From contig JAFLUF010000011.1 in NCBI GenBank assembly GCA_022508925.1, positions 1-38,623 of the forward strand: a DNA stretch of 38,623 nucleotides, written 5' to 3'. The translations under genes were made by a program, and so were the position numbers. The notes under the pieces were generated by a model. It did not search any database and was not told where the DNA came from. It was given only the letters and a program-made list of their open reading frames with translations. This document shows positions 1 through 38,623 of this stretch, piece after piece. Origin of the DNA: Oscillospiraceae bacterium. GTDB lineage: Bacteria; Bacillota; Clostridia; Oscillospirales; Ruminococcaceae. The stretch's first letter is position 1. Every line of letters begins with the position of its first letter.

Positions 1-90
1 TAAACCCTCATCTGCTTTGTCAGCCGTACCACGGCAACCAGATGGTTAGCCGTGGTACGGCTTTCGCGCATCTGAGGGCTTCTCGACAAC
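1..90. repeat. Structured hairpin repeat, copy 1 (5' end cut by window)
   Basis: First of three related elements (others at 1745-1847 and 4495-4603). Visible pairing: CCCTCA (5-10) with TGAGGG (73-78); a perfect 13-bp stem (23-35 with 49-61); and a 5-bp apical stem AACCA/TGGTT (36-40 with 43-47 region). The outer arm on the right begins at about GACAAC (85-90); its left partner lies outside the window. The element lies between an unseen upstream gene and the prfC ribosome binding site. It encodes no protein. Confidence 0.85.
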
Positions 91-124
91 CTGAAAAACT
101 GTAAATAATCCGGAGGAATAAAAC

Positions 125-1741
125 ATGTCCGATTTTAAGCACGAAATTGAACGCCGAAGGACGTTCGCCATAATTTCACACCCCGACGCGGGAAAAACAA
201 CGCTGACGGAAAAGTTTCTGCTTTACGGAGGCGCTATCGCCATGGCGGGCGCGGTAAAGGGAAAGAAAAACACAAGGCACGCGGTTTCCGACTGGATGGA
301 AATAGAAAAACAGCGCGGAATTTCCGTTACGTCGTCGGTCATGCAATTCAACTACAACGGCTTTTGCATAAATATCCTCGACACTCCCGGACACCAGGAC
401 TTTTCGGAGGACACATACAGAACGCTAATGGCGGCGGACAGCGCGGTTATGGTGATAGACGCGGCAAAGGGCGTGGAAAACCAGACGCGAAAGCTGTTTA
501 AGGTATGCGTTATGAGAAATATCCCTATCTTCACGTTTATCAACAAAATGGACAGAGAGAGCCGAAATCCGTTTGATCTGCTTGAGGAGATCGAACACGA
601 GCTTGGGATAAAGACCTATCCCGTAAACTGGCCGATAGGCTCGGGAAAGGATTTCAAGGGAGTTTACGACAGAGAAAACCGCAGGATAATCTCGTTTGAA
701 ATGAACGACGGGATGAACTACGGAACAAAAGAAGTCGCGGCAACAGAGGCTGACCTTAACGACGCGAACCTTGCGGAGCTTATCGGAGAGTCTAACTACA
801 ACACTCTCAAAGATGACGTGGAGCTTCTTGACGGAGCGAGCGAGGAATTTGACGCGGAGCTTGTAAACAACGGAAAGCTTTCGCCTGTGTTTTTCGGCTC
901 GGCGCTTACAAATTTCGGAGTAGAGCCGTTTCTTGAGAGCTTTTTGAAGATGACCTCTTCTCCCCTCCCAAGAAATACGGAAAGCGGAACGGTTGACCCG
1001 TTTGACGAGAATTTCTCGGCGTTTATCTTTAAGATACAGGCGAATATGAACAAGGCTCACCGTGACAGGATCGCGTTTATGAGAATCGTAAGCGGAAAAT
1101 TCACAAAGGAAATGGAAGTCCTGCACGTTCAGAACAACCGCGTTATGCGGCTTTCTCAGCCTCAGCAGATAATGGCAAATGACCGCGAGGTTATCGATGA
1201 GGCGTACGCGGGAGATATAATGGGCGTTTTTGACCCCGGAGTCTTCTCTATCGGCGACACGATCTGCGCGCCGAAAACAAAGCTTGTTTTCGAGGGTATT
1301 CCGACGTTTGCTCCCGAGCACTTTGCGCGTATCCGCCAGAAGGACACGCTGAAGAGAAAGCAGTTTATTAAAGGCACAACGCAGATAGCGCAGGAAGGCG
1401 CTATTCAGATATTCTCCGAGCCTCAGAGCGGATTTGAGGAGGTAATTGTCGGGGTTGTGGGCGTTTTACAGTTTGACGTATTGGAATACCGTCTGAAAAA
1501 CGAATACAACGTTGATATCATCCGCGAAGATCTGTCGTATGAATATATCCGCTGGATAACGAGCGAAAAGCATCTTTCGGGAGGACTTGACGAGCTGAAA
1601 AAGCTGGTGCTGACTTCCGATACAAAGCTTATTCAGGACGTCCGTGAAAACTATCTTTTGATCTTCACAAGCGAGTGGAACATAAAGTGGGCGCTTGACA
1701 AAAACGAGGGATTGGAGCTGGCGGAATTTAACAGGAATTAA
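125..1741 (+). CDS. prfC: Peptide chain release factor 3
   Basis: Class II release factor, a cytoplasmic GTPase that recycles RF1/RF2 from the ribosome after peptide release. The 538-residue length is close to the family norm (about 530). The N-terminal translational GTPase domain shows the P-loop SHPDAGKTTL (about residues 18-27), the RGISVTSSV switch region, DTPGHQDF (G3) and NKMD (G4). Later residues fit the EF-Tu-like domain 2 and the RF3 C-terminal domain. The start is supported by the Shine-Dalgarno GGAGG at 112-116. The gene stands alone between two copies of the structured repeat; no clear sigma-A promoter is visible in the 124 bp upstream, so it may be read from outside the window. 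Confidence 0.96.
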   Translation: MSDFKHEIERRRTFAIISHPDAGKTTLTEKFLLYGGAIAMAGAVKGKKNTRHAVSDWMEIEKQRGISVTSSVMQFNYNGFCINILDTPGHQDFSEDTYRTLMAADSAVMVIDAAKGVENQTRKLFKVCVMRNIPIFTFINKMDRESRNPFDLLEEIEHELGIKTYPVNWPIGSGKDFKGVYDRENRRIISFEMNDGMNYGTKEVAATEADLNDANLAELIGESNYNTLKDDVELLDGASEEFDAELVNNGKLSPVFFGSALTNFGVEPFLESFLKMTSSPLPRNTESGTVDPFDENFSAFIFKIQANMNKAHRDRIAFMRIVSGKFTKEMEVLHVQNNRVMRLSQPQQIMANDREVIDEAYAGDIMGVFDPGVFSIGDTICAPKTKLVFEGIPTFAPEHFARIRQKDTLKRKQFIKGTTQIAQEGAIQIFSEPQSGFEEVIVGVVGVLQFDVLEYRLKNEYNVDIIREDLSYEYIRWITSEKHLSGGLDELKKLVLTSDTKLIQDVRENYLLIFTSEWNIKWALDKNEGLELAEFNRN

Positions 1742-1744
1742 GTA

Positions 1745-1847
1745 AAACTGTCGATAAGCCCTCATCTGCGTTGTCACAGGCACCGCGGCAGGCACAAAGC
1801 CTAGCCGCGGCACCTGTTCCTAGCAGCTGAGGACTTCTCAACAGTTT
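1745..1847. repeat. Structured hairpin repeat, copy 2
   Basis: Begins 3 bp after the prfC stop. Outer arms AAACTGT (1745-1751) and ACAGTTT (1841-1847) pair perfectly; next come CCTCA/TGAGG, then an inner stem of about 14 bp with two C-A type mismatches (ACAGG..CCGCGGC with GCCGCGG..CCTGT), and an apical AGGC/GCCT hairpin. Compared with copies 1 and 3, several pairs change on both sides together. It may act as the prfC transcription terminator; a T-rich tract follows at about 1857-1868. Confidence 0.85.
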
Positions 1848-1945
1848 GAAAGCAGTCTTTATTTTTATATAAAATATGCTGTTCGATACATTTCGGGCAG
1901 TTTTTTCTTTTTTCTCCCCTTAATTACATAATACGACGGGCAAAT

Positions 1946-1978
1946 CTGGCAAAATACTCGATGATTTCGCTGTATAAT
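1946..1978 (+). promoter_or_regulatory. Candidate spoIIGA promoter with long spacer
   Basis: A perfect -10 TATAAT sits at 1973-1978, 24 bp before the spoIIGA start. No good -35 lies at 17 bp, but CTGGCA (1946-1951, 4/6 to TTGACA) lies 21 bp upstream. The B. subtilis spoIIG promoter is known to be a sigma-A promoter with an abnormally long spacer that depends on Spo0A. A 6/7 match to the reversed Spo0A box (TTCGATA, 1882-1888) lies further upstream. The Spo0A assignment is inference. Confidence 0.5.
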
Positions 1979-2001
1979 AAGTACAAGCGAGGTGAACTGC
2001 T

Positions 2002-2823
2002 GTGGTGATCTACGCAGATGTTTTAGTTGCGCTTAACCTGTACATAAACTTCTTTTTACTCCGGGGAACGGCTTTGCTTCTCAGGCGAGGTGTTTCGCGC
2101 AAAAGACTTGTACTTTCCGCATTTATCGGCGCGCTCGGAGCGCTTATAATACTCGCCCCCGAGCTTCACTTCGCGATCTCGGCGGTATACAAAATCGCCC
2201 TCGGCGCAGCAATGACCTTTGTTGCGTTTGGAAAACAGAAACCTTTGGATTTTACGATATGCGCGCTGTTCTTTCTGGTGGTGAATTTTATTTTCGCGGG
2301 TGTTATAAACGCGCTGTGGGTATTTTTCGCGCCTGCGGGAATGCTTTATGAAAACGGCATTTTTTATTTTAATATACCAATCGTGGCGCTTATCGCGTTT
2401 ACCGCCGCGGCGTTTTTCCTGATAAAGCTGATAAAGCTGATCTCAAAAAAGCTGAACAGAAAAGATAAGATCTGCGAGGTCAAAATAGCCGCAAATAATA
2501 CCGAGGTCTCGCTTAACGGACTGTGTGACACGGGCTGTAACGCGGAGGATCTGTTCAGCAAAACGCCTGTTATTATCTGCGAATATTATAAGATAACAAA
2601 AATCATTCCGCCGGATATTGAAAAATATTTCTCAAGCCTGTCGGTGGAAAAAATACGTCTTGTTCCTTTAAGTACCGCGTCGGGCGATACACTTATGCCG
2701 ATTTTCAGAGCGCAAAGCATATTGATAAACGGCAAGCCTGCGGACGCGCTTATAGGTGTGACAAAAACAAAACTCGGCATGGATATCGACTGTATATTCA
2801 ATCCGGAAATTATCTCATTATAG
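2002..2823 (+). CDS. spoIIGA: Sigma-E processing peptidase SpoIIGA
   Basis: Membrane-embedded aspartic protease that cleaves the pro-sequence from pro-sigma-E in the mother cell during sporulation. The 273-residue protein has an N-terminal half of about five hydrophobic segments (residues about 1-150) and a cytoplasmic protease half. The catalytic motif is visible as LCDTGCNAED (about residues 173-182), matching the D-T/S-G signature of SpoIIGA. The start is GTG at 2002 with GAGGTG as ribosome binding site. It is followed 12 bp later by sigE, its substrate, the conserved order in Bacillota. Expression is expected from the TATAAT-bearing promoter just upstream. Confidence 0.93.
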   Translation: MVIYADVLVALNLYINFFLLRGTALLLRRGVSRKRLVLSAFIGALGALIILAPELHFAISAVYKIALGAAMTFVAFGKQKPLDFTICALFFLVVNFIFAGVINALWVFFAPAGMLYENGIFYFNIPIVALIAFTAAAFFLIKLIKLISKKLNRKDKICEVKIAANNTEVSLNGLCDTGCNAEDLFSKTPVIICEYYKITKIIPPDIEKYFSSLSVEKIRLVPLSTASGDTLMPIFRAQSILINGKPADALIGVTKTKLGMDIDCIFNPEIISL

Positions 2824-2835
2824 GGGGAAATGGCT

Positions 2836-3543
2836 ATGCTGAAAAAATTTCTGAATAAAATACTCGGCATGTTTCGCCGTAAAAAAAAGAATTATGTTCA
2901 TTACATAAACAGTTCCGAACAGCTTCCCCCGCCGCTTTCAAAAGAGGAAGAAGAGGCCGCGCTTTTACTTCTGGACACGGATTTTGACAAGGCGAGAGAT
3001 ATGCTTATAGTACATAATCTCAGGCTTGTAGTTTATATCGCGAAGAAGTTTGAAAATACAGGGATATGGCTTGAGGATCTTACATCCATAGGCACAGTAG
3101 GGCTCATCAAGGCTGTAAGCACCTTCAGCAAGGATAAAAACATAAAGCTCGCTACATACGCGTCGCGCTGTATTGAAAATGAGATACTGATGTTTTTACG
3201 GAAATACAGTCAGTACAGATACGATGTTTCAATAGACGAGCCGCTTAATGTTGACTGGGACGGAAATGAGCTTTTGCTGTCGGACATTCTCGGAACGGAC
3301 AGCGACTGCGTAAACTCTCACATAGAAGAAGAGGTTGAAAAACAGCTTCTGCACGACGCGGTAAATCACCTTGGAGAGCGTGAAAAGAAAATTATGGAAA
3401 TGCGCTTCGGGCTTAACGGCTGTAAGGAAAAAACACAAAAAGAGGTAGCCGACGAGATAGGAATTTCACAAAGCTACATATCCCGTCTTGAAAAGCGCAT
3501 AATCAAACAGCTCAGAGAAGAGCTTGAAAAGGTATGCAATTAG
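2836..3543 (+). CDS. sigE: RNA polymerase sporulation sigma-E factor precursor
   Basis: Early mother-cell sigma factor made as an inactive precursor. The basic, hydrophobic pro-sequence ([14 protein letters not shown], about the first 20 residues) precedes the family hallmark [13 protein letters not shown]. Region 2 contains [16 protein letters not shown] and the -10 recognition segment [12 protein letters not shown]; the stretch [17 protein letters not shown] is almost invariant in SigE. Region 4 ends with the helix-turn-helix [15 protein letters not shown] chose ATG 2836 (235 residues) because the G5 Shine-Dalgarno (2823-2827) is 8 nt away; ATG 2830 in the same frame is only 2 nt away. Cleavage by SpoIIGA would fall in or just after the KKKNY segment, by analogy with B. 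subtilis. Confidence 0.95.
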
Positions 3544-3575
3544 AAGTCAGAAATTAGAGATCAGAGGTAAGAAAC
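3541..3575 (+). repeat. Heptanucleotide array, consensus YAGARRT, five units
   Basis: Five consecutive 7-mers start exactly at the sigE stop codon: TAGAAGT, CAGAAAT, TAGAGAT, CAGAGGT, AAGAAAC. The same heptamers occur on the other strand at 8380-8428 and 22039-22073. Function unknown. Confidence 0.75.
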
Positions 3576-3585
3576 AGTTGTGTTT

Positions 3586-3615
3586 AAGGCTCTGCTTTAC
3601 TGCAGAGCCTTTTTC
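3586..3615 (+). terminator. Rho-independent terminator after sigE
   Basis: Perfect 8-bp stem GGCTCTGC (3588-3595) with GCAGAGCC (3602-3609), six-base loop, flanked by AA/TT pairing and followed by a run of five T. It separates sigE from sigG, consistent with independent transcription of sigG. Confidence 0.9.
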
Positions 3616-3657
3616 ACTTTATAAAAATACATCATTCATTAAATTTCATTTTTTTAA

Positions 3658-3687
3658 GAATATCCTGACCGCTTAATGACAATAATA
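3658..3687 (+). promoter_or_regulatory. Candidate sigma-F/sigma-G promoter of sigG
   Basis: GAATA (3658-3662) matches the forespore -35 pattern G-H-A-T-R. After 18 bp, AATAATA (3681-3687) matches 6/7 of the sigma-G -10 CATHMTA. Read as sigma-F, the 10-mer at 3678-3687 with a 15-bp spacer matches 8/10 of GGHRARMHTX. The predicted transcript starts about 25 bp before the sigG TTG codon. Sigma-F and sigma-G are known to transcribe sigG in B. subtilis. Confidence 0.55.
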
Positions 3688-3719
3688 CTTGTACATTAAA
3701 GTAAGGTCGGGGTGGTTTT

Positions 3720-4490
3720 TTGTACTACAACAAGGTTGAAATAAGCGGTGTAAACACAAGCAAGCTTAAAGTCCTGAAGGAAGCGGAAAAAACCGAGCTT
3801 CTGAAAAAGGTAAAGCAAGGCGATATGAACGCCCGCGAGGAGCTTATCCGCGGAAATCTCAGACTTGTTTTGAGTGTCATACAGAGGTTTACAAATCGCG
3901 GAGAAAGCGCTGACGACCTGTTTCAGGTGGGCTGTATCGGGCTGATAAAAGCAATAGACAACTTCGATATTTCACAGCAGGTAAGGTTTTCCACTTATGC
4001 CGTGCCGATGATAATGGGCGAACTCAGAAGATATCTGAGAGACAATACTTCTGTTCGTGTAAGCCGCTCGATGAGAGACCTTGCGTATAAGGCAATGCAG
4101 GCAAAGGAAAAGCTCACAGCCCAAAACGGCCGCGAGCCTAAAATCGAGGAAATAGCAAAGGAAATCGACGCGCCGCGAAAGAACGTCGTAATCGCGCTTG
4201 AAGCGATAAGCGAACCCATCTCGCTTTATGAGCCGGTATTCAGCGAATCGGGAGACACTATTTATGTCCTTGACCAGCTCGGAGACCATAACGACGATAT
4301 GAACTGGCTTAACGAAATATCACTCAAGGAAGCCATAGCTCAGCTTGGAAAACGCGAAAAGCGGATATTAAATCTGAGATTTTTCAGAGGAAAAACTCAG
4401 GTAGAAGTGGCAAAGGAAATCGGCATAAGTCAGGCTCAGGTGTCAAGACTTGAAAAGGGCGCGCTTGATAAGATCAAGAATCGGATATGA
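3720..4490 (+). CDS. sigG: RNA polymerase sporulation sigma-G factor
   Basis: Late forespore sigma factor, 256 residues. Near-diagnostic segments are KVEISGVNTSKLKVL at the N terminus, GNLRLVLSVIQRF and DDLFQVGCIGLIKAIDNFD (region 2), FSTYAVPMIMGELRRYLRD, SVRVSRSMRDLAYKA (region 3) and ISQAQVSRLEKGAL (region 4 helix-turn-helix). The start is TTG at 3720, preceded by GGGGTGG as ribosome binding site; no in-frame ATG lies nearby. It follows spoIIGA-sigE as in most Clostridia and Bacilli but has its own promoter candidate after the sigE terminator. Confidence 0.96.
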   Translation: MYYNKVEISGVNTSKLKVLKEAEKTELLKKVKQGDMNAREELIRGNLRLVLSVIQRFTNRGESADDLFQVGCIGLIKAIDNFDISQQVRFSTYAVPMIMGELRRYLRDNTSVRVSRSMRDLAYKAMQAKEKLTAQNGREPKIEEIAKEIDAPRKNVVIALEAISEPISLYEPVFSESGDTIYVLDQLGDHNDDMNWLNEISLKEAIAQLGKREKRILNLRFFRGKTQVEVAKEIGISQAQVSRLEKGALDKIKNRI

Positions 4491-4494
4491 CCGA

Positions 4495-4603
4495 TTCAAA
4501 ATGCCGATAAACCCTCATCTGCTTTGTCAGCCGCGCCACGGCAGGCACAAAGCCTAGCCGTGGCACGGCTTTCGTGCATCTGAGGGCTTCTCAACATTTT
4601 GAA
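4495..4603. repeat. Structured hairpin repeat, copy 3
   Basis: Starts 4 bp after the sigG stop and lies between the convergent sigG and popT genes. Outer arms TTCAAAATG (4495-4503) and CATTTTGAA (4595-4603) form nine perfect pairs. CCCTCA/TGAGGG follows, then a 13-bp stem with one C-A mismatch, then an apical AGGC/GCCT hairpin. The core is most like copy 1, the apical loop most like copy 2, and the outer arms like neither. It may work as a two-way terminator; five T follow on the + strand (4611-4615). Confidence 0.85.
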
Positions 4604-4615
4604 AGTGTACTTTTT

Positions 4616-5494
4616 CTACAAACTTGCATCGGATTTAACCGTTTTTTCTCCGCCATCGGTCTTACCTATCCTTTCAAACAATACCGAGGCAATTACTCCT
4701 AAAATCAGACATACAAATCCGTAACCCGTGTCCAGATTAAATCCGAAGCCCTCCGGCAGAATAGCGTATACCGAGCCTACTACAAGACCCATAAGCGCCG
4801 AATACACCATAAGGCGATTTTTATTTATAAGCATTGATATAAGCTTAGCACCTAAGATTATTCCCAAAACGGCTCCGACAGCAAACGGTATGATCACCCA
4901 GAAGTTAAGATCCTTAAGCGCGCCGATTATCGTTTCATAAACGCCTAAAAGCATCATTACAAACGAACCGGAAATTCCGGGAATGATCATCGTTACTGCC
5001 GCAAGCGCCGCGCAGCCGATCAATTTCAGTGAAAATACAAGATCAAATCCCGTTATCGACTCCTCAAAACCAAGCGAAAGAATATCGAGTCTATCAAGCA
5101 CGGAAAGACCGATAACAACTGCCATTGCAATTACGAAAGGCAAGACGCAAAGCGGCTTTGCCTTTTTTTCGGTCGTGCCTATTTTGTAAATAAGCGGAAT
5201 GCCGCCTAAAATAAGTCCGATAAAGAACATATTTGTCTGCACCCCGAACATATCAAACATCGATGAGATGACCTTTGCCGAAATAAGTATTCCCGAACCC
5301 GCGCCCAAGCCGAACGCAATTAGAAACGGCAGGTTTTTGACAATGCTCTTGATCCCCGAGATAGACTCGGTAAGTTTGTCGAAAACTCCGAATATGACAA
5401 GCATAGTGCCGCCGCTTACTCCGGGAATAACATTTGCCGTACCGAAAACAAGTCCGCTCAAAAAATATCTGATATATTGGGCAAAACCTTTCAT
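4616..5494 (-). CDS. popT: DUF368 polyprenyl-phosphate translocase, PopT-like
   Basis: Multi-pass membrane protein of the DUF368 family, 292 residues, the usual length. Members (PopT) are reported to return undecaprenyl phosphate, the lipid carrier of peptidoglycan and wall polymers, from the outer to the inner leaflet. The two internally related family signatures are visible: ANVIPGVSGGTMLVIFGVFD (about residues 20-39) and TMIIPGISGSFVMMLLGVYE (about 163-182), each inside a hydrophobic repeat half. Its ATG overlaps the stop of the upstream P-type ATPase homologue by 4 bp (ATGA), so translation of the two is likely coupled. The C-terminal tail is short and polar. The symbol is by family assignment only. 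Confidence 0.85.
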   Translation of the reverse strand: MKGFAQYIRYFLSGLVFGTANVIPGVSGGTMLVIFGVFDKLTESISGIKSIVKNLPFLIAFGLGAGSGILISAKVISSMFDMFGVQTNMFFIGLILGGIPLIYKIGTTEKKAKPLCVLPFVIAMAVVIGLSVLDRLDILSLGFEESITGFDLVFSLKLIGCAALAAVTMIIPGISGSFVMMLLGVYETIIGALKDLNFWVIIPFAVGAVLGIILGAKLISMLINKNRLMVYSALMGLVVGSVYAILPEGFGFNLDTGYGFVCLILGVIASVLFERIGKTDGGEKTVKSDASL

Positions 5495-7953
5495 ACGCTC
5501 TCCTTGATCCTGAAAAGATATTTGACGCCAAAATAAGCCGCCGGCGGTAATACTCCTATAACAATGCTTATTATTACCGCAAACGCGTCGATAGCCGAAA
5601 GCCCAAACGCTCCGTTTACACCCGGGACATACACAAACACAAACGTAAGCACAACCGTCGCCAAAAGCGAGATCTTAGACAAAAGACTTGATTTTATAAA
5701 CGCCTTAAAGGGATTGTTTTCCGAATGGCGAATAAACGCGAAACCGGCAGTTGCGAACATAAACGTTACAAAACCGCAGCTTCGGGCTATTCCCTGATCG
5801 ATCCCGACCGCTTCGCCTCCGTACATTAGCGCGTAGGAAACCGCGGCGGCTATTCCGGTAAGAACTCCTACGACAGAGCAAAACACCAGATACCGCAGAT
5901 TGAACTTTCTGTGCGAGATAAAATCCGAGCTTGGCATATGATTATTCATATCGGTTTTGCCGCCCGCATAGCTTATTGCCAGCACCGGAATAAGAATCAT
6001 CGTAAATAATGCCATAATCGGCGGATTTAACATAAGCTGAGCGTCAACGATAAGATCTCTTATCATTATTACCAGAAAAGCGATATATTCGGCAAATATC
6101 AGCGAGACTCCGCGCTTTATGTTTCGGTGCACCTGACGCGCGGAAGCCAACGCCCTGGCGATAGACAGGAAATTGTCGTCGTTCATTACGATATCAGCCG
6201 CTTCTCTTACGCTCGGCGAGCAATGCTCGGCTATAGTAAAGCCTACATCGGCTGTTTTAAGCGCCTCGGTGTCGGTAGCTCGGGTCCCTGCCATTCCGAC
6301 TACTTTTTTGTTTGCCTTGAGCTTTTTAATTATAAGGCGCTTCTGATCGGATGTGATATCGGCGAATATATCAGCTCCAAAATCCACATTTTCGTTTTCC
6401 TCAAGCTCGGCGCCCGTAACTACCCTGTCCGAAGGAATTCCGATCATTTTCGCCGTTGCGGCGGAAGAATCGGCTGAGTCCTCACAAAGCATGACAACAC
6501 GAACTCCCGCGGCGCGGCAAGTTTTGACCGCAGTTGAAACGGAATCCCTCAAAGGCGCGGAAAACGCCACAAAACCCACGAATGTATAGCTAAAGCCCAC
6601 AGTCCTGTCAAGCTCTTCGGAATTTGCCTCTACACAAGCAAACGCTATAACCGAAAAGCCCTTTTCATAGTATTCCTGATAGCGCTTTTGCGCGGAGATG
6701 AGATGCTCTCCACTCAACCTGCACATGGGGAGTATCTGCTCCGGCACTCCCTTTATGCAGTACAGTTTATCACCGCCCACATCCCAAAGCGCTCCGCTTA
6801 TTGTGTCGTCATCGGGAAGATCTTCAATAAACTCGCAGTTTTCGTAGATCTCCGAAAACCTATCATACGAAAACGACGCCTTTCCCATAAGCGCGCGTTC
6901 TGCCGGATTTGAGGAATTCGGCCCGCAGGCAAGCGCGGCGACCTTATACAAAAGCTCCTCGCTGGGGGCGTAAATATCACGTACTTCAAGACTGTTCTTT
7001 GAAATAGCGCCCTCTTTTTCAACGCAAAGCACAGACATACTGTTGAGCTTTTCAATATCGTTATAGGATCTTATCACCGCCCCGCATTTCAAAAGCTCGG
7101 AACAGCCGCCGACGTAGTAATATCTTATCACGGACTCAATACCCGTGGGGATCAAACAAAGCCCGAGCGTAAGTCCGCTTATGGCAGTGTTTACAAATCC
7201 GGTACTTCCGGCAAACCCTATAATAAGCGTAAGAATAGTGATAACAAGCGCCGCGGTGCTGCTTATGGGAATAAGCGAGCGTATAAGTTTCTCAAAACCG
7301 GTGTAATATGGGCTTCTTTCGGGAAGCTCGCCGCAATACTGATAATATTTCGTATCAACTCCCGTTGCGCTTACCTTTGCGATGGCAATGCCCGAAAGAA
7401 CGGTGGTCTCAGCGTAAACAAACGTAGGCTTGAACTCGCTGCTTGAAATTCCGCCCGAATATTTCGCCGCAGGGATATTGCTTCCGGTAAATAAACTCTC
7501 ATCACAGGTGAGGTCATATGACTCGAGAATAAAGGCGTCTGCCGGGACGCGTTCTCCCTCCTGAACTACGATCAGATCCTCGGGAACGATATACTCCTTG
7601 TCAACAAGCTCGACACTTCCGCCGCGGATAACACGCATTTTCATTTTGAATGTTCCGCTGAGCTCATTCAGCCGCTTATCCGCGGATTTTTTGAACCAGA
7701 TCTCTGCCGCGCAGTAAAGAGCGTCAATGAGAATAGTAACAATTCCCGCGGCGATCCCTATTCCGAAAAACGCCAAAATGCCCGCCACCAGCAAAATTAT
7801 GACCGACGGCGACAAAACAGCCTTTAGGTACGAAAATCCGTCCTTTTTCAGATTTTTGGTATATATATTTGCCCCGTAGGTGAAAAGTCTTTTTTCCACG
7901 TCTTTTGAGGTAAGACCGTAATAATCTCCTCTGAAATCAAAAAACTGCGCCAT
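5491..7953 (-). CDS. P-type ATPase homologue with eroded catalytic motifs (probable pseudoenzyme)
   Basis: An 820-residue protein with the complete architecture of a cation P-type ATPase: N-terminal cap, two transmembrane segments, actuator domain, two more segments, phosphorylation and nucleotide domains, and a C-terminal membrane bundle. The catalytic motifs are changed. DKTGT is EKEGA (about residues 311-316, the phosphorylated Asp replaced by Glu); TGES is TGSN in ESLFTGSNIPAAK; GDGxND is GTRATD followed by TEALKTADVGF; TGD is CED; and DPPR is SAPLR. The KGxPE motif survives (IKGVPEQ). The reading frame is intact, so this is not a decaying gene. Family knowledge predicts no phosphoenzyme and hence no pumping. 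It may scaffold or sense for the overlapping popT. The transported ion of the ancestor is not clear. Confidence 0.85.
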   Translation of the reverse strand: MAQFFDFRGDYYGLTSKDVEKRLFTYGANIYTKNLKKDGFSYLKAVLSPSVIILLVAGILAFFGIGIAAGIVTILIDALYCAAEIWFKKSADKRLNELSGTFKMKMRVIRGGSVELVDKEYIVPEDLIVVQEGERVPADAFILESYDLTCDESLFTGSNIPAAKYSGGISSSEFKPTFVYAETTVLSGIAIAKVSATGVDTKYYQYCGELPERSPYYTGFEKLIRSLIPISSTAALVITILTLIIGFAGSTGFVNTAISGLTLGLCLIPTGIESVIRYYYVGGCSELLKCGAVIRSYNDIEKLNSMSVLCVEKEGAISKNSLEVRDIYAPSEELLYKVAALACGPNSSNPAERALMGKASFSYDRFSEIYENCEFIEDLPDDDTISGALWDVGGDKLYCIKGVPEQILPMCRLSGEHLISAQKRYQEYYEKGFSVIAFACVEANSEELDRTVGFSYTFVGFVAFSAPLRDSVSTAVKTCRAAGVRVVMLCEDSADSSAATAKMIGIPSDRVVTGAELEENENVDFGADIFADITSDQKRLIIKKLKANKKVVGMAGTRATDTEALKTADVGFTIAEHCSPSVREAADIVMNDDNFLSIARALASARQVHRNIKRGVSLIFAEYIAFLVIMIRDLIVDAQLMLNPPIMALFTMILIPVLAISYAGGKTDMNNHMPSSDFISHRKFNLRYLVFCSVVGVLTGIAAAVSYALMYGGEAVGIDQGIARSCGFVTFMFATAGFAFIRHSENNPFKAFIKSSLLSKISLLATVVLTFVFVYVPGVNGAFGLSAIDAFAVIISIVIGVLPPAAYFGVKYLFRIKESV

Positions 7954-7995
7954 CTGACATTCCCTCGTTAATTATATTATAGAAAACACTATTTT

Positions 7996-8024
7996 ATTAT
8001 AGCAAATCCAAACACAAAAATCAA
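7996..8024 (-). promoter_or_regulatory. Sigma-A promoter of the ATPase-homologue/popT operon
   Basis: On the minus strand, TTGATT (8024-8019) and TATAAT (8001-7996) are separated by 17 bp. Transcription would start near 7989, about 36 nt before the ATG at 7953. A Shine-Dalgarno GAGGGA lies just before that start. Confidence 0.75.
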
Positions 8025-8056
8025 GTACATTATGATTTTAAGACTCGAAAAATATG

Positions 8057-8365
8057 TCACAGTCCATTCCAGAGAAATTTGTCGAGATCAACGGTGTAGT
8101 CATCACGGACTTCTATTCCCTCTGCCCTAAGCAGTTTTGCCTGTTCTTCCTTTCCGCCGAACGCAAACGCCGGCGCAAGCCCGCCAAAGCGGTTTACAAC
8201 ACGGTAACAGCGTATATTTTCCGGGTCCGGATTTGAATGGAGCGCGTAGCCCACGGCTCTCGACCAGCGCGGATTTCCGCACATATTCGCTATCTGCCCG
8301 TATGTCGCGACCTTTCCGTAAGGAATCTTCCTCACAATCTCGTAAATCTTCTCAAATGTCGTCAT
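8057..8365 (-). CDS. MGMT-family protein (short alkyltransferase-like DNA-binding domain)
   Basis: A 102-residue protein matching only the C-terminal DNA-binding and active-site domain of O6-alkylguanine-DNA alkyltransferases. Visible features are IPYGKVATYGQIA (helix-turn-helix entry), RAVGYALHSNP (arginine-finger region) and the active-site segment RCYRVVN, where the canonical motif is PCHRVVN. The nucleophilic Cys is present, but the Pro and the activating His are replaced by Arg and Tyr, so alkyl transfer may be weak and a lesion-binding role is possible. The start follows GGAG by 7 nt. The upstream intergenic gap toward the 303-residue protein is filled by a heptanucleotide array. Confidence 0.85.
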   Translation of the reverse strand: MTTFEKIYEIVRKIPYGKVATYGQIANMCGNPRWSRAVGYALHSNPDPENIRCYRVVNRFGGLAPAFAFGGKEEQAKLLRAEGIEVRDDYTVDLDKFLWNGL

Positions 8366-8379
8366 TATTTACTCCAAGA

Positions 8380-8428
8380 ACCTCTGACCTATAATTTCTA
8401 ACTTCTAATCTCTAGCCTCTAATTCATA
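8380..8428 (-). repeat. Heptanucleotide array, consensus YAGARRT, seven units
   Basis: Read on the minus strand, consecutive 7-mers run TATGAAT, TAGAGGC, TAGAGAT, TAGAAGT, TAGAAAT, TATAGGT, CAGAGGT. The array overlaps the stop codon of the upstream 303-residue gene and ends 4 nt before the Shine-Dalgarno GGAG of the MGMT-like gene, so it makes up nearly the whole intergenic gap. Confidence 0.75.
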
Positions 8429-9335
8429 CCTCTCGCTTTTCATCGGTGTACAAAATACGCTCGAAATCGGTATTTCGGGTGTCCATATCGCCGAGGTAGA
8501 TGCGCTCGTGTTCGGGGACAGCATCGTAAGCCTTTCTTAGCTGTTCCCTGTTGATGTCCGACGGCTCGACAAGATACGCGTGATATGCCCTCTGACAACG
8601 CTCGTGAGCGTCGGGCTTGTTCTGCACGCGCAAGGACTTTTCCTTGATTTCTTTAAGCTTTTCGGAAGGCTTGACGGAACTTATCGTTTTACATTCCGCT
8701 TCTCCCAATGCTCCGAACGACACCGTATCACCGTCTTTTACAGAGGTTTGCAGCGTCTTGTCCTCAAACAGCTTTTCAATTTCCTCAAGCGTGAAAAACT
8801 GCTCTCCCAAGCCGTCAACCGAAAAGGTTCCATCCGAGTAGATATTCATCTGCGTAAGCGTTATTTTTCCATCGTTTAGCAAGAGAATGTTCGATTTATC
8901 TCCGTCAATCAACTGATATCCGTAGCGTCCGATGATTTTACACGGAGTGGGTTCGGCGGTAAAGCCGACATGATAGTCCTTCCACTTTGCCTTCTCGCGT
9001 TCGGTCGTCTTGTAGATGTTTGCCATTTCGGGGTTCAGTGACCTCACGGTTTCCCGAATGAACTCATTATAACTTTCGTTGTTGAATTTCCAATCGGCTT
9101 TGATGATCTCCAGCCAACACAGCCCGTAAACGCTTAATCCTTTGCCTTCGGGAACGCAAGGCGTAAGCCACCCTCTGTTAAGCTGATAAGGCACATCCGA
9201 AAGGTCGGTCTTGTTCCAGCAGCTAATCGTGCCGTCCTCGTAAACTCCCATATTGAGCCAGAAGTAATTTACGTTATGAATTACAGCGGGGACTGTCACT
9301 CCCTCAATTGTCTGTTTTCTGTAAACCTTTCCCAT
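8424..9335 (-). CDS. Hypothetical protein
   Basis: A 303-residue soluble protein I do not recognise. I see no signal peptide or membrane segment. It is rich in Trp and Tyr in the first third (NYFWLNMGVYEDGTISCWNKTDL) and has two short segments of similar form, YEDGTISCW and YSDGTFSVDGLG, that may be beta hairpins of a repeated fold. The C-terminal 80 residues look helical and charged (KPSEKLKEIKEKSLRV onward, then HERCQRAYHAYLVEPSD). I chose ATG 9335 because AAAGGAGAGG lies immediately upstream; the longer in-frame start at 9362 lies before that ribosome binding site. It lies downstream of clpX on the same strand, with a weak hairpin between them. Confidence 0.7.
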   Translation of the reverse strand: MGKVYRKQTIEGVTVPAVIHNVNYFWLNMGVYEDGTISCWNKTDLSDVPYQLNRGWLTPCVPEGKGLSVYGLCWLEIIKADWKFNNESYNEFIRETVRSLNPEMANIYKTTEREKAKWKDYHVGFTAEPTPCKIIGRYGYQLIDGDKSNILLLNDGKITLTQMNIYSDGTFSVDGLGEQFFTLEEIEKLFEDKTLQTSVKDGDTVSFGALGEAECKTISSVKPSEKLKEIKEKSLRVQNKPDAHERCQRAYHAYLVEPSDINREQLRKAYDAVPEHERIYLGDMDTRNTDFERILYTDEKREV

Positions 9336-9354
9336 AACCTCTCCTTTACAAATC

Positions 9355-9380
9355 AAGGGCACTGCCTAAGCACCGCCCTT
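9355..9380 (-). terminator. Hairpin after clpX, weak terminator candidate
   Basis: On the minus strand AAGGGC pairs with GCCCTT around an inner TGC/GCA stem, an internal 2x2 mismatch and a TTAG loop. It is followed by TTGATTTG rather than a clean T-run, so termination would be partial at best. Confidence 0.4.
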
Positions 9381-9386
9381 GAAAAA

Positions 9387-10691
9387 TTATCCTATTTTCT
9401 TCTTTTTGGGAAACCTTACGGACTTGGCGCGCGACTCGTCGCGGGTTATGACCGGCTCGCCCGTGCCGTTTACACAGTCCTCTGTGATAGAAATTTTGCA
9501 TATCGTATAGTCACTCGGAGCGGTAAACATAACCTCCCTGAGCAGTTTTTCCACAATAGAGCGGAGACCTCTCGCGCCCGTTTTGGTCTCGATCGCTTTT
9601 TTAGCTATTGCCTTAAGCGCGCCCTGCTCAAACTCAAGCTCGATATCGTCCGCCTTGAACAGGCACTTATACTGCTTGATAAGCGCGTTTTTCGGCTCGT
9701 CAAGTATTCTTACAAGCGCGTCCTCGTCGAGCGCCTCAAGCGGCACGACAACAGGGAGTCGTCCGATAAGCTCGGGAATTATGCCGAATTTGACCAGATC
9801 CTGCTGTGTAACTTTCTCCAACAAGTCCGAGCTTTCCTTGTCCTTCTGCGACTTTACATCCGCGCCGAAGCCCATAGCCGAGCTTGAAACACGCTGGGCG
9901 ATCGTCTTTTCAATTCCCTCAAACGCTCCGCCGCATATAAACAGGATATTTTTTGTATTTACCTGGATAAACTCCTGCTGGGGGTGTTTTCTGCCGCCCT
10001 GAGGAGGAACATTTGACACTGTGCCCTCGATTATCTTAAGAAGCGCCTGCTGAACGCCCTCGCCGCTGACATCGCGTGTAATTGAAGTGTTTTCGCTGCG
10101 GCGGGAGATCTTGTCGATCTCGTCGATGTAGATAATTCCGTGCTCGGCGGCTTCTATGTCGAAATCCGCAGCCTGAACCAGACGAAGAAGAACGTTTTCA
10201 ACGTCCTCTCCGACATAACCCGCTTGTGTAAGCGTAGTCGCGTCGGCAATGGCGAACGGCACATTAAGAAGCTTTGCGAGACTCTGCGCGAGCAGGGTCT
10301 TTCCTACGCCCGTGGGTCCGAGCAAAAGCACGTTTGACTTCTGAAGCTCTACCTCGTCCTCTTCGCTGAGCTGTGTCAGAATGCGCTTATAGTGGTTGTA
10401 GACAGAAACCGCAAGTACCTTTTTCGCCTCGTCCTGTCCGATGATATATTGGTCGAGATAAGCCTTTATATCCTCGGGAGTAAGAATGCTTTCGGGGTCA
10501 GGCATAAACTCCGAGTGTCTGCCCTTGGCTGACGGACGTCTGAGACCCCTCGCGGGCTTTATATCTCCGCTGTCGACAAGAAGATTATACGAAGCCACCA
10601 CACAGTCGCTGCAGATAACGCTTCCCTCGTTTCCGCCGAAAAGCATACGCGCCTGAGATTCGTTTTTTCCGCAAAATGAGCAGGTCATCAT
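9387..10691 (-). CDS. clpX: ATP-dependent Clp protease ATP-binding subunit ClpX
   Basis: Hexameric AAA+ unfoldase that feeds substrates to ClpP; 434 residues, normal length. The N-terminal C4 zinc-binding domain is visible as CSFCGK...CSDC (residues about 4-32). The Walker A motif is [11 protein letters not shown] (about 129-139), Walker B is IIYIDEID, and the pore loop is GYVGED. The ClpP-docking loop is MGFG (an IGF variant), and the sensor 2 arginine lies in [11 protein letters not shown]. It starts 21 bp after clpP, giving the order tig-clpP-clpX seen in many bacteria. The C terminus is Lys-rich (FPKKKKIG). Confidence 0.97.
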
Positions 10692-10712
10692 CGGTTTTTC
10701 CCCCCGTCTTGA

Positions 10713-11318
10713 TTACTTGTCGTTATTCTCGCGCGAATCGTAGACCTTGTCGATAAGACCGTACTGAAGCGCCTCTTCGGCTGTCATAAAGTTGTCGCGC
10801 TCGGTATCCTGACAAACCGTGTCATATGGCTTTCCGGTGTTTTCACTGAGAATTTTGTTCAGGCGGTCTTTGGTGCGTTTCAGATAATTCGACCTTATCA
10901 TGATATCCGTTACCTGTCCCGAAATTCCGCCGCCGGAAATAAGGGGCTGGTGTATCATGATCTCGCTGTTGGGGAGAGCTATGCGCTTTCCCTTTGTACC
11001 GGACGAGAGCAGAAACGCGCCCATAGAAGCCGCAAGTCCCATACAGATAGTCGATACATCGCACTTTATATATTGCATAGTGTCATAGATCGCCATTCCG
11101 TCGGAAACCGAGCCTCCGGGGCTGTTGATATAAAGAAAGATATCCTTGTCGGGATCCTGTCCTTCGAGATAGAGAAGCTGTGCTACGACAACACTCGCCG
11201 TCGCCGAATTTACCTCGTCATGCAAAAGTATGATGCGGTCATTGAGCAAACGGGAAAAAATGTCGTAAGAACGCTCTCCGTGAGCGCTTTGCTCTACAAC
11301 ATAAGGGATATAAGCCAT
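10713..11318 (-). CDS. clpP: ATP-dependent Clp protease proteolytic subunit ClpP
   Basis: Serine protease subunit that forms the tetradecameric ClpP barrel. The catalytic triad is readable: Ser in [14 protein letters not shown], His in MIHQPL, and Asp in DTERDNFM. I chose ATG 11318 (201 residues, [10 protein letters not shown]) because it follows AAAGGAG by 7 nt; the longer TTG-initiated frame starting at 11336 lies upstream of that ribosome binding site. It sits 26 bp after tig and is probably co-transcribed with it and with clpX. Confidence 0.97.
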
Positions 11319-11344
11319 AGAATTATCTCCTTTCAACGAAGAGA

Positions 11345-12628
11345 TTATTCGGTAACCTCTTCAATAACTGCGCTGTCCTTTACGAGGTCAAGCGCCTTTT
11401 CGATCTTAAGATCGTCTATGAGCGTTTTCTCGGGGATAGCCTGCTTTACCCTGTCAACATCCATCTTGTACTGCTCGGCAAGCTCCGCTATTTCCTTGTC
11501 AACTTCCTCCTGCGTGATCTCAAAGCCTTCAATCACTGCGATCCTTTCAAGCGCAAGACGAAGCTTTACCTGACGCTTTGAGTTTTCCTCGAAATTTGCG
11601 CGGAACTGAGCGGCAGTCGTGCCGGTATACTTGAGATAATCCTGTACGCTTATGCGGGTGCGCGCGCTCCAGTCACGTATAAGCTCGTCGGTGTGACGCT
11701 CGTACATCGCGTTGGGAATTTCCGCCTTCATATTGGCAAGCAGCGCCTCGGCTATTGCCGCGTCGACCTCGTTTTCGGCTTCTTCGGCGTTTCTCTTTTC
11801 AAGATTTTCGCGTATCTCGGCCTTAAGCTCGTCTACAGTATCCTTTTCGGAAACGTCTTTTACGAAATCGTCGTTAAGCTCGGGAAGCTCCTTGGACTTT
11901 ATCTCATGAAGCTTGCACTTGAATACCGCGGGCTTGCCCTTGAGGGACTCCTCCTGATAATCCTCGGGGAAAGAAACGTTTACGTCAAATTCCTCGCCGA
12001 TATTCTTTCCCACAACCTGCTCCTCAAAGCCGGGGATAAAGGTGTGCGAGCCTATCTCAAGCGGGAACTTCTCGCCCTTTCCGTTTGCAAACGCAACGCC
12101 GTCCACAAAGCCTTCAAAGTCGATCACCGCGGTATCGCCGTTTTCAACTGCTCTGTCCTCAACGGTTATAAGTCTCGCGATCTTTTCGCGCATAGAGTCG
12201 ATCTCTTTGTCGATATCCTCGTCGGTTACAGTCTTGACGGTTTTCTTGACCTTTAAACCCTTATAATCGGAAATTTCTACCTCGGGCTTTGTGATAAACT
12301 CGGTTTTGAGGGTAACGCCGTTTTCCTTGCTTACCTCTGTTATTTCGGAATTCTGAACATCAACTACCTCTTTGCCGAATTCCTCAAGAAGCTTGCTGAT
12401 ATTCTCTTTATAAAGCGAATCAACCGCGTCCTCATAAAACACGTTTTCTCCGTACTGTTTCTCGATCAGCTTTCTCGGAGCCTTTCCCTTGCGGAAGCCG
12501 GGAACCGATATCCTGGATTTCTGACGGTTGTATGCCGCGTTGACTGCCGCCTCAAACTCGTCCGCTCCGAACTTTACTTCGAGTGTGTAAGTATTTACCG
12601 CCGTGTTGTTCTTTGATATGATTTCCAT
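11345..12628 (-). CDS. tig: Trigger factor, ribosome-associated chaperone
   Basis: Peptidyl-prolyl isomerase and chaperone that meets nascent chains at the ribosome exit tunnel. The 427-residue protein has three domains. The N-terminal ribosome-binding domain carries the docking signature [10 protein letters not shown] (about residues 43-52). The central FKBP-like domain is marked by [13 protein letters not shown] and [15 protein letters not shown] (about 165-205). The helical C-terminal substrate-cradling domain follows. A strong AAGGAAGGAATAATAAA leader precedes the ATG. It heads the tig-clpP-clpX run. Confidence 0.97.
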
Positions 12629-12648
12629 TTTATTATTCCTTCCTTGTC

Positions 12649-12690
12649 CGTTCGGGCAATGCTCGTTCGGTCGATGCTCGCTCGGACGAT
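12649..12690. repeat. 15-bp tandem repeat, 2.8 units, upstream of tig
   Basis: Units CGTTCGGGCAATGCT-like (12649-12663), CGTTCGGTCGATGCT (12664-12678) and CGCTCGGACGAT (12679-12690, partial) run head to tail. The outer GTCCG and CGGAC can also pair. It lies in the tig leader on the minus strand, between the metallophosphoesterase stop and the tig ribosome binding site. Confidence 0.6.
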
Positions 12691-12725
12691 TATTTTACGA
12701 AGCTGTAGCCTCGCTGTTTGAATTT

Positions 12726-13415
12726 TTATTCGCTTACCTTTACAGGGTCAAACCCCAAAGAATCCGCGGAAACAAGAATGTACTCTATCCCGCCGCGCGT
12801 GCCGTTTACAGCGCCTCTTATGGCGGACCCGTGCAAATGCGCGTAATAACACCGCTTTACGCCGTATTTCTGCAAAACCTCTATTATCGGGCGGTTTTCC
12901 TCACTCCGATAAATGGGCGGATAATGTATAAACGCCACAAGCTCTCCTCCAAGCTTAACGCCCTCGCTAAGAGAACTGCTGAGCCTCCCCGCCTCTCTCG
13001 CGAGGACCTTTTGGTCGGCCGGCTCGCCGTTTTCGCTTATCCAGCCGCGTGTCCCGCAGACCGTAATACCGCCTACCCTGAACGCGCTGTTAAACAGAAA
13101 GCTTATGCTCGTAAAACCGTTTTCCTCCAAAAACACTCTGTTTTTGTTCATTGTCTGCCACCAGAGATCGTGGTTTCCCTTTACGAGGATTTTCTTTCCC
13201 TTAAGCTCTTTATGGATAAACTCAAGGTCGTTTCTGCTGTCCTCGAGTTTAAGCGCCCACGAATGGTCGCCGATAAGCACAACGGTGTCTTCGTCCGTTA
13301 TCTTGGCGTTCCAATTTTCCTTAAGTCTGTCAATATGGTTAGACCAGCCCGCAAAAATGTCCATGGGCTTGTCGGTCCCGAGCGAAAGGTGCAGATCGCC
13401 TATCGTATACAGCAT
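12726..13415 (-). CDS. Metallophosphoesterase (calcineurin-like)
   Basis: A 229-residue cytoplasmic dinuclear-metal phosphoesterase. The whole metal-ligand series can be read in order: GDLHLS (D-x-H, residues 6-11), GDHSWAL (GD-x-x), KGNHDLWW (GNHD), FIHYPP (His) and YAHLHG (H-x-H). It belongs to a group of stand-alone predicted phosphoesterases whose substrates are not known. Its ATG shares one base with the thrC stop (TGATG), so it is probably translated by coupling after thrC. A tandem-repeat leader separates it from tig. Confidence 0.88.
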   Translation of the reverse strand: MLYTIGDLHLSLGTDKPMDIFAGWSNHIDRLKENWNAKITDEDTVVLIGDHSWALKLEDSRNDLEFIHKELKGKKILVKGNHDLWWQTMNKNRVFLEENGFTSISFLFNSAFRVGGITVCGTRGWISENGEPADQKVLAREAGRLSSSLSEGVKLGGELVAFIHYPPIYRSEENRPIIEVLQKYGVKRCYYAHLHGSAIRGAVNGTRGGIEYILVSADSLGFDPVKVSE

Positions 13416-14908
13416 CAGCTTTTGAGAAAATCAAGGACCGCGCCCGTCATTTCCTGCTTTTCAACGTAGCCCGTGAATCTTACCGCCTTATCCTTTGTCG
13501 CGGCAAGAGGCGCGGGGATCTTTGTGTCCGTAGCCTTTTCAAGACGCGCTATAAGCTCAAACTCGTCCTCGGGCTGTTCACCGCCGTTTACGGCGTCAAA
13601 CACCGCTCTGCCGAACTTATACGGATTTGCGGTAGAGGCGATTATTGTCTTTGTCGCGTCGCCCGTTTTCGCCCTGTAATCCTCGTATACCTTTACCGCA
13701 ACGGCGGTGTGGGTGTCAAGCAGATAATGCTCTTCTTCAAAAGTCTTGCGTATCTGAGCCTTTGTCTCATCATCGGAGCAGAATCCCGCGTAAAACTGCT
13801 CGGAAAGCTGTTTCTTTACATTTTCGTCTACCTCGTATCTTCCGCTGTTCTTAAGCGAGGTGAACCACTCGTTTATAAGCGAGTCGTTTTCTCCCGTAAA
13901 ATGGTACAGCAGTCTCTCGAGATTTGACGAAATAAGTATATCCATTGACGGAGAAACCGTCGTATAGAACTTTCTGTTCCTGTCATAAACGCCGGTATTG
14001 ATAAAATCGGTCAGCACATTATTGCTGTTGGAAGCGCAGATAAGCTTGTTTACAGGGATACCCATAAGCTTCGCGTAATACGCCGCTAAGATATTTCCGA
14101 AATTTCCCGTGGGAACTACGATATTTACCTTTTCACCGTATTCTATCTGCCCGTCCTTTACGAGCTGAGCGTATGACGAAACATAGTAAACTATCTGCGG
14201 AGCAAGTCTGCCCCAGTTTATCGAGTTTGCGCTCGACAACAGAATATTGTTGTCCGAGAGCTTGTTTTCTGTGTCTTTATCGGTAAAAATCGCCTTTACG
14301 CCGTTCTGACAATCGTCAAAGTTTCCCTTTACGGCGCAGACGTTTACATTTTTGCCGTCCTGAGTGGTCATCTGGCGCTTTTGCATCGGAGAAACGCCGT
14401 CCTCGGGGTAGAAAACGCAGATAGAAGTTCCGTCCACGTCCTTAAATCCCTCGAGCGCCGCCTTTCCCGTATCACCGCTTGTCGCGACAAGAATGGCTAT
14501 CTGCTTTCCCTTTACCTCTTTTTTGGCGGAAGTGGTAAGAAGATAAGGCAATATCTGAAGCGCCATATCCTTAAACGCGCAGGTGGGTCCGTGCCACAGC
14601 TCAAGAATATATCTGCCGTTTTTCAGCTTTGTTATCTCGGCGATGTTGTCGCTGTCGAAATTCTTGCTGTTGTACGCGCTTTCAACGCAATGCTTAAGCT
14701 CCTCGGGAGTAAAATCCGTAAGGTACTTTGAAAAAACATCATATGCCCTGTCGGAATACTTTTTATCGCCAAGACCGAGTATCTCCTCTTTTGTAAGCGC
14801 CGGAATGCTTTCGGGAACGAAAAGTCCGCCTTCGTCCGAAAGTCCCTTTACTATCGCGTGCGCGCTCGATACATTAAGAGAAGAATTTCTTGTGCTTCGA
14901 TAATTCAT
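13415..14908 (-). CDS. thrC: Threonine synthase
   Basis: PLP-dependent lyase converting O-phosphohomoserine to threonine. The PLP-binding lysine lies in CAFKDMALQILPYLL; phosphate-binding motifs include ATSGDTGKAAL and VPTGNFGNILAAYY. The N terminus YRSTRN and the segment SDEGGLFVPE mark the longer bacterial/yeast-like class of ThrC (about 500 residues). I chose ATG 14908 (497 residues) because AAAGGA is 9 nt upstream; the in-frame ATG at 14917 abuts that ribosome binding site. It lies 29 bp after yraN and overlaps the metallophosphoesterase start. No other threonine-pathway gene is in view. Confidence 0.95.
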   Translation of the reverse strand: MNYRSTRNSSLNVSSAHAIVKGLSDEGGLFVPESIPALTKEEILGLGDKKYSDRAYDVFSKYLTDFTPEELKHCVESAYNSKNFDSDNIAEITKLKNGRYILELWHGPTCAFKDMALQILPYLLTTSAKKEVKGKQIAILVATSGDTGKAALEGFKDVDGTSICVFYPEDGVSPMQKRQMTTQDGKNVNVCAVKGNFDDCQNGVKAIFTDKDTENKLSDNNILLSSANSINWGRLAPQIVYYVSSYAQLVKDGQIEYGEKVNIVVPTGNFGNILAAYYAKLMGIPVNKLICASNSNNVLTDFINTGVYDRNRKFYTTVSPSMDILISSNLERLLYHFTGENDSLINEWFTSLKNSGRYEVDENVKKQLSEQFYAGFCSDDETKAQIRKTFEEEHYLLDTHTAVAVKVYEDYRAKTGDATKTIIASTANPYKFGRAVFDAVNGGEQPEDEFELIARLEKATDTKIPAPLAATKDKAVRFTGYVEKQEMTGAVLDFLKS

Positions 14909-14937
14909 GATCGTCATTCCTTTAATAAATAATCAAT

Positions 14938-15327
14938 TCAGTTTTCTGTATATATCCCGTCAGCCGAAAACGCGTCTTCGTAAATATCTATCCGTGTTAC
15001 GGCGCCGCTTCCTTTGGCAATAACTACCTCAGCGATATCGTAGCGCGGCTGTAGATCAACAGGATTTTCCGAAAGGTAAGCGTCCGCTGTAAGCACGATC
15101 CTGCGCTGTTTTGAAAAATCGACCGCCTCAAGCCCGCTTACCATACTGTTGTATTTTCTTGTTTTGACTTCGGTGAAAACAATAAAACCGCCCGTTGTCG
15201 AGATTATATCTATCTCGCCCACGCGTTTATGAAAGTTTCGGCAGATTATCGTATGGCCTCGCCTTTCAAGCTCAGCGCAGACCGCGTTTTCACCGAGCGT
15301 TCCTTTTATCTGCTTATCTGTTTTCAT
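14938..15327 (-). CDS. yraN: YraN family protein (UPF0102, endonuclease-like fold)
   Basis: A 129-residue small protein with a Holliday-junction-resolvase/PD-(D/E)xK-like fold. The family pattern is readable: GENAVCAELERRGHTII, RNFHKRVGEIDII (invariant Gly-Glu-Ile-Asp), FTEVKTRKYNSM (E-x-K) and ISKQRR-type VDFSKQRRIV. The family's role is not settled. It overlaps rnhB by 14 bp, the usual neighbour of yraN in many bacteria. Confidence 0.92.
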   Translation of the reverse strand: MKTDKQIKGTLGENAVCAELERRGHTIICRNFHKRVGEIDIISTTGGFIVFTEVKTRKYNSMVSGLEAVDFSKQRRIVLTADAYLSENPVDLQPRYDIAEVVIAKGSGAVTRIDIYEDAFSADGIYTEN

Positions 15328-15988
15328 CGGTTTGTTTAGCCGCGAAATGCTTTTTCAAAAAGCTCTTTCGGTGTATAGGACAAGCGCCGTGCTTGTCTAT
15401 CGCCTCATAGTGCGCCTTTGTTCCGTAACCTGCGTGCTTGTCAAAGCCATACTCGGGATAAAGCTTTGACTGCTCGTTCATATACCTGTCACGCGATACC
15501 TTTGCCAGAATCGACGCCGCGGCTATCGCCTCGCTTTTCGCGTCGCCGCCGATGACATTCCGCGCTGTAACTCCGTCAATTTCGGGGAGAACGTCGCCGT
15601 CAACCAGAACAATTCCCGCTTTCTTGGACAGCCCGTCAAACGCGCGTTTCATAGCGAGCAGGTCTGCCGAAAGGATATCGGTATGCTCGATTTCCGCGAC
15701 TGTCGCTATTCCAACGCAATACGCCGCCGCTTTTTCGATTATTTCGTCGAAGATAAGCTCTCGCTTTTTCTTCGACAGCTTTTTACTGTCGTTAAGTCCG
15801 CTTATCGGCTTGTTCGGGTCTAAAATGACCGCCGCCGCGTAAACGTCGCCCGCAAGAGGACCTCTGCCTGCCTCGTCTATTCCGCAGACAACGCCGTATT
15901 TTTCAAAAACCGCTCGGTCGAAATCCCGCAGAGTTTCCGCGGAAATATCTTCAAGCTGAGTAGCCTTGCTTTTTGTATGTTTACCCAT
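15314..15988 (-). CDS. rnhB: Ribonuclease HII
   Basis: Cleaves the RNA strand of RNA-DNA hybrids and removes misincorporated ribonucleotides. The 224-residue protein shows the catalytic DEAGRGPLAGDVYAAAVIL (about residues 38-56), SGLNDSKKLSKKKRE, the second acidic site in LVDGD, and GGDAKSEAIAAASILAKVSRDRYM. The sequence ends with the C-terminal AHYEAIDKHGACPIHRKSF. It overlaps yraN and follows rbgA by 15 bp, the conserved rplS-lepB-rbgA-rnhB order of Bacillota. Confidence 0.96.
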   Translation of the reverse strand: MGKHTKSKATQLEDISAETLRDFDRAVFEKYGVVCGIDEAGRGPLAGDVYAAAVILDPNKPISGLNDSKKLSKKKRELIFDEIIEKAAAYCVGIATVAEIEHTDILSADLLAMKRAFDGLSKKAGIVLVDGDVLPEIDGVTARNVIGGDAKSEAIAAASILAKVSRDRYMNEQSKLYPEYGFDKHAGYGTKAHYEAIDKHGACPIHRKSFLKKHFAAKQTDENR

Positions 15989-16003
15989 AAATCAAAAACG
16001 CGC

Positions 16004-16855
16004 TTATTCCGCGTAAACCTCGTCAAGCGTAATTCTGCCTATCTTACCTCCGCGGAACTCGTCCAGAAGCGTTATCGCCGCGCGCTCGATATCCGGCTCG
16101 CCGCCCGAAACGAGCATTCCGCGCGAACGGGCAATTTCCTCAAGGACATTCCCTTCGCCGCCTATTTTATATCTTGCTCTCAGTAGCTCGGGAAAGCGCT
16201 CCGAAAGAAGCTCTCCGAGAGCTTCCGCAAGCGCCGCAGTGTCCATTATCTCGTCCTTTATGGCTCCCGTAAATGCAAGCTTCTTCGCCGCTTCCTTATC
16301 GTCAAACTTCGGCCACAAAATTCCCGGCATATCAAGAAGTTCCACGTCTTTGTCGATCGACACCCACTGCTTTCCGCGGGTAACTCCGGGTCTGTCGCCG
16401 ACCTTTGTGCGCTTTGAGTTTGCCATTCGGTTTATAAACGAGCTTTTGCCGACATTGGGAATTCCCACGACCATAAGCCGCAGGGCTTTCCCTATCATTC
16501 CGCGGGATTTCCTGCGCTCGATAAGCTCGGAAAGCTGTTTTTTTACAGCAGGCAGAAACTTGTTTATTCCCTTTCCGCTGCGGCAGTCACACACGATAAC
16601 ACAAAATCCGCGCTTTTCGTAATAACTCCGCCAGCGCGAGGTCGCGTTTTCGTCAGCGACGTCACATTTATTCATTATTATTACGCGAGGCTTGCCCGCG
16701 CATATCTCATCGATAACGGGATTTCTGCTGCTTTCGGGTATCCTTGCGTCTATGACCTCGACGACCGCGTCCACAAGCTTCAGATCAGCCTCGATAAGAC
16801 GCCGTGTTTTCGTCATATGCCCGGGAAACCACTGTATATTTCCTACCTCGCTCAT
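16004..16855 (-). CDS. rbgA: Ribosome biogenesis GTPase RbgA (YlqF)
   Basis: Circularly permuted GTPase required for late assembly of the 50S subunit. In the 283-residue protein the G4 motif NKCD (about residue 58) precedes G1 GIPNVGKSSFINRM (about 133-146) and G3 DMPGILWPKF (about 176), the permuted order. The N terminus IQWFPGHMTKTRR is the family hallmark. The C-terminal helical domain contacts the ribosome in homologues. Its ATG immediately follows the lepB stop, so the two are coupled. Confidence 0.96.
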   Translation of the reverse strand: MSEVGNIQWFPGHMTKTRRLIEADLKLVDAVVEVIDARIPESSRNPVIDEICAGKPRVIIMNKCDVADENATSRWRSYYEKRGFCVIVCDCRSGKGINKFLPAVKKQLSELIERRKSRGMIGKALRLMVVGIPNVGKSSFINRMANSKRTKVGDRPGVTRGKQWVSIDKDVELLDMPGILWPKFDDKEAAKKLAFTGAIKDEIMDTAALAEALGELLSERFPELLRARYKIGGEGNVLEEIARSRGMLVSGGEPDIERAAITLLDEFRGGKIGRITLDEVYAE

Positions 16856-17581
16856 TTACAGCCACTTCATTCCGCCAAGCGGGAAAATCCGGAAAATCGC
16901 CTTTCCCATAATATAGTTTTCGTCCACAAATCCGACAAGCCTGAGATCGCGGCTGTCGTGAGATACCTTTCGATTGTCGCCCAAAACAAACACGCAGTTT
17001 TCGGGAACGACATAATCCGTGTCGGTCTCTACCCAGCCGTTATACTTCTGATTCGTCGGACCGATGATATAGTCCTCCGTCAGAAGCTCGCCGTTTCGAT
17101 AAACCTCGCCGTTTTCGAGATCAAACCTTACGGTATCTCCCGCAACACCGATCACGCGCTTTATTATGGGCTCTCCGTAAAGACCCGTATCGGAATTTAC
17201 CAGCTTGTCTGTGCGGATAACGACGACATCCCCCACGCTCGGCGCATAAAAGAAATTTGTGGTTATGACAACGTCGTCGTCCTGCAATGTATCACACATA
17301 GATGTGCCATCAACGGATATCGCGCGGAATAAAAACAAATTTATCAGTATAACAGCCACGGCGGTAAACACTATGGTACATACCCAATCCACCGCGTTGG
17401 AAAACGGCTTGTCTTCACTGGTTTCTGTTTCTCCCGCTTCAGCCGTTATCTCGGCGGCTTCAACGGACTCCGGCTCTGAGGCAGAGATTTCCGCCGCTTC
17501 GCCTGCTTCGGATATTTTGTCAATATTATTGGCAGGAGCCTTTTCGGCTTCCTGCTCAAATTTCTCGTCAATATCGTTCAT
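16856..17581 (-). CDS. lepB: Signal peptidase I
   Basis: Membrane-bound serine/lysine protease that removes signal peptides from exported proteins. From ATG 17581 it is 241 residues: an unusual acidic, Ala/Glu-rich cytoplasmic N-terminus of about 60 residues, one transmembrane segment (CTIVFTAVAVILINLFLF), then the catalytic domain. The nucleophile is the Ser in DGTSMCDTL (Pro of the usual SMxPT replaced by Asp). The general-base Lys lies in PIIKRVIGVAGD, and box E is VLGDNR followed by SHDSRD. An upstream in-frame ATG (17638) would run through a strong intergenic hairpin and add 19 Cys/Lys/His-rich residues, so I rejected it. The ribosome binding site AAAGAGAG is weak. Confidence 0.92.
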   Translation of the reverse strand: MNDIDEKFEQEAEKAPANNIDKISEAGEAAEISASEPESVEAAEITAEAGETETSEDKPFSNAVDWVCTIVFTAVAVILINLFLFRAISVDGTSMCDTLQDDDVVITTNFFYAPSVGDVVVIRTDKLVNSDTGLYGEPIIKRVIGVAGDTVRFDLENGEVYRNGELLTEDYIIGPTNQKYNGWVETDTDYVVPENCVFVLGDNRKVSHDSRDLRLVGFVDENYIMGKAIFRIFPLGGMKWL

Positions 17582-17605
17582 AGCACAACTCTCTTTGCGT
17601 TTTAA

Positions 17606-17634
17606 GTGCTTATGCCCTTTTCGGGCACAAGCAC
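17606..17634 (-). other. Intergenic hairpin between rplS and lepB
   Basis: GTGCTT (17606-17611) pairs with AAGCAC (17629-17634) and TGCCC with GGGCA, with one A-C mismatch and a 5-base loop. No T-run follows on either strand, so it is more likely an RNA processing or stability element than a terminator. It lies in the gap before the lepB start. Confidence 0.6.
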
Positions 17635-17659
17635 CCATTCAGCGGAGATCCGCCGAAAA

Positions 17660-18001
17660 TCAGACTCTCGACTTAACCTTGGCAGCCTTTCCGACTCTGT
17701 CACGCAGATAATAAAGTTTAGCTCTGCGAACTTTACCGTTTCTGACTACCTCGACTCTGTCAACGGACGGAGAATGAAGCGGGAAAACTCTCTCTACGCC
17801 GCAGCCGTGCGTAACACGTCTTACCGTAAAGGTTTCGTTGATACCGCCGTGCTTTTTGGCGATAACGGTTCCCTCAAACATCTGGATACGGCTCTTGTCG
17901 CCTTCTTTGATGCGAACGTAAACCTTTACCAGATCTCCGACCTCGATCTGCGGAGCGGCTTCTTTCATGCTGCTCTGCTCAATGATTTTCAGTGCGTCCA
18001 T
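17660..18001 (-). CDS. rplS: 50S ribosomal protein L19
   Basis: Ribosomal protein at the 30S-50S interface; 113 residues, the standard length. Family signatures are visible: [55 protein letters not shown] and [20 protein letters not shown]. It starts 4 nt after AGGAGG. It is the first gene of the rplS-lepB-rbgA-rnhB-yraN run, preceded by a roughly 195-nt leader and a sigma-A promoter. Confidence 0.98.
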
Positions 18002-18197
18002 ATTTCCTCCTGATGATTTTCGGATATTCTTGAATGCGGCTTATTCCGCGCATATAATTTTCGCAAAAGGTCATTTCCTTTTGATTCAGCGGACTATCCG
18101 TTTTTTAATGTTAGGGAAAAGCTTTTCCCGTGCATTAAACACACGCCGGAAATTGCGCTTATTTCAGGGCACAATTATCCCGACGGATACCAAATGC
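18002..18197 (-). promoter_or_regulatory. rplS 5' leader with several hairpins
   Basis: About 195 nt lie between the predicted transcription start and the rplS ATG. They contain a perfect 16-nt palindrome (18114-18129), an AAAAGG/CCTTTT hairpin (18065-18082), and a GCGG/CCGC hairpin (18036-18049) about 28 nt before the Shine-Dalgarno. An autoregulatory L19 leader RNA is known in Bacillota; I cannot confirm that this leader matches its consensus. Confidence 0.5.
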
Positions 18198-18203
18198 CTA
18201 ATT

Positions 18204-18232
18204 ATTATAACACTATTGATAAAAAAAATCAA
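18204..18232 (-). promoter_or_regulatory. Sigma-A promoter of rplS
   Basis: On the minus strand TTGATT (18232-18227) and a perfect TATAAT (18209-18204) are separated by 17 bp. The site lies only about 17 bp beyond the end of the upstream ASKHA gene, with no clear terminator between, so read-through into rplS is possible. Confidence 0.75.
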
Positions 18233-18248
18233 GTAGTTTTATAAACTT

Positions 18249-19337
18249 TTAACAAAATTTATCAATTTTTTTCTCAAAAGAAAGATGCCTTAAGTATTTT
18301 CCGTCAAATTCCTCTGCCAGACGCTCGGAAATATCTTCTGTGTTTTTCACGATCTCGTATGCTTCCTCGCGATATTTTTCCGACAGCAGAAAGTTTTCCG
18401 CGCCGCGAATGACTGAATTTCCGCAGAAACTCGCTTTGAGATATTTTTCGGGAACGGCGCCTATTGCCGTCATTGCGCGAAAACCGTAGTCATTGGAAAA
18501 CGGCGCGCCGGAGAGATACGGCTTTTCCGTGCCGAACAGCTCAAATGCCGCCGCGCACCTTGCCATATCGGACTGTATAACGCGGATATCGCTCTGAGAG
18601 ATGAAAAAATCCTCGCCAATGGCAAACAGATCGCGGTCGGTCATTATTCCGTCGCTGTCGATAACTCCTTCAGAAAGCATTATCCGAGACGCGCAGACCG
18701 CTCCCGCCGGTGATATCCCAAGACTGTCGCCGTCGCCGACCACCTCGTATTCAATAATGCCGTTTTCGCTTCTTACCGCGTCGATAGCTCCGTTTTCACA
18801 GGGCATTCCGCTTTCGAGCGCCGTTCCGTCAAACGCTCCCGAAAGAGGAAATCCCGCGCAGCGCAGCGTTTCCCCGTTTTTTTCGGCAACACATATATTT
18901 GCGCCCAAATCGGCGACAAGAAAATTACCGTTTGGAATTGTAAGCAAAGTCGCGGTAAATCTTCCGCTGAGCGCCATTGAGATATACGGAACAAACACAA
19001 GCTCCGTTTCGGGATCAAGACCAAGATCCGCCGCCGAAAGCTCCTCTTCGAGGCGATTTGAAACAAAAACCGACGCCGCGATAGCCGCGCCTTTCACCGC
19101 CGATGACGGAACTCCAGCGCTGCGCATCGCCGTGACTGAAAGCCTTCTCAGCGTTTCGGCGGTGTTTTCGGCTGTTATCTTCACTCCGTACAAGGCTGTG
19201 CGGGAATACGGGCGGTTAAGCGCCGCGTCAAACAGCTCTATCACGGCGCAGTTAGCGGTAATATCACACGCAAGTATCATTTCCGCGCTTCTTTCGGTTC
19301 GGAATTTAGCGCTTGACGCGTGTACCTCACTAAGCAT
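18249..19337 (-). CDS. ASKHA-domain protein, RACo/DUF4445-like, without ferredoxin domain
   Basis: A 362-residue protein (343 from the in-frame ATG at 19280, where the fold seems to begin with ILACDI). It resembles the C-terminal actin-like ATPase domain of reductive activators of corrinoid proteins. The evidence is the phosphate-2-like ADLGANICVA, the segment CAGFPLSGAFDGTALESGMPCENGAID, the helix SQSDIRVIQSDMARCAAAFELF, and FCGNSVIRGAENFLLS, close to the family's GNxxLxGA. The N-terminal [2Fe-2S] domain of true RACo is absent, and the phosphate-1 motif reads DITANC instead of DIGTTT. No corrinoid methyltransferase is nearby. It overlaps the upstream paralogue gene by 8 bp, so it is part of that operon. 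Activity is uncertain. Confidence 0.75.
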   Translation of the reverse strand: MLSEVHASSAKFRTERSAEMILACDITANCAVIELFDAALNRPYSRTALYGVKITAENTAETLRRLSVTAMRSAGVPSSAVKGAAIAASVFVSNRLEEELSAADLGLDPETELVFVPYISMALSGRFTATLLTIPNGNFLVADLGANICVAEKNGETLRCAGFPLSGAFDGTALESGMPCENGAIDAVRSENGIIEYEVVGDGDSLGISPAGAVCASRIMLSEGVIDSDGIMTDRDLFAIGEDFFISQSDIRVIQSDMARCAAAFELFGTEKPYLSGAPFSNDYGFRAMTAIGAVPEKYLKASFCGNSVIRGAENFLLSEKYREEAYEIVKNTEDISERLAEEFDGKYLRHLSFEKKIDKFC

Positions 19338-19854
19338 TTGTTGTTCCGCTTTGTTTTCTGAGCTGATCGTATATCTCGGTCAACACGTTCTCATCTTCGC
19401 CATTACCCGAAAAAATACCGGCGATACGGTTTGATATAAACGCGGTCGTACCATTGACTGTCACGGATATTCCCACGCTTGTTTCGACCCAATTACCGCC
19501 GAGGTTCTTTATTATCATGACTCCGAAAAAGCCCGTAACCGCCTTAACATAGCTCGCAAGAATTTCATTTGTCGGAGGCTCCTGAGCGAAGCTTTCCTTG
19601 ATCGCGCCCAAGATTTCGCATAAATCAGCCAAATTCTCCTCGTCAAAATTCATCTCAATATTCACGGTCTGCTGCGCGAAGTCGATAAAATCCAGCGCGT
19701 AGCCAAGCATTGAAAGCTCATGCGTCGGTTTTACCTCGCCGCTTTTCACCTTGCTCATTCTCTCGGAAAGCTGTTTGTCAAGCTCTTTGGGCGGAAGCGA
19801 ATAGTCAAATGTGTTTTCTATCACGCCGCCTATCTCGATATTCAATTCATCCAT
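19330..19854 (-). CDS. Hypothetical protein, paralogue of the next upstream gene
   Basis: A 174-residue protein I do not recognise. It aligns along its whole length with the 19867-20424 product. Shared features are FDYSLP..ELDKQL near the N terminus, ML(G)-AL-(D)-DFA in the first helical region, MN/LDF-EE(S/N)L, then I(I)-NLGG-W, a G-SV-VNGT-AFI-N strand pattern, and a C-terminal E-ATEIYD-L-KQSG. No signal peptide or clear transmembrane helix is seen. A clear AAAAGGAG precedes the ATG. The pair is followed by the ASKHA protein in one operon, which suggests a shared but unknown role. Confidence 0.75.
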   Translation of the reverse strand: MDELNIEIGGVIENTFDYSLPPKELDKQLSERMSKVKSGEVKPTHELSMLGYALDFIDFAQQTVNIEMNFDEENLADLCEILGAIKESFAQEPPTNEILASYVKAVTGFFGVMIIKNLGGNWVETSVGISVTVNGTTAFISNRIAGIFSGNGEDENVLTEIYDQLRKQSGTTNA

Positions 19855-19866
19855 AAAAAACTCCTT

Positions 19867-20424
19867 TTAAGACTCGTCTGTATTTGATATGCCGCTTTGC
19901 TTTTTGAGGAAGTCGTAGATCTCCGTCGCGGCGTTTTCATTAGGGTTTGCCCCCGAGATCACGCCTACCGACTGATTTGTGATAAACGCCGCCGTGCCGT
20001 TTACTATGACCGACATTCCCGCGTTTGAATCGATCCAGCTTCCGCCGAGATTATTTATTATTATACAGCCGAGCAGACCGGCGGTCATATTGACCCAAGT
20101 CGCAAAAATATCGTCGGACGGGGTTTCCTCCGCGTAGCTTTCTCTCATCATCAGAATGACCGCCTGTAATTTTTCGAGACTTTCCTCGGAAAAATCAAGC
20201 TCGATATCGAGATTTTCCTTTGCGAAATCCACCAGATCAAGCGCACAGCCGAGCATTACCCATTCGGGAGTGACCGCGCCCTTTTTCTCGCTGTTTAAAA
20301 GCTCGTATTTTTCCGTAAGCTGTTTGTCAAGCTCGCTTAATGGCAGGCTGTAATCGAATTCATTGGGGATAGGCTCTCCGAGTTGGATCTCGCTAAGATC
20401 GTTTTCATTTGTTTTTTCGCTCAT
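19867..20424 (-). CDS. Hypothetical protein, first of a tandem paralogue pair
   Basis: A 185-residue protein of unknown function, the first gene after a consensus sigma-A promoter. It is related end to end to the 19330-19854 product (shared FDYSLP-ELDKQL, LGC/YALD, NLGGSW/NW, VNGTAAFI/TTAFIS, TEIYD-L-KQSG blocks). This indicates tandem duplication followed by divergence. I used ATG 20424, which lies 7 nt after GGAG; ATG 20430 in the same frame is only 1-2 nt from it. The acidic N-terminal 20 residues are absent from the paralogue. Confidence 0.75.
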   Translation of the reverse strand: MSEKTNENDLSEIQLGEPIPNEFDYSLPLSELDKQLTEKYELLNSEKKGAVTPEWVMLGCALDLVDFAKENLDIELDFSEESLEKLQAVILMMRESYAEETPSDDIFATWVNMTAGLLGCIIINNLGGSWIDSNAGMSVIVNGTAAFITNQSVGVISGANPNENAATEIYDFLKKQSGISNTDES

Positions 20425-20459
20425 TTTCATTCTCCTTTACGATTTTATTGCTTATTGAG

Positions 20460-20488
20460 ATTCTACCATATAAAAATGTTTTTGTCAA
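20460..20488 (-). promoter_or_regulatory. Sigma-A promoter of the paralogue-pair/ASKHA operon
   Basis: On the minus strand a perfect TTGACA (20488-20483) lies 17 bp from TAGAAT (20465-20460). It is back to back with the trmL promoter, 12 bp away. Confidence 0.8.
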
Positions 20489-20500
20489 GATAAAAAACTA

Positions 20501-20529
20501 TTGCAAAAGTCATTTAATTATGATATACT
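20501..20529 (+). promoter_or_regulatory. Sigma-A promoter of trmL
   Basis: TTGCAA (20501-20506) and TATACT (20524-20529) with a 17-bp spacer. The predicted transcript starts about 46 nt before the TTG start codon of trmL. Confidence 0.7.
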
Positions 20530-20581
20530 TATACTTGGTGTGATGTCAGGCAGATATTTTCAATGAAAGCGGGGATTTAAC

Positions 20582-21100
20582 TTGAAGCTGAATATTGTTC
20601 TGGCTCAGCCGCAGATACCGCAGAACACGGGAAATATCGCGCGCACCTGTGCGGTCACGGGGGCGGCGCTCCATATAATAAAGCCGATGGGCTTTACACC
20701 GACGGACAGACAGCTCAAACGCGCGGGACTTGACTACTGGCACTATCTTGACATTTCTTACTACGAGAGTTTCGATGATTTTTTCACGTATCAAAGCGGA
20801 CAAAACGGGAAATGCTTCTTTTTTTCGACTAAGGCGCAAAACCGCTATACCGACGTTTCCTATCCCGACGGCTGTTTTATTGTTTTCGGCAGAGAGGACG
20901 CGGGACTTCCGGAAGAACTGCTGTTTAAAAACAGAGAAAGCTGTGTCAGGATACCGATGATGCCGACGCTGAGAAGTCTCAACCTCTCAAACAGCGTAGC
21001 TATCGCGGCGTATGAGATATTGAGACAGTGGGATTTTCCCGAGCTGCAAAACGAGGGGACGCTTACAAAATTCGACTGGAGCAAGGTCGATCAGATTTAA
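20582..21100 (+). CDS. trmL: tRNA (cytidine(34)-2'-O)-methyltransferase
   Basis: SPOUT-class methyltransferase that modifies the wobble base of tRNA-Leu species using S-adenosylmethionine. The 172-residue protein carries the knot motifs: LNIVLAQPQIPQNTGNIART at the N terminus, FGREDAGLPEELL (about residues 101-113), and RIPMMPTLRSLNLSNSVAIAAYE (about 121-143). It starts with TTG at 20582 after an AAAGCGGGG ribosome binding region; no in-frame ATG precedes the conserved N terminus. Its gap to degV is 31 bp, and the two may be co-transcribed. Confidence 0.95.
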   Translation: MKLNIVLAQPQIPQNTGNIARTCAVTGAALHIIKPMGFTPTDRQLKRAGLDYWHYLDISYYESFDDFFTYQSGQNGKCFFFSTKAQNRYTDVSYPDGCFIVFGREDAGLPEELLFKNRESCVRIPMMPTLRSLNLSNSVAIAAYEILRQWDFPELQNEGTLTKFDWSKVDQI

Positions 21101-21131
21101 ACGTATATAATTTGAAAGGAAATATACAATT

Positions 21132-22010
21132 ATGAGCAAAAAGGTTAAGATCATCACAGACAGCGGCTGTGACATTACACGCGAGTCAGAAAAGGAATGG
21201 GAAGAGTATCTTACGATAATACCTTTTGTCGTAACTGTTCAGGGAAGAGAATATCTCGACAGGATAGATATCCTTGAGGATGATTTCTACCAGATCCTCA
21301 AGGTGCAGGAGGAAATTCCCAAGCACTCGCAGATAACGCAGCTTCAGTTTGAAGAAAAATACCGCGAGCTTTATGACGAGGGCGTAAGGGAGATCATTGT
21401 GGACGTTATAAACGCCGAGGGCTCGCAGACGTTTTCTCAGTCAGTCCTTGCGGCGCAGAACATACAAGAGGAACTTCCCGATCTGAAGATACACAATGTG
21501 GATTCCAAAAACTATTCAATACATTACGGCTATCCCATTATCGAGGCATGCAAAAAGCTGAGCGAGGGTCAGAGCACAGAAAGCGTGGTCGCGTATCTCA
21601 GGGACTGGGCGGAGCATTCGGAGTCATTTATAGTCGGCTTTGGGCTGAGGCACATGAAGAAATCGGGAAGAATTTCGGCGGCGGCGTCATTCCTCGGAGA
21701 GCTTATGGGTCTGAAACCGCTTATCATGCTGCATGCCGGGACTACCGCGGTCCTTAAAAAGGCGCGCGGAGAAAAGGCGGTCATAGACGCGGCGGTTGAG
21801 ACGATATCCTCGAGAATAATCCCGAAAACGCCGTACTGTGTTATTACAACAACACGTCCCGAGCTTGAAAAGGAGCTTATTGAAAAGCTGACGAAAAAGC
21901 TCGGCTACGCGCCCGCCTATGTCAGCAAGTGCGGAGTTGTGGTGAGCTGTAACGCGGGACCGGAATTCATAGGCATATTTATCAAATCAAAGGACCACAG
22001 CATCGACTGA
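21132..22010 (+). CDS. DegV family fatty-acid-binding protein
   Basis: A 292-residue two-domain protein of the DegV/FakB family, which binds a fatty acid for phosphorylation by FakA. The first domain begins KVKIITDSGCDIT (the family TDS motif) and includes the SQTFSQSVLAAQ segment. The second includes VGFGLRHMKKSGRISAAASFLGELMGLKPLI, typical of DegV (FL-KSGRI-xA..LG..L-x-KPIL). An AAAGGAAATATACAATT leader precedes the ATG. No fakA is in view. The downstream gap to cdaA holds a heptanucleotide array. Confidence 0.93.
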   Translation: MSKKVKIITDSGCDITRESEKEWEEYLTIIPFVVTVQGREYLDRIDILEDDFYQILKVQEEIPKHSQITQLQFEEKYRELYDEGVREIIVDVINAEGSQTFSQSVLAAQNIQEELPDLKIHNVDSKNYSIHYGYPIIEACKKLSEGQSTESVVAYLRDWAEHSESFIVGFGLRHMKKSGRISAAASFLGELMGLKPLIMLHAGTTAVLKKARGEKAVIDAAVETISSRIIPKTPYCVITTTRPELEKELIEKLTKKLGYAPAYVSKCGVVVSCNAGPEFIGIFIKSKDHSID

Positions 22011-22038
22011 ACTCACAAACAAGCTTTTGAGGTTTTTA

Positions 22039-22073
22039 ATTTCTAACCTCTAACCTCTGATTTCTAACTTCTA
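22039..22073 (-). repeat. Heptanucleotide array, consensus YAGARRT, five units
   Basis: Read on the minus strand the units are TAGAAGT, TAGAAAT, CAGAGGT, TAGAGGT, TAGAAAT. On the + strand the array runs directly into the Shine-Dalgarno AAAAGGAG of cdaA. Here the orientation is opposite to the flanking genes, unlike the arrays at 3541 and 8380. Confidence 0.75.
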
Positions 22074-22087
22074 AAAGGAGCAGCCAC

Positions 22088-22954
22088 TTGGAAGCAGTTG
22101 AATATATAAAGGATATATTTCAGAATTTCGTAAAGATATTTCAATCGATAAATTTCTTTGATATTCTTGATATCCTTATCCTTACGTTTTTGGTATACTA
22201 TATCATAAAGCTTATGCGCGAAACGCGCGCTATGCAGCTTTTAAAAGGCATTTTTATTGTCATAATAGTTTATTTTCTCGTGCAGGCATTCCAGCTTAAG
22301 GCTATGAGCTTTCTTTTCGACAACTTTTTGCAGGTCGGGATAATCGCGCTTATCATAGTTTTCCAGCCGGAACTCAGAAGGATACTTGAAAAGGTCGGCG
22401 GAACAAAGGTCACGACCTTCGCGCAGTCGGTCGAAAAAAACGCGTCAAACGCTTCCGCGAGGGAAAGAGCTATCGCGGGCATAGCGGACGCCTGCTCGAG
22501 ACTTCATGATTCGAAAACGGGCGCGCTTATAGTTATCGAGCGCGCTACAAAGCTCGGAGATATAATCGAAAAGGAGACCACCAGCATAATAAACGCCGAG
22601 TGCGAGCCGGAGCTGTTCTGCAACATCTTTTACAATAAAGCCCCGCTTCATGACGGAGCTGTAATTATCCGGGACAACAGGATATTCGCGGCGGGATGTT
22701 TTCTGCCGAACACGCAGAAAGACCAGTATCTTTCGACAGATCTCGGCTCCCGTCACAGAGCCGCGATAGGAATGAGCGAAAACTCCGACGCGGTGGTGGT
22801 TGTTGTTTCGGAAGAAACGGGCAATATCTCCGTGGCGCTTGACGGACAGCTTTCGCGCGACTTATCAAGAGACAGCCTTATTTCAATTCTCAGAAAGTAT
22901 ATGCCCGGAACATCCTCGGACAAAAAGAAAAAGACAAGGGCAAAAAACGGCTGA
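22088..22954 (+). CDS. cdaA: Diadenylate cyclase CdaA
   Basis: Membrane-anchored enzyme that condenses two ATP into c-di-AMP, an osmolyte and cell-wall signal. The 288-residue protein has three N-terminal hydrophobic segments (about residues 18-100), then the DAC domain with the catalytic motifs KAPLHDGAVIIRD (DGA) and LGSRHRAAIGMSE (RHR). The start is TTG at 22088, placed 7 nt after AAAAGGAG. It is followed by cdaR, its regulator, the standard pairing. Confidence 0.96.
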   Translation: MEAVEYIKDIFQNFVKIFQSINFFDILDILILTFLVYYIIKLMRETRAMQLLKGIFIVIIVYFLVQAFQLKAMSFLFDNFLQVGIIALIIVFQPELRRILEKVGGTKVTTFAQSVEKNASNASARERAIAGIADACSRLHDSKTGALIVIERATKLGDIIEKETTSIINAECEPELFCNIFYNKAPLHDGAVIIRDNRIFAAGCFLPNTQKDQYLSTDLGSRHRAAIGMSENSDAVVVVVSEETGNISVALDGQLSRDLSRDSLISILRKYMPGTSSDKKKKTRAKNG

Positions 22955-22983
22955 CCGTTTGTCTTACCACAAGGAGCTGAAAT

Positions 22984-24252
22984 ATGAAAAACCTGTTGTT
23001 TAATTTCTTGAATGACATAAAGCGGAACTATCGGACGCTTATTCTCGCGTTTATTATAGCGGCGGCATTCTGGATAGTTGTATCTATACAGGTATTTCCC
23101 ACTATCGAGACCGAGATATCGGGAATAACGATAGAGGCAAATCCGACGGAATATATGCTTTCAAACAATCTCCAGATCGTGGAGGAGCTGTCGGAGCTTG
23201 TAAATATCCGCATAGAGGGAAAGCGCTTTGATATAAGCGGACTCAGGGCGGACGATTTTTACGCGTCGATAGATCTGTCGTCGGTGCGCTCTGCCGGAAC
23301 ATACAGCTTTACGGTCGATGTTTCGGCGAAATCGAATTTTGACTATTCCATACTTGACACAAACCCTTTTAAAGTTACGCTTACTGTCGATGAGATAATT
23401 TCAAGGGAATTTGACATAGAAGGAACCGCGCCGGACATCAGTCTCCCGGAGGGATATTACGCGGGAGACATAACCACCTCTCCCGAAAAGATCACAATAA
23501 CGGGCTCGGCGTCTGTTGTAAACAAAATAACCAAGGTAGAGGCCCGCTCGGGATATCACGGGGATATAATCGAATCTCTCCATACCAACAGCGATATAAT
23601 CATCTACGGCGAAAACGGATCGCGCATACTTGCCGACAATCTAAAGCTCTCGCCCGAAAAGGTCTCGGTGGAGATCCCGATTTACAGACAGAAGGAGCTT
23701 CCTCTCAATATTGTCATCAACTATCCGTCCAATTTCGATACAGACAGTCTTAAGTATGAGATACAGCCGTCGTCTATTATAGTAGCGGCTCCCGGCAATC
23801 TCATAGACAATATAAGCAAGCTCGATATCGGCACGATAAATCTTTCGGATATCAGTCTCAACAAGAGCACATATTTCACTATTCCCCTGCCCGACGGCTA
23901 TAAAAATCTTTCTGGCAACAACACGGTAAAGATAGAATGGGACACCGAAAACTACGGAACGCTCAATATTCCCGTAAGGACGGAAAATATAACCGTAACA
24001 AACACTCCCGACAACTTTGATATTACACTTACAACACGCAATGTAAACTTTACGGTTGTCGGACCCTCAGACGTTTTGTCGGGCATTTTGGAAAGCGACT
24101 TTACAGTAACCGCAAATCTGCTCGGAGTTTCTCTGAGAGAAGGCTCGCAGGACGTAACGATAAACGCTCAGCTTAAAGGTGAAAACCAGAGCTGCTGGAT
24201 ATCGGGAGAATATAAGGTAACTATAAAAGCAACACAAAAGGACGCAGGATAA
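22984..24252 (+). CDS. cdaR: YbbR-domain protein CdaR, regulator of CdaA
   Basis: A 422-residue extracytoplasmic protein with one N-terminal membrane anchor (residues about 16-38: LILAFIIAAAFWIVVSI), followed by several YbbR beta domains. Repeated blocks of the form F-(V/I)-(V/T)-G-..-V......VTA..D(L/F)S recur through the chain, for example ITITGSASVVNKI and FTVVGPSDVLSGI. In Bacilli, CdaR binds CdaA and modulates c-di-AMP synthesis. It begins 29 bp after cdaA with AAGGAG as ribosome binding site, and its stop overlaps the start of the next gene by one base. Confidence 0.93.
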   Translation: MKNLLFNFLNDIKRNYRTLILAFIIAAAFWIVVSIQVFPTIETEISGITIEANPTEYMLSNNLQIVEELSELVNIRIEGKRFDISGLRADDFYASIDLSSVRSAGTYSFTVDVSAKSNFDYSILDTNPFKVTLTVDEIISREFDIEGTAPDISLPEGYYAGDITTSPEKITITGSASVVNKITKVEARSGYHGDIIESLHTNSDIIIYGENGSRILADNLKLSPEKVSVEIPIYRQKELPLNIVINYPSNFDTDSLKYEIQPSSIIVAAPGNLIDNISKLDIGTINLSDISLNKSTYFTIPLPDGYKNLSGNNTVKIEWDTENYGTLNIPVRTENITVTNTPDNFDITLTTRNVNFTVVGPSDVLSGILESDFTVTANLLGVSLREGSQDVTINAQLKGENQSCWISGEYKVTIKATQKDAG

Positions 24253-25859
24253 TGGCTGTTATTGTTTCGCAAATCAGAACAGGCCTTTCCGAGCCGCGTG
24301 AAAACGCGCTCGGAAAGGCACTTTCTCTTTTAAAGCTTTCAAATTCGGAGATAAAAAGCATAAGGCTTTACAAATTCTCGGTTGACGCAAGACGCGGAGA
24401 GGTCTCGTTTGTAAGCTCTGTTTTGATAGAGCTTTACGACAAAAACAAGGAAAAAAGGCTTTGCGAAAATTTCCCGAATATACGAGACTTCAGTAATGAG
24501 AAGTTTTCGGTTTCCTTCGGAAGTGATACACTTGCCGGAAAAATCTGCGTAGCGGGTTTCGGCCCCGCGGGAATGTTCTGCGCGCTTACGCTGTGCGAAT
24601 ACGGATATAAGCCGATAGTTTTCGAGCGCGGCGCAGAAATGAATGAAAGGATTTCCGCGGTAGAGAGCTTCTGGAATGGCGGAAAGCTTAACAAAAACGC
24701 GAACGTTCAATTCGGCGAGGGCGGCGCGGGTACGTTTTCAGACGGCAAGCTTACTACAAGAATAAACGACCCGCTTTGCGCGAGAGTTCTTGAAAAGCTG
24801 GTGGAATTCGGCGCGCCCGAGGAAATCCTCACAAAGGCAAAGCCGCATATAGGAACGGACAAGCTGAGGGATATCGTCGTAAATCTGCGAAAAAGAATTA
24901 TAGAGCTTGGCGGAGAGGTAAGATTTTTATCGCCCGTTGAAAGCATAAGAATAAAAAACAACAGGGTAAGTTCTATTCTCGTAAACGGAGAGGAGCTTTC
25001 CTGCGGAGCGGTGGTATTGGCTTTGGGACATTCGGCGCACGACACATTTGAAGCGCTTATGGAAAGCGGCGTGGAGCTTGTTCCCAAGGCGTTTTCGGTC
25101 GGAGCGAGGATAGAGCATTTACAGTCGGATATTGACAGGGCGCTTTACGGAAAATACGCGGGACACCCTGCCCTGCCGCCCGCCGAATACGCTCTTTCTT
25201 ATCACGACAAGCGCCGCGAAAACGACCGCGGAGTATATACCTTTTGTATGTGCCCGGGAGGATTTGTCGTGGCTTCGCAGAATACCGACGGCACAGTCCT
25301 TACAAACGGCATGAGCAACTTTGACCGCGCGGGTAAAAACGCGAACAGCGCTGTTCTGGTCTCGGTCTTCCCCGAGGATTTTGACGACCCGAATAACCCG
25401 CTTTCGGGTATTGACTTCGTACACAGGCTGGAAGAAAAAGCGTTTTTACTTGGAAAATCAAGCGGAAAAGCTCCCGCGATGCTTACGCGCGAATTTATCG
25501 GCGAAAACGGTTCATTTTCTCTCGGAAAGGTCACGCCGACTTATCCGCTCGGCGTTGAAAGCGCGGATCTTCGGGAGCTGTTTCCCGAGTATATCTCGGA
25601 AAATCTCGCGGAGGGGATCCGGCAATTCGAGCGGAAAATCAAGGGTTTTTCGGACAGCGACAGCGTTCTTACCGCAATAGAAACGCGAAGCTCCTCGCCT
25701 GTGAGAATACCGCGAAACGACCTCGGACAAGCGCTCTGCGCCGAAAACCTTTACCCCTGCGGCGAGGGCGCGGGATACGCGGGGGGAATTATGTCCGCGG
25801 CGGTCGACGGGATAAAGACCGCGGTAAGAATCATGGAGAAATATAAGCCGACCGTTTGA
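24252..25859 (+). CDS. FAD-dependent oxidoreductase, NAD(FAD)-utilising dehydrogenase family
   Basis: A 535-residue flavoprotein of the group commonly annotated as NAD(FAD)-utilising dehydrogenase. After an N-terminal domain of about 95 residues (with RLYKFSVDARR-like pattern IRLYKFSVDARRGEV), the dinucleotide fold begins VAGFGPAGMFCALTLCEYGY (about residues 99-118). FGEGGAGTFSDGKLTTRI follows, and the chain ends with a second FAD motif, PCGEGAGYAGGIMSAAVDG. The substrate is not known. Its start shares one base with the cdaR stop. In Clostridia a gene of this family often sits between cdaR and glmM; glmM is absent here. Confidence 0.88.
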   Translation: MAVIVSQIRTGLSEPRENALGKALSLLKLSNSEIKSIRLYKFSVDARRGEVSFVSSVLIELYDKNKEKRLCENFPNIRDFSNEKFSVSFGSDTLAGKICVAGFGPAGMFCALTLCEYGYKPIVFERGAEMNERISAVESFWNGGKLNKNANVQFGEGGAGTFSDGKLTTRINDPLCARVLEKLVEFGAPEEILTKAKPHIGTDKLRDIVVNLRKRIIELGGEVRFLSPVESIRIKNNRVSSILVNGEELSCGAVVLALGHSAHDTFEALMESGVELVPKAFSVGARIEHLQSDIDRALYGKYAGHPALPPAEYALSYHDKRRENDRGVYTFCMCPGGFVVASQNTDGTVLTNGMSNFDRAGKNANSAVLVSVFPEDFDDPNNPLSGIDFVHRLEEKAFLLGKSSGKAPAMLTREFIGENGSFSLGKVTPTYPLGVESADLRELFPEYISENLAEGIRQFERKIKGFSDSDSVLTAIETRSSSPVRIPRNDLGQALCAENLYPCGEGAGYAGGIMSAAVDGIKTAVRIMEKYKPTV

Positions 25860-25884
25860 CATTTTTTGAAAAATATGGTATAAT
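25856..25884 (+). promoter_or_regulatory. Perfect consensus sigma-A promoter for the lipoprotein pair
   Basis: TTGACA (25856-25861) overlaps the stop codon of the FAD oxidoreductase. TATAAT (25879-25884) follows after exactly 17 bp. The -10 box and start point lie within a 13-bp perfect inverted repeat (25878-25909), which could serve as an operator. Confidence 0.88.
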
Positions 25885-25998
25885 AAAAGCACAAGCGCTT
25901 TTATTATACAGATTTAAATGCCCTCGCGCATACGCAAGCCTTTGGCTTGCTCCGCGCGTATCGGGCAATTATACCATAACCTTGCGGTTATGGTATAA
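25878..25998 (+). promoter_or_regulatory. Three consecutive hairpins in the promoter/leader of the lipoprotein pair
   Basis: Hairpin A: 13 perfect pairs, 25878-25890 with 25897-25909, loop of 6. Hairpin B: GCAAGCC/GGCTTGC (25934-25950, loop TTT), closed further out by ATAC/GTAT and GCCC (25920-25923)/GGGC (25963-25966). Hairpin C: 13 perfect pairs, 25969-25981 with 25986-25998, loop TTGC. The 11-mer TATGGTATAAT occurs at 25874-25884, inverted at 25968-25978, and again at 25989-25999. No protein is encoded. This looks like a regulated leader or operator cluster. Confidence 0.7.
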
Positions 25999-26047
25999 TG
26001 ATATCAAGTCGTCTACGGCTGAAATAAACTTATGAAAGGAAAAAATC

Positions 26048-26923
26048 ATGAAAAAATTCCCAGCAATCATTTTATTATCAGCCCTTTTGCTTACCGCCTG
26101 CGCAGGCGACAAGCCGACGGAAAGTTCCGATACGCAAAGCGGTTCGACAAGCTTATCAAGCACTTCAAGCTCATCTTCGGATCCGGACAGCAGCACAGAT
26201 GAAAGCTCCTCGTCATCGGATCATACACAAAATTCGGGCAGCGACGAAAGCTCGGCGGAAACACCGCATGAATATGATGTTGTATATTTTGACGACTTTG
26301 AGTATAATGATTTCACAGAGGACGACCTATGGCTTCAATCATTCCTGAAGGAAAACTATCCCATGGCTCTCTTTTTGTATTGTGCATTACATTATAACAT
26401 TTATTATGATAACATTTATGAGCTTGAATATGAGATAAACACCGATGCCGAACACAAATATCAGTATATACTGGTATACAAAGGCATGGAGCTTCCTTAC
26501 TTTATTATGCCCAATACTTATTTCAACAATTTTGACGAATTTAATGCTCTGTACCAACAGTATTTTTTCTCAGGTTCTATTGATGATTACAGAGCATACG
26601 CGGATATTGAAAATGACCGGATCGTTCTTCGGGATTACTCTGAGCCATATGAGCCGCTGCTTATTGAAATAAACGGCAGATTGTATCATGTTCCGCTTGG
26701 TCCGGGTAATACGAAACTGCCGTGTCCCGGTATGATGGCAAAGGTCATTACAAAGACAGAAGATGAGATCGTATTTTCATATTTTTTCTACATTGATGGT
26801 ATAGGAAACGCAATGCCGGGAAAAGGCGTGCTGAAAAAGGAAAACGGCGTATGGAAATTCGGTTGGGGTCGTATTATTGAGCCTATAGATTTTCAAGATA
26901 TTCATGAGATCTGGGGAGTATAA
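26048..26923 (+). CDS. Putative lipoprotein, first of a tandem pair
   Basis: A 291-residue exported protein. The signal peptide MKKFPAIILLSALLLTAC ends in a lipobox (LTAC, Cys 18). A Ser-, Asp- and Glu-rich linker (about residues 22-75) should hold the domain away from the membrane. The remaining 215 residues are acidic and aromatic, with no family I recognise. The AAAGGAAAAAATC leader gives a good ribosome binding site. The signal peptide is almost identical to that of the following gene, and both end in a VLK/E-(N/D)G-WK block, so they are paralogues. The codon use in the middle looks more AT-rich than that of the neighbours. Confidence 0.82.
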   Translation: MKKFPAIILLSALLLTACAGDKPTESSDTQSGSTSLSSTSSSSSDPDSSTDESSSSSDHTQNSGSDESSAETPHEYDVVYFDDFEYNDFTEDDLWLQSFLKENYPMALFLYCALHYNIYYDNIYELEYEINTDAEHKYQYILVYKGMELPYFIMPNTYFNNFDEFNALYQQYFFSGSIDDYRAYADIENDRIVLRDYSEPYEPLLIEINGRLYHVPLGPGNTKLPCPGMMAKVITKTEDEIVFSYFFYIDGIGNAMPGKGVLKKENGVWKFGWGRIIEPIDFQDIHEIWGV

Positions 26924-26929
26924 CTTTTT

Positions 26930-27811
26930 ATGAAGAGATTCACAGCAATCATTTTATTATCGGCACTTTTACTTACCGCCTGCACAAACACAGAACCGAC
27001 GGAAAGCGATACGCAAAGCAGTTCGACAAGCTCTGTTGATTCGGAAGAATCCACGGTAAACAGCGATTCAACAGCTTCAGGCGGTTCCTCGGCAATATTG
27101 GGCGGTTCTTCAACAACGACGAACAGTTCAAGCTCCGAAAGTTCCTCCGACCCGACCGAAGGACTTACGCCTCTTAGCTTTACCGACGAGGATTTGGAGC
27201 TTCAGGAGATATTACGCGGATTGATTTCGGGAGGCGCGTATGAGGCTTACGGTTGGTTTTACTCATTTACGGTCAGAGAACCCGTAGAGCAAAAAATAAG
27301 ATTTAACGGCGACAGCAGATACGATGATAGGAATGCATACAAGTATGACTCTTATCATATCATTCCGGAAAACTACAAAGACTATACTCTCACATTTCCC
27401 TCAACCCGCGACGAGATGGAAGAGATCGTCGGCAGATTTTTTACCAAGCAGGAAACCGCGGAGTTTATGAAGCGTGTTGCAAAGGGTATTGTAACGGGCG
27501 AAAAGGATGGAGTTCTTCTTGTTACGCTTGACAGTGACACAGAGGTGTATATGCCTCCGTATTATCTCGAGGCAGGCGGTCGTATGTATCACATTAACGC
27601 ATTTGGTGTTCACCAGTTGAATTTGGACTATAATACGGCAAGAGTTACCGCTAAATCGGACGGAAAAATTGAGTTTACATTTCTTAAAGATGATTATGCT
27701 TACGAGCCGAATACAGAATTCAGATACGAGGAGTTATATTACGATTACGCGGAAGAAGGATATATCGTACTTGAGGACGGCGAATGGAAGCTTCCTCATA
27801 TATATGTATGA
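26930..27811 (+). CDS. Putative lipoprotein, second of a tandem pair
   Basis: A 293-residue exported protein with signal peptide and lipobox (LLLTAC, Cys 18), a Ser/Thr/Gly-rich linker (about residues 22-75) and a mature domain of about 215 residues. Shared points with the upstream product are the signal peptide, the -TDEDLELQ/TEDDLWLQ start of the mature domain, a (L)EAGGRMYHI / IEINGRLYHV strand, IEFTF / IVFSYF and a final LEDGEWKL / KKENGVWKF. The function is unknown. The gap to the first gene is 6 bp and the Shine-Dalgarno (GGGGAG) is about 12 nt from the ATG, so coupled translation is likely. Confidence 0.82.
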   Translation: MKRFTAIILLSALLLTACTNTEPTESDTQSSSTSSVDSEESTVNSDSTASGGSSAILGGSSTTTNSSSSESSSDPTEGLTPLSFTDEDLELQEILRGLISGGAYEAYGWFYSFTVREPVEQKIRFNGDSRYDDRNAYKYDSYHIIPENYKDYTLTFPSTRDEMEEIVGRFFTKQETAEFMKRVAKGIVTGEKDGVLLVTLDSDTEVYMPPYYLEAGGRMYHINAFGVHQLNLDYNTARVTAKSDGKIEFTFLKDDYAYEPNTEFRYEELYYDYAEEGYIVLEDGEWKLPHIYV

Positions 27812-27843
27812 TTTTGTAGAATAAAAAAATTAAGGAGAAAACT

Positions 27844-29988
27844 ATGGACATCAACGAAAAATTAGCACAGGAATTTAAGCTCAGAAAAGAGCAGGTAGAC
27901 AACACCGTCGCTCTTATCGACGACGACAAGACTATACCGTTTATTGCTCGTTACAGAAAGGAGCAGACAGGCTCGCTCGACGATACTGTTCTGCGCGAGC
28001 TTGCGGACAGGCTGAGCTATCTGCGCGGTCTTGAAAAGCGCAAGGAGGAGATCATCTCGTCTATCACCGAGCAGGAAAAAATGACGGACGAGATCGCCGC
28101 GGCCATTGCTAAAGCCGAAACGCTTGTGGAGGTCGAGGACATCTACCGCCCGTTCAAGCCCAAGCGCAAGACGCGAGGTTCCGTCGCAAGAGAAAAAGGG
28201 CTTGAGCCGCTTGCGGAAATTATTCTCGAACAAAACACCGCGACGGTTCCCGAAAAAGAAGCCGAGGCGTTTATAGACGCGGAAAAGGGCGTGAATACCG
28301 CCGAGGAGGCAGTTCAGGGAGCAATGGACATTATTGCCGAGGACCTTTCGGACAACGCGGAGCTGAGAAAAGAATTACGCGAGGAGATTTTCGCGCACGG
28401 GATCATTTCTTCCGTAGCCGCAAGCGAAGAAGCAAACGACGTGTACAAAAACTATTTCGAATACTCCGAGCCTGTGGGAAAGATCGCGGGACACCGCGTT
28501 TTAGCTCTTGACAGAGGAGAAAAAGAGGAAGCGCTTAAGGTCTCGGTCTCGCTGTCCGAAGGGATAGGCGAGAAAATGTGCGTAAAAGAACTTGTGAAAA
28601 ACACAAGTCTTTGCGGAGATCTTGTACGCGCGGCGTGCGAGGACAGCTACAAGCGCCTTATCTTTCCGTCTATCGAGCGCGAGGTGCGCTCGATGCTTAC
28701 GGCAAACGCCGCCGAGGGCGCGATAAAGGTGTTTGCCTCAAATCTTCGTCAGCTCATTATGGCGCCGCCCGTTAAGAATACCGTGACCCTCGGACTTGAC
28801 CCGGGATATGCTCACGGCTGTAAATGCGCGGTAGTTGACAGCACGGGAAAGGTTCTCGATACGGCGATAGTTTACCTCACGCGCTCTAAAAACGAAGCGG
28901 AGACCGCAAAGAAAATTCTCTCGGCGATGATCGAAAAACACCATGTTTCGACAATCGCTATCGGAAACGGCACAGCCTCACGAGAGACCGAGCAGTTCAC
29001 CGCGGATATGCTGAAATCAATAACAAGCAAGGTTCAGTACATGGTGGTCTCCGAGGCGGGAGCTTCGGTGTACTCAGCCTCCAAACTCGCGGCGGAGGAG
29101 TTCCCCGATTACGATGTGTCATTAAGGAGCGCTGTGTCTATCGCGCGCAGGCTTCAGGACCCGCTTGCGGAGCTTGTAAAGATCGACCCGAAGGCAATAG
29201 GCGTGGGACAGTATCAGCACGATATGCCGAAAGCGCGGCTCGACGACGCGCTCAAAGGAGTTGTAGAGGACTGCGTAAACTCGGTGGGAGTTGACTTAAA
29301 CACCGCGTCCTATTCCCTGCTTTCATACATTTCGGGAATAAACTCGGCGGTTGCGAAGAACATCGTGGCATACCGCGAGGAAAACGGCGAGTTTACCGAC
29401 AGAAAGCAGCTTTTAAAAGTAAAAAAGCTCGGCGCAAAGGCTTATGAGCAGTGCGCGGGATTTCTGCGCGTTTCGGGCGGAAAAAATCCGCTCGACAACA
29501 CGGGCATTCATCCCGAAAGCTATGAAGCGGCGAAATTACTTATGGACAAGTGCGGTATTTCCGATGATGAACTCGGAAACGCCGAAAAGATACGCGTAAA
29601 GCTGAAAAGCGTAAAACTGCGAGGAATTGCAGAGGAAACCGGCACGGGACTTCCGACGCTTGAGGACATAGCAAAGGAGCTTGAAAAGCCGGGGCGCGAC
29701 CCGCGCGACGAGCTTCCGCCTCCTCTTATGAGAAGCGGCGACGTTATGGAGCTTAAGGACTTAAAGCCCGGAATGGAGCTTATGGGAACAGTCCGCAACG
29801 TCGTGGATTACGGTGCGTTTGTCGATATCGGCGTACACGAGGACGGTCTGGTGCATATCTCACAGCTTTCGGACAGGTTTGTGAAAAATCCGTTTGACGT
29901 TGTAAAGGTAAACGACGTGGTGAAGGTGCGCGTATTGGACGTTGACTTAAAGCGCGGAAGGATATCGCTGACGATGAAGAAAAGTTAG
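27844..29988 (+). CDS. tex: Tex family RNA-binding transcription accessory protein
   Basis: A 714-residue cytoplasmic protein of the Tex/YhgF family, linked to transcription and RNA metabolism. Domains in order: N-terminal helical Tex region with IPFIARYRKEQTGSLDD (about residues 32-48); YqgF-like RNase H fold (about 315-440, starting LGLDPGYAHGCKCAVVD); helix-hairpin-helix region (about 490-560, with NTASYSLLSYISGIN and FTDRKQLLKVKKLG); and a C-terminal S1 domain (about 640-712, GTVRNVVDYGAFVDIGVHEDGLVHIS). The AAGGAGAAAACT ribosome binding site precedes the ATG. It is followed by a strong terminator. Confidence 0.96.
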   Translation: MDINEKLAQEFKLRKEQVDNTVALIDDDKTIPFIARYRKEQTGSLDDTVLRELADRLSYLRGLEKRKEEIISSITEQEKMTDEIAAAIAKAETLVEVEDIYRPFKPKRKTRGSVAREKGLEPLAEIILEQNTATVPEKEAEAFIDAEKGVNTAEEAVQGAMDIIAEDLSDNAELRKELREEIFAHGIISSVAASEEANDVYKNYFEYSEPVGKIAGHRVLALDRGEKEEALKVSVSLSEGIGEKMCVKELVKNTSLCGDLVRAACEDSYKRLIFPSIEREVRSMLTANAAEGAIKVFASNLRQLIMAPPVKNTVTLGLDPGYAHGCKCAVVDSTGKVLDTAIVYLTRSKNEAETAKKILSAMIEKHHVSTIAIGNGTASRETEQFTADMLKSITSKVQYMVVSEAGASVYSASKLAAEEFPDYDVSLRSAVSIARRLQDPLAELVKIDPKAIGVGQYQHDMPKARLDDALKGVVEDCVNSVGVDLNTASYSLLSYISGINSAVAKNIVAYREENGEFTDRKQLLKVKKLGAKAYEQCAGFLRVSGGKNPLDNTGIHPESYEAAKLLMDKCGISDDELGNAEKIRVKLKSVKLRGIAEETGTGLPTLEDIAKELEKPGRDPRDELPPPLMRSGDVMELKDLKPGMELMGTVRNVVDYGAFVDIGVHEDGLVHISQLSDRFVKNPFDVVKVNDVVKVRVLDVDLKRGRISLTMKKS

Positions 29989-30022
29989 CGGCAAGCGTAC
30001 AAAAAATCTTTGGAAAAGGGGT

Positions 30023-30067
30023 CTGGGGAAAAACCTTTCTACAGAAAGGTTTTTCCCCAGTTTAGTT
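30023..30067 (+). terminator. Strong terminator between convergent tex and larE
   Basis: A perfect 17-bp stem (30023-30039 with 30044-30060, loop TACA) is followed by TTTAGTTT. Being symmetrical and between convergent genes, it probably serves both strands. Confidence 0.88.
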
Positions 30068-30109
30068 TATATAAAACAGTTTGTTTCGGTATATTCTGAT
30101 GTGTACTGT

Positions 30110-30925
30110 TTACAGCGTTCTGTTCATGCTTCCCATCTGATATCCGCCGAGGTCTAATGTGACATACAAAAAGCCAAGCTCATGAAGATACTCGCAAAGC
30201 GGCTCGGAAATTTCGGGGCGGGTTATTTTTTCAAACTCGGAACGGTCGATCTCAATTCGCGCGATGTTCCCATGATTATCATGAATACGCACACGCACCT
30301 GATGAAATCCCAGATCAAGCAGCCGCTGTTCCGCCTTGTCTACCATAGCGAGCTTTTCCTCGGTTATAGTCTCTCCGTAGACAAACCGCGATGACAGGCA
30401 GGCGAACGACTGCTTATCCCATGTGGAAAGCCCCATTTCCTTAGAAAGCTGACGTATCTCCTCTTTGTTGAGTTCTGCCTCTCTCAGCGGGCTTTTGATA
30501 TCCAATTCCGCCACGGCAATAAGTCCCGGACGGTAGTCGCCGTTGTCGTCTGTGTTAGAGCCTTCGCAGACATATGAAATCCCGCGCTCCGCGGCGATGT
30601 TCAGTATCTTTGTAAACAGCTCACGCTTGCAAAGATAACAGCGGTTTTTGGGATTTTGCGAAAAGCCCTCGATCGAAAGCTCCTCGGAATCGACAATGAT
30701 ATGCTCTATTCCCTGTTCTTTACAAAAAGTGACCGCTTCGTTCAATTCTCTTTCGGGAAACGAGCACGACCGCGCGGTCACGGCAATAGCTTTCTCTCCT
30801 AAAACGTCATGCGCGGTTTTAAGCAGAAATGTCGAATCAACACCCGAAGAAAACGCGACAGCTACGCTCCCGAGCTTTCGCAGATATGCTTCAAGCTTTT
30901 GTTTTTTCTCATGCAGTGCGTCCAT
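30110..30925 (-). CDS. larE: ATP-dependent sacrificial sulfur transferase LarE
   Basis: PP-loop enzyme that adenylates the pyridinium dinucleotide intermediate and inserts sulfur in making the nickel-pincer nucleotide. The 271-residue protein shows the PP-loop VAFSSGVDSTFLLKTA (about residues 23-38), the segment NRCYLCKRELF, and SFACLSSRFVYGE, whose Cys is in the position of the sacrificial cysteine of the Lactobacillus enzyme. It follows larC by 12 bp with GGAGG as ribosome binding site. The operon order is larB-larC-larE. Confidence 0.93.
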   Translation of the reverse strand: MDALHEKKQKLEAYLRKLGSVAVAFSSGVDSTFLLKTAHDVLGEKAIAVTARSCSFPERELNEAVTFCKEQGIEHIIVDSEELSIEGFSQNPKNRCYLCKRELFTKILNIAAERGISYVCEGSNTDDNGDYRPGLIAVAELDIKSPLREAELNKEEIRQLSKEMGLSTWDKQSFACLSSRFVYGETITEEKLAMVDKAEQRLLDLGFHQVRVRIHDNHGNIARIEIDRSEFEKITRPEISEPLCEYLHELGFLYVTLDLGGYQMGSMNRTL

Positions 30926-30937
30926 GAATTTCCTCCG

Positions 30938-32200
30938 TCAGTTCTCTTCAAGACGTTTTTTTATTTCGTCAAGTGATAAGTTTTGCTCCTTTGCGATACG
31001 GGCTAAATCGTCATACTCGTACTTTTCGCGCTTTACGCCGTAGCCCGCGGATATTTTACGTTTTATCCCGCCAAACGGCGTATTTACCGTTTCAATTTTT
31101 CTGTCGAGAATATATCGGCGCGTTTCGGTTTCTCTTACGCCTATCGTCGAGGTATGAGCAAATATCAAGCACACCATTTTTTCCCTGTCCTCTTCTTTGC
31201 ACATAACTCTGAGCAAAGTTCCGGGACGGGATTTTTTCATGCCTATCGGCACTGTATAAACCTCGAGCGCTCCGCCCTCAAACAGCCGTTCCACAGCGAA
31301 CGCGATATCCTCGGCGGTCATATCGTCTACATTGCAGGACAGCTCGAAAACAGAATCGGTCTTGTCCTCGCTTTCTCCGGTATCGCCAATAAACGCGCGG
31401 ACGCAGTTTGCCGCAGGAAAATCCTTTTTTCCCATACCATAGCCGATTGCCTTTGTTTTCATTACAGGCATATCTCCGAAGCGGTCGGCAAAATGCTTTA
31501 AAAGCGCCGCTCCGGTTGGCGTACAAAGCTCGCCGTTTATTTTTCCGCCGTAGATAGGCACGTCTTTAAGAATATATGCCGTAGCGGGAGCTGGCACGGG
31601 AAGAATGCCATGCGCGCATTTTACAGTGCCGCATCCGACATGAATGGGAGAAACAACTGTCTCGTCGGGTGATAACTCATTCATAAGCAGACACACGGCG
31701 GTTATATCCGCAACGGCGTCCATCGTTCCGACCTCGTGGAAATGGATATCCGATACGGGAACTCCGTGGGCTTTGCTTTCCGCTTCGGCTATAAGCCCGT
31801 AAACCGCGAGAACGTCATTTTTTACAGCCTCGGAAATATTCAGCGACAACACTATTCGCTCTATATCGCTCATGCTTGAGTGGTGGTGATGTGTGTGCTC
31901 GTGGTGATGCTCATGCTCGTGGGAATGTCCGTGTTCATTTCCGTGGTGATGTTCATGAGAATGCTCATGTTCGTGGTGATGCATATCTTCATTTTCTTCC
32001 TCACCGTGAACCTTTACCGAAATATGCGTTCCGGTTATTCCGCACTTTACGAATCTTTCCATTACATATTCAACATCGGGAATATTAAGCGAATTAAGCT
32101 TTTCAATAAATCTCTCAGGCTCGGGAAGCAGCTCCATAAACGCCGCCGCGAGCATATCGCCCGCCGCACCCATTGAGCAGTCTATATACAAGGTCTTCAT
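30938..32200 (-). CDS. larC: Nickel-pincer cofactor biosynthesis protein LarC (nickel insertion)
   Basis: CTP-dependent nickel insertase that completes the pincer cofactor. From ATG 32200 it has 420 residues, beginning YIDCSMGAAGDMLAAAF as in the family. A long His/Glu-rich stretch (about residues 68-108) probably stores or binds nickel. The larC1 half continues through SDIHFHEVGTMDAVADI, and the larC2 half through FELSCNVDDMTAEDIAFAVE to the C terminus. In L. plantarum the two halves are joined by a programmed frameshift; here they are one continuous frame. I rejected the longer in-frame start at 32380 because its 60 extra residues overlap larB and are Arg-rich non-family sequence. The start overlaps the larB stop by 4 bp (ATGA). 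Confidence 0.94.
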   Translation of the reverse strand: MKTLYIDCSMGAAGDMLAAAFMELLPEPERFIEKLNSLNIPDVEYVMERFVKCGITGTHISVKVHGEEENEDMHHHEHEHSHEHHHGNEHGHSHEHEHHHEHTHHHHSSMSDIERIVLSLNISEAVKNDVLAVYGLIAEAESKAHGVPVSDIHFHEVGTMDAVADITAVCLLMNELSPDETVVSPIHVGCGTVKCAHGILPVPAPATAYILKDVPIYGGKINGELCTPTGAALLKHFADRFGDMPVMKTKAIGYGMGKKDFPAANCVRAFIGDTGESEDKTDSVFELSCNVDDMTAEDIAFAVERLFEGGALEVYTVPIGMKKSRPGTLLRVMCKEEDREKMVCLIFAHTSTIGVRETETRRYILDRKIETVNTPFGGIKRKISAGYGVKREKYEYDDLARIAKEQNLSLDEIKKRLEEN

Positions 32201-32952
32201 TTTTTTACCTCCATGTGGTTTATCATGCCCGCGAGATATCCCGCGCCGAAACCGTTGTCGATATTGACAACAGAAACTCCGCTCGCGCAGGAATTTAGCA
32301 TTGACAAAAGCGCGGAAAGTCCGCCGAACGACGCGCCGTAGCCCACGCTTGTCGGAACGGCAATAACGGGACAGTCGCACAGTCCGCCGATAACGCTTGC
32401 GAGAGCGCCCTCCATTCCCGCGACAGCTACAACTACGCTTGCGGTCATTATATCCTCTTTGTGCGAGAGCAACCGGTGAAGTCCCGCCACTCCCACATCG
32501 TAAACGCGCGTGACCTTATTGCCCATAAACTCCGCGGTAAGCGCCGCTTCCTCCGCTACGGGAATATCGCTTGTCCCGCCCGTTGCCACAACGACAGTGC
32601 CTATTCCGTCCGCTTCCGGCTGTTCACCGACAAAGCCTATCTCAGCGGTTTCGTGATAAACGAGCGGGTGAGATTTAGCGGCTATCGCCGCGGCTTCGGG
32701 AGAAAGTCGGGTGATAAGAACACGCTCTTGCCCGTTTTTCTTCATAGTATCTATAATACCAATGATCTGTTCGGGCGTTTTCCCCGCTCCGTAGATAACC
32801 TCAGCCTGTCCCTGCCTCAGCTTTCTGTGCAGGTCTACCTTGGCAAAGCCTATGTCCTCAAACGGCTCGGTTTTCAGCTTTAAAAGCGCCTCGTCCACCG
32901 ACATGGCGCCGTTCTTTACTGACTCAAGAATTTGTCTTGCTTCGCTGTTCAT
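32197..32952 (-). CDS. larB: Nickel-pincer cofactor biosynthesis protein LarB
   Basis: Carboxylates and hydrolyses nicotinic acid adenine dinucleotide in the first step of nickel-pincer cofactor synthesis. The 251-residue protein has the PurE-like C-terminal half. Readable segments are VDLHRKLRQGQAEVIYGAGK, VVATGGTSDIPVAEEAALTA, DVGVAGLHRLL, VAVAGMEGALASVIGGL and PTSVGYGASFGGLSALLSML. I chose ATG 32952 (MNSEARQIL), which follows GGGGG; the in-frame ATG at 32997 lies inside an upstream hairpin region. It is the first gene of larB-larC-larE; larA is not in the window. Confidence 0.94.
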   Translation of the reverse strand: MNSEARQILESVKNGAMSVDEALLKLKTEPFEDIGFAKVDLHRKLRQGQAEVIYGAGKTPEQIIGIIDTMKKNGQERVLITRLSPEAAAIAAKSHPLVYHETAEIGFVGEQPEADGIGTVVVATGGTSDIPVAEEAALTAEFMGNKVTRVYDVGVAGLHRLLSHKEDIMTASVVVAVAGMEGALASVIGGLCDCPVIAVPTSVGYGASFGGLSALLSMLNSCASGVSVVNIDNGFGAGYLAGMINHMEVKK

Positions 32953-32979
32953 TTGTTTCCCCCGCAATGTCGTAATAAT

Positions 32980-33009
32980 AGCGGTCCCGCCGATCAATGC
33001 GGAACCGCT
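32980..33009 (-). other. Hairpin upstream of larB
   Basis: AGCGGTCCC (32980-32988) pairs with GGAACCGCT (33001-33009), nine pairs with one G-U on one strand, and a 12-base loop. It lies between the small-membrane-protein gene and larB. No T-run follows on the minus strand, so its role as terminator, attenuator or stability element is open. Confidence 0.5.
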
Positions 33010-33021
33010 GTTTGTTAAAAA

Positions 33022-33339
33022 TCACTTTTTATTCTTGAAAAGCACTGCCTTTATAACGCCCTTCGGGTCTTTTATCAGAAGAATTACGATCCATATGACC
33101 AGCCCGAGCGCCACAACGGACAACCCGAGATATAAGTCGTTGAGCATATCCTCAGGCGTGGGAGTAAAAAACTCCGCGCCGACTCCGACATACTCAAACA
33201 CCGCGTCTACCAGCCACATAAGAGACGCTCCCCAGAACATCAGGCACAGCACGCCCTCTGAATATTTATTGTCGGGAGCGTTTTTATACCAGACGACCGT
33301 GGTAATAACAGCGGCAAAAACCGCGGTAAGCAAGGTCAT
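33022..33339 (-). CDS. Small membrane protein, unknown function
   Basis: A 105-residue protein with three hydrophobic segments: LLTAVFAAVITTVVWY (about residues 3-18), VLCLMFWGASLMWLVDAVF (about 30-48) and LYLGLSVVALGLVIWIVILL (about 69-88), ending in a basic tail. No family was recognised. It lies 12 bp after the 132-residue protein, with which it shares the pattern of a WGAS/WGGS-like motif in the middle segment, and the two are probably one transcription unit. The ribosome binding site is weak, suggesting coupled translation. Confidence 0.75.
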   Translation of the reverse strand: MTLLTAVFAAVITTVVWYKNAPDNKYSEGVLCLMFWGASLMWLVDAVFEYVGVGAEFFTPTPEDMLNDLYLGLSVVALGLVIWIVILLIKDPKGVIKAVLFKNKK

Positions 33340-33351
33340 TTTTAACGAGCC

Positions 33352-33750
33352 TCAGCTTTCGGAGCGCTTTTCCCTGCGCTTTTCAATTGAAGAAGCGACG
33401 GCAACCATTCCTGCCCACACTGCCGTTACGACAGCAGACATAGCTACGCCCGCGGTAGCCATTTCATTGAACATTTCCGCCATTTCAACAGGATCGGACA
33501 TTGCTGTAAGGAACGGGAACACAGCCGAAAGCTCTCCGTGCCAGATATGCTCGAATACAAGCAGAGCCGAACCGCCCCACAACATATTATTAAGCCATCT
33601 GAGCTTTCTCGAAAGCGGCAGCTTATACTCAGTCTCAATATCAGCGTCATCACCGTGAAGCTGTGACATTTCGATCTCTCTTGATCTGATAACCTTTGAA
33701 GCTACGGTGGTAATAACCGCCTCAGTGACAGGAACGATAAAACAAGCCAT
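33352..33750 (-). CDS. Small membrane protein, unknown function
   Basis: A 132-residue protein. An N-terminal hydrophobic segment (ACFIVPVTEAVITTVASKVI) is followed by a charged stretch, then a conserved-looking core LRWLNNMLWGGSALLVFEHIWHGE and FPFLTAM, a second hydrophobic segment (AGVAMSAVVTAVWAGMVAVA), and a Lys/Arg/Glu-rich tail. Family unknown. A strong AGGAGG ribosome binding site and a perfect consensus promoter lie upstream, so the gene is probably well expressed. The His and Glu in FEHIWHGE could bind a metal, but this is a guess. Confidence 0.78.
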   Translation of the reverse strand: MACFIVPVTEAVITTVASKVIRSREIEMSQLHGDDADIETEYKLPLSRKLRWLNNMLWGGSALLVFEHIWHGELSAVFPFLTAMSDPVEMAEMFNEMATAGVAMSAVVTAVWAGMVAVASSIEKRREKRSES

Positions 33751-33833
33751 TGTGTTGTCCTCCTAATATTTCTGTATCAGCGTGTAAATAAGCAACATTC
33801 TGTGTTAAATCAGTCAATACCGATACTTATTAT

Positions 33834-33862
33834 ATTATACAACCGATTACAGATTTTGTCAA
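33834..33862 (-). promoter_or_regulatory. Perfect consensus sigma-A promoter for the small membrane protein pair
   Basis: On the minus strand TTGACA (33862-33857) and TATAAT (33839-33834) with exactly 17 bp between. The transcript would have a leader of about 77 nt before the ATG at 33750. Confidence 0.88.
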
Positions 33863-33931
33863 GTACATTTTAACGAGGACATTGAACACAAAATAATTGC
33901 CCGAAAGTTTTTCAAATTTTAAAAAAAATAC

Positions 33932-33960
33932 TTGACAAATTTATACAAGGATATTATAAT
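33932..33960 (+). promoter_or_regulatory. Perfect consensus sigma-A promoter for tetR-CPBP
   Basis: TTGACA (33932-33937) and TATAAT (33955-33960) with a 17-bp spacer. The last base of the -10 box is the first base of the palindromic operator. Confidence 0.9.
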
Positions 33961-33983
33961 ACAATTGTTATATAACAATTGTA
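33960..33983 (+). promoter_or_regulatory. 24-bp perfect palindrome, probable TetR-family operator
   Basis: Half-site TACAATTGTTA followed by TA and its exact reverse complement. It covers the end of the -10 box and the expected transcription start of the TetR-family gene that begins 18 bp downstream. This is the classic geometry for self-repression. Confidence 0.85.
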
Positions 33984-34001
33984 ATTCAAGAGGTGAAGAC
34001 A

Positions 34002-34577
34002 ATGCCGCCAAAGGCAAGGATAACAAAGGAAATGGTGATAGAAGCGGGCTTGAATATAGTTCGAAGCGAAGGAACAGAAAGTCTGAATGTCCGCAGAATA
34101 GCTGCCGAGCTTAAATGCTCCACGCAGCCGGTTATGTATCACTACAAAACGGTGGACGAGCTGAAAGCCGATATTTACGCCGCCGCGGACGAATTCCACA
34201 CGGAATATATCATGACGCCGAATAAGAACATCAATGACCCCCTGCTTTCCATAGGACTTAATTATATACGCTTTGCGGAAAAAGAAAGATTTCTGTTCAG
34301 GTTTCTGTTTCAGTCCGATAAATTCAGTAATATCGGTTTTAAAGAAATGTTGGATGGAAGTGACCATGATTTCCTGATAAAGCCTCTCGCTGAGCAGACC
34401 GGACTTGCGCCCGAGCAGGCAAAAACAGTATTTGAGACGCTGTTTATCTGCGTTCACGGATTCGCGAGCCTGCTTGCGAATAATTCCATGGAATACAGCG
34501 AGGAGCACTTCGCCGAGGTACTGACCACAGTTTTTATGGGCACCATCGGTTTTATCATGAGAGGAGAAGAAAAATGA
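34002..34577 (+). CDS. TetR/AcrR family transcriptional regulator
   Basis: A 191-residue repressor. The N-terminal helix-turn-helix is readable as LNVRRIAAELKCSTQPVMYHYKTVDELKADI (about residues 26-56 in pieces: RIAAELKCSTQPVMYHY is the core). The C-terminal ligand domain begins with a long helix and is not specific enough to name a ligand. I chose ATG 34002 because the ribosome binding site AAGAGGTG overlaps the alternative GTG at 33993. The gene's stop overlaps the CPBP gene start by 4 bp (ATGA), so the regulator probably controls that protease together with itself through the palindrome. Confidence 0.92.
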   Translation: MPPKARITKEMVIEAGLNIVRSEGTESLNVRRIAAELKCSTQPVMYHYKTVDELKADIYAAADEFHTEYIMTPNKNINDPLLSIGLNYIRFAEKERFLFRFLFQSDKFSNIGFKEMLDGSDHDFLIKPLAEQTGLAPEQAKTVFETLFICVHGFASLLANNSMEYSEEHFAEVLTTVFMGTIGFIMRGEEK

Positions 34578-35323
34578 AAAAGCTTTTTGAAAAAAATGAG
34601 GTAATGTTCGCGGTAGTGCTGATAATCATCTACGTTGTCGGATCGAGCGTTATATTGAACATTTCCGATGACGCGCTTGTGCAGAATATCGGCGGAGCCG
34701 CCTTCAATGCCGTGATGACGGTGCTGTTGTTTATCTTCATCAGGAAAAACGACCTTATGAAGCACGTCGGGCTTTGCCGCTCGGAGGTTTCCGCGGCAAA
34801 AATGTGGTTTTACATCCCGCTTGTTTTATGCGCGACGTTGACGCTGTTTTTCGGTATCGGACTTGAACTGTCACCTCTTGCGACAGTCTTCCGCACAATA
34901 AAAATGCTTTTTGTCGGTTTTCTTGAAGAGGTCATCTTCAGGGCTTTTCTGTTCAAGGGCATTTGCAAAAGCAACGTCACCAGAGCCATTATAATCTCCT
35001 CGGTGACATTCGGCATAGGGCATATCGTAAATCTCTTCAACGGCTACGACATCTTCGGCAACATTACGCAGATCGTCTTTGCGGTCGCCGTAGGCTTTAT
35101 GCTGGTGTTTATTTTCCACAGAACAGGCAGTCTGATAGCGTGTATCGGTTTCCACTCTCTCAATAACTGCGTGACCGGCTTTGCTTCCGGCGAATACCTT
35201 ATAAATGTCCTCGGCAGTGAACAGACCGCAGGATTAGCAGCAGCGGGAGCCAAGATCGTAATAATAGCCATCTATTTGATATATGTGATAAAGCTTCCCA
35301 AAAGGCAATTGACACGATCATGA
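34574..35323 (+). CDS. CPBP family intramembrane glutamic endopeptidase
   Basis: A 249-residue multi-pass membrane protein of the CPBP (Abi/CAAX prenyl protease-like) family. The catalytic motifs are GFLEEVIFRAFLFKGI (EExxxR, about residues 115-130), FGIGHIVNLFNG (second His site), and FHSLNNC (third motif). About eight hydrophobic segments are seen. Bacterial members act in bacteriocin self-immunity, peptide processing or regulation; no bacteriocin gene is seen here. It is translationally coupled to the TetR regulator. Confidence 0.88.
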   Translation: MKKLFEKNEVMFAVVLIIIYVVGSSVILNISDDALVQNIGGAAFNAVMTVLLFIFIRKNDLMKHVGLCRSEVSAAKMWFYIPLVLCATLTLFFGIGLELSPLATVFRTIKMLFVGFLEEVIFRAFLFKGICKSNVTRAIIISSVTFGIGHIVNLFNGYDIFGNITQIVFAVAVGFMLVFIFHRTGSLIACIGFHSLNNCVTGFASGEYLINVLGSEQTAGLAAAGAKIVIIAIYLIYVIKLPKRQLTRS

Positions 35324-35330
35324 CAGAAAA

Positions 35331-35354
35331 GGCGGAAAGCCGCAGCTTTCCGCC
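35331..35354 (-). terminator. Terminator of the collagen-like gene
   Basis: Perfect 10-bp stem GGCGGAAAGC (35331-35340) with GCTTTCCGCC (35345-35354), four-base loop. On the minus strand it is followed by TTTTCTGTC. It lies between the convergent CPBP and collagen-like genes and may also slow + strand transcription. Confidence 0.8.
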
Positions 35355-35369
35355 TCAATTTATGCCGGA

Positions 35370-36791
35370 TCAGGCAAACTGGATTATAATAAGATGCGCG
35401 GATACAGGACTTTCACCGCCGGATTGGTCGGTAAGAGTCAGCGACTCGGAATTACCGGCGGGATTGCGGACGGTGAGTACAGAGTTTTCGGCAGAAGTCT
35501 CTATAAGAGCCATACCCACTATCTGAGAGGTGCCTGTGGCTCTGCCCGCAACTGTGTACGCAAGCTCCGCGCCGTTCAGCGTTATCACAAGCTGACCGGA
35601 TTCGTTTACGCTTGCCTGGAACATTACCAGATATGTACCTATTTCCGCGAGATTAAAGCTCGTGGTGGAAAGACGCGTGATATTTGAACCGCTTGTCGCG
35701 CCGTCCAGCGGGAAGCTGACGTCAGCGCCGGGAGCGACTGTTATTGTGGAATCGGCAGGGATCAGCGCGTAAAAGTCAGCGTATGCCAACGCGTTACCCG
35801 GCTCGCCCTGGGGACCCGCGGGTCCCTGAGGTCCTGTCGCTCCAGTAGCTCCTGTAGCGCCTGTCGCTCCGGTAGCACCTGTTGCCCCGGTAGCTCCGGT
35901 TGCGCCTGTCTCACCGCGAGGACCCTGAGGTCCTGCGGGTCCCTGAGGTCCGGTTTCACCCTGCGGACCCGGCTCGCCCTGCGCTCCCTGAGGACCGGCG
36001 GGTCCTACGGGACCCTGGGGTCCTGTCTCACCGCGGGGTCCCTGAGGTCCTTGCGGTCCTGTCGCGCCTGTAGCTCCTGCCTCGCCTTGTGGACCTGCGG
36101 GACCTACCGGACCCTGAGGACCTGTTTCGCCTTGCGGCCCCTGAGGACCTGCCGCTCCGGTGGCTCCTGTAGCTCCTGTAGCGCCTGTAGCCCCCTGAGG
36201 GCCTGCAGGACCCATGGGTCCCTGAGGTCCCGGCTCACCCTGAGGACCCTGAGGGCCTTGCGGTCCAACGGGTCCTGTAGCACCCGTCTCTCCTGCGGCT
36301 CCCTGAGGGCCGGCCGGTCCTACAGGTCCCTGCGGTCCTGTTTCGCCCTGCGGACCCTGAGGGCCTACCGCTCCTGTTGCGCCTGTGGCACCTGTAGCAC
36401 CCTGAGGACCTGCGGGTCCTACGGGACCTTGAGGTCCCATCTCACCCGCTTCTCCCTGAGGACCGGCTGGACCCTGCGGTCCGGTTGCTCCTTGCGGTCC
36501 CTGAGGACCCTGTGGCCCGGTGGCGCCTACCGGTCCGGTTGCTCCTGTTTCGCCCTGCGGACCCCGAGGTCCGGTTGCCCCGGTTTCACCCTGGGCGCCT
36601 TCAAAACCGCGAGGCCCCATAGGTCCTATAGGTCCGCGCTCACCCTGAGGACCCTGAGGTCCCGCGGGACAATGTATGCAGATATTGCTGCTGTCATCGC
36701 TGCAATTATCTTTGTTATTATTGGAATTGCCGTCAGAGCTTCCGTTGTTGCGGCGGAAGCTGTTATTGTTATTAAAAAACTGTCTGTTCAT
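35370..36791 (-). CDS. Collagen-like repeat protein, BclA-type, probable spore-surface glycoprotein
   Basis: A 473-residue protein in three parts. The N-terminal 43 residues are Asn/Ser-rich with a short Cys cluster (NICIHCPAG) and no ordinary signal peptide. About 96 uninterrupted Gly-X-Y triplets (residues about 44-331) follow, mostly GPQ, GPA, GAT, GET and GEP; Thr in the Y/X positions suggests glycosylation. The last 140 residues are a beta-rich globular domain like the BclA/C1q-TNF-type trimer of exosporium filaments. This layout is typical of filament proteins of the clostridial and bacillar spore surface; mother-cell expression is likely but not shown. The DNA repeat can give false reading frames on the other strand. 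The ribosome binding site is AAAGGAG. Confidence 0.92.
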
Positions 36792-36814
36792 AATATTCTC
36801 CTTTGTATTTATCG

Positions 36815-36838
36815 ATCGGGATCAATAATGATCCCGAT
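36815..36838 (-). other. Hairpin in the leader of the collagen-like gene
   Basis: ATCGGGATCA (36815-36824) pairs perfectly with TGATCCCGAT (36829-36838), loop ATAA. It lies about 25 bp before the start codon. A weak sigma-A-like site (TAAACA-17 bp-TATAAT on the minus strand) lies further upstream, so the palindrome may be a leader hairpin or an operator near the start point. Confidence 0.55.
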
Positions 36839-36925
36839 GTATAGCATTATATTCTTTTGGGAGAATATTGTTTACAGTAAAACAAGCCGCGCATTTTAGT
36901 CCGCTTATCATATTTCTTCAAAAAG

Positions 36926-36958
36926 ATACCCGCAGTGTACACAGTACTCTGCGGGTAT
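36926..36958 (-). terminator. Terminator of the NSS transporter gene
   Basis: ATACCCGCAG (36926-36935) pairs with CTGCGGGTAT (36949-36958), with an inner GTAC/GTAC pairing in the 13-base loop. On the minus strand it is followed by CTTTTTG. The rest of the 36792-37014 gap holds the collagen-gene leader and no gene. Confidence 0.75.
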
Positions 36959-37014
36959 TTGTTATAGAAAATAATACAGCTTTCAACCCGGACAAACTCT
37001 GCGCATGGCAGAAA

Positions 37015-38415
37015 TTATAAACCCACGCCAAGCGATTTCAGGAATAAGATCACCAGCATAACAGGCGCGATAAACTTTATCATCACTGTATAAAGCCTCT
37101 TTCTGCCCATTTTGCCGCCGGTTTTTTCGACCTCTTCAACAACCGTTCCGGGCTTTAATATCCAGCCTATCAGAATACAGGTGCTGATAGCGACTATCGG
37201 CATAAGGATATTATTGCTGACAAAGTCCATTACATCGAGAATTTGCGCGGAGCTGCCCGTCGGAAGCGTAATATCAAAGTAAAGAAGGTTATATCCGAAG
37301 CACACTGATATTCCCATTACAAGCGCGATCGCCGTTTCTATCAGAACCGCCTTGTTTCTTGAAACACGGAATTTATCCATTATTCCCGAAACCACCGCTT
37401 CCATGATGGAAACAGCGCTTGTAAGAGCCGCAAATAGCACCATTACAAAGAACAGACATCCCACGATATGCCCGATATCTCCCATAGCGTCAAACACCTT
37501 CGGCAGCGTTACAAACATCAGACCGGGGCCCGACGCGTCCATTCCCTCCCGCCCGGCAAAGGTATACAGCGCCGGAATGATCATCACTCCTGCCAGCATC
37601 GCAACCACAGTGTCAAATATCTCGATCTGGTTTATAGATCTCGCGAGCTTCGCGTCATCGCTTAGATATGAGCCGTAAGTTATCATAATTCCCATTGCCA
37701 CGCTCAGACTGAAGAACATCTGCCCCATGGCGTCCAGCACAACGGTAAGAAATCTACCGACCGTCATTCCGCTGAAATCGGGTATCAGATAGATAGCGAG
37801 CCCCTCTAATCCCGTGCGTTCTGTTCCGTCCGCGTCTGTATGACTGATAGTGACGGAAAATACAGCGATCGCAATGACAAGCACTATTAAAATAGGCATA
37901 AGTACCTTGGAAAAAGACTCGATGCCCTTATTGACTCCACGGAACACGATAAATGCCGCAACCGCGAGAAATATGACCATCATTATGACAGGCTCTGCCT
38001 CGGTGGAAATAAATCCTGTAAAATAGCCGTCCGCGGCTGTTTGCTCGCCCTGTCCCGTGACATAAGCCAGAAAATATTTCAACACCCACCCGCCGATAGC
38101 GCAATAATATGGCATGATAATGACCGGAACAAGACTCGCGACAACACCGAGCCATTTCCATTTTTTACTCAGCTTGCCATAGGCCACAAGCGGGCTTTGC
38201 TTGGTCTTGCGTCCGATAGCTACCTCTGTTATCAAAAGCGTAAAGCCGAAGGTCAGCGACAATATGATATACACCAACAGAAACATTCCCCCGCCGTCTT
38301 TCGCGGCGAGGTAAGGAAACCTCCAGATATTGCCGAGTCCGACCGCGCTGCCTGCTGCCGCAAGGACAAAGCCTATGGCGCCGCCAAACGAATTGCGTTT
38401 TGTCTCTTTTTTCAT
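37015..38415 (-). CDS. Sodium-dependent transporter, neurotransmitter:sodium symporter (NSS/SNF) family
   Basis: A 466-residue membrane protein with about 11-12 hydrophobic segments, the LeuT-like fold. The sodium and substrate site of segment 1 reads AAAGSAVGLGNIWRFPYLA (about residues 17-35), and DGGGMFLLVYI follows, both family hallmarks. Segment 6 includes FFSLSVAMGIMITYGSYLS (about 233-251). The likely cargo is an amino acid; which one cannot be read from sequence alone. The ribosome binding site is GGAGG. It has its own promoter and terminator, so it is probably monocistronic. Confidence 0.94.
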   Translation of the reverse strand: MKKETKRNSFGGAIGFVLAAAGSAVGLGNIWRFPYLAAKDGGGMFLLVYIILSLTFGFTLLITEVAIGRKTKQSPLVAYGKLSKKWKWLGVVASLVPVIIMPYYCAIGGWVLKYFLAYVTGQGEQTAADGYFTGFISTEAEPVIMMVIFLAVAAFIVFRGVNKGIESFSKVLMPILIVLVIAIAVFSVTISHTDADGTERTGLEGLAIYLIPDFSGMTVGRFLTVVLDAMGQMFFSLSVAMGIMITYGSYLSDDAKLARSINQIEIFDTVVAMLAGVMIIPALYTFAGREGMDASGPGLMFVTLPKVFDAMGDIGHIVGCLFFVMVLFAALTSAVSIMEAVVSGIMDKFRVSRNKAVLIETAIALVMGISVCFGYNLLYFDITLPTGSSAQILDVMDFVSNNILMPIVAISTCILIGWILKPGTVVEEVEKTGGKMGRKRLYTVMIKFIAPVMLVILFLKSLGVGL

Positions 38416-38493
38416 CAGTAGACCTCCATATTTTGATTTTTTCCGGAGTATATTGTATGGCTATTACTCCATACCGATATTTGTCATAAATAC

Positions 38494-38522
38494 ATTATAC
38501 ACTATTACGGAAAAATTTTCAA
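38494..38522 (-). promoter_or_regulatory. Sigma-A promoter of the NSS transporter
   Basis: On the minus strand TTGAAA (38522-38517) and TATAAT (38499-38494) with a 17-bp spacer. The leader to the ATG at 38415 is about 70 nt. Confidence 0.8.
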
Positions 38523-38525
38523 GAG

Positions 38526-38580
38526 CAAAAAACGCCCCGCACAAAGGCGAGCCGCCTTTGGCAATACTTTCCAAATGCGG
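38526..38580 (-). terminator. Terminator of a gene beyond the window
   Basis: On the minus strand CCGCA (38580-38576 complement) and TGCGG close a longer structure with an inner AAAGGCG/CGCCTTT hairpin (38543-38559), followed by GGCG and six T. It probably ends a minus-strand gene lying past the right edge. Confidence 0.65.
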
Positions 38581-38623
38581 AACAATGTCAAAGGCGGGCG
38601 CTCGAATGATATGATGTTTCTAT

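What the first reader, a model, noticed from the sequence alone, without database searches (positions are those of the whole stretch)
1..4603. Three dispersed copies of a nested-hairpin element with compensatory changes in every helix
Copies at 1-90, 1745-1847 and 4495-4603 keep the CCCTCA/TGAGGG collar and nearby loop sequence. Elsewhere they change sequence on both sides so that pairing is kept. The inner stem is CCACGGC/GCCGTGG in copies 1 and 3 but CCGCGGC/GCCGCGG in copy 2; GCCGT/ACGGC in copy 1 is replaced by ACAGG/CCTGT in copy 2; the apical stem is AACCA/TGGTT in copy 1 and AGGC/GCCT in the other two. Covariation across three helices points to selection on a folded RNA or DNA structure, not simple copying. 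I do not recognise it as a known REP, ERIC or MITE family.
Basis: seen in the sequence. Interest (0 to 1): 0.8.

Follow-up and report, generated by a model that had tools for sequence, protein, structure and literature searches.

The report
Mobile hairpin repeat with conserved core
The three look-alike stretches are copies of a small jumping DNA element that folds into a long hairpin and tends to sit between genes; its ends match a jumping gene found in related bacteria, while its hairpin core, kept foldable by paired mutations, also turns up in far more distant bacteria.

Summary
Copies lie at 1-94, 1743-1849 and 4496-4602, all on the minus strand; copy 1 is cut by the contig end. The home genome has 51 such places and 40 of 43 genomes of the genus have a match. 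Covariation is strong: 25 of 43 pairs change on both sides in 23 copies, reached by 0 of 500 shuffles. Wobble pairs outnumber their mirror mismatches 227 to 50 on one strand, so a single-stranded fold seems to be selected. It is also a mobile element. Its ends (CAGNYTGTATAAAAAGTC) resemble those of IS1182-family insertion sequences in two genomes of the genus. Those two, and six clear element copies, are flanked by 21-34 bp direct repeats that are themselves inverted repeats, several terminator-like. 'Not simple copying' is half right: these are transposed copies whose fold is conserved. The core recurs outside the genus with other ends: other families of the order, two other families of the phylum, and ten matches in a Desulfatifera genome. 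Rfam has no match. I call it a new MITE family, probably IS1182-mobilised, carrying a conserved RNA-like core of unknown activity.

The parts
1..94 (-). copy 1 of the hairpin element, truncated by the contig start
   Evidence: R1 match 91.8 bits, cut off at 3' end; BLAST
95..112 (-). tail of copy 1 (upstream of the hairpin on the minus strand)
   Evidence: absent from the empty site in G012, present in G011
113..122 (.). GAGGAATAAA, one arm of the 10-bp direct repeat that flanks this insertion in relative G011 (other arm lies off this contig)
1743..1849 (-). copy 2 of the hairpin element, between prfC and spoIIGA
   Evidence: R1 109.5 bits
4496..4602 (-). copy 3 of the hairpin element, between convergent sigG and a polyprenyl-phosphate transporter-like gene
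   Evidence: R1 121.4 bits; fold z -11.2
4603..4626 (-). tail of copy 3, minus strand CAAGTTTGTAGAAAAAGTACACTT, a diverged left terminal inverted repeat
4480..4493 (.). ATCGGATATGACCG, possible target duplication arm of copy 3, itself an inverted repeat (weak)
   Evidence: score 9.0, a score that about 4 of 119 pairs would reach by chance
4628..4641 (.). ATCGGATTTAACCG followed by a T run, the other arm (weak)
125..1741 (+). prfC, peptide chain release factor 3 (neighbour)
   Evidence: NF001964 759.6 bits
2002..2823 (+). spoIIGA-like (neighbour)
   Evidence: PF03419 171.2 bits; below the NCBIfam cut-off
2830..3543 (+). sigE (neighbour)
   Evidence: NF006158 363.5 bits, over cut-off
3720..4490 (+). 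sigG (neighbour)
   Evidence: NF006071 418.6 bits, over cut-off
4616..5494 (-). undecaprenyl/polyprenyl-phosphate translocase-like gene (neighbour; the open frame overlaps the tail of copy 3)
   Evidence: PF04018 140.4 bits

Best explanation
The three copies belong to a non-autonomous transposable element (a MITE) of about 131 bp: a left inverted repeat CAGNYTGTATAAAAAGTC, about 6 nt, then a 107-nt hairpin ending in CAGTCTGA. An IS1182-family transposase, encoded by insertion sequences with similar ends in related genomes, moves it in trans. As reported for IS1272, that transposase seems to choose inverted repeats, often terminator-like stem-loops, and here it duplicates the target hairpin on both sides. 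(Shown: similar ends, duplicated hairpins, a filled/empty site pair. Inferred: that this transposase acts on this MITE.) The inside of the hairpin was not seen in the insertion sequences. It is a conserved single-stranded fold, read on the strand opposite to the window's plus strand: stems free to change in a paired way around fixed purine-rich internal loops (CAGAUGC..GRAA / UGACRAA..GCAGAUG). The same core occurs with other ends elsewhere, so it probably serves the element itself, either as a folded RNA or as a single-stranded DNA hairpin recognised during transposition (inferred).
For: Dispersed: 51 places in the home genome, 40 of 43 genomes of the genus, home included, with 0 to 81 match rows each. 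Intergenic: 42 of 48 outside ORFs of about 100 aa or more, random points 15% outside; orientation relative to tandem flanking genes 11 same, 15 opposite. Mobile: site 1 is filled in G011 with a 10-bp direct repeat GAGGAATAAA and empty in G012; of 18 further relatives' loci, two that fitted a simple pattern (L158, L159) are also empty and 16 were not judged. Target duplication: 6 of 119 flank pairs (one from the home genome, five from relatives) reach a direct-repeat score of 16 or more against 0 of 14,042 mismatched pairings; 11 of 119 reach 10 against 1.3 expected; all six start at the first base after the element and are inverted repeats. Partner: NF033551 over cut-off in 3 of 43 genomes. 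L273 has a 476-aa frame (379.1 bits, profile 8-487 of 488) between ends CAGCTTGTCCAAAAACCC / CAGTCTGTATATAAACCC, flanked by a perfect 34-bp inverted-repeat duplication; L274 has a 407-aa frame (301.2 bits, profile 57-486) between CAGCCTGTCGAAAAAGTC / CAGTCTGTCGAAAAACGG, flanked by a perfect 21-bp one. R2 finds no core in either. Sites within 2 mismatches of the end pattern: 9 of 30 IS1182 loci (7 distinct places), 0 of 18 IS30 loci. Fold; 227 G-U against 50 A-C cells, by pair 26 against 9, p 0.006, and the same direction for changes from G-C (112:28) and from A-T (98:21). Precedent for inverted-repeat targeting by IS1272 of the IS1182 family: PMC5678879 and PMC4923244 (passages).
Against: Of the ten genomes with 48 or more match rows, eight, the home genome included (G000, G011, G013, G028, G030, G032, G034, G040), show no IS1182 match; G039 has one partial match and only G033 has a complete one. 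The third hit over cut-off (G015, L275) shows no such ends within 4 mismatches except one distant stray site. The ends are similar, not identical: against the pattern L273 has 2 and 1 mismatches, L274 1 and 4. Such sites also occur in 4 of 20 prfC-spoIIGA loci, all four of which hold an element copy. 108 of 119 flank pairs score below 10, so most copies show no convincing duplication. The left tail is recognisable in only 8 of 47 home copies and 24 of 75 others (controls 0-1). The cited IS1272 work mostly reports replacement or loss of the stem-loop without duplication, unlike here; duplication is one branch of the PMC5678879 model. Copy relatedness inflates shuffle tests. The wobble excess is concentrated in a few pairs and in the inner stem is only 8 pairs to 6. 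No transcript was seen.
Confidence: 0.77

Rival explanations
1. The core is a functional small RNA or mRNA-processing element (as with transcribed MITE hairpins), and the transposon ends are only its vehicle; selection is on the host-useful or element-useful RNA.
For: G-U against A-C excess on one strand; conserved internal loops; extra helices inserted at one internal loop, giving branched folds in all 20 long copies folded (by eye); the same core with other ends outside the genus.
Against: Orientation relative to flanking genes is near random (11 same, 15 opposite); no promoter or transcript shown; no Rfam family.
Confidence: 0.35
2. The pairing is kept without selection, by template switching between the two arms (quasi-palindrome correction), which copies a mutation from one arm to the other.
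For: The covariation reaches the very ends, where copies swap CAGACTG/CAGTCTG for CACACTG/CAGTGTG or CAGAGCG/CGCTCTG, which a transposase alone would not need.
Against: Such correction should also erase the internal mismatches, yet the G.A positions are kept, and it predicts no G-U excess on one strand.
Confidence: 0.15
3. The element is moved by an IS30-family enzyme of the IS1630 type, which (recalled, not read) also duplicates inverted repeats.
For: Long duplications of inverted repeats.
Against: IS30 hits in 8 of 43 genomes, and of the ten copy-rich ones only in G028; no matching ends beside them, 0 of 18 loci within 2 mismatches.
Confidence: 0.03
4. It is an ordinary REP/ERIC/BOX-like repeat or a set of terminators with chance similarity.
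For: Small, palindromic, intergenic.
Against: Sequence-conserved 107-nt unit with fixed loops, terminal repeats and duplications; no Rfam match. ERIC and BOX sequences themselves were not compared outside Rfam.
Confidence: 0.04

Closest known systems
IS1272 / IS1182-family insertion sequences (PMC5678879, PMC4923244; passages read)
   Same: Family of the transposase with similar ends; inverted repeats and terminators as targets
   Different: Those passages report loss or replacement of the target stem-loop and no target duplication (duplication only as a branch of the PMC5678879 model); here the whole stem-loop is duplicated, and the element encodes nothing
Bacterial MITEs in general (review PMC10969869, passages read)
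   Same: Short, non-coding, terminal inverted repeats, direct repeats, intergenic
   Different: The inside is a conserved fold with fixed internal loops that is shared with elements bearing other ends
ERIC and pneumococcal BOX repeats (mostly recalled; named in PMC10969869 passages)
   Same: About 100-130 nt, foldable, modular, intergenic
   Different: No Rfam match; other ends; a candidate partner transposase identified here
CORE-SINEs of animals (recalled analogy only)
   Same: A central domain shared by mobile elements with unrelated ends
   Different: Retroposons of eukaryotes; no relation claimed

Membership tests
MITE | short non-coding element with terminal inverted repeats, many copies | tested here: met
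   the left repeat is recognisable in only 8 of 47 home copies
MITE | target duplication / empty site | tested here: met
   clear in 6 of 119 flank pairs, possible in three more with score 10 or above at the right place (L126, L081, L093 6188); site 1 empty in G012
MITE of the IS1182 family | ends shared with an autonomous IS1182-family element | tested here: met
   L273 (2 and 1 mismatches to the end pattern) and, more loosely, L274 (1 and 4 mismatches); not for L275
MITE of the IS1182 family | mobilised in trans by that transposase | not testable with these tools
   needs a transposition assay
IS1272-type targeting | target is an inverted repeat | tested here: met
IS1272-type targeting | target stem-loop deleted, no duplication | tested here: not met
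   duplicated in 6 clear copies and 2 insertion sequences
IS30/IS1630-type | IS30 transposase with matching ends | tested here: not met
Rfam family | match at gathering score | tested here: not met
   0 in window; one irrelevant miRNA-model hit at E 0.29 in 9 outside loci
REP (RAYT-associated) | 20-40 bp palindrome with GTAG-type foot beside a RAYT gene | not tested
   size and ends do not fit; RAYT genes were not searched
Structured RNA | covariation beyond controls | tested here: met
   R-scape itself not available, relatedness not corrected
Structured RNA | transcript from the folded strand | not testable with these tools
   no RNA data

The most novel reading that the evidence does not exclude
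A folded RNA (or single-stranded DNA) domain, conserved in loops and free in stems, is carried by mobile elements with unrelated ends in several families of one phylum and in a Desulfatifera genome, like the shared central domain of some animal SINEs. It would be a selfish or host-useful structured nucleic acid that changes transposase partners.
Probability: 0.35. Interest if true: 0.8.

Novelty: new variant of a known kind. Interest (0 to 1): 0.6.

Why it matters
It links structure-seeking transposition (IS1182/IS1272) to a family of small repeats, shows natural cases where terminator-like hairpins are duplicated rather than lost, and offers a conserved fold in bacterial MITEs whose purpose can be tested. 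It also warns that dispersed repeats can give RNA-grade covariation.

Tried and rejected
IS30/IS1630 as the partner: searched and rejected. A search for two opposed ends 0.5-5 kb apart in 273 fetched sequences (1.1 Mb) listed many pairs; I followed only the one with the best ends, L138 3605-6478, which turned out to be two other small MITEs around two ordinary genes; the other pairs were not examined. Rfam at permissive threshold: only chance-like matches. Viral contigs: 2 pattern hits, neither an R1 or R2 match. Of the 56 genome-contig loci found with an 18-base pattern, 29 carry an R1 match at E 0.1 or better; one of these (L145, E 0.06) lies away from the pattern and is probably chance. I take most of the other 27 as chance hits of a short pattern. 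A promoter in the conserved tail was considered but not tested. A joined-flank search for further empty sites was planned and not run. Counts in the family, order and phylum searches are lower bounds, because only 12-15 candidates per genome were scored. R2 was trained on four outside sequences (L109, L303-L305) and R3 on more, and the models include the loops, so loop conservation in the hits (27 of 40 with both loop patterns) is partly by construction. A6, used for R3, contained two off-target rows (L063 plus strand, L305 minus strand). From the duplication test I dropped L143 (three tandem copies) and copies with flanks running off a contig: 119 of 124 kept. The 48 home copies leave out three of the 51 places, which are cut by a contig end (C13:1, C101:1, C108:9045). 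Two flank pairs scoring 10 or 11 (L076, L113) have their repeats away from the element ends and are probably chance.
Full report
WHAT WAS CHECKED. The window is bases 1-38623 of contig C13 of a 2.18 Mb draft genome in 136 contigs, 89.85% complete. The three copies exist; the covariance model places them at 1-94, 1743-1849 and 4496-4602, all on the minus strand. Copy 1 is cut because the contig starts in it. They lie upstream of prfC, between prfC and spoIIGA, and between the convergent sigG and a polyprenyl-phosphate transporter-like gene. Both strands fold well, the minus strand better, because several A.C mismatches on plus are G.U pairs on minus.

ANATOMY. Aligning 23 full copies of this genome gives a 107-nt hairpin: ends TCAGACTG...CAGTCTGA; a G.A mismatch in GAGAAG/CTTATC; a tandem G.A in CAGATGC/GCAGATG; an internal loop GCGAAA or nAGGAA against TGACRAA; a variable inner stem; and an apical loop, TTTGTG in most. 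Upstream on the same strand many copies carry a tail CAGNYTGTATAAAAAGTC plus about 6 nt: 8 of 47 home copies and 24 of 75 others within 4 mismatches, controls 0-1. Shorter (43-103 nt) and longer (118-173 nt) forms occur. Twenty longer copies were folded singly; they carry extra hairpins in the GCGAAA/TGACRAA internal loop, on either side, and all twenty folds are branched (by eye). At site 1 the short form (this genome) and a long form (G011) are orthologous.

COVARIATION. 95.6% of cells pair, 25 of 43 pairs change on both sides, 0 of 500 shuffles reach any of the five measures, and slid structures give 32-44% paired. For the core alone, 47 sequences including four from outside the genus give 94.4% and 23 of 28 pairs. 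With 44 rows including more outside hits, 90.1% and 25 of 28, on an alignment fitted to the structure and containing two off-target rows. The shuffles do not correct for relatedness and R-scape was not available. In 93 distinct full-length copies, G-U cells outnumber A-C cells 227 to 50; from G-C 112:28, from A-T 98:21; by pair 26 to 9, p 0.006. The excess is concentrated in a few pairs (10/98, 16/92, 38/69, 39/68), and in the inner stem the count by pair is only 8 to 6. I read this as selection on one strand's fold.

DISTRIBUTION. 51 distinct places in the home genome at E 1 or better (96 rows, most of them both strands of one place); one search adds a BLAST-only piece near the start of C26 and one near the end of C44. 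40 of 43 genomes of the genus, home included, have a match. In 247 genomes drawn from the family, 7 match with the full model, 4 of them of the genus. With the core model, 11 of 394 in the order match: 3 of the genus, 5 genomes of four other genera of the family, and 3 of three other families. With R3, 7 of 398 in the phylum match: the home genome, one of the order, four of one outside genus and one of another family. A Candidatus Desulfatifera sulfidica genome, found through a pattern scan of named genomes, has 10 matches at E 0.01 or better, the weakest 24.6 bits. The other-family hits were not in the R2 training set, nor the outside hits in that of R3; L109, L304 and L305 were in both, L303 (the same copy as L311) likewise. 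E-values from these models are rough. In the home genome 42 of 48 tested copies avoid mechanically called ORFs of about 100 aa or more, against 15% of random points; of 40 classifiable, tandem 26, convergent 8, divergent 6; orientation 11 same and 15 opposite.

MOBILITY. In G011 the insertion at site 1 is bracketed by GAGGAATAAA; G012 has GAGGAATAAAG followed directly by the gene start; L158 and L159 are also empty, and 16 other relatives' loci did not fit the pattern used and were not judged. Of 119 flank pairs, six have direct repeats scoring 16 or more (L044 from the home genome; L082, L089, L199, L207, L208 from relatives), with 22-28 bp hairpins, each starting at the first base after the right end and each an inverted repeat; no mismatched pairing reaches this. 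Most other copies show none, as expected for old insertions, but that is an assumption. Window copy 3 has a weak case (ATCGGATATGACCG / ATCGGATTTAACCG). At site 2 the relatives G011 and G012 carry another repeat.

PARTNER. IS30 was tried first and failed. The IS1182 model NF033551 has hits in 16 of 43 genomes, over its cut-off in 3. L273 (G033) is 1551 bp with a 476-aa frame covering nearly the whole profile and a perfect 34-bp duplicated inverted repeat; L274 (G025) is 1532 bp with a 407-aa frame that begins at profile position 57, so its N-terminus may be missing, and a perfect 21-bp duplication. Their ends resemble the MITE ends, with 1-4 mismatches to the pattern; neither holds the core. 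In 30 IS1182 loci 9 (7 distinct places) have a site within 2 mismatches, in 18 IS30 loci none, in 8 outside-genus core loci none, and in 20 prfC-spoIIGA loci 4, all four holding an element copy. G033 holds both many MITE copies and the insertion sequence; eight of ten copy-rich genomes, the home genome included, have no IS1182 match, so their copies may be relics or use a missing or lost enzyme. L275 has no such ends. Passages of PMC5678879 and PMC4923244 report that IS1272, of the IS1182 family, targets stem-loops including terminators, deleting them in whole or part; a duplication branch exists in the PMC5678879 model.

BEYOND THE GENUS. The outside hits mostly keep CAGAUGC..AGGAA / UGAC..GCAGAUG while stems and ends differ. 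Their outer ends read, for example, GGGCGYATCTGAAAA, TATGGGCATCTCTAAAAACCC or TATACTAATATCTAATTAAAA (by eye). The first resembles IS5-type ends with 3-bp target repeats from memory only; no transposase was sought for these. In Desulfatifera and in the outside genus g441 the outer arms differ between copies yet look complementary within each (by eye, not counted). So the core seems to travel with different ends. Because the model contains the loops, loop conservation in the hits is partly by construction (27 of 40 satisfy both loop patterns).

MECHANISM AND VERDICT. Shown: a dispersed element, a filled/empty site, duplicated inverted repeats in some copies, ends like those of IS1182-family insertion sequences, covarying stems and strand bias. 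Inferred: trans-mobilisation by IS1182; single-stranded fold recognition or an RNA role. Arm-to-arm template switching could make some paired changes but does not explain kept mismatches or the wobble bias. Near-random orientation to genes speaks against a simple role in neighbouring mRNAs. Literature: eight searches, of which paired IS1182 with MITE, palindrome, terminator or stem-loop terms; in the listed titles and abstract starts I saw no report of this family. Only open-licence papers are held, and I read passages of four papers. Novelty: new variant of a known kind.

Noticed in passing
L149 3124-3343 and L150 1934-2344 (relatives G011, G012, orthologous to window 1741-1881): At the site of window copy 2 these relatives hold a different repeat bounded by GTACAAAAAGTCTTTGG, whose ends resemble the same terminal repeat; the intergenic site seems to turn over.
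   Followed up: partly
L138 3605-3800 and 6366-6478: Two copies of another small element with ends CARNYTGTA..; the first is flanked by a 26-bp duplicated terminator-like hairpin GGAGCGCCGTTTACGGACGCTCCCTG.
   Followed up: partly
L238, L243, L264 near 1501: Further small elements with similar terminal repeats but unrelated interiors, suggesting several MITE types share one transposase.
   Followed up: partly
L143 4123-4443: Three head-to-tail copies of the hairpin at 107-bp spacing with changed ends (GCAGACAG).
   Followed up: no
L017, L020, L023, L029, L170-L172, L178 and others: Extra hairpins of at least three kinds are nested in the core's internal loop, on either side of it.
   Followed up: partly
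L343 around 1501-1592: About 25-bp direct repeat TTAATGAGCCGCTGAACGGAC.. flanks a distant core copy in another family of the phylum, with a layout like that in the genus.
   Followed up: no
window 1; G000 contigs C101, C12, C26, C108: Several contigs begin or end in or next to a copy, so the repeat breaks the assembly and the copy number is a lower bound.
   Followed up: no
L109 (JACNLK010000088.1) 2145-2253: The core in Candidatus Desulfatifera sulfidica, with ten matches in that genome and copy-specific yet complementary-looking outer arms.
   Followed up: partly
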